Assembly (NCBI RefSeq): GCF_024385505.1
Contig: NZ_JANFLT010000002.1
Location: 434,001 to 498,000, forward strand
Direction: 5' to 3'
Origin: Arthrobacter zhaoxinii
Lineage (GTDB): Bacteria > Actinomycetota > Actinomycetes > Actinomycetales > Micrococcaceae
DNA: 64,000 nt
The notes beneath the pieces were generated by a model. It was not told the origin of the DNA. It did not search any database and was given only the letters and a program-made list of their open reading frames with translations. This document shows, piece by piece, positions 1 to 64,000 of the stretch (the stretch's first letter is position 1; each line of letters starts with the position of its first letter). The position numbers and the translations under genes were made by a program.

Positions 1-2311
<2,311 letters not shown>

Positions 2312-2385
2312 GCGATTCGGGGCCGGCGCCAGCTGCCGGCGGCAACGCATGTGGACTTTAGCGACTTAGAAACGGAAGCAGAACT

Positions 2386-5027
<2,642 letters not shown>

Positions 5028-5031
<4 letters not shown>

Positions 5032-5537
5032 GCTCGACCAACCCAAGCCCCAGGTCGTCCTCGGGCGGCGGGCCGCGGGTAAAGACCCCGGCCCGTCCCG
5101 CCCAGCGTCCTGCAGGGGGTCAGAGCGCCTCAGGCAACCGCGAGCCGCTGGTCAAGCCCGCTCCCAAGGCCAAGGCCCGCAAGGCCAGGCTCCTCGTCAG
5201 CAAGGTTGATCCCTGGTCCGTCCTGAAAATGGCGTTCCTGCTTTCCGTGGCTCTTGGCGTGGTCACCGTGGTGGCGGCAATCGTGCTGTGGTCCGTGCTG
5301 GACCTGACCGGCATCTTTGACCGCGTCAACACGCTGCTGGGAGAGATTGCCGGCAGCGAATCCGGCGGTTTCGACCTCCGCGACTTCGCCTCGCTGGGAC
5401 AGGTGGTTTCCTTCGCCACCATCATCGCCGTGGTGAACGTGCTGCTGCTGACGGCACTGTCGATGCTCTCCGCCGTGCTCTATAACATCGCCTCCACGCT
5501 GGTGGGCGGCATTGGTGTAACCCTCACGGACGACTAG
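5028..5537 (+). CDS. DUF3566 family membrane protein
   Basis: A 169-aa membrane protein of the DUF3566 family, found directly after gyrA across actinobacteria. The first 60 residues are a Ser/Pro/Arg/Lys-rich cytoplasmic tail, followed by a hydrophobic segment at about 66-86 and a second long one at about 125-160. The GTG start overlaps the gyrA stop by 4 nt (GTGA), so translation is probably coupled. The family role is not established; its fixed position with the gyrase genes suggests a housekeeping function at the membrane, but that is inference. Confidence 0.88.
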
Positions 5538-5545
5538 TTTCCTGC

Positions 5546-5581
5546 CGTTCCGGAGGCGCCTGACAGGGGGTCTCCGGAACG
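5546..5581 (+). terminator. Weak hairpin after the gyrBA-DUF3566 operon
   Basis: Ten-base arms CGTTCCGGAG (5546-5555) and CTCCGGAACG (5572-5581) can pair around a 16-nt loop. There is no U-tract, so this is only a possible terminator of the gyrase operon. Confidence 0.35.
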
Positions 5582-5595
5582 CCGAGGAACTCGAT

Positions 5596-5624
5596 TTGGC
5601 GCGGGGCCGAAGGTGCGGTAATGT
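5596..5624 (+). promoter_or_regulatory. Promoter of tRNA-Ile
   Basis: TTGGCG at 5596-5601 and TAATGT at 5619-5624 are separated by 17 bp, a good match to a housekeeping sigma promoter, ending 25 nt before the tRNA 5' end. Confidence 0.6.
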
Positions 5625-5649
5625 TTTATCTCGGCCCGAGAAGGTATCG

Positions 5650-5723
5650 GGGCGCATAGCTCAGGCGGTTAGAGCGCTTCGCTGATAACGAAGAGGTCCC
5701 AGGTTCAAGTCCTGGTGCGCCCA
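5650..5723 (+). tRNA. tRNA-Ile (anticodon GAT)
   Basis: A 74-nt cloverleaf. The acceptor stem GGGCGCA/TGCGCCC pairs fully, the anticodon arm CTTCG-CTGATAA-CGAAG places GAT at 5684-5686, and the T-arm carries GGTTCAAGTCC. The discriminator base is A and CCA is not fully encoded. It lies between the gyrase operon and the DLW-39 small gene, the usual actinobacterial arrangement. Confidence 0.97.
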
Positions 5724-5768
5724 CGGAACACCTTGCAAAAGGTGGACCACAACGGCAAGGAGATTTCC

Positions 5769-5888
5769 GTGAAAAAGTTGCTGGCAGCTACGGCGGCAGC
5801 CGCTGCGGGAATCTTTGCTTTCAAGAAGTGGCAGGAAACTGCCGCTGAGAAAACCGTTTGGAAGGAATCGACCGACAAGGTCGACTGA
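5769..5888 (+). CDS. DLW-39 family small protein
   Basis: A 39-codon gene between the tRNA-Ile and tRNA-Ala genes. It starts with GTG at 5769, 6 nt after a strong AAGGAG site, and ends TGA at 5886-5888. The protein begins MKKLLAATAAAAAGIFAF and ends with a charged helix containing TVWKESTDKVD. Length, N-terminal hydrophobic helix and the position next to the tRNAs match the DLW-39 family of actinobacteria, whose exact length is 39 residues; here the signature DLW reads TVW. Its function is unknown. The single hydrophobic segment suggests membrane association. Confidence 0.85.
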   Translation: MKKLLAATAAAAAGIFAFKKWQETAAEKTVWKESTDKVD

Positions 5889-5932
5889 CTGACAAAAGGT
5901 TGGTCTGGTTATAACCCCCGGCAACGGTAGGC

Positions 5933-5938
5933 TATACT
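5933..5938 (+). promoter_or_regulatory. -10 box of tRNA-Ala
   Basis: TATACT, 17 nt before the tRNA-Ala 5' end, is a near-consensus -10 element. The -35 region is not clear. Confidence 0.5.
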
Positions 5939-5955
5939 GGACAAGTTCTCCTTTC

Positions 5956-6028
5956 GGGGGCATGGCGCAATTGGTAGCGCACCTGCTTTGCAAGCAGGGG
6001 GTTCGGGGTTCGAGTCCCCGTGCCTCCA
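5956..6028 (+). tRNA. tRNA-Ala (anticodon TGC)
   Basis: A 73-nt cloverleaf with acceptor GGGGGCA/TGCCTCC (one G-T wobble), anticodon arm CCTGC-TTTGCAA-GCAGG giving TGC, and T-loop GGTTCGAGTCC. Discriminator A is followed by CC in the genome. Confidence 0.97.
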
Positions 6029-6035
6029 CCGAATA

Positions 6036-6071
6036 CAGAAGGTCCCCGCTCTTCGGAGCGGGGACCTTCTG
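6036..6071 (+). terminator. Intrinsic terminator-like hairpin after tRNA-Ala
   Basis: Perfect 16-bp inverted repeat (arms 6036-6051 and 6056-6071) closed by a TTCG tetraloop, only 7 nt after the tRNA. The following bases CGTTTCTG are only weakly T-rich. Confidence 0.75.
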
Positions 6072-6151
6072 CGTTTCTGCCGGTTCTCCCCGGCACCGCC
6101 GGCTCCTGTCACCGCGCCGATGCCACGGCAGCCCTGCACTAGTGTTGGCCT

Positions 6152-7078
6152 GTGAATGTTTTCCTTGCGGTGGTAGGCGTGCTGGGTGTTTCCGCATCAG
6201 GCCCCATCATGGCCGCGACTGCCGCCCCTGCCCTGGCCATAGCCTTCTGGCGCAACGCCCTCGGAGCAGTGCTCATGGGCACTCCCGCTGTGCTGGGCCG
6301 CCGCCGGGAGTTCGGCAGGCTGACCGCACGCGACTATAAATGGACCACAGTGGCCGCAGTGGCCCTTGCGCTTCACTTCGCCTGCTTCATTACGTCTTTG
6401 CAGCTGACATCGGTTGCTGCAGCCACTGCACTGGTGTGCCTGCAGGCGGGCTGGATTGCCCTCTTCAATGTGCTGCGGGGCATCCGGGTCCCGCCGGTGG
6501 TCCTGGCAGGACTTGCCGCCGCATTTGCCGGCGTGGTGGTTATTTCCGGGTTCGACCTGGGCCTCTCGGAGGAAGCACTGTTAGGCGACGTGCTGGCCGT
6601 GGCCGGAGGCGTCCTTGCCGCCGTCTACACAATCGCAGGAGGCAAGGCCAGAGAGTCTATGTCCACCGGCACCTATACAACCCTCTGCTACGGCGCCTGC
6701 GCCGTACTGCTCCTTGCCCTCTGTGCCGCCTTTCGGCAGCCGATCGTGGGTTTCCCGCCGGCGGCCTGGTTGGGCATCCTCGGGGTGACTGTCGTGGCGC
6801 AGATTCTGGGCCACACGGTATTCAACCACCTGCTGGCCGTGATCAGCCCTCTGGTGGTCTCCATGATCATCCTGCTGGAGATCCCGGGCGCAGCCATCCT
6901 GGCAGCTGTCTTCCTCCATGAGCAGCTTCCCGCCGGCACATATGCAGGCCTGGGACTGATCCTGGCGGGACTAACGGTGGTAGTGGCAGGCCAGGGCAGG
7001 ATCCGGCGGCAATCCGGGGCCAAGCAGCAGCCGGTGGTGCCTCCGGCCCCGCCTGCCCTGGGCGGGGACGCCCTGTAG
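6152..7078 (+). CDS. DMT superfamily (EamA) transporter
   Basis: A 308-aa polytopic membrane protein with ten predicted hydrophobic segments arranged as two EamA repeats, the drug/metabolite transporter fold. The first repeat holds the conserved FWRNALGA region in helix 2. The protein probably exports a small metabolite or amino acid; the substrate cannot be deduced. The GTG start at 6152 has no Shine-Dalgarno, but a TAGTGT hexamer ends 6 nt before it, which suggests a leaderless mRNA. It ends near a shared bidirectional hairpin and converges with the gene at 7180-8208. Confidence 0.85.
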   Translation: MNVFLAVVGVLGVSASGPIMAATAAPALAIAFWRNALGAVLMGTPAVLGRRREFGRLTARDYKWTTVAAVALALHFACFITSLQLTSVAAATALVCLQAGWIALFNVLRGIRVPPVVLAGLAAAFAGVVVISGFDLGLSEEALLGDVLAVAGGVLAAVYTIAGGKARESMSTGTYTTLCYGACAVLLLALCAAFRQPIVGFPPAAWLGILGVTVVAQILGHTVFNHLLAVISPLVVSMIILLEIPGAAILAAVFLHEQLPAGTYAGLGLILAGLTVVVAGQGRIRRQSGAKQQPVVPPAPPALGGDAL

Positions 7079-7091
7079 TCCGCCGCCAACG

Positions 7092-7134
7092 CATCAAAGG
7101 AGGGCCCCGCCATCGGCGGGGCCCTCCTTTGATG
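7092..7134. terminator. Bidirectional terminator hairpin
   Basis: A perfect 20-bp inverted repeat (7092-7111 and 7115-7134) with a 3-nt ATC loop. The arms begin CATCAAAGGAGGGC, so the outer stem is A/T-rich on both sides. It sits between two convergent genes and can serve both. Confidence 0.85.
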
Positions 7135-7179
7135 GTCGTCCCGGGACCGGCGATTCAGCCGGTGCCCGAACGGGTTCTG

Positions 7180-8208
7180 CTACTTGCCGGTGTTGTTCTC
7201 CGAGTGGGCGCCCGAGGGCTTTGCAGCTCCCTTGGCGTCACCGGTGGTTCCCTTGGTGTGCTTGCCGGCGTCAGAGTCCTTCTCGCCGGAACGGGCGGCA
7301 GCGCGCTCGGCGGCCTCCTTGATGCTGGCTACGGTTTCCGCTGTATCGGACGCAGCCGGAGCGGAGGTCTCCGTGGCCTTGGCAGCAGGCTTGGCTGCCG
7401 CCGTCGGCTTGGGAACCTCAACCTTGGCCGTAGCCGCAGGCTTGGTGGCTGCGGCCGAGGAGGAACCCGTGCTTGCAGGGGCCGTTGCCGGAGTGGTGGC
7501 GGCGGCGGGCTTGGCTGCTGCCGGAGTCGCGGCCGAAGTGGTGGCCGGAGTGGTGGCGGCGGGCTTGGGCGCCGGCGTCTTCCACGGGTCCTCGACCGGA
7601 CGGGAAGCGCGCCAGGCGGCTACGCCGGCGGTCACTGCAGCTGCAATGATGCCAAAGACCAGCCAGCCCTTGCCGCCGCCCTTCTGGCCCTTGCGGGCTT
7701 CCTTGGCAGCCTGTGCAGCAGCCTTCTGGGCCCGCTTCAGGGCCTTCTTGTTGCCGGTGACCTTGGCAACGGCCGTCTGCACGGGCACGTTGGCCGCGGT
7801 CAGGCTGCGCGAAACGCTGTCTGCGGCGGTACCGATGCGCGTGGAGAGGGCGGGAATGTAGTCGTCGACAACCCGGTCCTTGGCAGTGTTCAGTGCCGGG
7901 GTTGCCCGGTCCAGGGTGCCCTGGATGCGAGGAGTGGCTTCATCCACAGCGTGGCTGATGCGCGGCCCAACCTTCTCGAGCCCGCCCTGAATGCGGGGCG
8001 TCACGGTGGCTACACCCTGGGCGATTTCGTCGGCAGCGCGCTTGATGCCGTCCTGGATCTTCGGGGATGCGGTTTCGATCCCCTTTTCGATGCGCGGAAC
8101 GGCCCAGTCTCTGGCTGCTTCGACCTTGGGTGATGCCCAGTCGCGGGCAGTCACGATGCCTGCTGCGACGTTGGCTTCGAGGTCATGGGTGATGCGGTCC
8201 TTCTTCAA
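7180..8208 (-). CDS. Membrane-anchored protein with tandem 11-residue repeats
   Basis: A 342-aa protein that I do not recognise as a named family. Residues 26-113 are eight consecutive 11-residue units with the pattern x-P-(K/R)-(I/V)-x-x-(G/A)-(hydrophobic)-(charged)-x-(A/V), for example TPRIQGGLEKV and TPRIQGTLDRA. Such 11-mers form long amphipathic helices in LEA proteins, perilipins and synucleins. A Lys/Ala-rich helix (149-180) is followed by one membrane span at about 182-199. The rest is a low-complexity Ala/Pro/Thr/Lys tail of about 140 residues. The TTG start follows GGGAGG. It is transcribed away from ppiA and shares the 7092-7134 terminator with the EamA gene. Confidence 0.8.
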   Translation of the reverse strand: MKKDRITHDLEANVAAGIVTARDWASPKVEAARDWAVPRIEKGIETASPKIQDGIKRAADEIAQGVATVTPRIQGGLEKVGPRISHAVDEATPRIQGTLDRATPALNTAKDRVVDDYIPALSTRIGTAADSVSRSLTAANVPVQTAVAKVTGNKKALKRAQKAAAQAAKEARKGQKGGGKGWLVFGIIAAAVTAGVAAWRASRPVEDPWKTPAPKPAATTPATTSAATPAAAKPAAATTPATAPASTGSSSAAATKPAATAKVEVPKPTAAAKPAAKATETSAPAASDTAETVASIKEAAERAAARSGEKDSDAGKHTKGTTGDAKGAAKPSGAHSENNTGK

Positions 8209-8360
8209 AACTACCTCCCGGGATAGTTGTCGTTTCAGCCTTAGCCTACGTGTTCCGGCTGGTCTCTGCTATTAGGTGCCCTGGCAGGGCGCGGTTTTCA
8301 CTGTGCGCTGAACAAGGCCGTTTCCGCCCGCACGCAGAAGTGCCGTGGAACAATGGGCTT

Positions 8361-8903
8361 ATGACTGCTATTCCTACAGCAAAAGCAACCATCCACACTT
8401 CCATGGGCGACATCAGTGTCAACCTCTTCGGAAACCACGCCCCCAAGACGGTCAAGAACTTCGTCGGCCTGGCTACCGGCGAGATCGAGTGGACCGATCC
8501 GGCGACGGGCGAAAAGACCAACCGCCCGCTCTACGACGGAACGATCTTCCACCGCATCATCAAGGACTTCATGATCCAGGGCGGCGATCCCCTGGGCCGC
8601 GGCACCGGCGGACCGGGTTACCAGTTCGACGACGAGATCAACCCTGATCTCGACTTCTCCGCCCCGTACAAGCTGGCCATGGCCAACGCAGGCGTGCAGA
8701 TGGGCCGCGGCACCAACGGCTCGCAGTTCTTCATCACCTCCGTGCCCACCACGTGGCTGCAGGGCAAGCACACCATCTTCGGTGAGGTTGCCGACGACGA
8801 ATCGCGTGCACTGGTTGATCAGCTCAACGCTGTTTCCACCGACGGCCGCGACAAGCCGACCGAAGACGTGGTCATCAACAGCATTACCGTCGAGCAGCTC
8901 TAG
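8361..8903 (+). CDS. ppiA: Peptidyl-prolyl cis-trans isomerase (cyclophilin)
   Basis: A 180-aa cytoplasmic cyclophilin that catalyses cis-trans isomerisation of Xaa-Pro bonds during folding. The active-site signature is intact: FHRIIKDFMIQGGDP with the catalytic Arg, then the GSQFFI strand and the KHTIFGEV region containing the substrate-pocket residues. The ATG at 8361 is the first codon giving a normal cyclophilin N-terminus (TAKATIHTSMGDI); the frame stays open further upstream but lacks similarity to the family. There is no signal peptide. The same gene lies near gyrA and crgA in other actinobacteria. Confidence 0.95.
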   Translation: MTAIPTAKATIHTSMGDISVNLFGNHAPKTVKNFVGLATGEIEWTDPATGEKTNRPLYDGTIFHRIIKDFMIQGGDPLGRGTGGPGYQFDDEINPDLDFSAPYKLAMANAGVQMGRGTNGSQFFITSVPTTWLQGKHTIFGEVADDESRALVDQLNAVSTDGRDKPTEDVVINSITVEQL

Positions 8904-8916
8904 TCTGCTCGAAGGT

Positions 8917-8946
8917 GCCCCGGCCGGATTCTCCGGCCGGGGCCTT
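8917..8946 (+). terminator. Intrinsic terminator of ppiA
   Basis: Arms GCCCCGGCCGGA (8917-8928) and TCCGGCCGGGGC (8932-8943) form a perfect 12-bp stem with a 3-nt loop, followed by CTTTCTCC. Confidence 0.8.
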
Positions 8947-8969
8947 TCTCCAATCCGGGAGTTCCAGCA

Positions 8970-9830
8970 ATGTCATATGGAGTGCCGGCCGAGGTGCCGG
9001 ATTCGCAGGTTCCCGTGTGTCCCCGCCATCCGGACCGGGTCAGCTACATCCGCTGCCAGCGCTGCGGGCGCCCGGCCTGCCCCGAATGCCAGAAGAATGC
9101 CGCCGTGGGTGTGCAGTGCATTGATTGCTTCAACCAGCAGCGCAAGGACCAGCCGACCTACCGCACCTCCTTTGGAGGCCGCGTCGCCGGCGATGGAAAA
9201 CCCGTGGTTACCATCACGATCATGGCTGTCTGTGCCGTCGCCTACGTCATTCAGCTGCTGCTGCCGGAATTCACGCGCACCTTCTTTTACGCCCCCGTAC
9301 TGACGGACTCCCAGCCTTGGCGGATGCTCACCTCGGCGTTCCTGCATTCCCAGGGCAGCCCCATTCACATTGCCTTCAACCTCTATGCCCTCTGGTTCCT
9401 GGGCAGCAGCCTGGAACCCCTGTTCGGCCGCGCCCGCTTCGCCCTGCTCTATCTGATTTCCGCAGTGGGGGGCTCCGTGGGCGTGATGTACCTCGGAGAG
9501 CCCGTCACAGCTGTGGTGGGGGCCTCCGGCGCTGTCTTCGGCCTCTTTGGTGCACTGTTCGTCGTGATCCGGCAGCGGCGCGGGGAACTGCGGTCCCTGC
9601 TGATCCTGCTGGCGGTGAACCTGGTTCTGGGGTTCGTAGTGCCCGGAATCGCCTGGCAGGCCCACGTAGGCGGTCTGCTGACCGGCGCGGCCTGTGCAGC
9701 CATTCTGGCGTATACCCCGAGGAGCAGGCACCGAACGGCCATCCAGTTCGCCGGACTGGCGGGGATTGTGCTGCTGCTTGTCGCGGCGGCGGTGCTCTGG
9801 CAGGCCCCCGTACGGATCATCCCGGGGTAA
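8970..9830 (+). CDS. Rhomboid family intramembrane serine protease
   Basis: A 286-aa membrane protease that cleaves transmembrane segments of other membrane proteins. The N-terminus is a cytoplasmic zinc-binding module of B-box type, with Cys17, His20, Cys29, Cys32, Cys37, Cys40, Cys50 and Cys53. Six or seven membrane helices follow from about residue 76. The catalytic serine is in GASGAVFGLFGAL and the partner histidine is in AHVGGLLTG; the HIAFNLYALWFLG segment matches the conserved HxxxN helix. The zinc module on the rhomboid is typical of actinobacterial members. Natural substrates cannot be inferred. The DnaA-box region follows downstream. Confidence 0.93.
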   Translation: MSYGVPAEVPDSQVPVCPRHPDRVSYIRCQRCGRPACPECQKNAAVGVQCIDCFNQQRKDQPTYRTSFGGRVAGDGKPVVTITIMAVCAVAYVIQLLLPEFTRTFFYAPVLTDSQPWRMLTSAFLHSQGSPIHIAFNLYALWFLGSSLEPLFGRARFALLYLISAVGGSVGVMYLGEPVTAVVGASGAVFGLFGALFVVIRQRRGELRSLLILLAVNLVLGFVVPGIAWQAHVGGLLTGAACAAILAYTPRSRHRTAIQFAGLAGIVLLLVAAAVLWQAPVRIIPG

Positions 9831-9911
9831 CCGGCCCTTCCCGAAGAAACTGTGCCCGCTGCTTCCCTGCAGCGGGCACAGGCGTTTAACGGCGCCCACA
9901 GCGCTGCATAG

Positions 9912-10129
9912 TTATCCACAGGGATACCCACAGTGTTAATAACCTACATGGTTGTAGTTTCCGGATCCGGAGCCCGATCCACAGGGTTATCCATAGGCTG
10001 GGAAGACTTACACACATGTAATTCCACAGCTGTGGATAACCTGCTTCCCTTTATTTGCAAGGAAGTTCGAGAAGTAACCCACAGAGTTACCCACACCTGT
10101 GGATAACTCCGTGCACAACCTGTGAACAA
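9912..10129. repeat. Cluster of DnaA boxes in a non-coding stretch
   Basis: The 393-nt gap between the rhomboid gene and crgA has no gene but is dense in DnaA-box 9-mers. Three are perfect TTATCCACA: 9912-9920 (+), 10031-10039 (-) and 10098-10106 (-). Two have one mismatch: TTATCCATA 9987-9995 and TTACCCACA 10087-10095. Weaker copies are TTACACACA 10008-10016, TAACCCACA 10075-10083, CGATCCACA 9975-9983, ATACCCACA 9924-9932 and, on the other strand, TTGTTCACA 10121-10129. The stretch is more A/T-rich than its surroundings. It may bind DnaA to titrate it or assist initiation; it is unlikely to be the main oriC, which should lie next to dnaA to the left. Confidence 0.75.
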
Positions 10130-10164
10130 CAGGAAAATACGGGGATAGCGGCTCCCGGGGGCAC

Positions 10165-10204
10165 AAAAAAGGCTTCCCGGTGCCGAAGACGGCACGGGGA
10201 AGCC
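10165..10204 (-). terminator. Rho-independent terminator of crgA
   Basis: On the minus strand a 14-bp stem with one mismatch (arms 10191-10204 and 10171-10184, 6-nt loop) is followed by six Ts (10170-10165). It lies 20 nt after the crgA stop. Confidence 0.85.
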
Positions 10205-10223
10205 TGCCCTGTATGCGGGTGTG

Positions 10224-10472
10224 TCAGCGCCAGCGCGTTGTCATCAGGAAGCCCACAATCGCGATGCCGAAGCCCACCAGGATGTTACTGGCACCGAAAG
10301 ACGGCACAGGGTACTGGCCCTGGGTGATGTAGTACGTAATGATCCACAGCAGGCCCAGAATCATCAGGCCGAACATCACCGGTTTGTACCAAACGGGGTT
10401 TTCCTTGGGAGCGGACACGGTTTTGGCCGGGGCAGGGCGGGAAGCCTTCTTGCGGGACTTGGACTCAGGCAC
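10224..10472 (-). CDS. crgA: Cell division protein CrgA
   Basis: An 82-aa protein with a basic, Lys/Pro-rich cytoplasmic N-terminus (about 30 residues) and two membrane helices (about 30-50 and 62-80) joined by a short periplasmic loop with GQYPVPSFG. The total length, the PVWYKPVMFG entry into helix 1 and the ending TTRW are typical of the CrgA (UPF0233) family. CrgA joins the divisome and recruits or stabilises PBP proteins and FtsQ/FtsI in actinobacteria. The GTG start follows GGAGGATC. It is divergent from the sortase gene and has its own terminator. Confidence 0.95.
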   Translation of the reverse strand: MPESKSRKKASRPAPAKTVSAPKENPVWYKPVMFGLMILGLLWIITYYITQGQYPVPSFGASNILVGFGIAIVGFLMTTRWR

Positions 10473-10674
10473 GGATCCTCCTAGCGGAACCGGCTCTGCA
10501 GACGCCGGTGGTTGTAGTCATGGTCGGGGACAACCGCGGCCCGCAGGAGAAGTCTCCTTCACCGCACAGACCTGTTAGGGTCATCCCTATTCTGATTATC
10601 CTAGCGAATTCCCCGGCCAAGCTGGCGCCGGTTCCCTGACGCCGCGAAATACCGGCACCGCCATAAGGAGAGCA

Positions 10675-11472
10675 TTGGCTGAGCCACCCGTCACCACCAT
10701 GCAGCGCCGCCGCGGGCGCCGTACCTCCTCCCGCCGTCCGGCAGGGAAAGGGAGGATGGTGGTCCAGGTTGTCGGTGAGCTGCTGATAACACTCGGGATT
10801 ATCCTTGCCCTGTTTGTTGCATGGCAGCTCTGGTGGACCAACCTCGAGTCAAACCAGGCACAGCAGGAAGCCATTGACGTGTTGTTTGAGGACTTTGACC
10901 TGCCGGCAGCACCGGCCCCGGCAGCTTCGCCCCGGGACTACGGGGAACCGGTGGTGATGGAACCGATGAGTGCGGAAGGGACGACGTTCGCCGTTGTCTA
11001 CGTGCCCCGCTTCGGCGAGGGGTATTCCACACCGGTGACCAGCGGCGTGGGAACGGCGGTGCTGGATACCCTCGGGCTGGGGCACTACCCCGCAACCGCC
11101 ATGCCCGGTGCCGTGGGGAACTTCGCGGTAGCCGGCCACCGGCAGACCCACGGCAAGGCACTGGATCCCATCCACACCCTGGTACCCGGCGACCATATCT
11201 ATGTGCAGACCGCTGACGGGTACTACGACTACGTCTACCGCAATACGCAGATAGTGCTGCCGGACCGGGTTGATGTACTCGCGGCCGTCCCCACGGAGCC
11301 CGCAGCGGTCCCCAGCGAGCGGTTCCTCACCCTTACCAGCTGCAATCCGCGCTTCGGGTCGCAGGAACGCATTATTGCCTATGCCCTGATGGACTCCTGG
11401 CAGCCCTTGTCCGCTGGTCCGCCGCCGGCAATCGCCGACGCCGTTGCCGCCAATGCCTCCGGAGGTCGCTAA
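10675..11472 (+). CDS. Class E sortase
   Basis: A 265-aa membrane-anchored transpeptidase that links surface proteins to the cell wall or polymerises pili. After an Arg-rich N-terminus there is one membrane helix (about 28-48). The sortase beta-barrel follows, with catalytic His in AGHRQTHG (about residue 155), Cys in TLTSCNP (about 222) and Arg in the next segment. The TLTSC signature and location beside crgA and pknB are typical of actinobacterial class E enzymes. The TTG start at 10675 has an AAGGAG site 4 nt upstream; an ATG at 10699 is an alternative. The upstream gap (10473-10674) contains a TAGGG-tcat-CCCTA palindrome at 10576-10589. Confidence 0.92.
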   Translation: MAEPPVTTMQRRRGRRTSSRRPAGKGRMVVQVVGELLITLGIILALFVAWQLWWTNLESNQAQQEAIDVLFEDFDLPAAPAPAASPRDYGEPVVMEPMSAEGTTFAVVYVPRFGEGYSTPVTSGVGTAVLDTLGLGHYPATAMPGAVGNFAVAGHRQTHGKALDPIHTLVPGDHIYVQTADGYYDYVYRNTQIVLPDRVDVLAAVPTEPAAVPSERFLTLTSCNPRFGSQERIIAYALMDSWQPLSAGPPPAIADAVAANASGGR

Positions 11473-11473
11473 A

Positions 11474-11644
11474 ATGTACGGATGGTTGTTCCGGCACCTT
11501 CCCGGTCCGTTGTGGTTCCGGGTCCTTCTCTCCGCGGTGTTGATTGCCGCAGCAGTGCTGGCCCTGATGGAGTATGTTTTCCCCTGGCTTGCCGAGACCA
11601 GCTTTCTTCCTTCTTTGACGGATTCAACGATTGGCGGTTCCTAG
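11474..11644 (+). CDS. Small conserved membrane protein of the sortase/pknB locus
   Basis: A 56-aa protein starting with ATG at 11474, 7 nt after GGAGGT that lies inside the end of the sortase gene; the sortase stop is only 1 nt upstream. The sequence begins MYGWLFRHLPGPLWFR, continues with a single hydrophobic helix (about 16-37) and has a short outer tail starting FPWLAE. I recall similar 50-90-aa proteins with this N-terminal signature in the same place in other actinobacteria, but know no function for them. Tight spacing suggests co-translation with the sortase and the amidotransferase 4 nt downstream. Confidence 0.8.
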   Translation: MYGWLFRHLPGPLWFRVLLSAVLIAAAVLALMEYVFPWLAETSFLPSLTDSTIGGS

Positions 11645-11648
11645 CACC

Positions 11649-12287
11649 ATGAGCACCCGGATCCTGGTGGTCGATAACTACGACAGCTTTGTCTATACGC
11701 TGGTGGGCTACCTTCAGGAACTCGGCGCCCAGACCACGGTCATCCGCAACGACGACCTGAGCGTCGAGGAGGCTGTGGAACTGGCCGCGCGCCATGACGG
11801 AGTGCTGGTATCTCCGGGTCCGGGGACACCGGGTGAGGCGGGGGTATCCGTGGACCTGATCCGCTGGTGCGGAGCCACCGCCACCCCCATGCTGGGTATC
11901 TGCCTTGGCCACCAGGCACTGGCAGAGGCCTTCGGCGGCACGGTCACGCACGCACCCGAACTGATGCACGGGAAGACCTCGCTCGTGGAACACGGCGGTG
12001 AGGATGTGTTTGCGGGGCTGCCCAGCCCGCTCACGGCCACCCGCTACCATTCGCTGGCAGCTGTTACCGACAGCATTCCCGCTGAGCTGCGAGTCACGGC
12101 ACGGACCGCAAGCGGCATCATCATGGGGCTGCGGCACGCGGCGGCACCGCTGTCCGGAGTGCAGTTCCACCCGGAATCCGTCCTCACCGAGGGCGGCTAC
12201 CAGATGCTGGGAAACTGGCTGGAATCAGCTGGTCTGGCAGGAGCGGCGGCCCATGCCGCCACGCTCAGCCCGCTCATCAGCAGTTAG
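11649..12287 (+). CDS. pabA: Glutamine amidotransferase, PabA/TrpG type
   Basis: A 212-aa class I glutamine amidotransferase that supplies ammonia from glutamine to a chorismate-converting partner, for p-aminobenzoate (folate) or anthranilate (tryptophan) synthesis. Seen directly: NYDSFVYTL near the N-terminus, SPGPGTP oxyanion loop, nucleophile Cys85 in GICLGHQ, and the His174/Glu176 pair in FHPES. ATG at 11649 is chosen over upstream codons because it gives the conserved family start STRILVVDNYDS. No pabB or trpE is adjacent, so PabA versus TrpG cannot be decided from context. Its position opposite pknB is the same as in Mycobacterium trpG/Rv0013. Confidence 0.9.
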   Translation: MSTRILVVDNYDSFVYTLVGYLQELGAQTTVIRNDDLSVEEAVELAARHDGVLVSPGPGTPGEAGVSVDLIRWCGATATPMLGICLGHQALAEAFGGTVTHAPELMHGKTSLVEHGGEDVFAGLPSPLTATRYHSLAAVTDSIPAELRVTARTASGIIMGLRHAAAPLSGVQFHPESVLTEGGYQMLGNWLESAGLAGAAAHAATLSPLISS

Positions 12288-12333
12288 GCACCCCGCAGCA
12301 GGCGGCCAGCGGCGTTCCGCGGACGCTGACTGC

Positions 12334-14238
12334 CTAGCGCCGTCCCGGCGGGGTGGCCGACGGGCTGGACGGCGACGGCGACGGCGAGGACGTCGGCTGG
12401 GGTGTCGGCTCCGGAGCCGGTGCCTTGGCAACCGTCAGAATCACGGTACTTCCCGGGGCCACATTGGTGCCGAACGGGAGGCTCTGCAGGATGACCGTCC
12501 CCGGCACGGCGTCCGAGGTTTCGACATATGTTACCTTGGGCGTCAGAAGCAATGAGGGATCGACCAGTGTTGCTTGAGCCTGGTCAACCGGAGAATCTAC
12601 GAGATTGGGAACGGTTACCAGCCCGGTGGAGACCACGATGACCACTTCGCTGCGCGTGGGGACGGTCTCGCCGATAGCGGGATCGGTGGCGAGCACGCGT
12701 CCCCGCTCCATGGTGGAGCTGTTGGCCTCGGTCGTGGCCCCGCCCTTGAGCCCGAGCCCGCGAAGCTCATCCCGGGCGCCGGACTCGGTCATTCCGACCA
12801 GGTCCTGGGGAATGGTCACGGCGGATGGTCCCTGCGAGACGTAGAGCGTGATGGCCTCGTCCTTGGCGACATCCGCCCCGCCCGCCGGGCTGGTGCGGAC
12901 GGCCAGGTCCTCGGCCACGCTGTCGCTGTATTCCTCGCTGATGCGGGGCGGCTGGAAGCCGGCACCGATGATCTCGTTCATCGCCTCGGTCTGGGATTTC
13001 CCCTCAACCTCGGGAACGGTCGCGGTAACGGGGGCGGGAGGTTCGGCGGTGAGAATGTTCCACCCGACAAATCCGCCGACGGCGAGGACCAGGACAAGCA
13101 GAATGCTGAAGACCGTGATCCAGGCCCTCCGCCGCGCCTTTTGCTGGGGGTCGCGGTCACCGGTGGACCCGATGGCCAGAACTGAGCTGTCCTCGTCCTC
13201 CCGGGGATGATCATCATCCGTCAGGAGCGAACCCCCGGCGAGGACCTTGGCCATGGCCCGGGTGCGGGGCTCGTCTTCAGCGGAAACGGTGACGGCAGTA
13301 GTGGCCGGTGCCGCCGGACCGCGCACGGGGATCGCCTGCGTGGCAGCGGTGACGGGGCCGCCGTCGCGCGCCGAAAGCAGGGCTTCGCGGAATTCCCGGG
13401 CCGTCTGGTAGCGGTGGTCGCGGTCCTTGGCCAACCCGCGTTTCAAAACCTCGTCCAGGGCTGCCGGAACCTCGGGGTTCAGGCTGCTGGCGGTGACGGG
13501 CTGTTCACGCACGTGCTGGTAGGCGACGGAGACGGGGCTATCACCGATGAACGGAGGCCTGCCCGTGAGCAGTTCGAAGAGCAGGCAGGCAGCGGAGTAA
13601 AGATCGCTGCGGGCGTCCACGGTTTCACCTCTGGCCTGCTCGGGCGAGAGGTACTGCGCTGTGCCGACCACGGCCTGTGTCTGGGTCATGGTAGCGGCTG
13701 AATCCGCCATGGCGCGCGCGATGCCGAAGTCCATGACCTTCACCCCGCCGTCGGCCGTCACCATGACATTGGCCGGCTTGATATCCCGGTGGACAATCCC
13801 CGAGCGGTGGCTGTAATCCAGTGCAGCGAGGACACCGAGGGAATAGTCAATGGCCTCCCCGATGCTGAGTCCCTCCGCCTTGATCAAATCGCGAAGTGTC
13901 CGGCCCGGAACATACTCCATCACGATGTACGGCAGCCGCACGTCGTCGCGCGGGGAGGTTGACTCCTGGTCCCCGGTGTCGTATACGGACACTACGGAGG
14001 GATGATTCAATCCGGCGACGGCCCGGGCCTCGCGGCGGAAACGGGACTGGAACAGCGGATCCCGGGCCAGATCGGGGCGCAGTACCTTGATGGCCACGGT
14101 CCGGCCCAGCCGGATGTCACGCCCAAGGTAGACGTCGGCCATTCCGCCGCGTCCAATGAGTTCACCTACCTCGTAGCGCCCGTTCAGGACGTTATCGGTG
14201 TTGAGGGTGGGCTGCCCTCGAAGGAATTCTGCGCTCAT
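12334..14238 (-). CDS. pknB: Ser/Thr protein kinase PknB with PASTA domains
   Basis: A 634-aa receptor kinase controlling cell growth and division. The N-terminal kinase domain (about 20-280) shows the Gly loop GRGGMADVY, VAIKVL lysine, catalytic HRDIKPAN, DFG and a Thr-rich activation loop (TMTQTQAVVGTAQY). A linker with an acidic stretch is followed by one membrane helix near residues 370-390. Three extracellular PASTA repeats then bind muropeptides or lipid II, and the end is a Pro/Ser-rich tail. Mycobacterial PknB has four PASTA repeats, so this is a shorter version. It is the last gene of the fhaA-to-pknB operon, 6 nt after pknA. Confidence 0.95.
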   Translation of the reverse strand: MSAEFLRGQPTLNTDNVLNGRYEVGELIGRGGMADVYLGRDIRLGRTVAIKVLRPDLARDPLFQSRFRREARAVAGLNHPSVVSVYDTGDQESTSPRDDVRLPYIVMEYVPGRTLRDLIKAEGLSIGEAIDYSLGVLAALDYSHRSGIVHRDIKPANVMVTADGGVKVMDFGIARAMADSAATMTQTQAVVGTAQYLSPEQARGETVDARSDLYSAACLLFELLTGRPPFIGDSPVSVAYQHVREQPVTASSLNPEVPAALDEVLKRGLAKDRDHRYQTAREFREALLSARDGGPVTAATQAIPVRGPAAPATTAVTVSAEDEPRTRAMAKVLAGGSLLTDDDHPREDEDSSVLAIGSTGDRDPQQKARRRAWITVFSILLVLVLAVGGFVGWNILTAEPPAPVTATVPEVEGKSQTEAMNEIIGAGFQPPRISEEYSDSVAEDLAVRTSPAGGADVAKDEAITLYVSQGPSAVTIPQDLVGMTESGARDELRGLGLKGGATTEANSSTMERGRVLATDPAIGETVPTRSEVVIVVSTGLVTVPNLVDSPVDQAQATLVDPSLLLTPKVTYVETSDAVPGTVILQSLPFGTNVAPGSTVILTVAKAPAPEPTPQPTSSPSPSPSSPSATPPGRR

Positions 14239-14244
14239 GGTCTC

Positions 14245-16149
14245 TTAGTTACTGCCTGTAGGGCCGGTCATGCTGGCGCCGCCGGGCTGGCTCAGCTCGG
14301 AGCCGGCCCCGGTGCCATTGCTGTTGCCGTTGTTGCCGGCGTTCCCGTTGTTCCCGTTGCCGTTATTGCCGTTATTTCCGGAGTTGCCGTTATTACCCGT
14401 CGGCGAGGGGACAGGGGCCTGGGCGGCCTCGGCAATGTAGTACGTGACGGAAGATCCGCTCGGCAGGGTGGTTCCCTCACCAGGATTGACTCCCACAACC
14501 GTGCCCGGTGCTGCATCGGACTGCTGGGTGCCGCCGTTGACCGGAACCAGACCGGCATTGACGATGAGCTGACGGGCATCGGCTTCCCGCTGTCCTGTCA
14601 GGGCAGGGACCGAAACCATTTCCGGACCCGAGGAGTACGTGATGGTCACTGCATCTCCGCGCTCCAGGGAACCCGACGGGTTAACCTCGATCACAGTCCC
14701 TTCCGCAATGTTGGCATCAGAGACCGGCAGCCGCTGGACCTGGAATCCGAGCGATATCAATTCGGAGTAGACGTCATTGACCGGCCGACCCGCATAATTT
14801 GCCGAGTCGAGCACGATTGTCTCATCGCTGGGGGTGGCTGAAGGGGTCTGCGAAGGTGTCGCCGACGGGGTCGGAGTTTCGCTGGGCGTCTCTGACGGGG
14901 TCTTGGAAGGGGAGGGGCTGCGGGACGGGCTGGCAGCCGACGAACTCGCGGCCGGGGCCGGATCTTCGTCACTTTCGGAGCCCGTGAGGATGAAGAAAGC
15001 TACGACGCCGGCCAGGATCAGCAGGAGCAGGGCAATCAGCGGAATCGTCCAGGGGCTCCGGCGCTTTTCCTCCGCAGCATCCCCCGGCCCGCCGTCGTCG
15101 TAATCGACATCGTCTTCGTCAGTCCACTCACGGGACGCAGCGAGTTCACCCGTGCGGGCGTCATCTGCGGCCACGGTGGCGCCGGCGACCGTGGGCAGGG
15201 CCGACGTCGACGGCGCGGTGTCCACCACGCGGGTAACCGAAGTGCCGGTGGTGGGGACCGGGGCAGTAACCGCACTGGCGGAGGAGCCGAAGAGCAGCAT
15301 GCCCGGGACGGCCTCCTGCGCGGCATTGATGTCCCCGCGGCGGATGGCGGCAACGGCCAGGGCCAGCGACTCGGCGTCCGCGGGGCGGTCCGCCGGATCC
15401 TTGGCCAGCATGGACATGATCAGGGCGCGGACCGGTTCCGGAATGGTCTCAGGCAGCGGCGGAGGCGTGTCGTTGACCTGCGCCAGGGCAATCGCAATCT
15501 GGGATTCACCGGAGAACGGACGGCGGCCGGCAAGCAGCTCGTAGCCAATGACACCAAGCGCGTAGATGTCGCTGGAACCCGTAGCCTGCTGTCCCGTTGC
15601 CTGTTCCGGAGCCAGGTACTGGGCCGTGCCCATGACCTGTCCGGTGGCGGTCAGCGGTACCTGGTCGGCAAGGCGGGCAATGCCGAAGTCGGTGATCTTG
15701 ACCTTGCCGTCGGGCATGATGAGCAGGTTGCCCGGCTTCACGTCCCGGTGCACCAGGCCCTGGTTGTGCGCTACGGCCAGCGCCGTGGCGACCTGCCCGA
15801 TGATGGACAGGGTCCGGTCCGGGGAGAGCACCTTGTCGCGCTCGATGATGGTGGACAGCGGCTGTCCGGGAACGAGTTCCATGACCAGATAGGCGGAACC
15901 GTCCTCTTCGCCGTAGTCAAAGACGTTGGCGATCCCGGGATGGTTCAGCAGCGCCGTGTGCCGGGCCTCCGCCCGGAAACGGTTAAGGAATCCCGGGTCC
16001 CCGGTGTACTCCTCCTTGAGGATCTTGATGGCAACAATGCGGCCCAGGACCAAGTCCCGTGCCTTCCAGACCTCGCCCATACCGCCAATGGCAATACGGT
16101 CGGTCAGCTGGAATCTGCCGCCTAAGGTGATACCCGATGTAGGCCTCAC
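14245..16149 (-). CDS. pknA: Ser/Thr protein kinase, PknA-like, with PASTA domains and Asn/Gly tail
   Basis: A 634-aa kinase with Gly loop [14 protein letters not shown] lysine, [11 protein letters not shown] and [11 protein letters not shown] linker with an acidic cluster leads to one membrane helix at about 305-330 from the C-terminal side of RRSPWTIPL, then a Ser/Pro/Thr spacer and two PASTA repeats. Mycobacterial PknA has no PASTA repeats, so the extracellular sensor is a lineage difference. The end is a low-complexity segment of about 30 residues made of NGN/GNN units. The ATG overlaps the pbpA stop by 4 nt. Operon position between pbpA and pknB supports the PknA name. Confidence 0.9.
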
Positions 16150-17585
16150 TTGTTCAACACCGCCTCTAGGAGTTTCTGCGCGCTTGGAGTGGTCAATTGG
16201 GCACCGGTGGCCAGGTCCACGTCTTCCATAACAACGGAAATGGCGACCTGGGGATCGTCGGCCGGAGCGAAACCGGTGAACCAGGCATTGTCTCCCCGGC
16301 CGTCAACCTGGGCCGTGCCGGTCTTGCCGGCCACCTGGAAGCCAGGAACCTGGGCGGACTTGGCCGAGCCGTTGTCTACGACGCCGACCATCCACTCGGT
16401 GAGCTGGCGGGCTGTGTCGGGGCTGATGGAAGTGTTCAGTTCAGTGGGTTTCGGTTCGTCAATCACGGACAGATCAGGAGCGCGGACGCTGCGGATCAGG
16501 TTGGGGGTCATCTGTACGCCGTTGTTCGCGATCGCCGCGGAAATCATGGCGACTTCCAGCGGGGTGGCGGTCACGCTGCCCTGGCCGATGGAGGCGAGGG
16601 CCAGCTGGGCCTCGTCCTCGTTGTCGGGGAAGTGGCTCGCCACGACCTCGTTGGGGATGGCCAACGGGGTGTCGAAACCGAACTTCTTGGCCTGCGCCGC
16701 AATATTGTCCTGCCCGAGGTCCAGCGCCACCTGCGCGAAGACCGTATTGCAGGACCACGCAAGAGCAAAGGCGAAATCCGCCTCGGACCGGGCAGAACAG
16801 GCGCCCGTGGTGAAGTTCGGGAGCGAGATGTTGGTTCCGGGCAGCGGCAGCTCGGGCGGATTCGGAATCACCGAGTCGGCGTCATACTTGCCGGACTCCA
16901 GCGCCGCCGCCGTGTCGATGAGCTTGAAGACGGATCCGGGAGCCAGCAGCGACTGGGTGGCCGGGTTCAGGTAGGGAGACAGTCCCGGCGTGGACGTCAG
17001 TGCATCCATATTGGCTCCGAGCAGTGCGGTGTCATGCCCGGCCAGGAGATTGGTGTCGTAGCTGGGCTTGGACACCATGGCAAGGATGTCACCGGTCTTG
17101 GGATCCATCATCACAATGGTTCCACGCTGTCCGTCCGGAATGAGGTCGTAGGCCAGCTGCTGCAGCTCCGGATCGATCGTCAGTTCCACGGATGCGCCCT
17201 GGCTCTGGGCACCGGAGAAGAGGGAGACCAGCTTGTCGTAGAACTGCTGGGAGCTGTTGCCGGACAACTCGGCATTCATATTCATTTCCAGCTGGGTGGT
17301 CCCGTTCAGGTTGAAGAACCCTGTCAGGTGCGAATACAGCTCGGGGCTGTTGTAGACCCGCTGGTAATTGAACTCGTCGTTCGAGGGGACGGACTCGGCG
17401 ATGGCCTTGCCATCGACCAGGATGGAGCCGCGGGGTTCCCCGAAGTCGCGGTAAATGCCCCGGTTGTTGTTCGGGTTGGTGTTGAGTTTGTCGGCGGCAA
17501 AAAACTGCACATACGTCAGCGAACCGAGAATGAGCACGAACATTGCCAGGGCCACTACCCAGCTGTTACGGATGGCCTGGTTCAT
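16146..17585 (-). CDS. pbpA: Penicillin-binding protein 2 (PbpA, transpeptidase)
   Basis: A 479-aa class B penicillin-binding protein that cross-links peptidoglycan stem peptides outside the membrane. One N-terminal membrane anchor (about 8-28) precedes a non-catalytic domain and the transpeptidase domain. All three active-site motifs are visible: SVFK (Ser217, Lys220), SCN (277-279) and KTG (420-422). It is about the size of mycobacterial PbpA. It overlaps its neighbours rodA and pknA by 4 nt each, so it is translated within the operon and is probably the partner transpeptidase of the RodA glycosyltransferase. Confidence 0.96.
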
Positions 17586-18997
17586 TCGTCTCCTTCCTTA
17601 GTGGAACGCCGGGTACGTGCGGAAGCGCCGGACCGGGATTCGGACATGGCCGGAACCATGTCGGTGGACAGCGGACCGGTAGGCGTGGGCCTGCGGGCAG
17701 CATCGGAGATCATGAGCAGGAGCGCCACGATGATCCAGTTGGCCAGCAGCGACGATCCGCCTGCGGACATGAACGGGGTGGTCAGGCCGGTCAACGGGAT
17801 CAGCCGCGTCACGCCGCCGATCACCACGAAGCACTGCAGGGCGATGATGAACGACAATCCGCATGCCAGGAGCTTGCCGAAACCATCCCTGGTGCCCAGG
17901 GCAGCGCGGAAGCCGCGGGACACCAGCAGGACGTACATCAGGACAATCGCAAAGATGCCGATCAGGCCCAGTTCCTCGCCGAGGGCGGCAATAATCATAT
18001 CGCTGTTCGCGAAGGTCACCAGATCCGGACGGCCCTGTCCCAGGCCGGTGCCGACAAGCCCGCCGCTGGCCAGGCCGAAGAGGCCCTGTACCACCTGGTA
18101 GCTGCCGCCGACCCCGTTGTAGACCTCCGGATCGAAAGCGTTCAGCCAGCCGTGGATGCGCCGCTGCAGGTGGCTGAACAGCTGGAGGGCGACGAATCCG
18201 CCCGCTGCCAGCAGGCCCAAGCCGATCAGCACCCAGCTCACGCGGCTGGTGGCGACGTAGATCATGGCCATGAACAGGCCGAAGAAGAGGATGGACGAGC
18301 CAAGGTCCCGCTGGAACACCAGGACGCCGATGCTGACGAGCCAGGCAACGACCATGGGGCCCATGTCCTGCATACGCGGGAACTGCAGCGGCCCCACTTT
18401 CCTGCCGGCGAGCAGAATGAGGTCACGGTTGGTGGATAGATACCCGGCGAAGAATATGGCCAGGGTGATCTTGGCGATTTCACCGGGCTGGAAAGTCCCG
18501 ATGCCCACGTTGATCCAGATTCGCGCGCCGTTGATTTCCTGCCCCAGACCCGGCATCAGCGGAAGCAGCAGGAGGATGGCGCTGACTATCAGGGAGATGT
18601 AGGTGTAGCGGCGCAGGATCCGGTGGTCCTTGATGATGAACAGCACGGCGATTCCGGCCGCCACGGCTACGGTGCTCCACAGGAGCTGCCGGTCCGCCGC
18701 ATCGTCGCCGTTGGTGATGTCCAACCGGTGGATCATGGCCAGCCCGATGCCGTTGAGCGCCGTGACGATCGGAAGTATTACCGGATCGGCATACTTGGCG
18801 CGGAAGCGCAGCACGAGGTGGAAGACGATTACCAGGGCCATCAGGGTGCCACCCTGGACCCAGAAGTCCGAATCGAAGGCGCGGTCCTCGTCAAGGCCGA
18901 CAATCATGTTCGCGCCGACCCCTACCAGCAGGGCAACGAGGAGCAGGAGCGCTTCGATGTTGCGGCGCGGCTTAGGCACGGTCTGGATGTCCGACAC
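17582..18997 (-). CDS. rodA: SEDS peptidoglycan glycosyltransferase RodA/FtsW type
   Basis: A 471-aa SEDS-family membrane protein with about 12 hydrophobic helices that polymerises lipid II glycan strands together with a class B PBP. Characteristic segments include the GLAMIHRLD loop, the EIAKITLAIFFAGYL helix, the extracellular loop around LGQEINGARIW, and the late GLTTPFMSAGGSS segment. It sits directly before pbpA with a 4-nt overlap, the usual SEDS-PBP pairing. The GTG start shares one nucleotide with the pstP stop. The gene is called rodA by position; ftsW would normally lie in the dcw cluster. Confidence 0.95.
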   Translation of the reverse strand: MSDIQTVPKPRRNIEALLLLVALLVGVGANMIVGLDEDRAFDSDFWVQGGTLMALVIVFHLVLRFRAKYADPVILPIVTALNGIGLAMIHRLDITNGDDAADRQLLWSTVAVAAGIAVLFIIKDHRILRRYTYISLIVSAILLLLPLMPGLGQEINGARIWINVGIGTFQPGEIAKITLAIFFAGYLSTNRDLILLAGRKVGPLQFPRMQDMGPMVVAWLVSIGVLVFQRDLGSSILFFGLFMAMIYVATSRVSWVLIGLGLLAAGGFVALQLFSHLQRRIHGWLNAFDPEVYNGVGGSYQVVQGLFGLASGGLVGTGLGQGRPDLVTFANSDMIIAALGEELGLIGIFAIVLMYVLLVSRGFRAALGTRDGFGKLLACGLSFIIALQCFVVIGGVTRLIPLTGLTTPFMSAGGSSLLANWIIVALLLMISDAARRPTPTGPLSTDMVPAMSESRSGASARTRRSTKEGDE

Positions 18998-20493
18998 TAC
19001 CGCTCACCTCCGCAGGCATTGTTCTGTTCGGTTCCCGGCGCAGACGTCGCACCCGGCGTAGGTGCTGCGGTCGGGGAAGGGGTGTCGGCCGGAGGGCACA
19101 GCACTGCCTTGGCAGTGTCGCGCAGCTCGCTGACAATTTCCCCGGCATGCTCCAGGTCCCGGGCCGGAAGGGTGTCCTCCACCCGGTTGCGGTGATACTC
19201 GGAGAGGCTGTCCACCGGAATATCGGAAATATCGGTGACGTGAGAGAGCTGGATAGGCCCAACCGTCTGGGAGACACCGTTGTAGATTGCAACCCGGTTG
19301 TCATAGGACCCCACGTAGTAGCGGGTCTGTGTCCAGGTGTAGCCCAGCCACACCACGACGACCAGCAGGAGGGCGACGACGGTCAGGAAGGCGGGCAGCA
19401 GCCAGCGCTTCCAGCCGGCACGGGGCGAATCCCCGTCCTGCTGCGGCTGCTCGGTTCCCGCCTTGTGGGTCAGCATGCGGGCAGCCCGGCGTTCCGCCGA
19501 CCGCTTGGTGACGATGGGGATCTCGCCGGTTTCGGTAGCCAGCGAGGCAGCACCAACCAATACGTGGGGGCGGGAGGAGAGATCCTGGCGGATCAGGGCC
19601 GCGCGTTCCCGCTCGCTCTCGGGGTCTTCGGAGGCGGGGGCGGCCTCTGCCTCGGGTGCATCTTCCAGCGCGGGCGGTGCCGCGGCGGTCACTGCTGAGG
19701 CGCGGGGGCCGTGGTCGCGGGAGGGCAGTTCGGAGAGCCGCGCAGTGGCGGGTGCGGAGCCGGCGTCGGGATCCTCGGTGATTTCGATGACCGCCACCGT
19801 GACATTGTCCGGAGAACCGCCGGCCAGGGTCAGCTCAACCAGGGTGTCCACGCATTCCTGCAGGTCCTGGGTGGAGCTGAGGACTCCCTCAATGTCGGTG
19901 TCCCGCAGAACCGCCGTAAGCCCGTCGGAACAGAGCAGCCAGCGTTCCCCCGGCTCCACGTCGAAGGTAGCCAGATCCAGTTCCGGGCTGGCGTCGACGT
20001 CTCCAAGGACACGCATCAGCACGTTCTTGTGCGGGTGTACTTCAGCCTCTTCGGGCCGCAGCCGGCCTTCGTCGATCAGCCGCTGCACGAAGGTGTGGTC
20101 AATGCTGATCTGCTCGAACCGGCCGTCTTTGAGCCGGTAGGCACGGGAATCACCGATGTGCGCCAGCGCCAGGCGCTGCTCGTGCAGCAGCAGTGCCGTG
20201 ACTGTGGTTCCCATGCCGGAGAGCTGCGGGCTGGTGGTCACCAGTTCGGACAGAAGCGAATTTGCCGCCTGGATTTCATCGGCAAGGACCGTCAGGGGTT
20301 CGTCCTCGTAGACAGCACTGTCCAGATGGACCAGATCGAGCACGGTGGAGGCGGAGGCGACGTTGCCCCCGGCATGTCCGCCCATGCCGTCGGCAACCAC
20401 GGCGAGGTATCGGCCTACGTAGGCGGAATCGTCATTCTTGAAACGAACCATGCCGACATCGGACCGTGCTGCATATCGAAGAACCAGGGCCAC
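18997..20493 (-). CDS. pstP: PP2C-type Ser/Thr protein phosphatase PstP
   Basis: A 498-aa membrane phosphatase that removes phosphate from targets of PknA/PknB. The N-terminal PP2C domain (about 1-240) shows metal-binding motifs VADGMGGHAGG, LAHIGDSRAY, LCSDGL and GGSPDNVTV. A long acidic and Ala-rich linker (about 240-370) is followed by one membrane helix (near WLLPAFLTVVALLLVVVVW) and a roughly 110-aa external domain ending in a Pro/Thr-rich tail. The GTG start is 2 nt after the fhaB stop. Kinase, phosphatase and FHA proteins in one operon make a closed phospho-signalling set. Confidence 0.95.
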   Translation of the reverse strand: MALVLRYAARSDVGMVRFKNDDSAYVGRYLAVVADGMGGHAGGNVASASTVLDLVHLDSAVYEDEPLTVLADEIQAANSLLSELVTTSPQLSGMGTTVTALLLHEQRLALAHIGDSRAYRLKDGRFEQISIDHTFVQRLIDEGRLRPEEAEVHPHKNVLMRVLGDVDASPELDLATFDVEPGERWLLCSDGLTAVLRDTDIEGVLSSTQDLQECVDTLVELTLAGGSPDNVTVAVIEITEDPDAGSAPATARLSELPSRDHGPRASAVTAAAPPALEDAPEAEAAPASEDPESERERAALIRQDLSSRPHVLVGAASLATETGEIPIVTKRSAERRAARMLTHKAGTEQPQQDGDSPRAGWKRWLLPAFLTVVALLLVVVVWLGYTWTQTRYYVGSYDNRVAIYNGVSQTVGPIQLSHVTDISDIPVDSLSEYHRNRVEDTLPARDLEHAGEIVSELRDTAKAVLCPPADTPSPTAAPTPGATSAPGTEQNNACGGER

Positions 20494-20495
20494 CG

Positions 20496-20981
20496 TCAGG
20501 GCCTCAATTCAATGACCGTCTTACCGATGCGGATGGGTACACCGGGTTCGACGGGCAGCGCCCGGGTGAGTTGGCTTCCGCCAAGGTAGGTTCCGTTGGT
20601 GGAGCCGAGGTCCTCAACGAACCAGCGGCTGCCCTGGGGGAAGAGCCGGGCATGGCGGCCGGAGGCGTAATCGTCTTCCAGGACGAGCGTTGCTTCCTGC
20701 GCGCGGCCGAGGAGGATGGGGCTGGCGGACAGCTCCAGAGTGGTGCCGCGCAGCGGGCCTTCCGTGACGACCAGTTCGCGGGGCGTCACCTTGCTGGGCG
20801 CCGGTGCCCGCTTTTCAAGGGTCGGGTCCTTACGGATCTGGCGCGCCGTGGGGGTTCCGGTCCGGTTACGGCTGCCGACGGTGAGGTCGCGCCGGATGGC
20901 GCCTACCACGCTGATGACCATGATCCACAGCAGGATCAGGAAGCCGTAGCGCAGGAGTGTTTCGGTTAATTCGCTGAGCAC
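20496..20981 (-). CDS. fhaB: FHA domain protein FhaB (FipA)
   Basis: A 161-aa protein with an N-terminal membrane helix (about 9-27) and a cytoplasmic C-terminal FHA domain that binds phosphothreonine peptides. FHA motifs seen: LLGRAQEA, SGRHARLF and DLGSTNGTYL. Mycobacterial FhaB is a PknA/PknB substrate linking kinases to FtsZ/FtsQ at division under stress. The GTG start shares one base with the fhaA stop. The short pstP gap of 2 nt supports co-transcription. Confidence 0.94.
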   Translation of the reverse strand: MLSELTETLLRYGFLILLWIMVISVVGAIRRDLTVGSRNRTGTPTARQIRKDPTLEKRAPAPSKVTPRELVVTEGPLRGTTLELSASPILLGRAQEATLVLEDDYASGRHARLFPQGSRWFVEDLGSTNGTYLGGSQLTRALPVEPGVPIRIGKTVIELRP

Positions 20982-21712
20982 TAACGTCCCCCGGTCCGGA
21001 CGGGCAGCAGCCGAAAGACAATTCGGGTGCGCCCCATGGCAATGGTGGATCCGTCGGTAAGCACTGCTTCACCTTGAACTTTCTGGCCGTTGACGAAGCT
21101 GCCGTTGGTGGAGCCCAGATCGATGGCGCGGCTGGCCCCGTTCTCGGTGCGGATCTCCAGGTGACGGCGGGAAACTCCTGTGTCGTCCACGAGGATGTCG
21201 GCTTCTGAGGAGCGTCCCAGGACCACGGACGGCGCGTTGAGGGTGTAACGCTGGCCGTCTACATCCAGGACGGGCTGCATCCGGGCCGACGGTCCCTGCC
21301 GCGGCGCCGGGGGAGAGGGGACCCGGGACTGTGCCGAAGAGGCCTTCTCGGTGGACGAATCCACTTCGAGTACCCCTGCTTTAAGGGACGAATCCCGGGT
21401 GAACGAGACCCGGACCGGGCCCTGGAGTGTGTAGGACTGGCTGCGGGCGTGCTTGATGACGACGTCGCAGAGTTCTTCAGCCAGCGGCGCGCCCCACTTC
21501 TGCGCCTGGGTGAAGTCTGAATTGGAAAGCCGCACCGTAAAGACATTTGGTGCCAGGGTACGGCCCTGGCCCAGGACCATGGATCGCTGGTCGAGTTCCC
21601 TGCGGAGTGCGATGGCAAGTTCCAGGGGTTCAACACGGCCGGACGAACCGGATGAGAAAGCACCGCGGACGATCTTTTCGATTCCGCGTTCGACATTGTC
21701 GAGTAAGCCCAT
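20981..21712 (-). CDS. fhaA: FHA domain protein FhaA with DUF3662 domain
   Basis: A 243-aa cytoplasmic protein. The N-terminal DUF3662 domain (1-125) begins MGLLDNVERGIEKIVRGAF, and the C-terminal FHA domain (about 155-240) shows VLGRSSEADI, SRRHLEI and DLGSTNGSF. In mycobacteria FhaA binds phosphorylated MviN/MurJ and controls peptidoglycan precursor export. ATG 21712 is chosen because the family N-terminus starts there; codons upstream to 21832 lack similarity. It is shorter than mycobacterial FhaA, with only a brief linker between domains. First gene of the operon. Confidence 0.94.
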   Translation of the reverse strand: MGLLDNVERGIEKIVRGAFSSGSSGRVEPLELAIALRRELDQRSMVLGQGRTLAPNVFTVRLSNSDFTQAQKWGAPLAEELCDVVIKHARSQSYTLQGPVRVSFTRDSSLKAGVLEVDSSTEKASSAQSRVPSPPAPRQGPSARMQPVLDVDGQRYTLNAPSVVLGRSSEADILVDDTGVSRRHLEIRTENGASRAIDLGSTNGSFVNGQKVQGEAVLTDGSTIAMGRTRIVFRLLPVRTGGR

Positions 21713-22153
21713 GTCCGTCTCCTTCCGTGTCCTGTCCGATGAATTGCGGCGTCCGCTGCATCTGCCCCCGGCACCGCGGTGCGGGCGGAAATGCCCGCCG
21801 GGACTGGTGGAGGACTGCTTCCGGCAGGGCACAGGTACATGCGTCCACTCCGATACTACTGGTGAGCACAGATAAATGTCTTACCGCGGCCCCGAGCGTC
21901 CCCCGCGCCGCAGGATGCCGATCTGCGGCGGGAAGGCGGAGCAGGGAGGCCCCGGCGGGGCCACGGATGCAGGCCGGTTTTCCCTGTAAAGCCGCGGGTT
22001 TCGAGCGGGTTTATGAGCCGTTTAGGTGTTTGGCCCAAATGCCGGTATGCTTGATTCTGCTGTTCCCGAGGAAACGGAACGGATCACCGCAGTACATGGT
22101 CAGGCAGGACCGCTGAGGTTATCCAAACAAGTTCTCCACGGGAAACCATTTAT
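21713..22153 (-). promoter_or_regulatory. Leader and promoter region of the fhaA-pknB operon
   Basis: A 441-nt gap between fhaA and tRNA-Leu. On the minus strand AAGACA (21882-21877) and TAGTAT (21858-21853) are 18 bp apart, a reasonable promoter that would give a 5' leader of about 130 nt. A TATGCT hexamer at 22046-22051 on the plus strand is a possible -10 element for the tRNA, too far upstream to be certain. I see no gene here. Confidence 0.5.
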
Positions 22154-22236
22154 GCGCGAGTGGCGGAACGGCAGACGCGCTGGCTTCAGGTGCCAGTGTC
22201 CGAAAGGGCGTGGGGGTTCAAATCCCCCCTCGCGCA
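22154..22236 (+). tRNA. tRNA-Leu (anticodon CAG)
   Basis: An 83-nt class II tRNA. The acceptor stem GCGCGAG/CTCGCGC pairs fully, the anticodon arm CTGGC-TTCAGGT-GCCAG gives CAG, and a long variable arm (TGTCCGAAAGGGCGT) is present, as expected for leucine tRNAs. T-loop GGTTCAAATCC. Reads CUG, the most used Leu codon in this GC-rich genome. Confidence 0.97.
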
Positions 22237-22243
22237 CATAGAT

Positions 22244-22283
22244 AAAGAAGAACCCCGGTCACATGGCCGGGGTTCTTCTTTTT
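22244..22283 (+). terminator. Intrinsic terminator of tRNA-Leu
   Basis: Arms AAAGAAGAACCCCGG (22244-22258) and the complementary CCGGGGTTCTTCTTT, with a small inner extension and an ACAT loop, followed by a T-run. A classic rho-independent terminator. Confidence 0.92.
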
Positions 22284-22360
22284 GTCCGAAAGACCTGCCG
22301 CTCAGCTCGCAGGCTCATCGGGGCCGGACAACCCCCGGCAGGACACCCCCGGCAAGACAA

Positions 22361-22396
22361 GAGGGACCGTGCAGTGGCTGCGCGGTCCCTCTCTTT
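22361..22396. terminator. Second hairpin, 3' of the DUF5997 gene
   Basis: Arms 22361-22374 and 22378-22391 pair over 14 bp (one G-T) around TGG, followed on the plus strand by TCTTTTT. It lies 31 nt past the minus-strand DUF5997 stop and can act on either strand. Confidence 0.7.
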
Positions 22397-22426
22397 TTCA
22401 GGTCCTGTGTATATCGGACGGCTGCT

Positions 22427-22816
22427 TTAGGCGCCTGCGGCCTTTTTCGCTTCAGCTTCCTTTACCCGCTGGGCTTCGGCACGAACGGCAGCAAAGCTGG
22501 CGCGTTCTTCCACCAGCCATGCCGGCGGCTCGGCCAGCAGTGCCTTGATTTCCTCGGTGGTCAGCGCTTCGGTCACGCCGGCGCGGGTCAGGCCGCCGAT
22601 CGAGACGTTGAGTTTCTGCGCCACGACGGGGCGCGGGTGCGGGCCGTTGCGGCGCAGTTCGTTGAGCCACTCGGGGGGATTGGACTGCAGCTCGTCGAAC
22701 TGGGCCCGCGAAATAGGCCCGTCCTGGAAGTCCTGCGGCGCTGCAGGCAGGTAGATGCCCAGTTTCTTGGCTGCCGTGGCAGGCTTCATGGATTGGGGAG
22801 ATTTCTCGGTGCTCAT
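22427..22816 (-). CDS. DUF5997 family protein with possible helix-turn-helix
   Basis: A 129-aa soluble protein matching the DUF5997 family of actinobacteria (my recall of the family). Starting MSTEKSPQSMKPATAAKKLG, it contains GIYLPAAPQDFQ, then a Pro-rich NPPEWLNELRR motif and the segment VVAQKLNVSIGGLTRAG (about residues 68-84), which reads like a helix-turn-helix. The end is an Ala/Glu/Lys helix. No function is established. It is divergent from the LysR-like gene at 22870 with only 53 nt between the start codons. On the minus strand TACCCT ends 6 nt before the ATG and there is no ribosome site, suggesting a leaderless mRNA. Confidence 0.8.
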   Translation of the reverse strand: MSTEKSPQSMKPATAAKKLGIYLPAAPQDFQDGPISRAQFDELQSNPPEWLNELRRNGPHPRPVVAQKLNVSIGGLTRAGVTEALTTEEIKALLAEPPAWLVEERASFAAVRAEAQRVKEAEAKKAAGA

Positions 22817-22822
22817 ATTCCA

Positions 22823-22863
22823 AGGGTATCCGCCAGACGGGCCCCCACCCTGTGGGCTAAGGT
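22823..22863. promoter_or_regulatory. Back-to-back leaderless promoters
   Basis: TACCCT on the minus strand (22828-22823) lies 6 nt before the DUF5997 ATG, and TAAGGT on the plus strand (22858-22863) lies 6 nt before the LysR-like ATG. Both fit -10 elements of leaderless transcripts and are 29 nt apart. No clear -35 is seen for either. Confidence 0.5.
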
Positions 22864-22869
22864 GTTCTG

Positions 22870-23613
22870 ATGCCCACAGACACATCAGCACCCCTGCAGG
22901 GGTCGACGTCGCGGCCGCTGACCGTGGCCTACGTACCGGGCGTGACGCCGGGCAAATGGATTACCCGCTGGCGGGAACGGCAGAACCAGGAACTGCGCAC
23001 TTTCCAGTGCGAGGAACCCGCAGCCCTGGAGGAACTTGCCTCCGGCCGGGCGGATCTGGCCTTTATCCGTATTCCTGCCGAAGGTTTTGCACGCCCGGAC
23101 GGCGTGAACATGATTCCGCTTTATGAAGAGCAGCCGGTGGCCGCTGCCTCAAAGGAGCACCCGCTGGCTGCCTTCGACGCGGTTGAGCTGGCTGACCTCG
23201 ACGGAGAGACCATCCTGGACATCGGTGAGATGGGAGGTGTCGCCGTCGCTCTGGAGGTGGCGGCGGCCGGCAGCGGCATTGTGATCCTGCCCATGTCGGT
23301 AGCCCGCCTGCACTCCCGTAAGGACATTGAAGCGCGGCCGGTGAACGGCGTTCCCGCAACACGGATCGGCATTGCCTGGCTGCAGGATCGGGACGAGCCC
23401 GATATCGAAGAGTTCATCGGTGTGGTGCGGGGACGGACCGCGAACAGCTCCCGCCAGCCTTCCATCCAGGCCGAACAACAATCCTCCGCGAAAAAGCGGA
23501 CCAAGGAACGCCAGACGCGGAGCGGGCCCAAACCGGCCACGAAGTCAGGCGGCCGTCCAGGGGGCAAGGCCAAGGGCGCCGGCAAGGGCGGGAAACCGCG
23601 CCGCAGCCGGTAG
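22870..23613 (+). CDS. LysR-type substrate-binding domain protein without DNA-binding domain
   Basis: A 247-aa protein whose residues 17-185 resemble the effector-binding half of LysR-type regulators: LTVAYVPGVTPGKW at the domain start, ADLAFIRIP, the EQPVAAASKEHPLA strand, and a late GSGIVILPMSVARL. The N-terminal winged helix of LysR proteins is missing; the ATG is preceded by only a short intergenic gap. The last 60 residues are strongly basic (Lys/Arg/Gly/Pro repeats such as KSGGRPGGKAKG) and could bind nucleic acid. The divergent DUF5997 gene is its constant partner in my recollection of actinobacterial genomes. A sensor or co-regulator role is inferred. Confidence 0.8.
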   Translation: MPTDTSAPLQGSTSRPLTVAYVPGVTPGKWITRWRERQNQELRTFQCEEPAALEELASGRADLAFIRIPAEGFARPDGVNMIPLYEEQPVAAASKEHPLAAFDAVELADLDGETILDIGEMGGVAVALEVAAAGSGIVILPMSVARLHSRKDIEARPVNGVPATRIGIAWLQDRDEPDIEEFIGVVRGRTANSSRQPSIQAEQQSSAKKRTKERQTRSGPKPATKSGGRPGGKAKGAGKGGKPRRSR

Positions 23614-23635
23614 GCCACCACTTCTTCCGGCACGG

Positions 23636-23664
23636 CTGACACCGCCCGGAGCCGGGGGTACCCT
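23636..23664 (+). promoter_or_regulatory. Promoter of the VOC gene, leaderless
   Basis: CTGACA (23636-23641), 17-bp spacer, TACCCT (23659-23664), then 7 nt to the ATG. No ribosome binding site is present. Confidence 0.65.
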
Positions 23665-23671
23665 TTGGCGG

Positions 23672-24049
23672 ATGCGGATCAAAATGAGCGGCATCCACGT
23701 GGTCGACCCGGAGCGCGCCTACGAGTTCTATACCGGCACCCTGGGCCTGGAACCCCTGATGGCGATGCCAGAATACAATCTGTTCATCGTCTGCTCACCG
23801 GAGGATCCGGGCGGACCGGGGCTGCTGCTCGAACCCAGCGACAATCCGGTTGCCGAAGCCTACCGGTCAGGGCTTTACCGGGAGAAGCTGCCCGTCCTGG
23901 TGCTTGGTGTTCCCGATGTGCAGGCCGAGTATGAGCGGCTTACCGGGCTCGGCGTCGAATTTCTCGGCGAGCCGACCCTGGATTCGACAGGCTCCCAGGC
24001 GATTTTCGACGACGGCTGCGGCAATTATCTTCAACTTCACCAGGACTGA
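23672..24049 (+). CDS. VOC (glyoxalase/bleomycin-resistance fold) protein
   Basis: A 125-aa single-domain VOC protein. Visible features: opening strand MRIKMSGIHVVDPERAYEFYTGTLGLE (position 1-27), central LLLEPSDNP, and the metal-site-like end FDDGCGNYLQLHQD. Family members are lyases, dioxygenases or binding proteins; the substrate is unknown here. The first metal ligand His is present (GIHVVD) and a Glu/Gln ligand set is plausible. It is likely read from the leaderless promoter just upstream and converges with the antiporter gene with a 9-nt gap. Confidence 0.85.
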   Translation: MRIKMSGIHVVDPERAYEFYTGTLGLEPLMAMPEYNLFIVCSPEDPGGPGLLLEPSDNPVAEAYRSGLYREKLPVLVLGVPDVQAEYERLTGLGVEFLGEPTLDSTGSQAIFDDGCGNYLQLHQD

Positions 24050-24058
24050 CTGCAGCGG

Positions 24059-25789
24059 TCAGTGCTCGCCAAGCCGCGGCCGCAGGCGGGATTCCTCCAG
24101 GTCCAGCAGCCGCTGCGCCTCCGCAAGGGTCCGCGAAGCAAAGCGCCCTTCCCTGCGGGCCAGGAGCAACTGGTCCCGTTCGGCCTCGACGACGGCGCGG
24201 CGCAGCGCCCGGTACTGGAGCTGCGGCGTCGGATCCTCGTTGGCCCCGAGCGCCCGCACCCGCTCCCAGGCGAGCTCGCTGCGCAGGAAGGTGCTCTGCC
24301 GCACCCTTTCCACTACGTCCGGGTCCACTTCCTGAGGCACGTCCAGGCATTCTTCGGGCTGCTCCAGGACCGTGAGTCCGGCACCGCTGAGCTCATCGAG
24401 CAGCCTGGCCAGCTCCCGCTGGTCCATGGCCACATCCCTGCCCTGTACGCCCAGGACGCGGATCAGCCAGGGCAGGGTGAGGCCCTGCAGCAGCAGGGTG
24501 GCCACGGCGACGGTGAAGGCGATCAGCACCAGCTGCTCGTGATACGGGGTCTGTTCCGGCAGGGACTGGGCTGCGGCCAGGGTCACCACGCCGCGCATGC
24601 CGGACCAGGAAATCACCATGCCGCCGCGCCAACCCAGACCTTCGCGGTTCAGCTGTTCGACGTCGGCCCGGCGCCGCAGGTAGAGCAGCTCGGCGCGCCG
24701 GTGCCGCCGGCGCTGCCGCTCATCTTTCAGTCCCCGTGCCTTGATCCGGTCCAGGCCGAGCCGGAACCGCTTGGTCCGCCGGGCCTGGTGCCGGACCTTC
24801 AGCCGCAGCAGGTAGATCAGCGGCGTCACCCAGGCGAAGCGCAGCAGGATCAGCAGCACAGTGGTGGCAAGACCGATCAGCACGGCATCGAGGACAGGAA
24901 GAAGACTGGTGTCGACGTTCTCCACCAGGTGGCGCAGTTCCAGCCCCATCAGCAGGAACACGCCGTTTTCCAGCAGGAACTGGATGGTCCGCCAGTTGAT
25001 GCTGTCATTGATCCGGGCCTGCGCCGTGAACGCGGACGCGCTTCGGTGCCCGGTGTACAGTCCTGCAACCACCACGGCGAGCACACCGGATGCCCCGGCT
25101 TCCTCCGCCGGGATGAAGGCAAGGAACGGGACCACGAAGGAGATTGCGGTGTCCAGCACCGGATCGGAGAGTTTTGACCGGACGAAGACGGTGGCCGCGC
25201 CTACCAGCAGGCCAACGAGAACGGCAACGACGACGGCGAAACCGAAGTCGCCGATGCCGGCCCAGATGCTGGACAAGCCGCCGGCAGAAGCTGCGACGGC
25301 GGAGCGCAGCAGCACCAGGGCGGTGGCATCGTTGACCAGGCCTTCGCCTTCGAGCACCGTGACCAGGCGTGGAGGCAGGCCCAGTTTCTTTCCGATCGAG
25401 GTGGCCGCAACGGCGTCGGGCGGGCTGACGACGGCGCCCAGGGCCACCGCGGCGGCGAAGTTCAGGTCCGGCAGCAGCAGGTAGAGGAGCAGGCCCGTGG
25501 AGAAGGCGGAGAAAAGCACGAGGAAGACGGAGAGCGAGGAGATTGCGCCGATGTTCCGCCGGAAGTCCACCACGGGGACGTTCACCGCCGCGGCGTAGAG
25601 CAGCGGGGGAAGCACACCCATCAGGATCCATTCGTGCGGAACCGAGAACTCAGGGACGCCCGGCGTGTAGGACAAGGCCAGGCCCACCACCACCAGGATC
25701 AGTGGTGCAGCTATCCCAAGACGCCTGGAGAAGGCAGCAACGATGACAATGACAGCGACGCCCACCACGGCAACAAGACCCAATTCCAC
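24059..25789 (-). CDS. Na+/H+ antiporter, CPA1 family (NhaP-like)
   Basis: A 576-aa membrane protein exchanging Na+ (or K+) for protons for pH and salt balance. The first 400 residues contain about 12 hydrophobic helices. The ion-binding signature SPPDAVAATS lies in helix 5 and EGEGLVNDATALVLL in helix 6, the paired Asp motifs of CPA1 exchangers. A basic cytoplasmic loop (RRTKRFRLGLDRIK) is followed by the last helices, and the C-terminal 140 residues form a soluble helical regulatory tail. The GTG start is used; no strong ribosome site is visible. It may share a transcript with the YdjM-like gene 49 nt upstream. Confidence 0.93.
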   Translation of the reverse strand: MELGLVAVVGVAVIVIVAAFSRRLGIAAPLILVVVGLALSYTPGVPEFSVPHEWILMGVLPPLLYAAAVNVPVVDFRRNIGAISSLSVFLVLFSAFSTGLLLYLLLPDLNFAAAVALGAVVSPPDAVAATSIGKKLGLPPRLVTVLEGEGLVNDATALVLLRSAVAASAGGLSSIWAGIGDFGFAVVVAVLVGLLVGAATVFVRSKLSDPVLDTAISFVVPFLAFIPAEEAGASGVLAVVVAGLYTGHRSASAFTAQARINDSINWRTIQFLLENGVFLLMGLELRHLVENVDTSLLPVLDAVLIGLATTVLLILLRFAWVTPLIYLLRLKVRHQARRTKRFRLGLDRIKARGLKDERQRRRHRRAELLYLRRRADVEQLNREGLGWRGGMVISWSGMRGVVTLAAAQSLPEQTPYHEQLVLIAFTVAVATLLLQGLTLPWLIRVLGVQGRDVAMDQRELARLLDELSGAGLTVLEQPEECLDVPQEVDPDVVERVRQSTFLRSELAWERVRALGANEDPTPQLQYRALRRAVVEAERDQLLLARREGRFASRTLAEAQRLLDLEESRLRPRLGEH

Positions 25790-25838
25790 ATATCAACATT
25801 AGCCCCGCTTCGGTGGCGGTCGCTGGCGGAGGGTCGGG

Positions 25839-26615
25839 TCAGGAGTAGGGGGACCAGCCGGTCAGGGCAGTCATGCCGTCGATGGTGACACCGAAAATCG
25901 CGTAGATGGTCACCGGCACCATCAACGCCCACTCCCGCCAGGATCCGGCCGCGCCGATCAGCGGCAGCGAAAAGGCCCCGCTGCTCCGCCAGAGCTTGCT
26001 GACCACTGGAAAGCGGACAAGCGAACGCGGACGTTTGATCCGAAGCGGCCACAGGATCATGACCCCTTGATGGGTGAGGAGGTCGCCGACAATATGGACC
26101 GCCACGCCCAGCCCTACCGCAACGGGCAGCCAGTCGTTGTTTTCCGGGGCATACACGGCAATGAACGCCGAGAAAGCCAGGGCAAGGAACCAGCTGCGGG
26201 CCGGACCGCCGGCTATCTTCAACGCTTTGAAGGCGAATCCCATCAGCAGCACGGACAGGATCCCCGCACCCAGCGCTACGGAGCCGAAGACCGGCACGTC
26301 GGTGGTGATCCTGCCCAGCGCCGTCGCCAGGGCCACGAACACGGCCAGGCCGAGCAGGGAATGCGTGCCTCGGCGGTGCCCGCCGCTGACGGTTTCCGTC
26401 ATGCGGGCGAGGATTTTCGTAATAGGCGGAAGGGAATGCGCAATGGTGCCGCTGTGATGATCGAGGTCTGGCAGCAGCGCTGCTCCGGCCGTCAACAGGG
26501 CGCCGGTGACGACGCCGAGCGGCGTCACCGGATACCAGCCGAAGGCGTGCGGAGCAGTGGAGGCGACGGCTACCCAGGCCGCGGCGCCGCTAGCGGCATG
26601 GTGGCCACCCATCAT
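25839..26615 (-). CDS. YdjM-family membrane-bound metal-dependent hydrolase
   Basis: A 258-aa membrane protein of the YdjM/DUF457 family. Conserved His/Asp residues appear near the N-terminus (GGHHAASG), in the segment LLPDLDHHSGTIAH, in the loop HRRGTHSLLG and later in HIVGDLLTHQGV, all consistent with a metal site at the membrane face. Five or six hydrophobic helices are interspersed. E. coli YdjM is LexA-regulated but its reaction is not known. Position in front of the antiporter suggests envelope or ion homeostasis only loosely. Confidence 0.85.
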   Translation of the reverse strand: MMGGHHAASGAAAWVAVASTAPHAFGWYPVTPLGVVTGALLTAGAALLPDLDHHSGTIAHSLPPITKILARMTETVSGGHRRGTHSLLGLAVFVALATALGRITTDVPVFGSVALGAGILSVLLMGFAFKALKIAGGPARSWFLALAFSAFIAVYAPENNDWLPVAVGLGVAVHIVGDLLTHQGVMILWPLRIKRPRSLVRFPVVSKLWRSSGAFSLPLIGAAGSWREWALMVPVTIYAIFGVTIDGMTALTGWSPYS

Positions 26616-26728
26616 GGTTGAAAAGTCCTTCCAGAGGGCGGTGCAGGCGCCGAAGAATTTAGTGCAGCTATCTATTTTTCCACGGTTTCCTGCAGCCGGT
26701 GTTCACTCCGGACCGGCCGCATCAGCGG

Positions 26729-27247
26729 TCAGGCCGCGGCGAAGCCCAGATGGTAGAGAATGGCGTCCACGATTTCGGCCGGCGTATTTGTAATCTCGAT
26801 CTTCAGGCCTGCCTCATCCGCGGACAGCGGCTCCAGGGTGCTCAACTGCGAGGGGAGAAGCGACGGCGGCATGAAGTGTCCGCTGCGCGTTTTCATGCGT
26901 TCGGCAAGCAGTTCCCTGTCTCCGTCCAGATGTACGAAGGTGACCGCTCCCGGCGCCTGGGCAAGGACGCTTCGGTAAGTGCGTTTCAAGGCGGAACAGG
27001 TGACGATGGTGGAACGGCCGTTGGCTTCCTGGATGCCCATCCAGTCGCGGATGGCGTGGAGCCACGGCCACCGGTCGTCGTCATCCAGCGGGACGCCGGC
27101 GGACATCTTGGCGATGTTGGCTGCGGGATGGAACTCGTCCGCTTCGGCAGCGATCCAGCCGAGGCGTTTGGAGAGCAGGTTGGCGACGGTGGTTTTCCCC
27201 GAGCCGGCAACGCCCATGATGACGAGGTGCTGTGCAGTGGTGGACAT
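26729..27247 (-). CDS. gntK: Gluconokinase
   Basis: A 172-aa kinase that phosphorylates D-gluconate to 6-phosphogluconate, feeding the pentose phosphate pathway. The P-loop GVAGSGKTT is near residue 12, followed by the gluconate-binding EADEFHP, the LDDDDRWPWL motif and CSALKRTYR, all typical of GntK. ATG 27247 has GGAGA 7 nt upstream. A GntR-family regulator gene is divergent 246 nt away, and an operator-like element lies 62 nt upstream, so gluconate-responsive control is likely. No gluconate permease gene is adjacent. Confidence 0.95.
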   Translation of the reverse strand: MSTTAQHLVIMGVAGSGKTTVANLLSKRLGWIAAEADEFHPAANIAKMSAGVPLDDDDRWPWLHAIRDWMGIQEANGRSTIVTCSALKRTYRSVLAQAPGAVTFVHLDGDRELLAERMKTRSGHFMPPSLLPSQLSTLEPLSADEAGLKIEITNTPAEIVDAILYHLGFAAA

Positions 27248-27308
27248 TTCAATCTCCTTGGGGACGCCATTGTCAGGGTGTGGACCGGCTTGCCGCTCGG
27301 TGGCATAA

Positions 27309-27319
27309 AGGTATCACCA
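27309..27319. promoter_or_regulatory. Candidate GntR (FCD-type) operator before gntK
   Basis: AGGTATCACCA fits the FCD-family operator pattern TNGTNNNACNA at all but one fixed position, with GGT/ACC half-sites. It lies 62 nt upstream of gntK, in the gap shared with the GntR regulator. Confidence 0.45.
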
Positions 27320-27442
27320 AAGCAGTGGGAATTCCTGGACCCAATGGCTTGGGGGAAGAACTGGACTGCAGAAGGTCAAGGGGCGGACGCTAGGCTGGAG
27401 CAGGTTCCTGGTAGGAGGACCGCTGACCAAATAGCCGCTTCT

Positions 27443-27466
27443 CTATATGCACTTCGGAGAATATAG
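27443..27466. promoter_or_regulatory. Inverted repeat before the GntR gene
   Basis: CTATAT (27443-27448) and ATATAG (27461-27466) form an inverted repeat with a 12-nt spacer, 28 nt before the regulator ATG. It may be an autoregulatory site or part of the promoter. Confidence 0.35.
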
Positions 27467-27493
27467 CGCCTGAACCCCGGAAAGACGCGAATT

Positions 27494-28198
27494 ATGAGTG
27501 AATCCGCCGGCGCGCCGGCTGCGGTCCTGAACGCCCGGATCATCGAGACGCTGGGCCGGGACATTGCCTCTGGTGTGCTCGCACCGGGGGATCGGCTAAC
27601 GCTCGAAGGGCTCCAGCAGGAGTTTGGTGTTTCCCGCACCGTGGTCCGCGACTGCATGCGGATCCTGGAGTCCATGAACCTGGTGTACTCCAAGCGGCGG
27701 GTCGGCATTGTGGTGCAGAAACCCGAGGTGTGGAATGTTTTCGATCCGCGTGTGATCAAGTGGCGCCTTGCCGGGCCCGGGCGGGCCGAACAGTTCCGGA
27801 CGCTGACCGAGCTGAGGGTGGGAGTGGAGCCGGTGGCGGCGGCTGCTGCGGCCCGGAACGCCGCGCCGGATGAACGCACCCGGCTGGTGGAGCTGGCTGA
27901 AGCACTCAGGCGGCTCGGGGAGGCAGGGGAGCTGGACGCGTTCCTGCAGGCCGATATCGAATTCCATACGTTGCTGCTGCGTGCCAGCGGCAATGACATG
28001 TTCGCTTCCCTGCAGGATGTGGTCGCCGAGGTGTTGGCCGGCCGCACCCGTCAGGGGCTGATGCCGCCGCATCCGACCGAGGAGGGTCTGCACGGGCATC
28101 TGCTGGTGGCTGAAGCCGTTGCCGCGGGGGACGGTTCCGCTGCACTGGCGCACATGACCGACCTGCTGGAAGAGGTGCGGCAGGCCGTCGTCGGCTAG
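27494..28198 (+). CDS. GntR-family (FadR/FCD) transcriptional regulator
   Basis: A 234-aa regulator. Residues 9-77 hold the winged helix, with the typical GVLAPGDRLTLEGLQQEFGVSRTVVRD segment (residues roughly 18-45). The C-terminal FCD domain (about 95-225) is all-helical and keeps the ligand/metal ligands: D and H in DIEFHTLLLRASGN and the later His in EGLHGHLLVAEAV. Being divergent from gntK makes it the probable gluconate (or gluconate 6-phosphate) sensing repressor. The ATG has no strong Shine-Dalgarno (GGAAAGACGCG upstream). Confidence 0.9.
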   Translation: MSESAGAPAAVLNARIIETLGRDIASGVLAPGDRLTLEGLQQEFGVSRTVVRDCMRILESMNLVYSKRRVGIVVQKPEVWNVFDPRVIKWRLAGPGRAEQFRTLTELRVGVEPVAAAAAARNAAPDERTRLVELAEALRRLGEAGELDAFLQADIEFHTLLLRASGNDMFASLQDVVAEVLAGRTRQGLMPPHPTEEGLHGHLLVAEAVAAGDGSAALAHMTDLLEEVRQAVVG

Positions 28199-28261
28199 CC
28201 GGCGCACCCCCCAGACACGGGACGGGCCCGGCCGCGCCTGGAAAACCCCGTAGACAACAAA

Positions 28262-28296
28262 TGCCGGTGTACCCCGCGGAACGGGGCACACCGGCA
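28262..28296 (-). terminator. Hairpin between gntR and dps
   Basis: Arms TGCCGGTGT (28262-28270) and ACACCGGCA (28288-28296) pair, extended by an inner CCCCG/CGGGG stem. On the minus strand it is followed by TTTGTTGT, so it most likely ends dps and may also end the regulator. Confidence 0.65.
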
Positions 28297-28313
28297 AGGG
28301 AAGCTAAGCAGTC

Positions 28314-28811
28314 CTAGCGGGTCGGCTCCATGTTGCTGTCCTCGGGGGTGACCACCGAGGCGGTGGCGGAGATGTTCTCGGCGTCGACCATCCAGGCGTA
28401 CTGCTCCAGCTTGGCAATGAAGCCGTGCAGGATGTCCGCGGTGGTCGGGTCTTCCTCGTCGACCTGATCATGGACATCGCGCATCGTCTTGACGACGGCG
28501 TCGAGCATGGCGACCACGTGGGTTACGGTGTCGCGGGTGTCGACCAGGCCGGCGGGGAACGGGGGCAGGCTGGTGCCGTTGGCCACCGCTACGCTGCGGC
28601 CGTCCGGCACTGCGCGGAGCGCGCGCATGCGTTCGGCCAGTTCATCGGCGAAGATGCGTGCATCGTCAATGATCTCGTCAAGCTGCAGGTGCAGGTCCCG
28701 GAAGTTCTTTCCCACCACGTTCCAGTGGGCCTGCTTGCCCTGCAGATGCAGTTCGATCATGTCCACCAGGACGGCCTGCAGATTGGTGGCCAGCTCTTCA
28801 GATGCCTTCAT
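28314..28811 (-). CDS. dps: Dps family DNA-protection ferritin
   Basis: A 165-aa mini-ferritin that forms dodecamers, binds DNA in stationary phase and oxidises Fe(II) with H2O2. The ferroxidase residues are visible: KQAHWNVVGKNFRDLHLQLDE contains the His, then Asp and Glu ligands (residues about 30-50). The ATG at 28811 is preferred because GGAGGAAAAC is 4-5 nt upstream; a TTG 12 nt earlier overlaps that site. The end EDSNMEPTR is short and not Lys-rich, unlike DNA-binding tails of some Dps proteins. It is divergent from the SRPBCC gene at 29095. Confidence 0.95.
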   Translation of the reverse strand: MKASEELATNLQAVLVDMIELHLQGKQAHWNVVGKNFRDLHLQLDEIIDDARIFADELAERMRALRAVPDGRSVAVANGTSLPPFPAGLVDTRDTVTHVVAMLDAVVKTMRDVHDQVDEEDPTTADILHGFIAKLEQYAWMVDAENISATASVVTPEDSNMEPTR

Positions 28812-29094
28812 GTTTTCCTCCAATGTTGACGAAAAATGAGTACTGAATGCACCCTCCGAAGAGTCCGGTACTGCGTCCGGACACGGTCCGGACCCGGGGC
28901 TTCGGCGGATGGATTGTTCCCCAGCCTAACCCCGGGGCACTGCCCGTGCCAGAATGGCCCGGCTCCCGGGGAAGCTACTATAAGCAACCTTACTTCCAGT
29001 TGAAGTGCCTTGTCCTCCTGTGTACGGTGAGGAAATCGGGGCTCGTGGGAACGGGCCCGGCCAGACGCAGGATTCGCACTACCGGAGGGACCAG

Positions 29095-29685
29095 ATGACC
29101 ACCGTAGAAGAGTCAATCAACGTTTCAGTACCCGTCACCACTGCCTACAACCAGTGGACGCAGTTTGAGTCCTTCCCGCATTTCATGGGCGGCGTAGTCT
29201 CCATCACGCAGCTTTCGGACACCACCACCCACTGGGTGACGAAGGTGGCCGGAGTCGAGCGGGAGTTTGACACCGTGATTACCGAACAGCATCCGGATGA
29301 GCGGGTTGCCTGGAAGAGCACGGACGGAAAGTCCCATGCGGGCGTCGTGACGTTCCACCGTCTGGGCGATTCCGAGACCCGGGTGACTGTCCAGCTGGAC
29401 TGGGATCCCGAAAACTTCCTCGAGAAGCTCGGTTCAGTGGTCGGTGCCGATGACCGTCAGGTGAAGTCGGACCTGGCACGCTTCAAGGAGTTTATTGAAA
29501 GCCGCGGTTCCGAGACCGGCTCGTGGCGGGGCAACGTGGATGCCCCGGGCAACGCCGCAACCGGTGCAACCGGCACGGCCGCAACCGGGCCCACCTCGAC
29601 CGACACGGAGCGGCTTGCCGCGGCTCCCGAGGCGGATCCGGCGATGGATGACCCGGAGTCGGGCGGCCCCCGGGCGGGCTTGTAG
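29095..29685 (+). CDS. SRPBCC-fold polyketide cyclase-like protein
   Basis: A 196-aa protein. Residues 1-145 match the SRPBCC (START-like) family: SINVSVPVTTAYNQWTQFE opening helix region, FPHFMGGV, and the ERVAWKS, VTFHRLG and TRVTVQLDW strands. The last 45 residues are a low-complexity Ala/Thr/Gly tail ending in a Pro/Glu/Asp-rich segment. Such proteins in soil actinobacteria are often stress-associated binding proteins; the ligand is unknown. ATG 29095 has GGAGGG 6-7 nt upstream. Upstream TTGAAG (29000-29005) and TACGGT (29023-29028) with 17-bp spacing are a possible promoter. Confidence 0.87.
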   Translation: MTTVEESINVSVPVTTAYNQWTQFESFPHFMGGVVSITQLSDTTTHWVTKVAGVEREFDTVITEQHPDERVAWKSTDGKSHAGVVTFHRLGDSETRVTVQLDWDPENFLEKLGSVVGADDRQVKSDLARFKEFIESRGSETGSWRGNVDAPGNAATGATGTAATGPTSTDTERLAAAPEADPAMDDPESGGPRAGL

Positions 29686-29698
29686 CTCCACCGGCTTT

Positions 29699-29747
29699 TT
29701 AACCACGAACTGCGGATGCCGCCACGGCATCTGCAGTTCGTGGTTAA
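29699..29747. terminator. Long 23-bp hairpin between convergent genes
   Basis: Arms 29699-29721 and 29725-29747 pair along 23 bp with a single G-T, and a 3-nt CCA loop. The arms start TTAACCACGAACTGC. There is no U-tract on either strand, but it sits exactly between two convergent stop codons. Confidence 0.75.
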
Positions 29748-29754
29748 GGGAGGC

Positions 29755-31239
29755 TCAGGCGGGATCGAGGTCCTTTACAGCCGGGCCTTCAAGCAGGGTT
29801 CCCGTGGCACTGAAACGGGAGCCGTGCAGCGGGCAGTCCCAGGACTGCTCGGCGTCGTTCCAGTTCAGGACGCCTTTCAAATGCGGGCAGACGGCCGACA
29901 CCCGGCTGGTTTTGCCGGCCACTGTGCAGGTTCCCACCGGCTTGCCGTGCTCCCGCGAGACCACGCCCTGCCCCTCCGACGGCGCCGCTTCGGTGCTGTT
30001 GGCCAGACCTGCAGCCCAGCCGGTGAGCATGGAAAGCCCCACCTCGGCGTTGTCCTTCAGGGTGGACGCGGCATCCAGCGGAGCCACCCGGGGCTTATAC
30101 AGCTCCCGGGCCCACGGATTCTCTCCGCCGAGAATCTCCGCGCTCAGGGCCAGCGAAGCCGCAACGGCATTGGTCATGCCCCACTTGTTGTAGCCGGTGG
30201 CGGCGTAGATGTGGGCACCCATCAGCGGCAGCTGGCCTACGTACGGCAGGCTGCCTGCCGGCGAGTAGTCCTGGGCGGACCAGGCATAACTGGCAGCGCT
30301 TCCCACCGCGAAGTTCTCCACGGACCAGTCCACCAGATCATCCACCAGTTCCTGGGTGTGCTTCTTCCGTCCGACCGTGTGCCCGTTGCCGCCGGCCAGC
30401 AGGTAGGAGATGCCGTTGGACTCCGCGGTCCGCAGCGAGCGGGTGGGTGAGTCGACGGAGAGGTACATTCCCTGCGGCACCGCGCCCGTCACCGGCAGGG
30501 CGACGGCGTAGGAACGCTCCGGCTTCAGGACGGCGAAGTAGCCGCCGCGGTCCAGGATCGGGATGCCCGTGGCGAGCACCAGATGCCGGGCGCCCACCTC
30601 ACCGTGGTTGGTGAGGACCTTGATGCCGTTGCCGTCTTCGTGGCGGGCTCCGGTCACCCGCACCCCTTCGATGAGGCTGCCGCCGTGGGCACGGAAGTCC
30701 CGGGCCAGGCCGGCGAGCACGGTCAACGGGTGGATCTGGGCCTGGTCCCGGAGCCGCAGCGCGCCGGTGGTTTCAAACGGCAGTTCGGTATCCGTGGTGA
30801 ACTCGACGTCGAGTCCGGCCGCGGAAGCCGCCTCCTGTTCCTTCCGCAGGCTCTTGAGCCCCTGCGCGGTGGTGGCGTAGGTGTAGGCATCCCGAAGCTC
30901 GTAGCCGATGCCGTTCTCGTCGCAGAAGCGCAGCAGCCAGCTTTGCCCCTGGCGGTTGGCTTCGACATACTGGCGGGCGATTTCCGCATTGTGGTGCGAC
31001 GTGATGCTGGACAGCTGCGTCCCCTGCAGCAGGGAGACCTTGGCGGTGGTGTTGCCGGTGGCGACGGCCCCCACCGTACGGGCTTCCAGGACGGCCACGC
31101 GCTGTCCGCTGCGGGCCAGCAGCGCCGCCGTGGTCAGACCGGTGAGACCGGCGCCGACCACCACGGTGTCGTAGGACGCCCCGGGGTCGAAGGGATCAGT
31201 GGATATAACGGGCGCGGTATCGAGCCATAGAGATTTCAA
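29755..31239 (-). CDS. FAD-dependent oxidoreductase with C-terminal Rieske [2Fe-2S] domain
   Basis: A 494-aa fusion. The DAO-type FAD domain opens with DTVVVGAGLTGLTTA (about residues 22-36, GxGxxG) and runs to about 390, with a late ATGYNKWGMTN motif. The C-terminal Rieske domain has ligands Cys451 and His453 in CPHLKG and Cys469 and His472 in CPLHGS. Enzymes of this architecture oxidise amines or sugars with electrons passing to the cluster; the substrate is unknown. The TTG start at 31239 has GGAAGGA overlapping the end of the upstream SDR gene, giving translational coupling. It forms a two-gene operon with the SDR. Confidence 0.9.
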   Translation of the reverse strand: MKSLWLDTAPVISTDPFDPGASYDTVVVGAGLTGLTTAALLARSGQRVAVLEARTVGAVATGNTTAKVSLLQGTQLSSITSHHNAEIARQYVEANRQGQSWLLRFCDENGIGYELRDAYTYATTAQGLKSLRKEQEAASAAGLDVEFTTDTELPFETTGALRLRDQAQIHPLTVLAGLARDFRAHGGSLIEGVRVTGARHEDGNGIKVLTNHGEVGARHLVLATGIPILDRGGYFAVLKPERSYAVALPVTGAVPQGMYLSVDSPTRSLRTAESNGISYLLAGGNGHTVGRKKHTQELVDDLVDWSVENFAVGSAASYAWSAQDYSPAGSLPYVGQLPLMGAHIYAATGYNKWGMTNAVAASLALSAEILGGENPWARELYKPRVAPLDAASTLKDNAEVGLSMLTGWAAGLANSTEAAPSEGQGVVSREHGKPVGTCTVAGKTSRVSAVCPHLKGVLNWNDAEQSWDCPLHGSRFSATGTLLEGPAVKDLDPA

Positions 31240-31240
31240 G

Positions 31241-32038
31241 TTATCCTTCCCGCCAAACTGACGAAGTGATGTGGGAGCCGGCCTGCGGTCCCATCTGGAG
31301 CATGCCGCCGTCGACGGCCCAGGAGGCACCGGTGACGTAGGACGACGCCGGCGAAGCCAGGAACGCAACGACGTCGGCGATTTCGGCGGCGTAGCCGGGC
31401 CGGCCGAGGGGAATCCCGGGACGGTCCTCGGCCATCGGGTCGGAATCCGTCTGACCGGTCATGGGCGTGGCGATTTCTCCGGGGGCTACCGAATTGGCGG
31501 TAATCCCGTAGCTTCCCAGCTCCAGCGCAATGGTCTTCATCAGCCCGCCCAGGCCGTGCTTGGACGCGGTGTACGCAGCGGCACCCACCCGGGGCTGATG
31601 TTCGTGGACGCTGGTGACTGCGATCAGCCGGCCGCCGTTGCCGGCCGCGACCATACGCTGCGCGGCCCGCTGCAGGCAGACAAACGCGCCGCTGAGGTTG
31701 GTGTCCATCGTGTTCCGCCACGCGGCATAGGACAGGTCCAGGAACTTCTCCCCGTCACCGGTCCCGGAGTTGTTGACGAACACGTCCAGGCCGCCCAGCT
31801 CCTCCGCCAGGGAATCCACGACCGCCGCGCAGGACGGCAGATCGGTTGTGTCCAGACGGGCGACGACGGCGGCACGGCCGTGCGAGCGGACCTCCGCCGC
31901 AGTGTCCTCGGCGCCCTGTTCGTCGGAATGCCAGGTGATGCCTACATCCATTCCGGCCTTCGCCAGCGCTACCGCTGTGGCACGACCGATGCCGGAATCC
32001 GATCCGGTGACTATTGCCTTTCCAGGCGAAAACACCAT
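31241..32038 (-). CDS. Short-chain dehydrogenase/reductase
   Basis: A 265-aa classical SDR. Features: TGSDSGIGRATA cofactor loop, the DTTD adenine pocket, NNSG, catalytic Ser and YTASKHG (Tyr-Lys), and a PGEIATPM loop after strand 6. The ATG at 32038 is chosen because GAGGGGG is 5-6 nt upstream and because the upstream codons lack similarity. The usual NNAG is NNSG here. Coupled to the FAD/Rieske oxidoreductase gene, it may handle the aldehyde or ketone the oxidase produces, but that is inference. Confidence 0.9.
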   Translation of the reverse strand: MVFSPGKAIVTGSDSGIGRATAVALAKAGMDVGITWHSDEQGAEDTAAEVRSHGRAAVVARLDTTDLPSCAAVVDSLAEELGGLDVFVNNSGTGDGEKFLDLSYAAWRNTMDTNLSGAFVCLQRAAQRMVAAGNGGRLIAVTSVHEHQPRVGAAAYTASKHGLGGLMKTIALELGSYGITANSVAPGEIATPMTGQTDSDPMAEDRPGIPLGRPGYAAEIADVVAFLASPASSYVTGASWAVDGGMLQMGPQAGSHITSSVWREG

Positions 32039-32161
32039 TGGTACCCCCTCGTCGAAAGTCAGTATGCTTCCCACCTTGCCCCAATCGTGCAAGAGTTTAA
32101 AGTCCTGATCACCTAATCCTCCCGGCCCGGCCCTCCGGTGCTGCGGAGCAGAGGAGTCATC

Positions 32162-32662
32162 ATGGCATACTCCAGTTACAGTTCAGGCGGCCTTACCTCC
32201 CGGCGGACCAATGCGCAGAAAGCAGCCATGGTTTTCGGGATTGTTTTCCTGCTGATCGGCGTCCTGGGGTTCATTCCCGGGGCCACCATCAATTACGGCC
32301 AGCTGTACTTCTCCGGTTACGCCTCCGAGGCCGCACTGCTGGGAATCTTCCAGGTGTCGGTGCTGCATAACGTTGTCCATATGCTGCTGGGATTTGCCGG
32401 GCTTGCCATGGCGAGAAAGCATTCCTCGGCCAGGCTCTACCTGCTGGGCGGGGGCATTCTCTATGCCCTGCTCTTCATCTACGGGCTGCTCATCCCGCTG
32501 GAATCAGACGCCAACTTCGTCCCGTTCAACACGGCGGACAACTGGCTGCACGCGGTCCTGGCCGTGGTTATGATCCTGCTGGGTGTTTTCCTTGGCCGAC
32601 AGAGCGAGCCGAGCTCCTACCGGAGCAACCCGAATCCCGGTGAAGGGTCAATTCCCAACTAG
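32162..32662 (+). CDS. DUF4383 domain membrane protein
   Basis: A 166-aa membrane protein with four hydrophobic helices, matching the DUF4383 family (helix segments around VFGIVFLLIGVLGF, GIFQVSVLHNVVHMLLGFAG, LYLLGGGILYALLFIYGLL and NWLHAVLAVVMILLG). The motif SVLHNVVHMLLG is typical. No function is established. The ATG at 32162 follows AGAGGAG by 5-6 nt. It is divergent from the SDR gene at 32038 and close to the DUF2630 gene, in a cluster rich in stress genes. Confidence 0.88.
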   Translation: MAYSSYSSGGLTSRRTNAQKAAMVFGIVFLLIGVLGFIPGATINYGQLYFSGYASEAALLGIFQVSVLHNVVHMLLGFAGLAMARKHSSARLYLLGGGILYALLFIYGLLIPLESDANFVPFNTADNWLHAVLAVVMILLGVFLGRQSEPSSYRSNPNPGEGSIPN

Positions 32663-32687
32663 CTTTCCGTGGGATGCCTGCCCCGGT

Positions 32688-32693
32688 TAGCGT
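32688..32693 (+). promoter_or_regulatory. -10 box of the DUF2630 gene
   Basis: TAGCGT, 6 nt before the ATG at 32700, with no ribosome site: fits a leaderless transcript. Confidence 0.5.
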
Positions 32694-32699
32694 GGAAGC

Positions 32700-32939
32700 A
32701 TGGACACACAGGAGATTCAGCACCGGATCCAGGAACTCGTCGAGAAGGAACAGGCCCTGCGCGAGGTGGATCCCGCTGCAGAGCCGGAAAAACACGCCGC
32801 CGAGCTGCGCCGGATAGAGGAACAGATCGACCAGTACTGGGATCTGCTCCGCCAGAGGCGCGCCAAGGCCGACGCCGGGCAGGACCCGGACGAGGCGCAG
32901 GAGCGCCCCGTGGGCGAAGTCGAGGGCTACCGCCAGTAG
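32700..32939 (+). CDS. DUF2630 family protein
   Basis: A 79-aa, highly charged helical protein with the family hallmarks: IQHRIQELVEKEQALR at the N-terminus, IEEQIDQYWDLLRQRRAK in the middle, and the DPDEAQERPVGEVEGY end. The two heptad-like helices suggest a coiled coil. No function is known. In actinobacteria it is often near stress or DUF4383-type genes, as here. Its ATG has no Shine-Dalgarno. Confidence 0.9.
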   Translation: MDTQEIQHRIQELVEKEQALREVDPAAEPEKHAAELRRIEEQIDQYWDLLRQRRAKADAGQDPDEAQERPVGEVEGYRQ

Positions 32940-32968
32940 GGTTCCGGCCCGCGCTGACCGCCCGGCAG

Positions 32969-33268
32969 CTAGGGCCGGCTGCTGCCGCCGGCCTTGTTCG
33001 CCGCCGGGTCCTCCCCGCCGGTGACCTGCCGCAGCAGCGTGGCCGCACCGACGCTGCGGCGGAACCTGCTGTCCCCCCGGAAGGTTTCCCCGAGGGCCCA
33101 GAGAATCAGGCAGCCTTTGCTGAGGCTCTTCAGCAATCCGGCGTTCCGCGGCGTCAGCGCCATCATCGACGCCGCGCCGAACACCCCCCAGCCGATGAGC
33201 GGCCCGTTGGGCACCTTAAAGATTGTCTGCCGGCCGAACTGATCCGTGAAGAAATTGCGAGATGCCAT
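32969..33268 (-). CDS. Small hypothetical protein coupled to ku
   Basis: A 99-aa protein I do not assign to a family. It has a polar N-terminus (MASRNFFTDQFGRQTIFK), a hydrophobic segment around WGVFGAASMMAL and a second one around LSKGCLILWALGE, and an Arg-rich then Gly/Ser tail. It could be a two-helix membrane protein. The ATG lies 5 nt after the ku stop, so it is the last gene of an alpha/beta-hydrolase - ku - small-protein operon. Whether it has a role in DNA repair is unknown. Confidence 0.6.
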   Translation of the reverse strand: MASRNFFTDQFGRQTIFKVPNGPLIGWGVFGAASMMALTPRNAGLLKSLSKGCLILWALGETFRGDSRFRRSVGAATLLRQVTGGEDPAANKAGGSSRP

Positions 33269-33273
33269 GGTGT

Positions 33274-34206
33274 CTAGGCGCCTTTCCGGGTCTTAGCGGT
33301 GCTCTTTGAGGCCGCAGTCCTGGACTTCGCCGGGGCCTTCTTGGCGCCGTCGTCGTCCTCTTCGTCCTTGGACTTGGACTTGGAATCCTTTGAGTCCTTG
33401 GTGCCGGACCCGCCCTTGGCGCCGCGGTTCTTCTCCACGCTGCGGCGCAGGGCCTCCATGAGGTCCAGGACCTTGCCGCCCTCATCCTCCTCGGATTCTG
33501 AACCGAAGGTTTCCTCAGTGTCGAGCGAATCCCCCTGTTCAAGCTTCGCGTCGATGAGGGTTTTCAGCTGTTCCTGGTAGTCGTCGGTGAACTCGGAAGG
33601 GTCGAAGTCGCCGCTGAAGGAGTCCACGAGGGCCGCAGACATCTCCAGCTCTTTAGCGGAGATCCGCACCTTTTCATCCAGCGAGGGGAAGCTGGCCTCC
33701 CGGACCTCGTCCTCCCACAGCAGGGTCTGCAGGGTCAGCACATCGCCGCGCACCCGCAGTGCGCCCAGCCGGCTCTTCTGCCGGAGCGAGAACTGCACCA
33801 CGGCCGTGCGGTCGGTGTCCTCAAGGGTGCGGCGCAGCAGGACGTAGGATTTTGTCGACTTGGAGTCCGGTTCAAGGTAGTACGTGCGGTCGAACAGGAT
33901 GGGATCCACCTGCTCGCTGGGCACGAATTCCACGACATCTATTTCCCGGCTTTTCTCCACCGGCAGGGAGGCCAGATCCTCGTCGGTGAGGACGACTGTC
34001 TGTTCGCCGTCGTCGTAGGCCTTGGCGATGTCCTTGTATTCCACCACCTCGCCGCAGATCTCGCAGCGGCGCTGGTAGCGGATGCGCCCGCCGTCCTTGC
34101 CGTGCACCTGGTGAAGGCTGACGTCGTGGTCCTCGGTGGCGGCATAGACCTTGACCGGCACGTTGACCAGCCCAAACGCAATGGCGCCTTTCCAGATCGC
34201 TCTCAT
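33274..34206 (-). CDS. ku: Ku protein (NHEJ)
   Basis: A 310-aa bacterial Ku, a homodimer that encircles broken DNA ends and recruits LigD. The start MRAIWKGAIAFGLVNVPVKVY is diagnostic, followed by the Ku core (KDGGRIRYQRRCEICGEVV and the RTYYLEPD, VLRRTLEDTDR segments, all within the first 170 residues). The last 55 residues form a Lys/Ser/Asp/Glu-rich tail typical of actinobacterial Ku that modulates DNA binding. LigD is encoded 7 kb away rather than adjacent. It lies 15 nt downstream of an alpha/beta hydrolase gene and shares its transcript. Confidence 0.97.
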   Translation of the reverse strand: MRAIWKGAIAFGLVNVPVKVYAATEDHDVSLHQVHGKDGGRIRYQRRCEICGEVVEYKDIAKAYDDGEQTVVLTDEDLASLPVEKSREIDVVEFVPSEQVDPILFDRTYYLEPDSKSTKSYVLLRRTLEDTDRTAVVQFSLRQKSRLGALRVRGDVLTLQTLLWEDEVREASFPSLDEKVRISAKELEMSAALVDSFSGDFDPSEFTDDYQEQLKTLIDAKLEQGDSLDTEETFGSESEEDEGGKVLDLMEALRRSVEKNRGAKGGSGTKDSKDSKSKSKDEEDDDGAKKAPAKSRTAASKSTAKTRKGA

Positions 34207-34221
34207 GTAGTCCAGTGAACA

Positions 34222-35172
34222 CTAACTTCCGGTTCCGTTGCCAGAGCCGGGTTTCCCTGCGCGTGCCTCCCGCAGATGGTCCCACAGCAGCCGGTACACC
34301 CTTGGATCGTCAAAATAGGCGGTGTGGGATTCCGGAAACGGTTCGCCGGAGTCCACCTCGCTGTCGGTCACGTTCACCTCCCGGCCCGCGAAAACACGTT
34401 CCGCGCAGAAGGAAAGCAGGTCACGCTCGTCCCAGAAGTTCAGCCAGGGGACGGCCGGACCCGTGCCGCCGCGGACCGGTCCCAGATAGGCAAGGGCGTC
34501 GAGGAGGTAAAACCACGGAGCCGGGGAGCCCACGGTCACCAGCAGATCGACCCTGAAACCCGCTGCATCGGGGGAACTGAGCAGGTCAACGGCAGCCACC
34601 GAGCCGAGGCTATGGCCAAACAGCACCACCGGAGCGTCCTGGTCCGTGCCGTGGAGGGTGTCGGCGATGCGCGCACGGGCTGCAGGACCGTGACGCAGAT
34701 AGAAGGCGACCTTGCCGAAAAAACCTCCGGCCGCGTCGGTCAGGCGGATCCGGTGCCGGATTCCCGTATCCGTGATCACCCCCAGAACCAGGTCCTGCAG
34801 TGTTTCCCCCAGGAACGCGGCGTCCGGCCTGGCGGGCGGAGCACCGGCGGAGGCTGCCCGCTTCAGCGGATCCGCCGCACCCAGATCCATGCCGAAGAGC
34901 GCCAGCGCCAGGGAAGCATCGGATACCCCCGGCGGATCGTCGGCAACATACCTCGGGGGCAGCGCCGGGACAAAACTGACGTCATCGGGCGCGGCTGCTG
35001 CCCAGTCAACGGCCAGCACCCGGTAATCGGACAGCCCCGGCACCCCGGCCACCTGCTCCCGGATCTGATCCGCAAGCCTGGGGTTGGGCCGGCCGGTTCC
35101 AGGCAGGAAGACCAGGGTTCCGGGCTTTTCCGGCGGTCCGAGGGGGACGGGCTCCACGGCTGCCTCCTTCAT
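34222..35172 (-). CDS. Alpha/beta hydrolase of unknown substrate
   Basis: A 316-aa soluble protein with the alpha/beta-hydrolase fold: an N-terminal strand TLVFLPGTGRPNPR, and the nucleophile elbow FGHSLGSVAAVDLL (Ser in about the middle). Downstream, VTVGSPAPWFYLLDAL and the SHTAYFDDPRVYRLLWDHL segment give plausible Asp and His. The length and the gap between strand 1 and the elbow (about 155 residues) are unusually large. It resembles lipases of the PGAP1/lipase-3 kind only loosely. It precedes ku by 15 nt in the same operon; a link to repair is not evident. Confidence 0.75.
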   Translation of the reverse strand: MKEAAVEPVPLGPPEKPGTLVFLPGTGRPNPRLADQIREQVAGVPGLSDYRVLAVDWAAAAPDDVSFVPALPPRYVADDPPGVSDASLALALFGMDLGAADPLKRAASAGAPPARPDAAFLGETLQDLVLGVITDTGIRHRIRLTDAAGGFFGKVAFYLRHGPAARARIADTLHGTDQDAPVVLFGHSLGSVAAVDLLSSPDAAGFRVDLLVTVGSPAPWFYLLDALAYLGPVRGGTGPAVPWLNFWDERDLLSFCAERVFAGREVNVTDSEVDSGEPFPESHTAYFDDPRVYRLLWDHLREARAGKPGSGNGTGS

Positions 35173-35318
35173 TGCGGCGGCACCTTCACCGACCGATGAT
35201 GCAGTGGTTTAGGCGCAATAGGGACACTTTCACATGCCGTCGTTCCGGCCGCCAGCGAGGGGAGGGAAGGACAGAGCCCCGCCGGCATGGAATCCGGCCC
35301 GTGACGCCGGCGCAGGTA

Positions 35319-35969
35319 TCAGCGGGGAACGGCAGCGACGGGGCTAAAGACGCGGGTCTGCATAATCACGTCACCCGGCCCCTGTAGATCAACCACCAGG
35401 CCTTCTCCGCTCTTGAGCGAGTTAAGGATGCCTGCCGACTTGCGGGTCCTCATCTGGACGCTCGACTCCCAGCCGACAAGGTGGCCGGTGTCCAGGGTGA
35501 ACCCCTCACCCGCTTTCAGGGAGACAACATCCAAGGCACCGTACGAGGAAACCAGGAGGTTCCCCTGGCCGCTGACCCTCAGGACAATCAATCCCGACCC
35601 CGAGAACATGCCGTTCAGCGAGGCATCCGGGCCCACGTCAAGGTTTCCGTCGTTCGCCAGCCAGGCTCCCTTCGTCAAGCGGAACCCCGTGGCGTTGTCC
35701 ACACCGACGGAAACCACGTCGCCGACGCTGTTGGAAATCACATCGACCCACCCGCCATGGGCAGGGGCGGTGAAGACGGTGGTGTGGAAGCTTTCCCCGC
35801 CCATCATCTTTCCCAGGCCCTTCATAAAGCCGCCGTCAGCCTTTGCAGTAAGCGTCACTCCGTAGGAATGAGCCATCATCGCTCCCGGCTGCACTTTTAT
35901 TTCCTCGTGCGGCGCAAGAAAGCAACGGGCTACGGCGTAGGCCGGGCTGTGACGGATTTCTACTTTCAC
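35319..35969 (-). CDS. AIM24 / TIGR00266 family protein
   Basis: A 216-aa beta-rich protein of the AIM24 family (related to yeast mitochondrial Aim24). Family features: MKVEIRHSPAYAVARCFL opening, PGAMMAHSYGV, a KMMGGESFHTTVF segment, and repeating glycine-flanked strands to the end. It has no signal peptide. Function is unknown; members may bind membranes or act in stress responses. The GTG start has AAGAGGTAATC upstream. It is divergent from soxR; the 162-nt gap between them holds the promoters of both. Confidence 0.9.
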   Translation of the reverse strand: MKVEIRHSPAYAVARCFLAPHEEIKVQPGAMMAHSYGVTLTAKADGGFMKGLGKMMGGESFHTTVFTAPAHGGWVDVISNSVGDVVSVGVDNATGFRLTKGAWLANDGNLDVGPDASLNGMFSGSGLIVLRVSGQGNLLVSSYGALDVVSLKAGEGFTLDTGHLVGWESSVQMRTRKSAGILNSLKSGEGLVVDLQGPGDVIMQTRVFSPVAAVPR

Positions 35970-36131
35970 GATTACCTCTTAGATAGGGAATTTACTGGTC
36001 TGAGCTGCGAATATAACTGCCCGAACCCCAAGTGTCGGGTTCCGCGGACCGGCGCGCCCGCACAATTGCCTCCGGCAAGTCAGCTGGCGCAGCGGGCGGA
36101 TAATGGGGTGCAGTCAAGGAAAGGCGGTGCC

Positions 36132-36590
36132 GTGGAAACGAATACACCCGGAGCCGGACCGGCACGCGCTGAACTGTCCGTGGGACAGGTGGCCGAGCGC
36201 AGCGGGGTCAGTGTCTCCGCCCTGCACTTCTACGAGCGGCAGGGACTGCTCTCCAGCCGCCGGACCCAGGGAAACCAGCGGCGCTATGACCGTTCGGTGC
36301 TTCGCCGGGTGGCCGTGATCCGCGCCGCACAGCAGGCGGGCATCCCGCTGGCCGTGATCAACCGGGCCTTTGCCGAGCTTCCCCCGGACGGAGTGCCGGA
36401 CCAGGCTGACTGGCAGCGGCTTTCGGCCGCCTGGCAGCAGGAGCTTAATACCCGCATCCGGCACCTGCAGGCACTGCGTGACCGGCTGGGCGGGTGCATC
36501 GGCTGCGGCTGCCTCTCGCTGGCCCAGTGCCGTTTTGTGAATCCCGATGATTCGGGCACAGGTACCGGTGCCCGGGCGTTTGACCTCTGA
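36132..36590 (+). CDS. soxR: Redox-sensing activator SoxR
   Basis: A 152-aa MerR-family activator with a [2Fe-2S] cluster that is oxidised by redox-cycling compounds. The winged HTH (about 14-50) contains SVGQVAERSGVSVSALHFYE. A dimerisation helix follows. The cluster is bound by Cys122, Cys125, Cys127 and Cys133 in CIGCGCLSLAQC, the exact CX2CXCX5C of SoxR. The GTG at 36132 has GGAAAGGCGG upstream. In soil actinobacteria SoxR controls genes for quinone or antibiotic redox defence; here a SoxR-type promoter precedes the flavin reductase immediately downstream. Confidence 0.95.
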   Translation: METNTPGAGPARAELSVGQVAERSGVSVSALHFYERQGLLSSRRTQGNQRRYDRSVLRRVAVIRAAQQAGIPLAVINRAFAELPPDGVPDQADWQRLSAAWQQELNTRIRHLQALRDRLGGCIGCGCLSLAQCRFVNPDDSGTGTGARAFDL

Positions 36591-36597
36591 AGGCGAT

Positions 36598-36628
36598 TTG
36601 ACCTCAACTATGGTTCAGGTTCTAGCGT
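36598..36628 (+). promoter_or_regulatory. SoxR-dependent promoter of the flavin reductase gene
   Basis: TTGACC (-35, 36598-36603) and TAGCGT (-10, 36623-36628) are separated by 19 bp, the long spacer of MerR-family promoters. The spacer is covered by the near-palindrome ACCTCAAC-tatg-GTTCAGGT (36601-36620), which resembles the SoxR box CCTCAA...TTGAGG. Confidence 0.8.
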
Positions 36629-36669
36629 TGAGGAATGCCCACAACGGGCTGGTCTGCGGAAGGACTCTG

Positions 36670-37221
36670 ATGACGCGGGATACGGCTCTGTGCGAGCGGA
36701 ATGTAACGGATGCATTCAAGGACGCCTTTCGGGCACATCCGGCGGGCGTGGCCATCATTACGGCCGACGACGGCAGCGGCCCGGTGGGGCTGACCGCCTC
36801 CTCGGTGTCCTCAGTATCAGCGGAACCGCCGATCCTGTCCTTTTCCCTGGCCTCGACCCATGGGACGGCCGGGGTGATTGCCCGCGCCGAGACCGTCGTC
36901 GTCCATCTGCTGGGTGCTGACAACGCAGCGCTGGCAGCACTTTTTGCCCGGCAGGGCGCGGACCGCTTCGGCTCCACGCCAACCCGCACGCTGCCCGGCG
37001 GCGAACCCCTCCTGGAGGAAGCTCCGGTGGCGCTGCGCTGCCGGATCGACGGCAGGATCCCCGTGGGCAGCTCCATCCTGATCGCTGCCACCGTGCTGGA
37101 GATCCTGCCCGGCGGCACGGACCAGGAACCGCTGGTCTATCACAACCGGACCTATCACCGCCTGGGCGGGCACTCGGTGCTGGGCCAGGCCGGGCAGATT
37201 GCTTCCGGAAGCGGCCGATAG
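36670..37221 (+). CDS. Flavin reductase family protein
   Basis: A 183-aa protein of the FMN-binding split-barrel (flavin reductase-like) family that reduces FMN or FAD with NAD(P)H. Recognisable segments: the opening FKDAFRAHPAGVAIITA, GLTASSVSSVSAEPPILSFSL (flavin pocket), RAETVVVHLLG, and the final VYHNRTYHRLG. The ATG at 36670 has GGAAGGAC 5-7 nt upstream. It lies immediately after soxR and behind a SoxR-type promoter, so it is a likely SoxR target acting in redox defence. Confidence 0.88.
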   Translation: MTRDTALCERNVTDAFKDAFRAHPAGVAIITADDGSGPVGLTASSVSSVSAEPPILSFSLASTHGTAGVIARAETVVVHLLGADNAALAALFARQGADRFGSTPTRTLPGGEPLLEEAPVALRCRIDGRIPVGSSILIAATVLEILPGGTDQEPLVYHNRTYHRLGGHSVLGQAGQIASGSGR

Positions 37222-37286
37222 CGGATAATCGGGGTCAGGCCCGTCCGACGACCGTCGGCGGGAACAACCCGGCGGAAGGCACGGCG

Positions 37287-37505
37287 ATGGCAAAGAAAAA
37301 ATTCAAGGACCTGAGCAGCGGACAGAAAAAGGGCTTCGGAGCCCTGGCCGGAGTCCAGTTCCTGCTCGCCGGCGCCGCGCTGCGGGATTTGAAGAAGCGG
37401 CCGAAGGACCAGATCCGCGGCAGCCGCGGATGGTGGATGGCGGCGTGCGGCATCAACTTCGCCGGTCCCATCGCCTACTTCCTCTTCGGGCGCCGGTCCG
37501 CCTAA
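37287..37505 (+). CDS. Small PLDc_N-like membrane protein
   Basis: A 72-aa protein: a Lys-rich N-terminus, a first hydrophobic helix (about 18-33), a LRDLKKRPKDQIRGSRGWW loop and a second helix ending GPIAYFLFGRR. The sequence is like the N-terminal domain of cardiolipin synthase/phospholipase D (PLDc_N), occurring here on its own. Function unknown; likely inner membrane. ATG has GGCGGAAGG upstream. The pentapeptide gene starts 2 nt after its stop. Confidence 0.8.
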   Translation: MAKKKFKDLSSGQKKGFGALAGVQFLLAGAALRDLKKRPKDQIRGSRGWWMAACGINFAGPIAYFLFGRRSA

Positions 37506-37507
37506 CC

Positions 37508-38173
37508 ATGGTGCGTTCGCGCAGCACCGGAACCAAACCGCCGGTCCTTGAGCCGGTCCGCCCGCAGGACCTGACCGACGGTGCCGGCGTTCCGGTGGGC
37601 AGCCACCAGGAAGCGGTGGCCTATAACGGAGAATCCTTCGCCGGCCTCGAGCTGCGCGGGGCAGTGTTCTCCGAATGCAGCCTCACCGGAGTGTCCCTGG
37701 ACAACGCCGACCTCACCGCCGCCCGGTTTCTGGAATCAACCCTGGAAAACCTGTATGCCCCGGTGTTCCGGGCGGTACGAACCACCTTCCGGGACGTGGA
37801 GATTTCCAACCCGCGCCTGGGGTCCGCTGAGCTATACGGCGGAAGCTGGAACTCTGTCCGGGTTGACGGCGGAAAGATCGATTTCCTCAACCTGCGCGGC
37901 TGCACGCTGACCAACGTGCTGTTCTCCGACTGCATCATCGGGGAGCTGGACCTGGACGGTGCGCGGCTGAACCGGGTGGCATTCCGCGGCTGCCGGATCG
38001 ACTCCCTGCTGCTGGGAAGCGGCGGCACGGCGGTGGATGCGGACCTGCGCGGGTCCGCGTTCCGCAGCATCACCGGACTTGCCGGCCTCAAGGGGTTCAC
38101 CGTGGATGAAGAGCAGCTGATGCTGCTGGCTCCGCTGCTCGCGGACCAGCTGGGCCTGCGGGTGGAAGCCTAG
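37508..38173 (+). CDS. Pentapeptide-repeat protein
   Basis: A 221-aa protein with about 20 imperfect pentapeptide units of the form A(D/N)LXX, for example LRGAVFSECSLTGVSLDNAD, covering residues about 42-190. It should form a right-handed beta-helix. The sequence does not reach the length and regularity of the gyrase-protecting Qnr/MfpA proteins, and the C-terminal 30 residues form a different helical end. The ATG follows the preceding stop by 2 nt. Its last 4 nt overlap the L,D-transpeptidase gene on the other strand. Function unknown. Confidence 0.85.
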   Translation: MVRSRSTGTKPPVLEPVRPQDLTDGAGVPVGSHQEAVAYNGESFAGLELRGAVFSECSLTGVSLDNADLTAARFLESTLENLYAPVFRAVRTTFRDVEISNPRLGSAELYGGSWNSVRVDGGKIDFLNLRGCTLTNVLFSDCIIGELDLDGARLNRVAFRGCRIDSLLLGSGGTAVDADLRGSAFRSITGLAGLKGFTVDEEQLMLLAPLLADQLGLRVEA

Positions 38174-39399
38174 GGCTGTCCCGCGTACTGGTCCCAGGGG
38201 ATGTTCCAGTCGCCGTAGCCGTCATCGATGGGCACCGGACCGGCTTCGGTGTTCAGTACCTGCACCACGTCACCGGCGTCGAACGTGTCATAGAAGTACT
38301 TGGCACCCTCGGCGGACATTCCCACGCAGCCGTGCGAAACATTGATCCGGCCCAGGGCACCCACTGCGCCGTTGAGGGCCTGGTGGACAAAGACGCCGCT
38401 GTTGGTCAGCCGGCTGGCCCAGGAGGCGTCGAACGGCTCGTAGTAGTCGGGGTCTCCGGGCGACAGGCCGATGCTCTCCGCACGGAAGGGCAGCTTCTCA
38501 TGCTGGCTCACGACCACCTGATAGCCGGACGGCGAGGGCCAGGTGGGTTCGCCGAGGGTGACCGGGAAGGTGCGGACCAGCTGCCCGTCGAGGAACACCT
38601 GCATGGTCTTGGTGTTGTTATCCACCACGGCCAGGCGGGTGTTGTGCGTGTTGAAGGTACGGGTTTCGTTGAAGTTGCCGATCATGCCGTTGCCGAAGTC
38701 CACGCCGAACAGCTGCATGTCCACGGTGACGGCGCTGTTGGGTGCCCAGAAGGCCTCCGGCCGGTAGCGGACTTTGTTGTCCGTGATCCAGTAGAACGCA
38801 CCGGTCTGGCCGGAAGTGCTGGTGATCTTGATGGCCTGCTCCACCGCGTCCTTGTTAAGCACGGGTTCACTGAAGGTGATGTCGATGGGCTGGCCGACGC
38901 CCACACTGGCGGCGTTCTGCGGGTACATAAAGGCATTGGCTTCATTCGCGGGAAGCACTGTTTCGAAGCCCTGCCTGCGGGTGGTCTCCTTGCCGGCGGA
39001 ATCCGTCAGGACCACTTCGAAGCCGTACTTGGTGTTGAACGCCAGCGGAGCCCCGGCGGTCCACACGGCGCCGTCGGCGGACATCACGCCGGGAACGGGC
39101 TCGCCGCCGGCCTCCGGCTTCAGGGTCACCTTTTTGATTTCCCCGTTGGTGGCGCTGACGGAGGGCATTTCGGCCGGGTTGACGCCTACAGCCCCGTCAG
39201 CGGGCGTAGTGGTGATGGACACCGGGGCGGCCTGTTTGGACGGCGCAGCCGACGACGATGAACCGGCGTTAGACGAGGAACCGGCGCCGGGGGATGACTC
39301 CCCGGAGTTGTCCGGGGTGCAGGCGGCTCCGCCGCCCAGAACCAGCACGGCGGCTACTGCTGCGGCTATTGGCCACTTGCGGCTTTTTCTGTCCTGCAC
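38170..39399 (-). CDS. L,D-transpeptidase lipoprotein (YkuD)
   Basis: A 409-aa exported lipoprotein that makes 3-3 cross-links in peptidoglycan. The signal peptide ends in a lipobox LGGGAAC, followed by a Ser/Gly-rich stalk. Two Ig-like domains (about 60-250) precede the YkuD domain (about 255-380), with the catalytic Cys in SHGCVGM near residue 358. The layout is that of mycobacterial LdtMt2. The GTG start shows no clear ribosome site. It overlaps the end of the pentapeptide-repeat gene on the opposite strand by 4 nt. Confidence 0.94.
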   Translation of the reverse strand: MQDRKSRKWPIAAAVAAVLVLGGGAACTPDNSGESSPGAGSSSNAGSSSSAAPSKQAAPVSITTTPADGAVGVNPAEMPSVSATNGEIKKVTLKPEAGGEPVPGVMSADGAVWTAGAPLAFNTKYGFEVVLTDSAGKETTRRQGFETVLPANEANAFMYPQNAASVGVGQPIDITFSEPVLNKDAVEQAIKITSTSGQTGAFYWITDNKVRYRPEAFWAPNSAVTVDMQLFGVDFGNGMIGNFNETRTFNTHNTRLAVVDNNTKTMQVFLDGQLVRTFPVTLGEPTWPSPSGYQVVVSQHEKLPFRAESIGLSPGDPDYYEPFDASWASRLTNSGVFVHQALNGAVGALGRINVSHGCVGMSAEGAKYFYDTFDAGDVVQVLNTEAGPVPIDDGYGDWNIPWDQYAGQP

Positions 39400-39546
39400 A
39401 GCCAGGTCCCCTCAAAGTATCCGCCGGGACCGTCAAGCAGACGGAGACCGGCACTATTACAGCTGAGCCGGCTGGTCCGGCGCCTATTATCCTACCGATG
39501 ATATTAGCTTCCCGGGATATCCAGGACACCGTTACGGAATTGTCGC

Positions 39547-41046
39547 CTAACCGGCCGTTGACTCAGCCGCCGGCGGTGTCAGCCGCGCCGCCTGCCGGAT
39601 GATGTTTTTCGCCATGGAAGGGAAGATCAGGCCGTGGAAGGGGGCAATGAGCCACCAGTACAGCTTCCCCGCCAGCCCCTTCGGGAAGTAAACGGCCCGC
39701 TGCCGGTACAGGCTGCCGCCGTCGCCGTCCGGGTCCACGCGCATCTCCAGCCAGGCTTTGCCCGGGACCCGCATCTCCGCGCGCAGCCGGAGCAGGGTGC
39801 CGCGCTCCAGCAGTTCCACCCGCCACCAGTCCACCACGTCACCGGTGAACAGGGTGGTGGGGTTGCGCCGGCCGCGGGTCAGGCCGGCTCCGCCCACGGT
39901 CTTATCCAGGACACCGCGGATGGCCCACGCCATGGGCAGCGAATACCAGCCGTTGCGGCCGCCCACCCCCTCGATGACCTGCCAGACCGCTGCCGGATCG
40001 ACGGCGGCACGGCGCTGCCGGGAATCCACATAGACCGTCTGGCCGGCCCAGTTCGGGTCGCTGGGCAGCGGATCGGACGCCAGATCGGCAGAGGCGGAGG
40101 CATTGGCCCACGTGGTTTCCACCTCGCCGCGCTTTTCCTTGCCCAGCGCCCGCTTCACGGCGTCGTGGTAGTCCGTCAGCCCGCCGTCGGGCAGCGGCAG
40201 GTACCGGTCGATGTCGTGTTCCTTAGCGACGGCGTCGTGCTGCAGGGACTCGACGAGCGGCAGCGCCATGGCACGCGGAATCGGCGTCACCAGGGCCACC
40301 CAGTGTCCGGCCAGCCGCGGGGCTGGCAGCGGCAACGCATAAATGCGCCTGCGGGGCAGCCCCGCTTCCTCCGCGTACCCGTTCATGATCTCTGCGTAGG
40401 TGAGGACTTCGCGTGAGCCGATGTCGAAGGTCCGGTTCACCTCGGCGGGAATGTCCACGGCCCGCACGAGGTAGTGCAGCACGTCCCGGACGGCAATCGG
40501 TTCGATCCGGCGCCGCACCCAGCTGGGTGCCGGCATGACGGGCAGTGTTTCGGTGAGGTGCCGGATCATTTCGAAGGACGCAGACCCGGACCCGATGACG
40601 ACGCCGGCCTGGAACACCACCGCCGGCACTTCGCCTTCGAGGAGGATGCGTCCCACCTCGGTCCGGGATTTCATGTGCGGCGACAGTTCGCCTTCGGGAT
40701 GCAGGCCGCCGAGATACACGATCCGTTTCACGCCCGCTTCCGCGGCGGCGTCGGCCACCAGATGGGCGATGGCGGACTCCTGGCTGCTGAACCCTTTGCC
40801 GGAGGCCATGGAGTGCACCAGGAAATACAGGGTGTCGATGCCGGTGAACGCCGCCGCGGCGGATTCCCGGTCCGAGAGGTCGCCCTGGACAATCTCGACG
40901 TCGGACGCCCACGGCACATCGGAAAGTTTTTCGGGGGACCTGGCCAGGACCCGGACCTGGTGGCCGTCCTCGAGGAGAAGCGGAACCAGCCGCCCGCCGA
41001 TGTAGCCGGTGGCACCGGTGACCAGGACCTGCTGGCGTTCTGTCAT
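39547..41046 (-). CDS. NAD(P)-binding SDR-like protein with DUF2867 domain
   Basis: A 499-aa protein. The N-terminal NmrA/extended-SDR Rossmann domain (about 1-290) has VLVTGATGYIGGRL and the DLSD adenine pocket. It lacks an obvious catalytic YxxxK where FQAGVVIGSGSASFEM appears. The C-terminal domain (about 320-490) is DUF2867, a START-like fold (WRVELLERGTLLRL, the PGKAWLEM strand, YWWLIAPFHGLIF). On the minus strand TATGTT lies 6 nt before the ATG and GGGGAA could be a ribosome site. It faces ligD across 167 nt. Likely an NADPH-dependent oxidoreductase or regulator. Confidence 0.88.
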   Translation of the reverse strand: MTERQQVLVTGATGYIGGRLVPLLLEDGHQVRVLARSPEKLSDVPWASDVEIVQGDLSDRESAAAAFTGIDTLYFLVHSMASGKGFSSQESAIAHLVADAAAEAGVKRIVYLGGLHPEGELSPHMKSRTEVGRILLEGEVPAVVFQAGVVIGSGSASFEMIRHLTETLPVMPAPSWVRRRIEPIAVRDVLHYLVRAVDIPAEVNRTFDIGSREVLTYAEIMNGYAEEAGLPRRRIYALPLPAPRLAGHWVALVTPIPRAMALPLVESLQHDAVAKEHDIDRYLPLPDGGLTDYHDAVKRALGKEKRGEVETTWANASASADLASDPLPSDPNWAGQTVYVDSRQRRAAVDPAAVWQVIEGVGGRNGWYSLPMAWAIRGVLDKTVGGAGLTRGRRNPTTLFTGDVVDWWRVELLERGTLLRLRAEMRVPGKAWLEMRVDPDGDGGSLYRQRAVYFPKGLAGKLYWWLIAPFHGLIFPSMAKNIIRQAARLTPPAAESTAG

Positions 41047-41213
41047 TTCCCCAACATACACACGCGCCGGCCCCGGTGGTCAGGGCCGCGGGACGCTGTG
41101 CGCGAAACGCCGCGAACCTCCGTGCCGTTTCCGGGAGCGTCATTCCGGAACGATTGATAAGCCCCCTGATGAAATGCTGGTATTTGTCCGATATCCCGGT
41201 AAGACTAGGGGGC

Positions 41214-43862
41214 ATGGCGACAGGCGGAGGTAAGCAGCAGGAAACCGTCAGTGTGGAGGGGCACCGGCTCCGCTTGACCAATCTGGACAAGGTGCTTTAT
41301 CCGGAAACGGGGACCACCAAGGCGGATGTGATTTCCTATTACGCCACCGTGGCCGAGTTCATGCTGCCGCACTCGCGCAACCGCGCCGCCACGCGCAAAC
41401 GGTGGGTGCACGGTGTGGGGACGCCCGAGCACCCCGGCCAGGTGTTCTTCCAGAAGAATATTGAGGACTCCGCTCCATCCTGGGTAAAGCGGTTCTCCAT
41501 TGAGCACAAAACCTCCACCAATACCTACCCGCTGGTGAATGACCTGGCCACGCTGACCTGGCTGGCCCAGTCCGCCGCCCTGGAAATCCATGTGCCGCAG
41601 TGGCAGTTCGGGCCGCGCGGCAGGATCGGCAATGCGGACCGGATGGTGCTGGACCTGGACCCCGGTGAAGGCGCGGGCCTGGCTGAATGCGCTGAAGTGG
41701 CCCGCCTGGCCCGGGCCATCCTCGCCGACATGGGCCTGGATGCCCGACCCGTGACCAGCGGCTCCAAGGGCATCCACCTTTACGCCGCACTGGACGGCAG
41801 CCAGAGTTCCGACGACATCAATGCCGTCGCCCACGAACTGGCCCGCGCCCTGGAGGCCGACCATCCGGACCTGGTGGTCAGTGACATGAAGAAGGCGCGG
41901 CGCCTGGGCAAGGTGCTGGTGGACTGGAGCCAGAACAACGGCAATAAAACCACCATCTGCCCGTACTCGCTGCGTGGCCGGTTCACTCCCACGGTGGCCG
42001 CTCCGCGGACCTGGGAGGAACTTGAGGACCCGGATCTGGCGCAGCTGGATTATCTGCAGGTCCTGGACCGCGTCGGCAGCGGCTCCGATCCGCTCGCCGG
42101 AATGGAGAGCGGCGCCTTCGCGGAAGAGTCGCTGGAGGAGGCCACGGCGGACTCCGGGGAGGCGTCCGGGGAGGTCCGGTCCGCGGGCGGCGGCACGGAC
42201 CGGCTGACCAAGTACCGGAGCATGCGCGACGCCGCGAAGACGCCGGAGCCGGTCCCGGAGGAGGCGTCCACTCCTTCGGAGGGCAACAGCTTCGTCATCC
42301 AGGAACACCATGCCCGCCGGCTGCACTGGGATTTCCGTCTGGAGCACGACGGCGTGCTGGTGTCCTGGGCGCTGCCCAAGGGGCCGCCGTCGACCTCCGG
42401 AAAAAACAATCTGGCCGTGCAGACCGAGGATCACCCGCTGGATTACGGGAAGTTTGAGGGACATATTCCCAAAGGGGAATATGGCGGCGGGGATGTCACC
42501 ATCTGGGATCACGGCACCTATGAGCGGGAAAAGTGGCGGGACGGCAAGGAAGTCATCGCCGTGCTGCACGGCCAGCCCGACGGCGGCCTCGCCCGCGAAG
42601 GGGCAGCCGACCGGCGCTACGCGCTGATCCACACCGGCTCGGGCGGCGACAGGGCGAACAGCAACTGGCTGATCCACCTCATGAAGAACCAGCCGAAGCC
42701 GGGCGAAAAGGGGACCCCCGAAGCTCCGGCTAGCCCGTCCGCCGCCGCTCCTGCTGACACTCCCGGGGACGCACCGGACTCGCCCACGGAGTCCGTGGCC
42801 GCTGCCGCCCGGACCCGGCCGGCCACCGCCGCCGCCCCGGCAAAAACCGCATCCCTCGACGTCGGGAAGGTAACCCGCGACGCGGACGACGCGTCGGTGC
42901 CCGCCGTCGACCCGATGCTGGCAACGCTCGGCAGCCGGGCGGAAATCAACGATGACGACGAGTGGGCCTTCGAAATGAAATGGGACGGTGTGCGCGCCGT
43001 CGTCACGGTGACGCCGGAGGGCACCCGGCTTCTCTCCCGCAACGGGAACGACATGACCGCCGCCTATCCGGAACTGCAGGACCTCAGCGCGCACCTCAAC
43101 GGCGAGCGGGCCGTACTGGACGCCGAAATCGTCGCACTGAACAAGGCCGGCCGGCCGGACTTCGGCCTGCTGCAGCCCCGCATGCACCTGACCAAGCCGC
43201 GGGAAATCGCCGCCGCCGGGCGGACACCGGTGCACCTGATGGTCTTTGACCTGCTCTGGCTGGACGGAAACTCGCTGGCGGACCTCACCTATGAACAGCG
43301 CCGGGAAATCCTCGAGCAGGCCGTCGAACCCGTTCCCGACGGGCACCTCCAGGTCCCGCCCGCTTTGGACATGTCCATGGATGAAGCGGTGGCAGCCAGC
43401 AAGGAACTTGGCCTGGAAGGCGTGATGGCCAAGCGCCGCAGCAGCACCTATGCCCCCGGCCGGCGTTCCAAGAACTGGGTGAAGCTGAAGAACCAGCTCA
43501 CCCAGGAGGTTGTGGTGGTGGGCTGGCGGCCGGGGCAGGGCAACCGGCAGAACAAGGTCGGATCCCTCCTGGTTGCCGTTCCGGACGGGGTGGACCTGAA
43601 ATACATCGGACGGGTGGGGTCCGGCCTGAGCGAGAAGGACCTCGCAACCATCGGTCCGCGCCTGAAGAAGATGTCCCGCAAGACGGCGCCGCTGGACGAC
43701 GTGCCCTCGGCCGATGCCTCCGATGCCCAGTGGGTACGGCCCGCGCTGGTGGGCGAAGTGACCTTCTCCGAGCGCACCGGCACCGGAAAACTCCGCCATC
43801 CCGTCTGGCGCGGCCTGCGCCCGGATAAGAAACCGTCCGACGTCGTGGTGGAGACCGCCTAG
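41214..43862 (+). CDS. ligD: Multifunctional DNA ligase D (NHEJ)
   Basis: An 882-aa ATP-dependent ligase/polymerase that repairs double-strand breaks with Ku. Domain order is polymerase (about 10-300, DLDPGEG), 3'-phosphoesterase (about 355-495, [15 protein letters not shown]) and ligase (about 570-870, with the adenylated Lys589 in EMKWDGVR). This Pol-PE-Lig order is the mycobacterial type; Pseudomonas has PE first. Pro/Ala-rich linkers join the domains. ATG 41214 follows AGGGGG. Ku is about 7 kb away. The phosphoketolase gene follows on the same strand after 37 nt. Confidence 0.96.
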
Positions 43863-43899
43863 GCGCACCACACTGACACCGACCGGAAAGGACCCTCCG

Positions 43900-46380
43900 A
43901 TGACCGAGACCAGTGCCGCCCCGCCGGACCGCATTCCCGGCACCGAACCGCATCCCGACAGCGCCCTGGACGGCGTGGACGCCTGGTGGCGGGCCGCGAA
44001 CTACCTCTCTGCCGGGCAGATTTACCTGCGGGACAACCCGCTGCTGCGCCGGCCGCTGGAAAAATCCGACGTCAAGGCGCGGCTGCTGGGCCACTGGGGG
44101 ACCACCCCCGGGCTGAACTTCATCTACGCCCACCTGAACCGGCTGATCCGCGAGCAGAAACGCAGCGTCCTGTTCATCACCGGACCCGGGCACGGCGGCC
44201 CTGCCAACGTCGCCAACGCCTGGCTGGAGGGCACCTACTCCGAGATTTACAGCCATGTGGGCCGCGACGAAGAGGGCCTGCGCACCCTGTTCCGGCAGTT
44301 CTCCTACCCCGGCGGAATCCCCAGCCACGCTGCGCCGGAGACCCCCGGCTCCATCCACGAGGGCGGCGAACTGGGCTATTCCCTGGCCCACGCCTACGGG
44401 GCAGTCTTCGACAACCCGGACCTGGTGGCTGCCACGGTGATCGGCGACGGCGAGGCCGAAACCGGTCCGCTGGCCGCCAGCTGGCATTCCAACAGCTTCC
44501 TCGACCCGGCGGTGGACGGAGCGGTGCTGCCCATCCTGCACCTGAACGGCTACAAGATCGCCAACCCCACCATCCTGTCCCGGATGCCCGAGGAACAGCT
44601 GCTGAAACTGCTCGAAGGCTACGGCTACCGCCCTTACGTGGTGACAGTGGAGGATCCGGCCGCCGTCCGGCAGGCGCACGAGGACTTCGCGGCCGTGCTG
44701 GAGACCTGCCTGGCGGAAATCACCGCAATCCAGGAGCCGTACCGTACCGGCGAAAAGACCGCGGTAACCCCGGACGTCCCCGGCGCCGACGCGCTGGAGC
44801 AGCACGCTCCCCGCTGGCCGATGATCGTGTTCCGTTCACCCAAGGGTTGGACCGGTCCCGCCGTCGTCGACGGGCTGCAGGTCGAAGGCACCTGGCGGGC
44901 CCACCAGGTCCCGCTGTCCGAGATCCATGACAACCCGGAGCATCTGGCCCAGCTGCAGGAATGGCTGCAGTCCTACCGTCCCGGGGAACTGTTTGACGCC
45001 GAGGGCCGGCTGATCGAAGAGGTTGCCGCCCTGGCCCCGGAAGGGGACCTGCGGATGAGCGCGACGCCGTACGCCAACGGCGGGCGCCTGCTCCAGGACC
45101 TGCACCTGCCGGACTACGCCGACCATGCGGTGAAGATCGACCATCCGGGTTCCGAACGGGTCAGCCCGATGTTTAACCTGGGCGGCTACCTGCGCGAAGT
45201 GATCCGGAAAAACCCGTCCAACTTCCGGATCTTCGGCCCTGATGAAACGGCCTCCAACCGGTTGCAGGCCGTGTACGACGTCACGGACAAGGCCTGGCAG
45301 CAGCGGATCGACGAACTCGACGAGCATCTGGCCCGCAGCGGACGTGTGGCCGAGGTGCTCAGCGAGCACCTGTGCGAGGGCTGGCTGGAAGGCTACCTGC
45401 TGACCGGCCGGCACGGCGTGTTCAACTGCTATGAGGCATTTGTGCACATTGTGGATTCCATGTTCAACCAGCATGCCAAGTGGCTGAAGGTCAGCCGCGG
45501 GCTGAGCTGGCGCCAGCCGGTCGCCTCGCTGAACTACCTGCTCTCCAGCCACGTCTGGCAGCAGGACCACAACGGGTTCTCGCACCAGGATCCGGGCTTC
45601 ATTGACCATGTGGTGAACAAGAAGGCAGACGTCATCCGGGTCTACCTGCCGCCGGACGCCAACACCCTGCTGGCCGTCGCCGGGAACATCCTGGACAGCC
45701 GGGACCGGGTCAACGTGGTGGTGTCCGGCAAGCAGCCGGCCCCGGTCTGGCTGGATCCGGAGCAGGCGCTGCTGCATGTGGAGCGCGGCGTCGGGATCTG
45801 GGACTTTGCCGGCAGCGAAGGTTTCGGGCCCGGCGTCCGGACCGACCCCGACGTCGTGATGGCCTGTGCCGGCGACGTGCCCACCCTGGAGACCGTGGCC
45901 GCCGCGGCGCTGTTGAAGGAACAGCTGCCGGAGCTAAAAATCCGGGTGGTCAACGTGGTGGATTTGATGGTGCTGCAGGACCCGCGCGAGCATCCGAACG
46001 GGCTGCCGGACCGGGATTTCGACACCCTGTTCACCCAGGATCGGCCGGTGATTTTCGCCTATCACGGCTATCCCTGGCTCATCCACCGCCTGACCTACCG
46101 GCGCACCAACCATGACAACCTGCACGTGCGCGGCTACAAGGAGGAAGGCACCACCACCACGCCGTTCGACATGGCCATGCTGAACCAGATTGACCGGTTC
46201 CAATTGGCCATCGACGTGCTGGACCGGGTAGCGTCGCTGAGATCGACGCAGGCGTCCTTCCGGCAGCATTTGCAGGACGAACGGGCACGTGCCCGGCAGT
46301 ACACCCGCGACGAAGGGCAGGATCCGCCGTACATCACCGGCTGGAACCTGCAGGAAGCAGAGCAGGACACGCCCGGCTGA
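43900..46380 (+). CDS. xfp: Phosphoketolase (xylulose-5-P / fructose-6-P)
   Basis: An 826-aa thiamine-diphosphate enzyme splitting xylulose 5-phosphate or fructose 6-phosphate with phosphate to acetyl phosphate and a smaller sugar phosphate. The ThDP pocket motif [19 protein letters not shown] is near residue 182, and the signature [17 protein letters not shown] is near 90. The C-terminal transketolase-like domain includes the [17 protein letters not shown] segment. Length fits the family. It would allow carbon to bypass lower glycolysis. ATG 43900 follows GGAAAGGACC. It follows ligD closely but has no obvious functional tie to it. Confidence 0.96.
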
Positions 46381-46477
46381 TTTTCCCGGCCGGACGCGGT
46401 ACGCAGAAGCTTCGGCGGCGCCCGTCAACGGCAGCCCGCCGTGGAAAAGTACGATCCATCCATCCAAGGAGAGTTCA

Positions 46478-46945
46478 TTGACCACTGATCAGACGAGCAT
46501 TGCAGTAAACCGGGTCATCGACGCCTCGGCCGCGGACATCTTCAACCTGTTGTCCAACCCCGAGCGCCACCACGAGCTGGACGGTTCCGGCATGGTGGTT
46601 TCGGACGAGAAGACCGACCGGATCACGGCTTCGGGCCAGGTCTTCACCATGAACATGCACAACGAAAAAATGGGCGACTACCAGACGGAAAACCACGTCA
46701 CCGGGTACGACCATAACAAGCTGCTGGCCTGGCAGACCGCTCCGGCCGGCACCGAACCCAAGGGCTGGCAGTGGGTCTGGGAACTGCAGGCCGACGGCGC
46801 CGACTCCACCGAAGTCACGCTGACCTACGACTGGTCCCATGTCACGGACAAGGAAACCCTCAAGAAGGTCTCCTTCCCGATGGTGTCCAAGGACGACCTC
46901 GAGGGATCCCTGAACAAGCTCGCCGCAGCGGTTTCCGGCGCGTAA
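46478..46945 (+). CDS. SRPBCC family protein
   Basis: A 155-aa START/SRPBCC-fold protein: the opening strand and helix SIAVNRVIDASAADIFNLLS, then HELDGSGMVV and ENHVTGYDHNKLLAWQTAP, ending with the long C-terminal helix ESLNKLAAAVSGA-like. Small ligand-binding or polyketide-cyclase-like proteins have this form; the ligand is unknown. The TTG at 46478 has AAGGAGA 5 nt upstream and is preferred over codons further upstream that lie between the phosphoketolase stop and here. A hairpin follows the gene. Confidence 0.85.
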   Translation: MTTDQTSIAVNRVIDASAADIFNLLSNPERHHELDGSGMVVSDEKTDRITASGQVFTMNMHNEKMGDYQTENHVTGYDHNKLLAWQTAPAGTEPKGWQWVWELQADGADSTEVTLTYDWSHVTDKETLKKVSFPMVSKDDLEGSLNKLAAAVSGA

Positions 46946-46954
46946 GAGCTTTTT

Positions 46955-47002
46955 ACGACGGCGGCCGGCACCTTCCGTGAGGAAGGCACCGGCCGCCGTC
47001 GT
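46955..47002. terminator. Hairpin between SRPBCC gene and SDR gene
   Basis: Arms begin ACGACGGCGGCCGG and pair over 14 bp, then after a 2-nt mismatch over 6 more (CCTTCC/GGAAGG). On the plus strand it is followed by GTTTATC, and it lies between convergent genes. Confidence 0.8.
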
Positions 47003-47021
47003 GTTTATCTGCGGTAAGAGA

Positions 47022-48020
47022 TTAGACCGCGGACCAGCCGCCGTCGGAGGGCAGGATGGCGCCGTTGATGTTCACGCCGTCATCGCTGAGCAGGAACGTG
47101 ATGGAGGCCGCGAGGTCCTCCGCCGAGGCCAGGCCCGGAATGTTGACGCGTGCCGGGGACAGGCGCGCCTCGCCGTACTCGCTGGTCTTGCCGCCCATCG
47201 GAATGCCGGTGGCTACGCCGCCCGGAGCCACGGCGTTTACGCGTATGCCTTCACGGGCATACATAAACGCGGTGCTGCGGGTAATGCCCACCACGGCGTG
47301 CTTGGACGCCGTGTAGGCCACGCCGGAGGCGGAGCCGCGCAGGCCGGCCTCGGAGGTGATGTTCACAATCGAACCCTTGCGGGCTTCGAGCATGGTCGGC
47401 AGCACGGCGCGGGTCAGGCGCATCAGGCCCTCCACGTTGACGGCGAAGATCTTCTGCCACATGGCATCGGAGACCTCGTGCAGCGGGGAGAAGTCGTCAT
47501 TGATACCGGCCACGTTGGCCAGGCCGTCAATCTTGGTGCCGGCAGCCGCCATGATGCTGTCGATGGCGGCGGCGTCGGTCAGGTCGCCTGCAACCGGAAC
47601 AATGGCCTCGCCCAGCTCTTCAGCGAGTTCCTTGATCTTCACCTCGGCGATGTCGACGGCAATCACGCGGCCGCCTTCACGGGCGATGCGGCTGGCGGTG
47701 GCACGGCCGATGCCGGAACCGGCGCCGGTGACAATCACGGTGCGGCCTTCGAAACGGCCTTCAACGGTCGGCAGGACGGTTTCGGCGATCTCGGGCATCA
47801 CGCCGCCGTTGGCCTGCTTCACGAGTTCATCCACGGCAGCCTGCGGGAACTTGCCCTGGCTGAGGTCAACCAGCTGCTGCAGCTTCATGGTCAGGGCGGG
47901 GCCGAGCGTGTTCTCGTCGCTACCGGCCTGCGCGAGGAAACCGCGGATGGCAGGTCCGCCGGCGGGGTGGTCGAGCCACTGCTGGACGGTGTTCTGGGCG
48001 GTGATGGGCGAATTGGCCAC
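47022..48020 (-). CDS. Short-chain dehydrogenase with an N-terminal extension
   Basis: A 332-aa protein. Residues 93-332 are a classical SDR: VTGAGSGIGRAT cofactor loop, DLTDA, NVAG, catalytic Ser and YTASKH, then PGGVATGIP. The first 90 residues are an extra helical domain (QWLDHPAGGPAIRGFLA, ALTMKLQQLVDL, AAVDELVKQANGG) of a type also found at the end of some glycoside hydrolases in my recollection, perhaps acting as an interaction module. The GTG start has GAAAGGACC upstream. A LacI-type regulator is divergent 187 nt away, with a palindromic operator between. The substrate is probably a sugar or polyol, by context only. Confidence 0.88.
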   Translation of the reverse strand: MANSPITAQNTVQQWLDHPAGGPAIRGFLAQAGSDENTLGPALTMKLQQLVDLSQGKFPQAAVDELVKQANGGVMPEIAETVLPTVEGRFEGRTVIVTGAGSGIGRATASRIAREGGRVIAVDIAEVKIKELAEELGEAIVPVAGDLTDAAAIDSIMAAAGTKIDGLANVAGINDDFSPLHEVSDAMWQKIFAVNVEGLMRLTRAVLPTMLEARKGSIVNITSEAGLRGSASGVAYTASKHAVVGITRSTAFMYAREGIRVNAVAPGGVATGIPMGGKTSEYGEARLSPARVNIPGLASAEDLAASITFLLSDDGVNINGAILPSDGGWSAV

Positions 48021-48089
48021 GAACCGGTCCTTTCGATCGGGAAGCGGCCGTAATCTGCGGCCGCAGGTATCGGCAGCTCGCCACGATGG

Positions 48090-48101
48090 TTACACGTGTA
48101 A
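48090..48101. promoter_or_regulatory. Palindromic LacI-type operator
   Basis: TTACACGTGTAA, a perfect 12-bp palindrome with the central CG usual for LacI/GalR operators. It lies in the gap between the SDR (minus strand) and the LacI-family gene (plus strand). Confidence 0.65.
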
Positions 48102-48207
48102 GTTGCCTGTATCGTCAGACTACCGGAGAAACCTCCGGAGGATAAGGGCCTTGCGTCGCCGTGTTTCGGGCCGGCGCGGCCGAGGCCGAAGCGACAGAGG
48201 GACTTCA

Positions 48208-49206
48208 ATGAACCGCAGGGTTACGTCCAACGACGTCGCGCAGGCTGCGGGCGTCTCCCGCGCCACCGTCAGCTACGTACTCAACGGACGCACCGGGCAG
48301 AGCATCTCCTCCGCGACGCGGGGACGGGTGCTCGACGCGGCGAGGGACCTTGGTTATGCGCCGTCGACCGCCGCCCGCACCCTGCGCCGCGGCCGCAGCG
48401 ACCTGGTGCTGATGCTGCTGCCGCCTGAACCGCTGGGCCGCGCCCTGGCGATCATCATCGACGCCGCCTCTGAAGAGGTGGAACGGCAGGGACTGCGCCT
48501 GGTGGCGCACCGGCTGCCGGCACAGGGGGGAGCGCCGTCCCTGGTGCAGTCGCTGGCGCCGGCAGCGCTGATCCTCATCACTCCGCTCCCGGAGCAGGAA
48601 CTGGCAGCCTTGGCGGCAACTGGTCTCCGGGTGGCGTCCCTGCACCAGGCGCAGGAGAACCCCCTGGCACCGGACCTCGGCATCGGAGCGCGGCAGGTGC
48701 AGCACCTGGCCGAGGCCGGACATCAGCGGATCGGCGTGGCGGTGCCGCCGGAGTCCGGTTACGCCTGGCGGGTGGATGTCCGGCTGGCCGCCATCGAGGA
48801 CGCCTGCGCCCGGCTGCATCTGCCGCCCCCGGTGGTGGCGCGGCTGGGGCTGGACGCCGGGGAGGCAGCCGCCGTCGTCGGCCGCTGGCTGGAGGGCCCG
48901 GAGCCGGTGACCGCGGCCTGCGCCTTCGACGACGAGCATGCCTTCGCGTTGCTGGCCGGGCTGGCGGCACACGGCCGGACCGCCCCGGAGGACCTGGCCG
49001 TCATCGGCGCCGAAGACATCCCGCTGGCGTCGCTGGCAGTGCCTCCGCTGACGAGCGTCTCGGTGGACGCCCAGTCGCTCGGGAAGCGGTTCGCGCGGAT
49101 GGCTATTTCTTCGCTGGACCTGCCGGAAAACGAAGCAGGAGCCAGCGGGCAGTCGGCTGAATCACCGCTGCCGCCGGTTCGCCTGGTGCGGCGCGCTTCG
49201 GCCTGA
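48208..49206 (+). CDS. LacI-family transcriptional regulator
   Basis: A 332-aa LacI/GalR regulator. The DNA-binding head is at residues 5-50 (SNDVAQAAGVSRATVSYVL), followed by the hinge helix (STAARTLRRGRSD). The periplasmic-binding-protein-like effector domain follows, with RQVQHLAEAGHQRIGVAVP and DLAVIGAEDIPLASLAVPPLTS. ATG 48208 has AGAGGGAC upstream. It is divergent from the SDR with a LacI-type palindrome in the gap, so it likely represses that gene and itself in response to a sugar. It has no fused domain. Confidence 0.93.
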   Translation: MNRRVTSNDVAQAAGVSRATVSYVLNGRTGQSISSATRGRVLDAARDLGYAPSTAARTLRRGRSDLVLMLLPPEPLGRALAIIIDAASEEVERQGLRLVAHRLPAQGGAPSLVQSLAPAALILITPLPEQELAALAATGLRVASLHQAQENPLAPDLGIGARQVQHLAEAGHQRIGVAVPPESGYAWRVDVRLAAIEDACARLHLPPPVVARLGLDAGEAAAVVGRWLEGPEPVTAACAFDDEHAFALLAGLAAHGRTAPEDLAVIGAEDIPLASLAVPPLTSVSVDAQSLGKRFARMAISSLDLPENEAGASGQSAESPLPPVRLVRRASA

Positions 49207-49256
49207 CCGGGGCCGTCTGGCTCTGATCCTGCGAAGCCGCCTACGCGCACCACCCG

Positions 49257-50318
49257 TCAGCCGTGCGGCCAGTCCGCCACCGCCTGCGCAATGGCCCGCC
49301 GCTTGGCTGCCGAGACCCGTTCCACCAGGTCGATGACCGGTTCCGGGGTGGCCCGGGAGGAGGTGCGGGGCAGCCGCCAGGTGCCCACCGCCACGCCGTC
49401 GTCGAGGACAGCGGGACGGAAGACGCCGTTGCCGCCCGGGACGATAGCGGCCAGCATCGCCGGGCCTGCAACCAGGGAGCGGTCCGCGTACCCGAGGATC
49501 CACTCATCAAACGCCGGCACCAGTGACACTCCGGAAGGCTCCGGAATCTCCGGCTCACCGATGATCCACGCCGGCCGACCGTCCACTTCCACCTTGACCA
49601 GGTCCTCAATGCCGGCTGCCGCCTTCCGCACCATGGTCTTGGGCAGCTTGGTCCACCACGCCGGATCGTTCTCCGTGACCGGGCCCCGGGCGAGCACGAA
49701 GCCGCGGACCACCGCGGACAAGTCGGCATCGTTGGCAGAGTCCGGGTCGGCAGCGGCCGGTGCCGTAAGGGTGAGGAGCTGCTCCGAACTGCCCGGAGAA
49801 AACCGTCCCCAGTGCGCCAACCCCTCCACGGAAAGGTGCATAAGCAGGTGATATCCCCGGCCCTCGGAGGTGGGGATCCCCGCCGCTTCCCAGAGTTCCA
49901 GAACTTCCGAGCGGCGCAGGGGACGCTCGCCCAGGGCCTCACGCAGGATGTCCCGGCCCCGCGCCACAATCGATTCATCGAGGCCCAGCTCGGACCGCCG
50001 CCGCGCCGCCATGTTGCGGATCCGCTCCGCCGTGAAGGACAACAGCGTCGCCAGATGTTCCGGCGTGGTGGCGAACAGGGTGCCGCGCATGGGCCAGCCG
50101 CGCACCAGTTCGCCCCGGTCAAAAGCGTCCCGGACATCCTGAACGGTGGTTCCCGGGCGGGAGCGGACGGCAATGGCACGCAGGACGGCCGGCAGGTCCT
50201 GCCCCTGCAGTGCCACCGCGCGGCGTACGACGTCGGCCGGGGAAAGGCCCGAAACGCCCAGCAGCTGCGATTGCCGCCGCATCCGCCGCGCATCCTGTCC
50301 TGAAAGTTTCCTGGCCAC
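49257..50318 (-). CDS. Winged-helix DNA-binding protein, AlkZ/AlkX-like glycosylase
   Basis: A 353-aa protein of the HTH_42 (DUF1006) family that includes the AlkZ/YcaQ DNA glycosylases, which unhook interstrand crosslinks and bulky alkyl bases. Tandem winged-helix features are seen, with VVRRAVALQGQDLPAVL near the N-terminus; the QGQ there corresponds to the catalytic Q-x-Q motif reported for AlkZ. Later come RGWPMRGTLFATTPEHL and FDEWILGYADRS segments typical of the family. The GTG start has TAGTTT 6 nt upstream and no ribosome site, so it may be leaderless. DNA repair role is inferred from family membership. Confidence 0.82.
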   Translation of the reverse strand: MARKLSGQDARRMRRQSQLLGVSGLSPADVVRRAVALQGQDLPAVLRAIAVRSRPGTTVQDVRDAFDRGELVRGWPMRGTLFATTPEHLATLLSFTAERIRNMAARRRSELGLDESIVARGRDILREALGERPLRRSEVLELWEAAGIPTSEGRGYHLLMHLSVEGLAHWGRFSPGSSEQLLTLTAPAAADPDSANDADLSAVVRGFVLARGPVTENDPAWWTKLPKTMVRKAAAGIEDLVKVEVDGRPAWIIGEPEIPEPSGVSLVPAFDEWILGYADRSLVAGPAMLAAIVPGGNGVFRPAVLDDGVAVGTWRLPRTSSRATPEPVIDLVERVSAAKRRAIAQAVADWPHG

Positions 50319-50392
50319 GAGGCAAAACTATGCGCCCCGGCAGTGCCGGGCAAGGTTCCGGGAATTAACGCCGGAGCGGCCGGCGCCTGGTC

Positions 50393-51502
50393 TTACTGCT
50401 CGGATTCCCTTGCCCGGTAAAGCTGCATCTGGCGGTAGCGGCGGCCCAGGGATTCCCGGCGGGGTTTGGCCGGGGCGTCCTCCGGCTCCGCCGTGAGGTC
50501 AATGTGCTTCCTGCCGAAGCGCCAGAGCAGCAGGTCATCCAGCAGCCGGTCCGGGCCGGGGGAGTACCGGTGGTCCAGGGCGGCCCGGACCTTGGTGATG
50601 GCGTCGGCCTGCAGCAGGTCGGCCAGGTCCATGGTGGTCTTCATCCCGTGCGCAGCCAGCATTTCCGCGGCCCAGCCCCAGTCATCTCCGGACTTCCGGT
50701 TAACGTGAGGCAACAGGGTCATCCACACATCCCGGATCCGGTTCGGGGTCAGCGGTGCGCTGCCCTGGCCCTCCTCGTCCCAGTACCCGGTGACGGTTTC
50801 ATAGCGTTCGTGCAGCTCGGCGAAGGCCGTCTCCACCGTCTCCAGCATGGCGGCCGTGGCCGTGAACTGGCGGTCGAAATAGGGGTTCCAGGCCCGCGGA
50901 TCACCGGCCTTGAAGCGGATGTCGTGCTCGATTTCAGACCAGGCGTGGGCCAGCACGGTGCGGATCTGCACCTCGAACAGGTAACTGCCGTTGGGACGCT
51001 GATCCGGTTCCAGCAGCTTGTGGAACTGCCGGACGGTCTCGTTCTGGATGGTCCGCAGGATCAGATGCCGGCTGGAGTAGCCGTAGGTACCGGATTCGAT
51101 GGAGCCGATATCCTTCTCACGGTCGCCGCGGCAGTCGAACTCCGCCCGCTGGCGCTTGATCAGGTTGGCCGCTTGATCCACCTCGTGCGGCAGCGTCATG
51201 ATGATCCGCAGGCCCACCAGATCAATCAGGTTGCGCAGCGGATCCGGGAACAGCAGGGTGGGAAGTTCCCCGGGATGTTCCGGCGGCAGCATCCGGGAGG
51301 CCTTGTCCCGGAAAGATTCCACCGTCTTGGTGCGCGAGGCAACAAACAGCGGCTTCACCGGGCTGTCGGCAAAAACGGCGCGCAGGTTCGCTTCCATTTC
51401 TGCGGTGACCGCTTCCAGTCCCGGCCGGACCCGGGCATATTCATCGGTGCTGGCCTGGACTGTGGGCCGCAGCCGCTCATCCAGTGTGTCCCACGCGCTC
51501 AA
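50393..51502 (-). CDS. Single-domain (p)ppGpp synthetase (RelA/SpoT-type) with C-terminal extension
   Basis: A 369-aa protein with one RelA/SpoT synthetase domain. The catalytic residues are all present: Arg57, Lys59, Ser63 and Lys67 in RTKTVESFRDK, Asp94 in DLVGLRI, GYSSRH (141-146), Glu177/Gln179/Arg181 in EVQIRT, and AWSEIEHD (187-194). No hydrolase domain is seen. Residues 215-340 are an extra helical region of no known fold to me (WMTLLPHVNRKSG, LLDDLLLWRFG). It could make (p)ppGpp, pGpp or (p)ppApp. The TTG start has AAAGGAA upstream. Divergent from the hydrolase at 51607. Confidence 0.82.
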   Translation of the reverse strand: MSAWDTLDERLRPTVQASTDEYARVRPGLEAVTAEMEANLRAVFADSPVKPLFVASRTKTVESFRDKASRMLPPEHPGELPTLLFPDPLRNLIDLVGLRIIMTLPHEVDQAANLIKRQRAEFDCRGDREKDIGSIESGTYGYSSRHLILRTIQNETVRQFHKLLEPDQRPNGSYLFEVQIRTVLAHAWSEIEHDIRFKAGDPRAWNPYFDRQFTATAAMLETVETAFAELHERYETVTGYWDEEGQGSAPLTPNRIRDVWMTLLPHVNRKSGDDWGWAAEMLAAHGMKTTMDLADLLQADAITKVRAALDHRYSPGPDRLLDDLLLWRFGRKHIDLTAEPEDAPAKPRRESLGRRYRQMQLYRARESEQ

Positions 51503-51561
51503 AGCTGTATTCCTTTCCCCTGCCTGTCGCCCCCTACGGCACAGTGTTTTTTCTACACGGC

Positions 51562-51576
51562 GATAGGCTCCCTATC
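51562..51576. promoter_or_regulatory. Inverted repeat in the gap before the alpha/beta hydrolase
   Basis: GATAGG-ctc-CCTATC, a perfect 6-bp inverted repeat with 3-nt spacer, in the 104-nt gap between two divergent genes. Possible operator; partner unknown. Confidence 0.4.
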
Positions 51577-51606
51577 AGATTAAGCCCGCGAGCAGGAAGG
51601 ATCCTC

Positions 51607-52359
51607 ATGCCGGTGACAGCCTTGCATGTTTCCTACGGTCCGGACCCGGACCAGTACGCCGAGCTCACGCTCCCCGGCTCCGCGGCACACGCCGTGGTGG
51701 TCATCATCCACGGCGGCTACTGGCGTGCAGCCTACGACGCCGAGCTGGGCCGGCCGCTGGCGGCGGACCTGGCCGCGCGCGGGTTTGCCGCCTGGAACCT
51801 TGAGTACCGGCGGGCCGGCAACGGCGGGGGCTGGCCGGAAACGTTCGAGGATGTCTGCGCAGGGATCGACGCACTGGCGCCGGCTGCCCGGGAGCACGAC
51901 GTCGATCTCTCCCGGGTGGTCCTCCTGGGCCACTCCGCCGGGGGCCACCTGGCCGTGCTCGCTGCCGCCCGCACCGACCCGCACGTTACACCGGCCGGCG
52001 TCGTCAGCTCTTCCGGTGTCCTTAACCTGGCCGAGGCCCATGAGCTGGGCCTGAGCGACGGGGCGGTGCGGAACTTCCTCGGCTGCACACCGGAAGAGGA
52101 TCCCCGGCGTTACCGGGATGCCGACCCCATGCATGCCCTGCCGCTGCAGGTTCCGGTCTGGGCGCTGCACGGCGAGGAAGACAGCACTGTGCCGCTGAGC
52201 TCCTCCAGCAGCTGGGTGGATGCCGCCCGGGCCAGCGGAACCCGGGCACAGCTGCGCATGATCCCGGGGGACCATTTCGCAATGATTACCCCCGGCACCG
52301 AGGCATGGGACGCCGTCGTCGACGTGGTCTGCGAGGCCGCCGGAATCCCTGCCGTTTAA
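51607..52359 (+). CDS. Alpha/beta hydrolase (kynurenine-formamidase-like)
   Basis: A 250-aa hydrolase. The oxyanion motif IHGGYWRAAYD is the HGGYW form typical of arylformamidase-like esterases. The nucleophile Ser is in GHSAGGHLAVLAA, and the late Asp and His are in HGEEDSTVPL and GDHFAMI. ATG 51607 has AGGAAGG 7-8 nt upstream; upstream codons to 51484 lack similarity. No tryptophan-pathway genes are near, so the formamidase role is not supported by context. The sugar-kinase gene follows 34 nt later. Confidence 0.85.
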   Translation: MPVTALHVSYGPDPDQYAELTLPGSAAHAVVVIIHGGYWRAAYDAELGRPLAADLAARGFAAWNLEYRRAGNGGGWPETFEDVCAGIDALAPAAREHDVDLSRVVLLGHSAGGHLAVLAAARTDPHVTPAGVVSSSGVLNLAEAHELGLSDGAVRNFLGCTPEEDPRRYRDADPMHALPLQVPVWALHGEEDSTVPLSSSSSWVDAARASGTRAQLRMIPGDHFAMITPGTEAWDAVVDVVCEAAGIPAV

Positions 52360-52381
52360 GGAAACAAAAAGAGTGCTCTGT

Positions 52382-52387
52382 TAGGTT
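52382..52387 (+). promoter_or_regulatory. -10 box of the PfkB-type kinase gene
   Basis: TAGGTT, 6 nt before the GTG at 52394; no ribosome site. Fits a leaderless start. Confidence 0.45.
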
Positions 52388-52393
52388 GGCGGT

Positions 52394-53302
52394 GTGCTTA
52401 CAGTTATTGGCGAAGCCCTTGTGGATGAAGTTGTCAGCGACACGGCGCCGCGGCGGTCGCACCCCGGCGGCAGCCCGTTGAATGTGGCGGTGGGCGTGGC
52501 ACGGATGGGCCGGCCGGTGCAGTTTGTGGGGCGCTTCGGCTCGGACACCTACGGTGCGATGATCGCCGAGCACCTCCGCAGCAATTCGGTGCTGACCGCC
52601 TTCGAAGCCGATGAGCTGCCTACCAGTGTGGCCACGGCCGTGCTGGATCCGGCCGGCGGTGCCCGGTATACCTTCGACCTGGAATGGACGCTGCCCGGCC
52701 TGGACCTTCCGGCACTGCTGGACGGCACCACCATGCTGCACACCGGATCCATCGCATCCATGCTCTCGCCAGGTGCCGGACACGTGCTGCACGCCGTGGA
52801 ACGGGCACGGCCCGGATGCACCATCACCTATGATCCGAACTGCCGCCCGACGATCATCACCGACGTCTCCTATGCCCGGGAACAGGCAGAAAAATTCGTG
52901 GCACTGGGCGACGTCGTCAAGGCCTCCGACGAGGACCTGCGATGGCTTTACCCCGACGAACCGGTGGAGGAATCCGCGCGGCGCTGGCTCGCGGCCGGCC
53001 CCTCCATAGTCGTGGTCACGCGGGGCTCGAAGGGGCCGTGGGCTGTGGCCGCGTCCGGTGAATGCGAAGTGGCCGCACCGGCCGTCACCGTCGTGGACAC
53101 CGTGGGTGCGGGGGATTCCTTTATGTCCGCCCTGCTGGTGGGGCTGATGGACCGGGAGCTCGACGGCGGTGCCCGCCGCAGCGACCTCGCCCGGGTCAGC
53201 GTGACGGAACTCCGGGAGCTGATCTCCTTTGCCGCCCGCGCCGCCGCCGTCACCGTGTCCCGCGCCGGAGCCAACCCGCCGTACCGCCGCGAAGTCCTCT
53301 GA
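52394..53302 (+). CDS. PfkB-family carbohydrate kinase
   Basis: A 302-aa ribokinase-fold sugar kinase. Motifs: GGSPLNVAVGVARMG (substrate lid region) near residues 25-39 and the catalytic DTVGAGDSFMSALL with its Asp near 235. The architecture fits fructokinases or related kinases that phosphorylate a free sugar; the exact sugar is not deducible. It is preceded by the hydrolase gene and not close to a transporter. The PEBP-like gene follows on the same strand after 69 nt. Confidence 0.9.
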   Translation: MLTVIGEALVDEVVSDTAPRRSHPGGSPLNVAVGVARMGRPVQFVGRFGSDTYGAMIAEHLRSNSVLTAFEADELPTSVATAVLDPAGGARYTFDLEWTLPGLDLPALLDGTTMLHTGSIASMLSPGAGHVLHAVERARPGCTITYDPNCRPTIITDVSYAREQAEKFVALGDVVKASDEDLRWLYPDEPVEESARRWLAAGPSIVVVTRGSKGPWAVAASGECEVAAPAVTVVDTVGAGDSFMSALLVGLMDRELDGGARRSDLARVSVTELRELISFAARAAAVTVSRAGANPPYRREVL

Positions 53303-53371
53303 CTCCGGCGCCGCAACCCTAGCTGCGTATGCCCGCAGTGCCGTAATACCCCATGATCTGAGAGGAAAACA

Positions 53372-53908
53372 GTGGAAAGCCGAAACCCGTACGAGGCCCT
53401 CCCGCAGGTGCCCGAGTTCACCGTCGAGAGTGAGGAATTTGCGAACGGAGCCACGTTCGCACCAGCCCAGTACAGCGCCAAGATGGGGGTAGCCGACGGC
53501 AGCGATGCCTCGCCGCAGCTGACTTGGTCCGGGTTCCCGGAGGAGACCCGCAGCTTCGCCGTCACGATGTACGATCCCGATGCCCCCACCGCCAGCGGCT
53601 ACTGGCACTGGGCCGCCTTTAATATTCCGGCTTCGGTCACCGGACTCGCTGCGGATGCAGCCAACACGGGACAGATGCCCGCCGGCAGCGTGCAGTTGGC
53701 CAACGACGCCGGATTTGCCGGCTTTGTGGGCGCGGCCCCGCCCGCCGGACACGGACGGCACCGCTACTTCGTGGTGGTCCACGCCGTGGATACGGAGAAT
53801 CTGGACGTCCCGCCGGACGCCACCCCGGCTGCCCTGGGCTTCGCCCTCTTCACCCACACCCTGGCGCGGGCCACGATGATCGGCACGGCGGAAATCCCCG
53901 GGGACTAG
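53372..53908 (+). CDS. YbhB/YbcL family (PEBP-like) protein
   Basis: A 178-aa protein of the phosphatidylethanolamine-binding / Raf-kinase-inhibitor-like family. Family signatures: LTWSGFPEETRSFAVTMYDPDAP (residues about 50-72), the YWHWAAFNIPA core with the ligand-pocket His, and GRHRYFVVVHA. No signal peptide; the ligand is unknown. The GTG start follows AGAGGAAAAC. A perfect terminator follows. Confidence 0.92.
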   Translation: MESRNPYEALPQVPEFTVESEEFANGATFAPAQYSAKMGVADGSDASPQLTWSGFPEETRSFAVTMYDPDAPTASGYWHWAAFNIPASVTGLAADAANTGQMPAGSVQLANDAGFAGFVGAAPPAGHGRHRYFVVVHAVDTENLDVPPDATPAALGFALFTHTLARATMIGTAEIPGD

Positions 53909-53913
53909 GTTCC

Positions 53914-53942
53914 GTGCAGGCCGCGCACCCTGCGGCCTGCAC
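53914..53942 (+). terminator. Terminator after the PEBP-like gene
   Basis: Arms GTGCAGGCCGC (53914-53924) and GCGGCCTGCAC (53932-53942) form an 11-bp perfect stem with a 7-nt loop; a weak TGTGT follows. Confidence 0.75.
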
Positions 53943-53970
53943 TGTGTCGATTCGGCGCTGATCCCGGAAG

Positions 53971-53976
53971 TAAGCT
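53971..53976 (+). promoter_or_regulatory. -10 box of the HAD phosphatase gene
   Basis: TAAGCT, 7 nt before the ATG at 53984, with no Shine-Dalgarno, fits a leaderless mRNA. Confidence 0.5.
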
Positions 53977-53983
53977 GGATTCC

Positions 53984-54835
53984 ATGCAGGGACAGCGGGG
54001 GCCGGTACGGCTGATAGCAAGTGACATGGACGGCACCATCGTGGGTGCGGACAACAGCATCAGCGACCGGACCGTCAGGGCCTTCCGGGCCTGCATGGCA
54101 GCGGGCATCGACGTCGTCTTCGTGACGGGACGCCCGCCCCGCTGGCTGGATCCGCTGCGCGAGCGGATCGGGCACGAGGGTACCGTGATCTGCTCCAACG
54201 GGGCCATCACCTATGACCTGGCCGCCGAGCAGGTCCTCTCCACCCGGCTGCTCCCGCTTGAACAGATGTTCGCTGCCGCGGAAGTCATCAGGGACCTTTT
54301 CCCGCGGGCACGTTTCGCGGCGGAAACGGTGGACGGGCTCCATCTTGAGGACGGTTTTGTGGATACCGGATCCATCGAACTACTCGGCGGCATCATTCCC
54401 GGACCGCTGCACGAATCCCTCGCGGGCTCACCGGGTGTGGCGAAATTCCTCGCCCGAGGAGCCGACATCTCCCCGGATGAGTTCCTGCGCCGGGTGGCGC
54501 CGGCCGTGTCGAAGCTGGTGGAGACCACGCACTCGGCACCGCGGATGCCGTTGCTGGAAATGTCACTGCCGGGCCTGAACAAGGCCGCGACGCTGGCCGC
54601 CTATGCCAAGGAGAAGGGTATCGACGCGGCAGAGACCATAGCCTTCGGCGACATGCCCAATGACATTTCCATGCTGGGATGGGCCGGCCGGGGCTACGCG
54701 ATGGCCTCCGGACACCCTGCCGCCCGCGAGGCGGCGGCCTACACCGCGCCCGGCTTTACGGACGACGGCGTGGCAGTGATCCTTGAGCAGCTGCTCGATG
54801 TTCGGGAAGCCGCCTCAGGAGCTGGTGCGCGGTAA
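53984..54835 (+). CDS. HAD-superfamily hydrolase, Cof type
   Basis: A 283-aa phosphatase of the Cof/YidA subfamily. HAD motif I is LIASDMDGTIV with the two Asp; motif II FVTGR; motif III the Lys in the KAATLAAYAKEKG helix; motif IV is GDMPND. Such proteins dephosphorylate sugar phosphates or nucleotides such as FMN or PLP; the substrate is not clear. The last 80 nt overlap the PAP2 phosphatase gene on the opposite strand. Confidence 0.9.
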   Translation: MQGQRGPVRLIASDMDGTIVGADNSISDRTVRAFRACMAAGIDVVFVTGRPPRWLDPLRERIGHEGTVICSNGAITYDLAAEQVLSTRLLPLEQMFAAAEVIRDLFPRARFAAETVDGLHLEDGFVDTGSIELLGGIIPGPLHESLAGSPGVAKFLARGADISPDEFLRRVAPAVSKLVETTHSAPRMPLLEMSLPGLNKAATLAAYAKEKGIDAAETIAFGDMPNDISMLGWAGRGYAMASGHPAAREAAAYTAPGFTDDGVAVILEQLLDVREAASGAGAR

Positions 54836-55535
54836 TCACCACCGCCAGCCAAGCGGCTCCGAGCGTCCAGGCCACCAGGACGTCCGTCAGCCAGTGATGG
54901 CCGAGGTAAACCCGGCTCATGCCCACCGCGAAGGTAAAGGCCGCTGCCGCCAGGACAACAGCTGCTTTCGCCCGGCGGTTATGCACGTGCAGGATCACCA
55001 GATAGGCCAGGATCCCCGCGATAACAATCGAGTTCAGGGTGTGCCCGCTCGGGAACGAGGCGGAGGACTCATACGGGGGCACGGCGTCGGCCAGGGCCGG
55101 CCGGGTCCGCCCGATGAGTGCCTTTCCGGTCACCGTCATCAGCAGGGAACCGCCGGCTGCGGCAGCCGTGAGGATCAGCGGCGTCCAGGAACGCCAGCGC
55201 AGGCACATCACCAGCACCACGAGTCCGGCAATGATCGGCATGCCGACAGTGCCCGCCAGGTTGGTGAAGCCGGTGACGGCTGCGTCGAGTTCCGGGTTGC
55301 GCAGCTGCAGCGCCTGATCCAGTGCCGGCCGGTCCAGCCCGGCGATGCCGTCGGCATCCGTGACCGAGTCATAGACCTCTGCGGACACCAGGGTAAGGGC
55401 CAGGGCCGGAACCAGGCCGGCAGCCAGAATGACCAGCAGGGTCACGTGCGGCGAGGTTGCACGGGTGATCGCATGCAGCAGGCGCCGCAGCGGATTTTCA
55501 ACGGGGGCGGGGCGCTGCACGGGATCCGGGCTCAT
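54756..55535 (-). CDS. PAP2-type membrane phosphatase
   Basis: A 259-aa membrane phosphatase with about six hydrophobic helices. The three active-site motifs are present: KALIGRTRP, SFPSGHTLN, and SRVYLGHHWLTDVL. Substrates of the family include phosphatidylglycerophosphate, phosphatidic acid and undecaprenyl pyrophosphate. Its ATG overlaps the stop of the upstream membrane hydrolase gene by 4 nt, which places it third in an operon with an MprF-like synthase; dephosphorylation of phosphatidylglycerophosphate to phosphatidylglycerol is therefore an attractive inference. It overlaps the HAD gene by 80 nt. Confidence 0.9.
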   Translation of the reverse strand: MSPDPVQRPAPVENPLRRLLHAITRATSPHVTLLVILAAGLVPALALTLVSAEVYDSVTDADGIAGLDRPALDQALQLRNPELDAAVTGFTNLAGTVGMPIIAGLVVLVMCLRWRSWTPLILTAAAAGGSLLMTVTGKALIGRTRPALADAVPPYESSASFPSGHTLNSIVIAGILAYLVILHVHNRRAKAAVVLAAAAFTFAVGMSRVYLGHHWLTDVLVAWTLGAAWLAVVITAHQLLRRLPEHRAAAQGSLPRRRP

Positions 55536-56851
55536 GGATCAAGTATGCCAAGCCGCCGGGACAGCCAGTCCAGGTTGTTCTCCAGCCCGGCCCGCCAGAC
55601 CTGCCAGGAATGACCGCCCGGAAGCTCCTGGAGCTGTACGTCCGCACCGGCGGCCCGGGCCGCCTCGTACACCTGCCGCCCCTCCGGCGCGTAGACCTTG
55701 TCCTCACGTCCGACGACGACAATGCCGGCGAGTTCCGGGAATGACATCCGGCGGAACCGGTCCACGGCGTTCTGTTCCGCAAACGCCCGTTCATCGCCGC
55801 CGAAGTAGGTGTCCAGCAGCGCCTGGTGGCCCTCGGCGTCGGTGGGTTCGTTTTCCCCGGCGATGTCGAGGAACGTCGGGTAGACGTCGGGATGGTTGGC
55901 GGCCAGCTGCACCGCGCACGTGCCGCCGAACGAATACCCGGCGACGGCCCACTGGCGGGCGCCCGCCGTCCCGGCCCCCAGCTGCTGCTGAACCCAGGCG
56001 GGAAGGTCCCGGGCCAGGTAGGTGGCCGAGTCGCTGACCGAGGTGTCCAGGCACAGCGGCCAGTCGGGGTTGGAGTCGTTGCTGGCGTCCGGCATCACGA
56101 CAACCGGTGCCAGTCCGGCATGGCGGGCCGCAAAGCCGTCCATCATTTCGGCTATCCGGCCGCTGACCAGCCAGTCATTCGGCGAACCGGGCTGGCCGTG
56201 GATCAGGACCAGCACCGGCAGGCTGACGGCGCCGGGGTCGGCGAGGTACGCCGGCGGGAGGTAGATCAGGGCAGGGTGGGAGGCATATCCGGAGCCCGCC
56301 GCCGGGATCTCGGCGCGGTACACCTGTCCTTCCCCGGGCATGTCCGGCGGCGGGGACCAGTTCTGCTCGGAGGCAGCAGGCCGGTCCGCGCCGGCGTCGG
56401 CGGGCCGGGGCAGCGGATCATCAGTGGCTGACGGAGGATCCAGCAGGGACCGCACCGTAGGGTACTGGGCATAGGCAAGGTTCACCGTGCAGGCCAGTGC
56501 TCCCAGCAGGGCCAGTGCGGCCAGGACCCCGGCTGCCCGGCGGACGGCCGGAGTCCCCGGGGCCGTCACCTGGCGAAAGGCCAGCTGGAAGCCCAGGACC
56601 GCCAGGGCGCTGTAGACGTAAAGCGTCCGCGGCAGGGAAGCATTCCACCAGAGAAATATATGTTCGGCGAGCACGTAGAGCAGCGCCGTGCTGCCCGCGG
56701 CCACAATGGCGAAGACCAGGATGGTGCGCAGTCCCAGCTTCCTTCCGGCTATCCCGAGCCACAGCAGGGCGACGACGCCCAGGGCCAGGAAAACGGTCGG
56801 GAGGAACCCGTCAATCAGCGACAGGGACAGCACGGCCTGCGGCGGCCTCAT
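55532..56851 (-). CDS. Membrane alpha/beta hydrolase, likely aminoacyl-PG hydrolase
   Basis: A 439-aa protein. The first 130 residues hold four hydrophobic helices. The C-terminal 290 residues are an esterase-D-like alpha/beta hydrolase, with ALIYLPPAYL, the nucleophile in AGYSFGGTCAVQLA and the late His in GGHSWQVW. Membrane-anchored hydrolases next to MprF homologues in Corynebacterium and Enterococcus (AhyD-type) remove the amino acid from aminoacyl-phosphatidylglycerol. ATG 56851 overlaps the MprF-like stop by 4 nt (ATGA) and fixes the start, although the frame is open further upstream. It also overlaps the PAP2 gene by 4 nt. Confidence 0.86.
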   Translation of the reverse strand: MRPPQAVLSLSLIDGFLPTVFLALGVVALLWLGIAGRKLGLRTILVFAIVAAGSTALLYVLAEHIFLWWNASLPRTLYVYSALAVLGFQLAFRQVTAPGTPAVRRAAGVLAALALLGALACTVNLAYAQYPTVRSLLDPPSATDDPLPRPADAGADRPAASEQNWSPPPDMPGEGQVYRAEIPAAGSGYASHPALIYLPPAYLADPGAVSLPVLVLIHGQPGSPNDWLVSGRIAEMMDGFAARHAGLAPVVVMPDASNDSNPDWPLCLDTSVSDSATYLARDLPAWVQQQLGAGTAGARQWAVAGYSFGGTCAVQLAANHPDVYPTFLDIAGENEPTDAEGHQALLDTYFGGDERAFAEQNAVDRFRRMSFPELAGIVVVGREDKVYAPEGRQVYEAARAAGADVQLQELPGGHSWQVWRAGLENNLDWLSRRLGILDP

Positions 56852-59379
56852 CCGGTGCGGTCCACGATCCGGCGGGCCAGCGACAACCCCTGGCTGAACG
56901 ACAAATCGGGGACATATGCCCGGGTCAGGGCGTTGGCGATGGCCGGCAGTGACGCCGGATCCAGATAGGTCATGAACAGCGGCACGTATTCCGGGCCGAA
57001 CTTGGCTTTGAAGGCCAGCAGGGACCGGAATCCGTACACGGGTTCCAGCGTGTCCCCCAACCGGTCCAGCAGCCGTTCCATGACGGGCGGTCCTTCCTCC
57101 GCGCCGTCGTCGTGATCGGGTGCACGGGCAAGCGGCGCCCCGGACAGGCTGAGGAAGGAAAAGCCTTCGTCCTGGAGGGACAGGGCAGCGGAGGCGATGA
57201 GGAAGTCCATCCCCAGCCGGAAGCCGCTGCTGCGCCGGCGCATAAAATCCAGGGTCCAGCCCGCAACGGATCCGTCGCGGTACACCGGGAGCCAGGACGT
57301 CACTGCATGCACGGTGCCGTCTGAGTCGACGGCCAGCAGGCACCGCACCTCCGGATCGTCCACTTCTTCCAGCCCGCCCAGCGTGAACCCCATTTCGGGC
57401 ATCTTCTTATCCGCCACCCACTCCTCCGAAATGGCGTAGACCTGGTCCTTCACCGCCAGCGGTGCACTGGGATACCTCACCCACTGCGCGCGGATGCCGT
57501 GCTTGCGCGCCTGGTTCATGGCTGTGCGGATGTCCTGGAACCGTTTCCCTTTAAAGACCAGCGACCCCAGCGGGAGCACGGTCTCCTCCGCCACCTGGAG
57601 CGAGGAAAACCCCAGCCGTTCACTGGCCTCACGTACCTGGGGTCCCACCGAATAGAAGCAGGCCGCGGTGCCGTTGGCGGCACAGAACGCCGCAAAGCCT
57701 TCCACGGAGCTGCGCAGCTCCTCCCGGGGGCCCACCGGCTCCCCAACGGTGAGGGCCACACCGAGGTCCAGCCGGTAGGCAACGTAGGAATTCCCGCCGG
57801 GGGAGAACCAGTAGTGATTACCCTGCCAGAGGGTCATCCATGCGAGCGTGCTGCCGCCGTGGGTCCGAAGCAGTGAGCGGGCGCGGTCTGTGTCCCTGGC
57901 GGCCGGGCTGTCCGGCGGCACCAGGAAAGAGCGCAGCAGCAGAGTGCACGTGACAATCCAGAAAAGCACCCCCACCCCCTCGTAGAGCAGCACCGCGGGC
58001 AGGTTCTCGGGCACGATTCCGGGTGCGCGGCTGGTCACCTCCAGAACGGGAAGGAACCGTCCGGGCAGATCCGCCGTGAGCAGGGCCGGTGTCGCCGCGG
58101 GGGAGAAGCCGTTGCGGTTCAGCAGGCCCGCGCCCAGATAGAGCGCGGCGAGCAGGACGGCCAGCAGGGCCACGGTCCCCGCGAGTCGGCGGTAGGTGCC
58201 GGCGGGGGCTGCGACCGGAAAGAGCCTGCGGGTGAAGGCAAGCAGCACCAACACGGCCAGCGGAACCGCCATGGGCACCACCAGTGCAATAAAACTTCCG
58301 GTGCCCGGGGACAGGTTGCCTTGTCCTGCCAGCAACCGGCCGATCCGTACTGCGGCCAGCACGGTCATGGCTCCCTGCAGCAGCAAGGCGGCCAGCCAGG
58401 CAAAGTGCCTCCCCCGGCGCAGGCCGTCGGAAAAAACGGCGAGCAGCACCAGCGGCAGAGTGGCCAGGAAAAACGCCGCAGGTCCGGCGCGCAGCTGAAG
58501 ACGTGCAGCGGCGCAGCGTGCGGAATCCGATTCGACGCCGCATAGCTGCGCCAGTTCTGCGGGAGTGCGGACCTCCACATCCGTGAACAGGTACCGCAGC
58601 ACCGCCAGCGGGCCTACGGGCTGGGTGCTGAGTGCACTGATCACCGGGCCGGCGGCGGAGGCCAGCACTATCAGCGCCACCAGGACCCGGGCTTCGCGCC
58701 TGCTGGTGACCAGCCGGCGCGGAAGGGCAGGCCGCCGGCCGGCCAGATAGGGTCCCGCCGCCACGCCGGTAACGGCCGCGCCGAGGACCGCGAGGCTGGA
58801 AAAGCTTCCACCGTAAAGCGCCAGCAGGACCAGCAGAGTGAAGAGACTAACCCGCAGGCGGCGGCGCCACAGGGTCCCGAGCTGTGCGCTTGCGGCGGCA
58901 AGGGCGGCGGCCAGGAACGCCGTCGGGCCCACATAGGACTCGGAGACGAGGATACGGGACCAGTCACCGATTGAGGCACTGGTCAGATAGGCGAACCCCG
59001 CGGTCAGCAGCAGACCCGCAACCTGCCCGCCCAGACCAGCGAGCAGGAACCGTCCGGTTCCCAGCAGCCGCTCACAGGGGAGGCCTGCCAGCAGTGCGAA
59101 CAGGGTCCCGCCCAGATAGCCGGCCGGGCTGCCGGCCCAGAAACCGCACAGAACCAGCGCTGCCGGATGCTCAGCCACGGAGTCCACGGAGACGGTTACC
59201 CAGTCCAGCAGCGGCCCCTCGGGACCTCGTCCAACCGAGTCGGTGAATGCGCCCAGGATCCAGAACAGTGCAATAAAACCAAGGGTGGCCGGAGCTACGC
59301 GGGCGCTTCCGCGCAGCCGCTGCAGCGGCCGGTTCAGCAAAGCCCCGAAACGGGGCAGGGCGGCGAGCATGTCAGGCAC
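56848..59379 (-). CDS. mprF: MprF-like phosphatidylglycerol aminoacyltransferase/flippase
   Basis: An 843-aa polytopic protein. The first 500 residues hold about 13 hydrophobic helices; the first part reads like a rhomboid-type fold (LGGTLFALLAGLPCERLLG). The C-terminal 330 residues are the DUF2156/LPG-synthase domain, with NHYWFSPGGNSYVAYRLD, GEPVGP and the segment VFKGKRFQDIRTAMNQARKH (about 620-640). The enzyme moves Lys or Ala from aminoacyl-tRNA to phosphatidylglycerol and flips it outward, lowering negative surface charge. GTG 59379 is chosen for its GGAGG 8 nt upstream; a GTG at 59394 is another choice. It leads an operon with the membrane hydrolase and a PAP2 phosphatase. Confidence 0.87.
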   Translation of the reverse strand: MPDMLAALPRFGALLNRPLQRLRGSARVAPATLGFIALFWILGAFTDSVGRGPEGPLLDWVTVSVDSVAEHPAALVLCGFWAGSPAGYLGGTLFALLAGLPCERLLGTGRFLLAGLGGQVAGLLLTAGFAYLTSASIGDWSRILVSESYVGPTAFLAAALAAASAQLGTLWRRRLRVSLFTLLVLLALYGGSFSSLAVLGAAVTGVAAGPYLAGRRPALPRRLVTSRREARVLVALIVLASAAGPVISALSTQPVGPLAVLRYLFTDVEVRTPAELAQLCGVESDSARCAAARLQLRAGPAAFFLATLPLVLLAVFSDGLRRGRHFAWLAALLLQGAMTVLAAVRIGRLLAGQGNLSPGTGSFIALVVPMAVPLAVLVLLAFTRRLFPVAAPAGTYRRLAGTVALLAVLLAALYLGAGLLNRNGFSPAATPALLTADLPGRFLPVLEVTSRAPGIVPENLPAVLLYEGVGVLFWIVTCTLLLRSFLVPPDSPAARDTDRARSLLRTHGGSTLAWMTLWQGNHYWFSPGGNSYVAYRLDLGVALTVGEPVGPREELRSSVEGFAAFCAANGTAACFYSVGPQVREASERLGFSSLQVAEETVLPLGSLVFKGKRFQDIRTAMNQARKHGIRAQWVRYPSAPLAVKDQVYAISEEWVADKKMPEMGFTLGGLEEVDDPEVRCLLAVDSDGTVHAVTSWLPVYRDGSVAGWTLDFMRRRSSGFRLGMDFLIASAALSLQDEGFSFLSLSGAPLARAPDHDDGAEEGPPVMERLLDRLGDTLEPVYGFRSLLAFKAKFGPEYVPLFMTYLDPASLPAIANALTRAYVPDLSFSQGLSLARRIVDRTG

Positions 59380-59491
59380 GGTACTGACCTCCACGAGCTA
59401 AACCGGCTGGAGCTGCTGCCGGTCGCGGTCCTGCCAGTCTAGGCTCGTGCCCCCGCGCCAAGGACCGCCTTTGGATTAGGCCGGTCCTTGG

Positions 59492-59497
59492 TAGGGT
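59492..59497 (+). promoter_or_regulatory. -10 box of the GDPD gene
   Basis: TAGGGT, 6 nt before the GTG at 59504; no ribosome site. Fits a leaderless start. Confidence 0.5.
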
Positions 59498-59503
59498 ACA
59501 AAT

Positions 59504-60313
59504 GTGCTGGCAACCTATCCATACTTCCGTGCCCCTCGGGACACCGGGAACATCCGCCCGGCATCGTCGCCGGCGCCCATCGCCCTGGCTCACCGGGGCT
59601 TTTCCCCCGAAGGCTGCGAAAACACGCTCCCGGCCTTCCGGGCCGCGGCGGAGCTGGGGATCAGCTACCTGGAAACGGACGTGCGCACCAGCCGCGACGG
59701 CATCCTGATGGCCTTCCACGACGAAACCGTCGACCGGCTGTCCGGCGGGGTGGTGGGGAAAATCAGCCAGCTCACCCGGAAGGAACTCCGCGAGGTGCTG
59801 ATAGGCGGGGCGGAACAGATCCCCACCTTCGAAGAGCTTCTGACCGAATGGCCGCAGATGCGGTTGAACGTTGATGTCAAGGATGCGGCCGGGGCGGCAC
59901 TGCTGGCTGCGCTGATAGAAAAGCACTCCGCCCATGACCGGGTCCTCGTCGCGTCCTTCTCGGACGTCCGCCGTCTGGGCACCCTGCGCCGCCTCACCCG
60001 GCCGGCCGCAAGCTCCGCCGGCAGTGCCCTGACAGCGGCACTGCGCCTGCTCGCTCCGCTGGGGGCGGCCGGCCTCCTCGCCCGGCTGGGCCGGTTCCAG
60101 TGTGTCCAGGTTCCGCTGCGGTTCGGTCCCGTACCCGTGGTGACACCGGGGTTTGTCCGCAGCTGCCACCGCGCCGGAATCCAGGTCCACGTCTGGACCG
60201 TGAACGACGCGCCGACCATGAACCGGCTGCTGGACCTGGGCGTGGACGGGATTGTCTCTGACCGTTCGGACATCCTGGTGGACGTCCTCAAAGACCGCGG
60301 GCAGTGGACGTAA
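59504..60313 (+). CDS. Glycerophosphodiester phosphodiesterase
   Basis: A 269-aa GDPD that hydrolyses glycerophosphodiesters to glycerol 3-phosphate and an alcohol, recycling lipid head groups. The TIM-barrel active site is seen: AHRGFSPEGCENTL (His) near residue 29, then YLETDVRTSRDG (Glu and Asp), and FHDETVDRL (His). The later HVWTVNDAP is also typical. No signal peptide, so cytoplasmic. The GTG start is not preceded by a ribosome site. Its position near the MprF-like operon is suggestive of lipid turnover. Confidence 0.93.
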   Translation: MLATYPYFRAPRDTGNIRPASSPAPIALAHRGFSPEGCENTLPAFRAAAELGISYLETDVRTSRDGILMAFHDETVDRLSGGVVGKISQLTRKELREVLIGGAEQIPTFEELLTEWPQMRLNVDVKDAAGAALLAALIEKHSAHDRVLVASFSDVRRLGTLRRLTRPAASSAGSALTAALRLLAPLGAAGLLARLGRFQCVQVPLRFGPVPVVTPGFVRSCHRAGIQVHVWTVNDAPTMNRLLDLGVDGIVSDRSDILVDVLKDRGQWT

Positions 60314-60360
60314 CGCCTGATTAAACGCCCCTTGTCCGTCCCGACTGGCAGGATGAAGGC

Positions 60361-61470
60361 ATGCGCGTAGTTATTGCTCCGGACAAGTTCAAGGGAACCC
60401 TCAGTTCTGCGGAAGCCGCAGCGGCCATGGGTGAAGGGGTGCTGGCGGTCTATCCGGACGCCGTAGTCACCGCGGTTCCAGTGGCCGACGGCGGCGAGGG
60501 CACCCTGGACGCCGCACTGACCGCCGGGGCGCAGCCCCGCACCGCCCGGGTTCGGGGGCCGCTGGGCCGCGAAGTCACCGCGGTGTGGGCCCTCGAAGGA
60601 CATACGGCCCTGATCGAAACGGCGCGGGCCAGCGGGCTGGCCCTGCTGGATCCCACCCCGGGGACGGCATTGGACGCCACCAGTTACGGCAGCGGCCAGT
60701 TGATCAGCGAGGCGCTCGACGCCGGTGCGCGCACCATCATCCTTGGCATCGGCGGGTCGGCCATGACGGACGGCGGCTCCGGAGCGCTGGCCGCCCTGGG
60801 TTTGAAGATCCTGGACCGCGACGGTGTGCCGGTTCCTGCCGGAGGAGCGGGCCTGATGCACGCCGCCTCGCTGGACGCTGCCGGCCTGGACCCGCGGCTG
60901 GCGGAGGTGGATCTGCGGATCGCCGCCGACGTAACCAATCCGCTGCTCGGCCCTGTTGGTACGGTGGCGGTCTTCAGCGGCCAGAAAGGTGCCGGTCCCG
61001 CGGAAATGCCGGTCCTCGAAGAGGCGCTGACCAACTGGGCGGATCTCCTGAAGTCCGCAACCGGGGTCGACGTCGATGTCCCCGGCGCCGGTGCGGCGGG
61101 CGGCTTCCCGTCCGGGTTCCTGGCCTTTACCGGGGCGTCGCTGAACCCCGGGTTTGAACTGCTCAGTGCCTTTACCGGCCTGGACGCCGCACTCATCCGC
61201 TGCGACCTGGTGCTTACCGGTGAAGGCTCCCTTGATGAGCAGTCGCGCTACGGCAAGGCTCCGCTGGCGGTTGCGGCCCGCGCCCGGGACGCCGGAATTC
61301 CCGTGGTGGCCGTGGCCGGCCGGATCACCCTGACTCCGGACCAGTTGGAGGAGTACGGAATTGTCGCGGCGGTCAGCCTGCTGGACGTGGTGCAGCGGCC
61401 GCAGGATGCAATGGAGCAGGCAGCGAAGTATGTTGCGCAGGCCACCCGCCAGGTCCTGGAAGGGGCATAG
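60361..61470 (+). CDS. glxK: Glycerate kinase
   Basis: A 369-aa GlxK-type kinase that phosphorylates D-glycerate (usually to 2-phosphoglycerate). The start RVVIAPDKFKGTLSSAEAA is diagnostic, followed by PVADGGEGTLDA, the GIGGSAMTDGGSGALAALG glycine motif near residue 130, and GAAGGFPSGFLAF. It is 48 nt after the GDPD gene and may share its transcript. A CAGGAT hexamer 6 nt before the ATG is not a full TANNNT match, so a leaderless start is uncertain. It ends 7 nt before the convergent permease gene. Confidence 0.94.
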   Translation: MRVVIAPDKFKGTLSSAEAAAAMGEGVLAVYPDAVVTAVPVADGGEGTLDAALTAGAQPRTARVRGPLGREVTAVWALEGHTALIETARASGLALLDPTPGTALDATSYGSGQLISEALDAGARTIILGIGGSAMTDGGSGALAALGLKILDRDGVPVPAGGAGLMHAASLDAAGLDPRLAEVDLRIAADVTNPLLGPVGTVAVFSGQKGAGPAEMPVLEEALTNWADLLKSATGVDVDVPGAGAAGGFPSGFLAFTGASLNPGFELLSAFTGLDAALIRCDLVLTGEGSLDEQSRYGKAPLAVAARARDAGIPVVAVAGRITLTPDQLEEYGIVAAVSLLDVVQRPQDAMEQAAKYVAQATRQVLEGA

Positions 61471-61477
61471 CCTTCGG

Positions 61478-62791
61478 CTAGCCGAGCCGGCTTGGTTTGG
61501 CTCCGGTGTCCTCGTGCGGCTGGTCCGGATCTGTGCCCCGCCAGCGGGCGATCGCCTGCATGCCGTGATAGGCAATCAGGGTGGCCCCGGTGCCCAGCGC
61601 AATGCCGCCGAACTCCAGCCCCGCCACGATCCAGGTGAAGTTCGCGATGGCAATGATCAGGCCCAGCCCGGCGGTGGACAGGTTGATGGGGTTGGAGAAA
61701 TTCACCCGGTTGTCCACCCAGATGCGCACGCCCAGGATGCCGATCATGCCGTAGAGAACGACGCCGGCACCGCCCAGCACCCCGCCGGGCACCGTGGCGA
61801 TCATCGCGCCGAACTTCGGGAACAGGCTCAGCAGGATGGCGACAATGCCGGCCACCCAGTAGGCCGCCGTGGAGTACACGCGGGAGGCCGCCATAACGCC
61901 GATGTTTTCCGCGTAGGTGGTGGTGGCAGAGCCGCCGCCGGAGCCGGCCAGCATGGTGGCCACGCCGTCGGCCATCAGCGCCCGGCCGGCGTACGGGTCC
62001 AGATCGCGGCCGGTCATGGCCGCCACGGATTTCACATGCCCGATGTTTTCGGCCACCAGCACCAGGACCACCGGAACAAACAGTCCGATCACCGAGAAGT
62101 GGAAGGTGGGGGACATGAATTCCGGCAGCCCGATCCAGGCGGCGTCGCCGATGGCCTGGAAATCCACCTCGCCCTGCAGCATGGCCGCGATGTATCCGGC
62201 CACTACTCCGACCAGGATCGACAACCGGCCAAGGAATCCCTTGAACAGGACGGTGCTCAGCAGGATCACCACCACGGTGATGGTGGCAGTGAGCGGGCCC
62301 TGCTCGAAATTGTCCCTTGCCGAACCGGCTAGGTTAAGCCCGATCAGGGCAACGATCGTGCCGGTGACAACCGGCGGCATCAGGACCTGGATCCAGCGGG
62401 TACCGGCCAGCTGCGCTGCGAGTCCGACCAGGAACAGGACAAAGCCGGCCATGATGATGCCGCCCAGCGCACCGCCCGGGCCGTGCTGATTGGTGGCCGC
62501 GCCGATCGGTGCAATGAACGCAAAGCTCGAGCCCAGATAGCTGGGCACCCGGCCGGCGGTGATGATCAGGAACAGGATGGTGCCGATGCCGGAGAACAGC
62601 AGGGTGGTGGCCGGCGGAAAACCGGTCAGGAGCGGCACGAGGAAAGTGGCGCCGAACATGGCCACCACGTGCTGGGAGCCGATGCCGATGGTCCGCGGCC
62701 AGCTCAGCCTCTCCTCGGGAGCAACATAGGAGCCCGGCCGGATGGTTCTGCCGTCTCCGTGGAGGGTCCAGTCCATACCGAATCTGCTCAT
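61478..62791 (-). CDS. Uracil/xanthine-type nucleobase permease (NCS2)
   Basis: A 437-aa NCS2/UraA-family cation symporter for a nucleobase with about 14 membrane helices. Signature segments: QHVVAMFGATFLVPLLTG in helix 1, GSSFAFIAPIGAA, LVAENIGHVKSVAAMTG with the conserved Glu, and the substrate-region GGGSATTTYAENIGVMAA. These motifs fit the uracil (UraA) branch best, but xanthine or hypoxanthine cannot be excluded. ATG 62791 has GGAAGG upstream. A TAGAAT on the minus strand (62833-62828) is a possible -10 element. Confidence 0.92.
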   Translation of the reverse strand: MSRFGMDWTLHGDGRTIRPGSYVAPEERLSWPRTIGIGSQHVVAMFGATFLVPLLTGFPPATTLLFSGIGTILFLIITAGRVPSYLGSSFAFIAPIGAATNQHGPGGALGGIIMAGFVLFLVGLAAQLAGTRWIQVLMPPVVTGTIVALIGLNLAGSARDNFEQGPLTATITVVVILLSTVLFKGFLGRLSILVGVVAGYIAAMLQGEVDFQAIGDAAWIGLPEFMSPTFHFSVIGLFVPVVLVLVAENIGHVKSVAAMTGRDLDPYAGRALMADGVATMLAGSGGGSATTTYAENIGVMAASRVYSTAAYWVAGIVAILLSLFPKFGAMIATVPGGVLGGAGVVLYGMIGILGVRIWVDNRVNFSNPINLSTAGLGLIIAIANFTWIVAGLEFGGIALGTGATLIAYHGMQAIARWRGTDPDQPHEDTGAKPSRLG

Positions 62792-62827
62792 GGTGGTGCC
62801 TTCCGGAGAAAGGGGTGTTTAGACAAA

Positions 62828-62833
62828 ATTCTA
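62828..62833 (-). promoter_or_regulatory. -10 box of the nucleobase permease gene
   Basis: TAGAAT on the minus strand, 37 nt before the permease ATG. No clear -35. Confidence 0.4.
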
Positions 62834-62930
62834 GCCGCCTCTGATATCCGGGATGTTACGTTGCATAAGAAGGGTGCCAGGTGCAGGACAGGGCCTTGGC
62901 AATCACGTACCGACTGGACGATGGAGCAGC

Positions 62931-63806
62931 ATGAGCATTTCAGTTGCAGGACGCGTAGTTCTGATCACGGGCGCCGCCATGGGCATGGGCCGCCTGTACG
63001 CCGAGCGTGCTGTGCGCGAAGGGGCGGCGGCCGTGGTGCTGTGGGACCTCAATGCCGAGGCCCTGGCGGACACGGCTGCGGCGCTGCGGGAACTGGGCGC
63101 CGCAGCTATCCACCCCTACACGGTGGACGTTGCCTCCCTGCCGGAGATCACCGACACCGCCTCGCAGGTCATCCGGGAGGCCGGGGTTCCGGACATCCTG
63201 ATCAACAACGCCGGAATAGTGCGCGGCAAATACTTCTGGGAACACGCGCCGGCAGCGGACATAGACGCCGTGATGCAGATTAATACGCTCGCACCCATGC
63301 AGATAACGCGGGCCTTCCTGCCGGGCATGATCGAGCGCCGCACCCCCGCACGCATCCTCAACGTGGCCTCGGCCTCCGGCACGCTGTCCGTCCCGAAAAT
63401 GAGTGTCTACACGGCCTCGAAGTGGGCAGTCATCGGCTGGAGCGATTCCCTGCGCCTGGAACTGAACGAGTCCGGCAACGGCCACGTCTGTGTGACCACG
63501 CTGATTCCCAGCTACATCAAGACGGGGATGTTCGAGGGCGCCCGCGGGCCGCTGCTGACGCCGCTGATGGAACCGGAATACGTGGTGGACAAGGCCTGGG
63601 AGGCCCTGCTGGCGGGGAAGGCACGGCTCCAGCTGCCGTGGACCGTGGCCCTGGGCAGTGCCCTGCGCAACGTACTGCCGCAGCCGGCCTGGGACGTGGT
63701 GGCCGGACGCGTCTTCAAGGTTTACCAGTCCATGGACCACTTCACCGGCCGGAAACCCGCCGCTTCCACCGACGAAATCGCACCGAAGGAAACCACCCAG
63801 GCATGA
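62931..63806 (+). CDS. Short-chain dehydrogenase/reductase
   Basis: A 291-aa classical SDR. It shows VLITGAAMGMGRL (cofactor glycine loop), WDLN and VDVAS pockets, INNAG, catalytic Ser in NVASASG, YTASKWA (Tyr-Lys) and PSYIKTGMF. A C-terminal helix near LPWTVALGSALRNVLP could lie at the membrane. The ATG follows GGAGCAGC. It overlaps the start of the aldehyde dehydrogenase gene by 4 nt, so the pair is coupled, perhaps oxidising an alcohol to an acid in two steps. Confidence 0.9.
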   Translation: MSISVAGRVVLITGAAMGMGRLYAERAVREGAAAVVLWDLNAEALADTAAALRELGAAAIHPYTVDVASLPEITDTASQVIREAGVPDILINNAGIVRGKYFWEHAPAADIDAVMQINTLAPMQITRAFLPGMIERRTPARILNVASASGTLSVPKMSVYTASKWAVIGWSDSLRLELNESGNGHVCVTTLIPSYIKTGMFEGARGPLLTPLMEPEYVVDKAWEALLAGKARLQLPWTVALGSALRNVLPQPAWDVVAGRVFKVYQSMDHFTGRKPAASTDEIAPKETTQA

Positions 63807-64000
63807 GCGAAATAGTCTCAGCATTCCCTGCACCCCCCGGCAATTCCCCCGACGGTTCCCCGGAACCTTCCCCGGCAGCTGTTCCCGCCGTCCTGGCCCA
63901 GGTCCGCGAAACCTACGCATCCGGGCGTACCCGGCCCCTCGCCTGGCGGCGGGAGCAGCTCGAGGGGCTCATCCGCCTGTTTCACGAGCGGGAACAGGAA
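63803..64000 (+). CDS. Aldehyde dehydrogenase, N-terminal part (cut by window end)
   Basis: Only the first 66 codons are in the window. The protein starts MSEIVSAFPAPPGNSPDG and, from about residue 30, reads VLAQVRETYASGRTRPLAWRREQLEGLI, the N-terminal helix of coniferyl-type aldehyde dehydrogenases (segment continues LFHEREQE at the edge). The ATG overlaps the SDR stop by 4 nt. Catalytic Cys and Glu lie beyond the window, so activity cannot be judged. It is probably the second enzyme of an alcohol-to-acid pathway with the SDR. Confidence 0.8.
   Translation, partial: MSEIVSAFPAPPGNSPDGSPEPSPAAVPAVLAQVRETYASGRTRPLAWRREQLEGLIRLFHEREQE

Follow-up and report, generated by a model that had tools for sequence, protein, structure and literature searches.

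The region between the rhomboid gene and crgA

The 64-kb stretch of DNA analysed here (the window) carries a cluster of DnaA boxes between a rhomboid protease gene and crgA, the elements of which are listed in Table 1. Since crgA is a minus-strand gene whose stop codon faces the cluster, the boxes lie 3′ and not 5′ of this gene and are not its promoter. A hairpin stands on either side of the cluster; the one next to crgA was spotted in the sequence and is absent from the list produced by the terminator scan.

The initial annotation had described three exact DnaA boxes (TTATCCACA), two boxes with one mismatch (TTATCCATA and TTACCCACA) and several weaker ones. All of these were recovered by a motif scan of the window, the weaker boxes being six with two mismatches. 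Three pairs of neighbouring boxes on the same strand (starting at 9912/9924, 9975/9987 and 10075/10087) have starts 12 bp apart, leaving a 3-bp gap; E. coli DnaA is reported to favour pairs of boxes spaced 2 or 3 bp (PMC11317965). The inverted boxes at 10087 and 10098 were also returned as a 15-pair hairpin (10080–10113) by the scan for terminator-like structures, yet they are DnaA boxes.

Table 1. Features between the rhomboid gene and crgA (window positions) and clusters of exact DnaA boxes on contig C2 of the same genome. Box offsets are counted from the start of the module's palindrome.
Feature	Position	Strand	Description
Rhomboid protease gene (PF01694)	8970–9830	+	convergent with crgA
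Hairpin	9850–9881		perfect 13-bp stem, terminator-like on the minus strand
Module B	9912–9959	−	palindrome and boxes at +17(+), +27(−) and +39(−)
Module B, box +39(−)	9912–9920	+	exact
Module B, box +27(−)	9924–9932		2 mismatches
Module B, box +17(+)	9934–9942		2 mismatches
Palindrome B, McdR-type	9942–9959		AACTACAACCATGTAGGT, 3 mismatches to the McdR motif
Module A	9975–10023	−	palindrome and boxes at +28(−) and +40(−)
Module A, box +40(−)	9975–9983		2 mismatches
Module A, box +28(−)	9987–9995	+	TTATCCATA, 1 mismatch
Palindrome A, McdR-type	10006–10023		AATTACATGTGTGTAAGT, 1 mismatch to the McdR motif, top score in the window
Weak box	starts at 10008		2 mismatches
Box	10031–10039	−	exact; starts 16 bp ahead of palindrome A in crgA orientation
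Third box group	10075–10106		three boxes
Third group, first box	starts at 10075		2 mismatches
Third group, second box	10087–10095		TTACCCACA, 1 mismatch
Third group, third box	10098–10106	−	exact
Weak box	10121–10129	−	TTGTTCACA, 2 mismatches
Inverted repeat	10170–10205		16-nt arms, 94% complementary, 4-nt loop; T run after it on the crgA strand
crgA (PF06781)	10224–10472	−	stop codon towards the cluster
rplI–dnaB cluster	C2, 383.5 kb		2 exact boxes
dnaA–dnaN cluster	C2, 430.4–430.6 kb		2 exact boxes
crgA-side cluster (window)	C2, 443.9–444.1 kb		3 exact boxes

With up to one mismatch allowed, 16 boxes are present in the window, while 4.06 are expected, and none of 100 shuffles attained this number. 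In the genome-wide count that had been proposed along with the annotation (3,506,218 bp in 12 contigs), the exact box was found 20 times and the reversed word 5 times; with up to one mismatch, the numbers were 260 and 162. As this excess is modest, it is the clustering and not the total number of boxes that is of interest. By arithmetic, about 1 × 10⁻⁵ triples of exact boxes as close as those in the window (3 of 20 inside 195 nt) are expected. The statement that three exact copies are well beyond chance was therefore right, while the frequency given for a 9-mer (once in 130 kb per strand) was not, the correct values being 262 kb per strand and 131 kb over both strands.

Seven of the 20 exact boxes fall into three clusters on contig C2, and the other 13 are single. 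Boxes with up to one mismatch number 2.29 per 100 nt in the crgA-side cluster, 1.30 at rplI–dnaB, 1.00 in the dnaA–dnaN oriC and 0.46 at rpmH–dnaA; the window cluster, located 13 kb from oriC, thus exceeds it and the other clusters in density. We conclude that this is a real cluster of DnaA boxes outside oriC, beyond what chance would produce.

The initial annotation had suggested that the cluster may tune initiation or form part of an extended origin. Its placement outside oriC was correct, and tuning of initiation may be as well; participation in an extended or second replication origin is, in our estimate, extremely improbable. A box density above that of oriC and a lower overall GC content (0.49 vs 0.57 for dnaA–dnaN) would be in keeping with an origin, and the GC skew changes sign at about 430–446 kb, a signal too noisy to separate the cluster from dnaA–dnaN. 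However, the canonical clusters of the oriC type, rpmH–dnaA and dnaA–dnaN, lie 13–15 kb off, and the window cluster is located in neither of these contexts; the 50-mer with the lowest GC content is found in dnaA–dnaN (0.36) and not in the cluster (0.40); and crgA is up to 177 kb away from dnaA in other genomes (9.3–177 kb in 32 genomes, with a median of 34 kb and a maximum of 4.04% of genome length, some of the lengths being rounded).

Outside the window, a second extra-oriC cluster with two exact boxes and four boxes with one mismatch is located between rplI and dnaB (G000:C2:383494–383738; L001:3495–3739). In a survey of 30 rplI–dnaB loci (one of them short), the 600 nt that follow the rplI match on its 3′ side contained a box in seven loci and at least two boxes in six, and none of the loci with boxes contained the palindrome described below with up to two mismatches. 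Being patchier and palindrome-less, the rplI–dnaB cluster was not considered the equal of the element at crgA.

Boxes and a palindrome 3′ of crgA in other genomes

Genomes were taken in draws of 158, 148 (the class set) and 61. CrgA was detected in 146 of the 148 class genomes, and 130 of these crgA loci were analysed, with 16 left out; two of the 130, which have a short 3′ side, were dropped from the 3′ counts. As the loci share ancestry, they do not count as independent. In 113 of 128 loci, the 300 nt following the crgA stop codon contained at least one box with up to one mismatch, and in 81 they contained at least two (class mean 1.97), 15 loci having none in this interval. The corresponding control values were 3/129 on the 5′ side, 5/130 inside crgA, 4/125 and 3/124 farther 3′, and 4/128 for the reversed box. 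By family, boxes were found in at least one member of 32 out of 35, the families without boxes 3′ of crgA being f51, f70 and f76. At 20 loci from other classes of the phylum, picked from the 70 genomes that gave a match in the 158-genome draw, the 400 nt 3′ of crgA contained boxes in 15 cases, a palindrome with up to one mismatch in 10 and both in 8, and neither boxes nor the palindrome were found on the 5′ side at any of the 20. The comparison with other genomes that had been proposed for this region thus finds the boxes kept 3′ of crgA in the majority of loci of the class and of the other classes.

The palindrome beside the boxes was first seen by side-by-side reading of the 3′ regions. An iterated matrix yielded the consensus AATTACACSSGTGTAATT. 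Scores above the threshold were reached by 92 of the 130 loci, by 2 of 127 controls from upstream and by 1 of 130 shuffled sequences. Since the matrix was trained on the same loci that it scores, a published motif was used as an independent probe (see below). In these 92 loci, box positions relative to the palindrome start are recurrent: 55 boxes are at +39 to +41(−), 25 at +30(+), 25 at +16/+17(+) and 19 at +26 to +28(−). When 93 loci belonging to 30 families were aligned with family weighting, conservation was confined to positions 0–49, with values near background outside, and C5, A6, T11 and G12 were invariant. In the class consensus, the 18-bp palindrome (positions 0–17) abuts a box-like sequence at +17(+). 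The next box stands at +27(−) or +30(+), another at +40(−), and the spacing throughout is fixed and near-helical.

We defined a complete module as a palindrome with up to three mismatches together with a last box, with up to two mismatches, at +39 to +41. Of the 130 loci, 88 carry such a module no more than 700 nt 3′ of crgA; 77 of these have it in the same orientation, 7 in the reversed one and 4 in both. Upstream of crgA, none of 130 has a module in either orientation. Among the 42 loci without a complete module are all 12 of family f4 and all 12 of family f62. By family, the palindrome with up to three mismatches occurs in 29 of 35; it was not found 3′ of crgA in f55, f73, f76 and the single counted f52 locus. 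All modules recognised in the family of the window share one orientation (50 family-level rows, in which some genomes appear twice). Modules in both orientations were observed 3′ of crgA in L171 (family f69), L146, L168 and L020; in L171, the boxes are flanked by two palindromes.

As can be seen from Table 1, the window contains two modules in tandem, 64 bp apart, plus extra boxes. The weak parts of this version are palindrome B, with its three mismatches, and the +40 box of module A, with two. A search of the third box group (10075–10106) for a palindrome with up to three mismatches to the motif found none. The cluster noticed initially is real. What had been overlooked is its build from duplicated modules and, within these, the palindromes of McdR type at a fixed distance from the boxes.

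Among 79 usable mycobacterial loci, the palindrome with up to one mismatch was present in 78, and 78 boxes were located at exactly +40(−). This set consists mostly of named records and goes back to 289 relatives, MAGs among them, of which the best 80 were kept; the assignment of family f5 to Mycobacteriaceae rests on it. One contig (CAMCWJ010000074.1, L326), titled as a Bifidobacterium breve MAG, encodes a CrgA of mycobacterial type with 87% identity to the query and probably comes from a misassigned or contaminated MAG.

Whole genomes were also scanned, without anchoring to crgA, with a composite pattern (an exact box, 20–24 nt plus 4, then ACAnnnnTGT). In the 148 genomes, 42 matches were retrieved in 40 genomes, and the reversed control gave 0. 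Within 2 kb of crgA were 38 of the 42, and 34 of these 38 were oriented as in the window. The four matches away from crgA are G071:C1:161174, G262:C1:10757, G208:C11:189979 and G208:C11:192538. G262, a genome of about 1.4 Mb, has its own crgA match at 1379775, and the two matches in G208, a genome of family f62, are 2.6 kb apart.

Two large families, f4 and f62, mostly keep the boxes without the palindrome, and McdR is encoded in all 12 of their members tested. In f4, which we infer to be a Streptomyces-like family, all 12 loci have two exact boxes 3′ of crgA and lack the McdR palindrome. The sequence TTGACGCCGGTGTGAC or a close variant was observed soon after the last box in 11 f4 loci (L038, L040, L043, L046, L077, L078, L081, L084, L085, L095 and L096); the sequence viewed for L039 stops ahead of this position.

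In the family of the window itself, some relatives have no boxes adjoining crgA. Inspection of 20 family loci with long flanks located the element 1.4–6.7 kb farther 3′ in 15, while it was absent in 4 and truncated in 1; 16 of the 20 had been picked since their short flank had no boxes, or only farther ones, near crgA, and 4 were newly taken in. One of the long-flank loci, L272, has boxes and a palindrome adjoining crgA as well. The displacement in relatives, together with the duplication in the window, indicates that the element is maintained for itself.

The McdR motif and the possible function of the element

The consensus AATTACACSSGTGTAATT equals, spacing included, the published motif of McdR (Rv1830, also known as ResR, of the MerR family), AATnACAnnnnTGTnATT, which was supported by EMSA and mutations at the whiB2 promoter (PMC9040748; also PMC10336103). 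When used as the independent probe with up to two mismatches, the published motif was found 3′ of crgA in 79 of 128 class loci, vs 0/129 on the 5′ side, 0/130 inside crgA, 2/125 and 0/124 farther 3′, and 0/128 for the reversed motif; 39 of 128 loci have no palindrome within three mismatches. In the window, the motif with its CA and TG core is matched by palindromes A and B. A CRP-like site (judged by half-site orientation) and the WhiA motif GACAC (T or C predominates at alignment position 3) fitted the palindrome more poorly than McdR.

A strict palindrome pattern retrieved further copies in most of 27 genomes. Inspection of 20 such copies by eye placed at least four (L181, L187, L189 and L190) just upstream of a WhiB-type gene and most others elsewhere. 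The sole strict match in the genome under study is the perfect palindrome ATTACACGCGTGTAAT (C6:436713–436728; L175:2001), located 474 nt before a WhiB-type cysteine motif (C6:437187); it is likely the counterpart of the published McdR operator at whiB2. This genome encodes an McdR orthologue on contig C5 (L220; MerR_1, E = 4.8e-15). An orthologue near a BFN-domain gene was found in 29 of 30 genomes, those of palindrome-less families included, with a helix-turn-helix that is nearly invariant by eye; in the thirtieth, G274, no McdR was found within its 1.5-kb flank. Since 29 of 30 genomes encode McdR, its presence cannot separate the lineages with the palindrome from those without. DIP-seq of McdR gave five peaks, and the crgA 3′ site is not among the three that the text of PMC9040748 names (whiB2, MSMEG_0833 and MSMEG_5468).

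The palindrome could instead be bound by another protein, either HigA2 or DnaA itself via two box-like halves. In vitro binding of HigA2 to the Rv0010c site has been reported from EMSA (PMC11205783), and Hicks et al. describe a recurrently mutated palindrome located 65 bp upstream of the Rv0010c start as two DnaA-box-like sequences (PMC7738170). We consider this quite unlikely: the consensus derived de novo coincides with the McdR motif down to the spacing, the palindrome recurs upstream of WhiB-type genes, McdR's tested target, both in some of the loci inspected by eye and in the genome under study, and McdR itself is nearly ubiquitous in the genomes surveyed.

In mycobacteria, DnaA is reported to bind the Rv0010c–Rv0011c region by IDAP-seq and EMSA, and the homologous region of M. 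smegmatis by ChIP-seq (PMC7738170). The same work lists this region among five highly enriched ones, the others being oriC, rpmH–dnaA, upstream of dnaB and Rv3843c–RVnc0040, and describes cells of the site mutants as longer, as in dnaA mutants; its authors saw no obvious correspondence of the site in other species.

The element could also serve transcriptional control of crgA or of its 3′ neighbour by DnaA, McdR or both. McdR is a transcription factor; the mycobacterial palindrome precedes the Rv0010c homologue, ending 66 bp before the ATG (as measured in the 20 loci out of 79 that contain the start string); and Rv0010c mRNA is reported to be up in a higA2 mutant (PMC11205783). Such a role is nevertheless very unlikely. 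The initial annotation had supposed that crgA, as the downstream gene, could be influenced, but in the window the element is 3′ of both convergent neighbours, between two hairpins. Among 24 chosen loci, 14 have a convergent rhomboid gene as 3′ neighbour, 4 have a convergent thiolase gene, and the remaining 6 have another gene or none that was identified (the two longest ORFs per locus were considered and 47 of 48 scanned, one overlong ORF being excluded, so that small genes may escape); this mostly convergent arrangement argues against a promoter role. In most long-flank relatives the copy is kilobases away from crgA, and expression of Rv0010c and Rv0011c is reported to be unchanged in dnaA mutants (PMC7738170). 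A crgA promoter in particular was ruled out by the wrong side, the convergent genes and the kilobase displacement.

Passive titration is a simpler possibility: boxes near the origin would sequester free DnaA and delay initiation, a role that has been proposed for clusters in Streptomyces, with the McdR sites being incidental or only displacing DnaA. The many boxes close to oriC, the two modules in the window and in some relatives, and the retention of boxes without the palindrome in f4 and f62 are all consistent with it. An origin-proximal region of high box density is reported to titrate DnaA in E. coli (PMC12371093), and repression of untimely initiation in B. subtilis and S. coelicolor has been attributed to clusters resembling datA (PMC5742627). 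However, a class mean of about two boxes is low for bulk titration, and the phasing to the palindrome is rigid, while a sink requires neither fixed spacing nor an adjoining operator. We therefore regard pure titration as unlikely.

The window cluster is best read, from sequence comparison, as a local enlarged form of a putative DnaA–McdR control element of about 50 bases that stands beside crgA, near oriC, in many actinobacteria. Taking together its architecture, conservation, position and motif identity, we consider that it is probably a DnaA-control element in which DnaA boxes are combined with an operator for the division and repair regulator McdR, with a build similar to that of DARS2 and datA. 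DnaA would assemble on the phased boxes, and an McdR dimer on the adjoining palindrome would shape the DnaA complex, as IHF and Fis do at DARS2 and datA. Binding of McdR may raise DnaA activity, coupling initiation to the McdR–WhiB2 division circuit, either by means of an activating complex of the DARS2 type or through relief of a DnaA sink; because of the rigid phasing, we favour the former. Overexpression of mcdR in M. smegmatis is reported to increase origin-proximal copy number (PMC9040748), which could also be a by-product of blocked division.

More tentatively, the element may represent an ancient actinobacterial replication checkpoint, i.e., a site of about 50 bp near oriC where McdR sets the amount of available active DnaA and initiation follows the McdR–WhiB2 circuit. 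If true, such a checkpoint would fill the role of DARS2 and datA with a different partner and would explain why mycobacterial findings on DnaA and on McdR/ResR converge. A DnaA site hitherto reported for mycobacteria alone becomes here a conserved, sharply bounded element, McdR becomes a candidate partner for a hitherto unexplained palindrome, which would link replication initiation to the McdR–WhiB2 circuit, and the 50-bp element offers a target for deletion or rephasing in laboratory strains of harmless actinobacteria.

Comparison with known systems

Clusters of DnaA boxes outside oriC have been described before. A search of the open-access literature found no prior description of the module as it occurs across the class, of its fixed geometry or of an McdR operator within it. 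The closest relation is with the Rv0010c–Rv0011c site of Hicks et al. 2020 (PMC7738170), which occupies the orthologous place 3′ of crgA (Rv0011c). The published palindrome, 65 bp from the start, and the one recognised here in mycobacterial loci, 66 bp from it, were matched by their distance. The published site is mycobacterial only, whereas the element described here is class-wide, with traces beyond, and has an McdR-type operator, rigid phasing and, in the window, a duplication.

In layout, the element resembles DARS2 and datA of E. coli, which are likewise non-coding clusters of DnaA boxes outside oriC with the site of a second DNA-binding protein at a defined spacing; the DARS core is reported to consist of DnaA boxes I–III (PMC5742627). 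Boxes in fixed geometry with a second protein's site are found here too. The difference is in the second site, which is for IHF or Fis in E. coli and matches a MerR-family division regulator at crgA.

With the clusters H69, H24 and D78 of Streptomyces coelicolor, the element shares a location that is origin-proximal and outside oriC. H69, a cosmid name, may presumably be the S. coelicolor crgA cluster. Deletion of D78 by Smulczyk-Krawczyszyn et al. in 2006 reportedly raised replication frequency. Unlike the module described above, the boxes 3′ of crgA in the presumably Streptomyces-like f4 stand without an McdR palindrome.

Finally, the operator of McdR/ResR at whiB2 (PMC9040748) has the identical motif, which also precedes a WhiB-type gene in the genome under study. 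At crgA, in contrast, DnaA boxes adjoin this motif, which does not stand at a promoter in the window.
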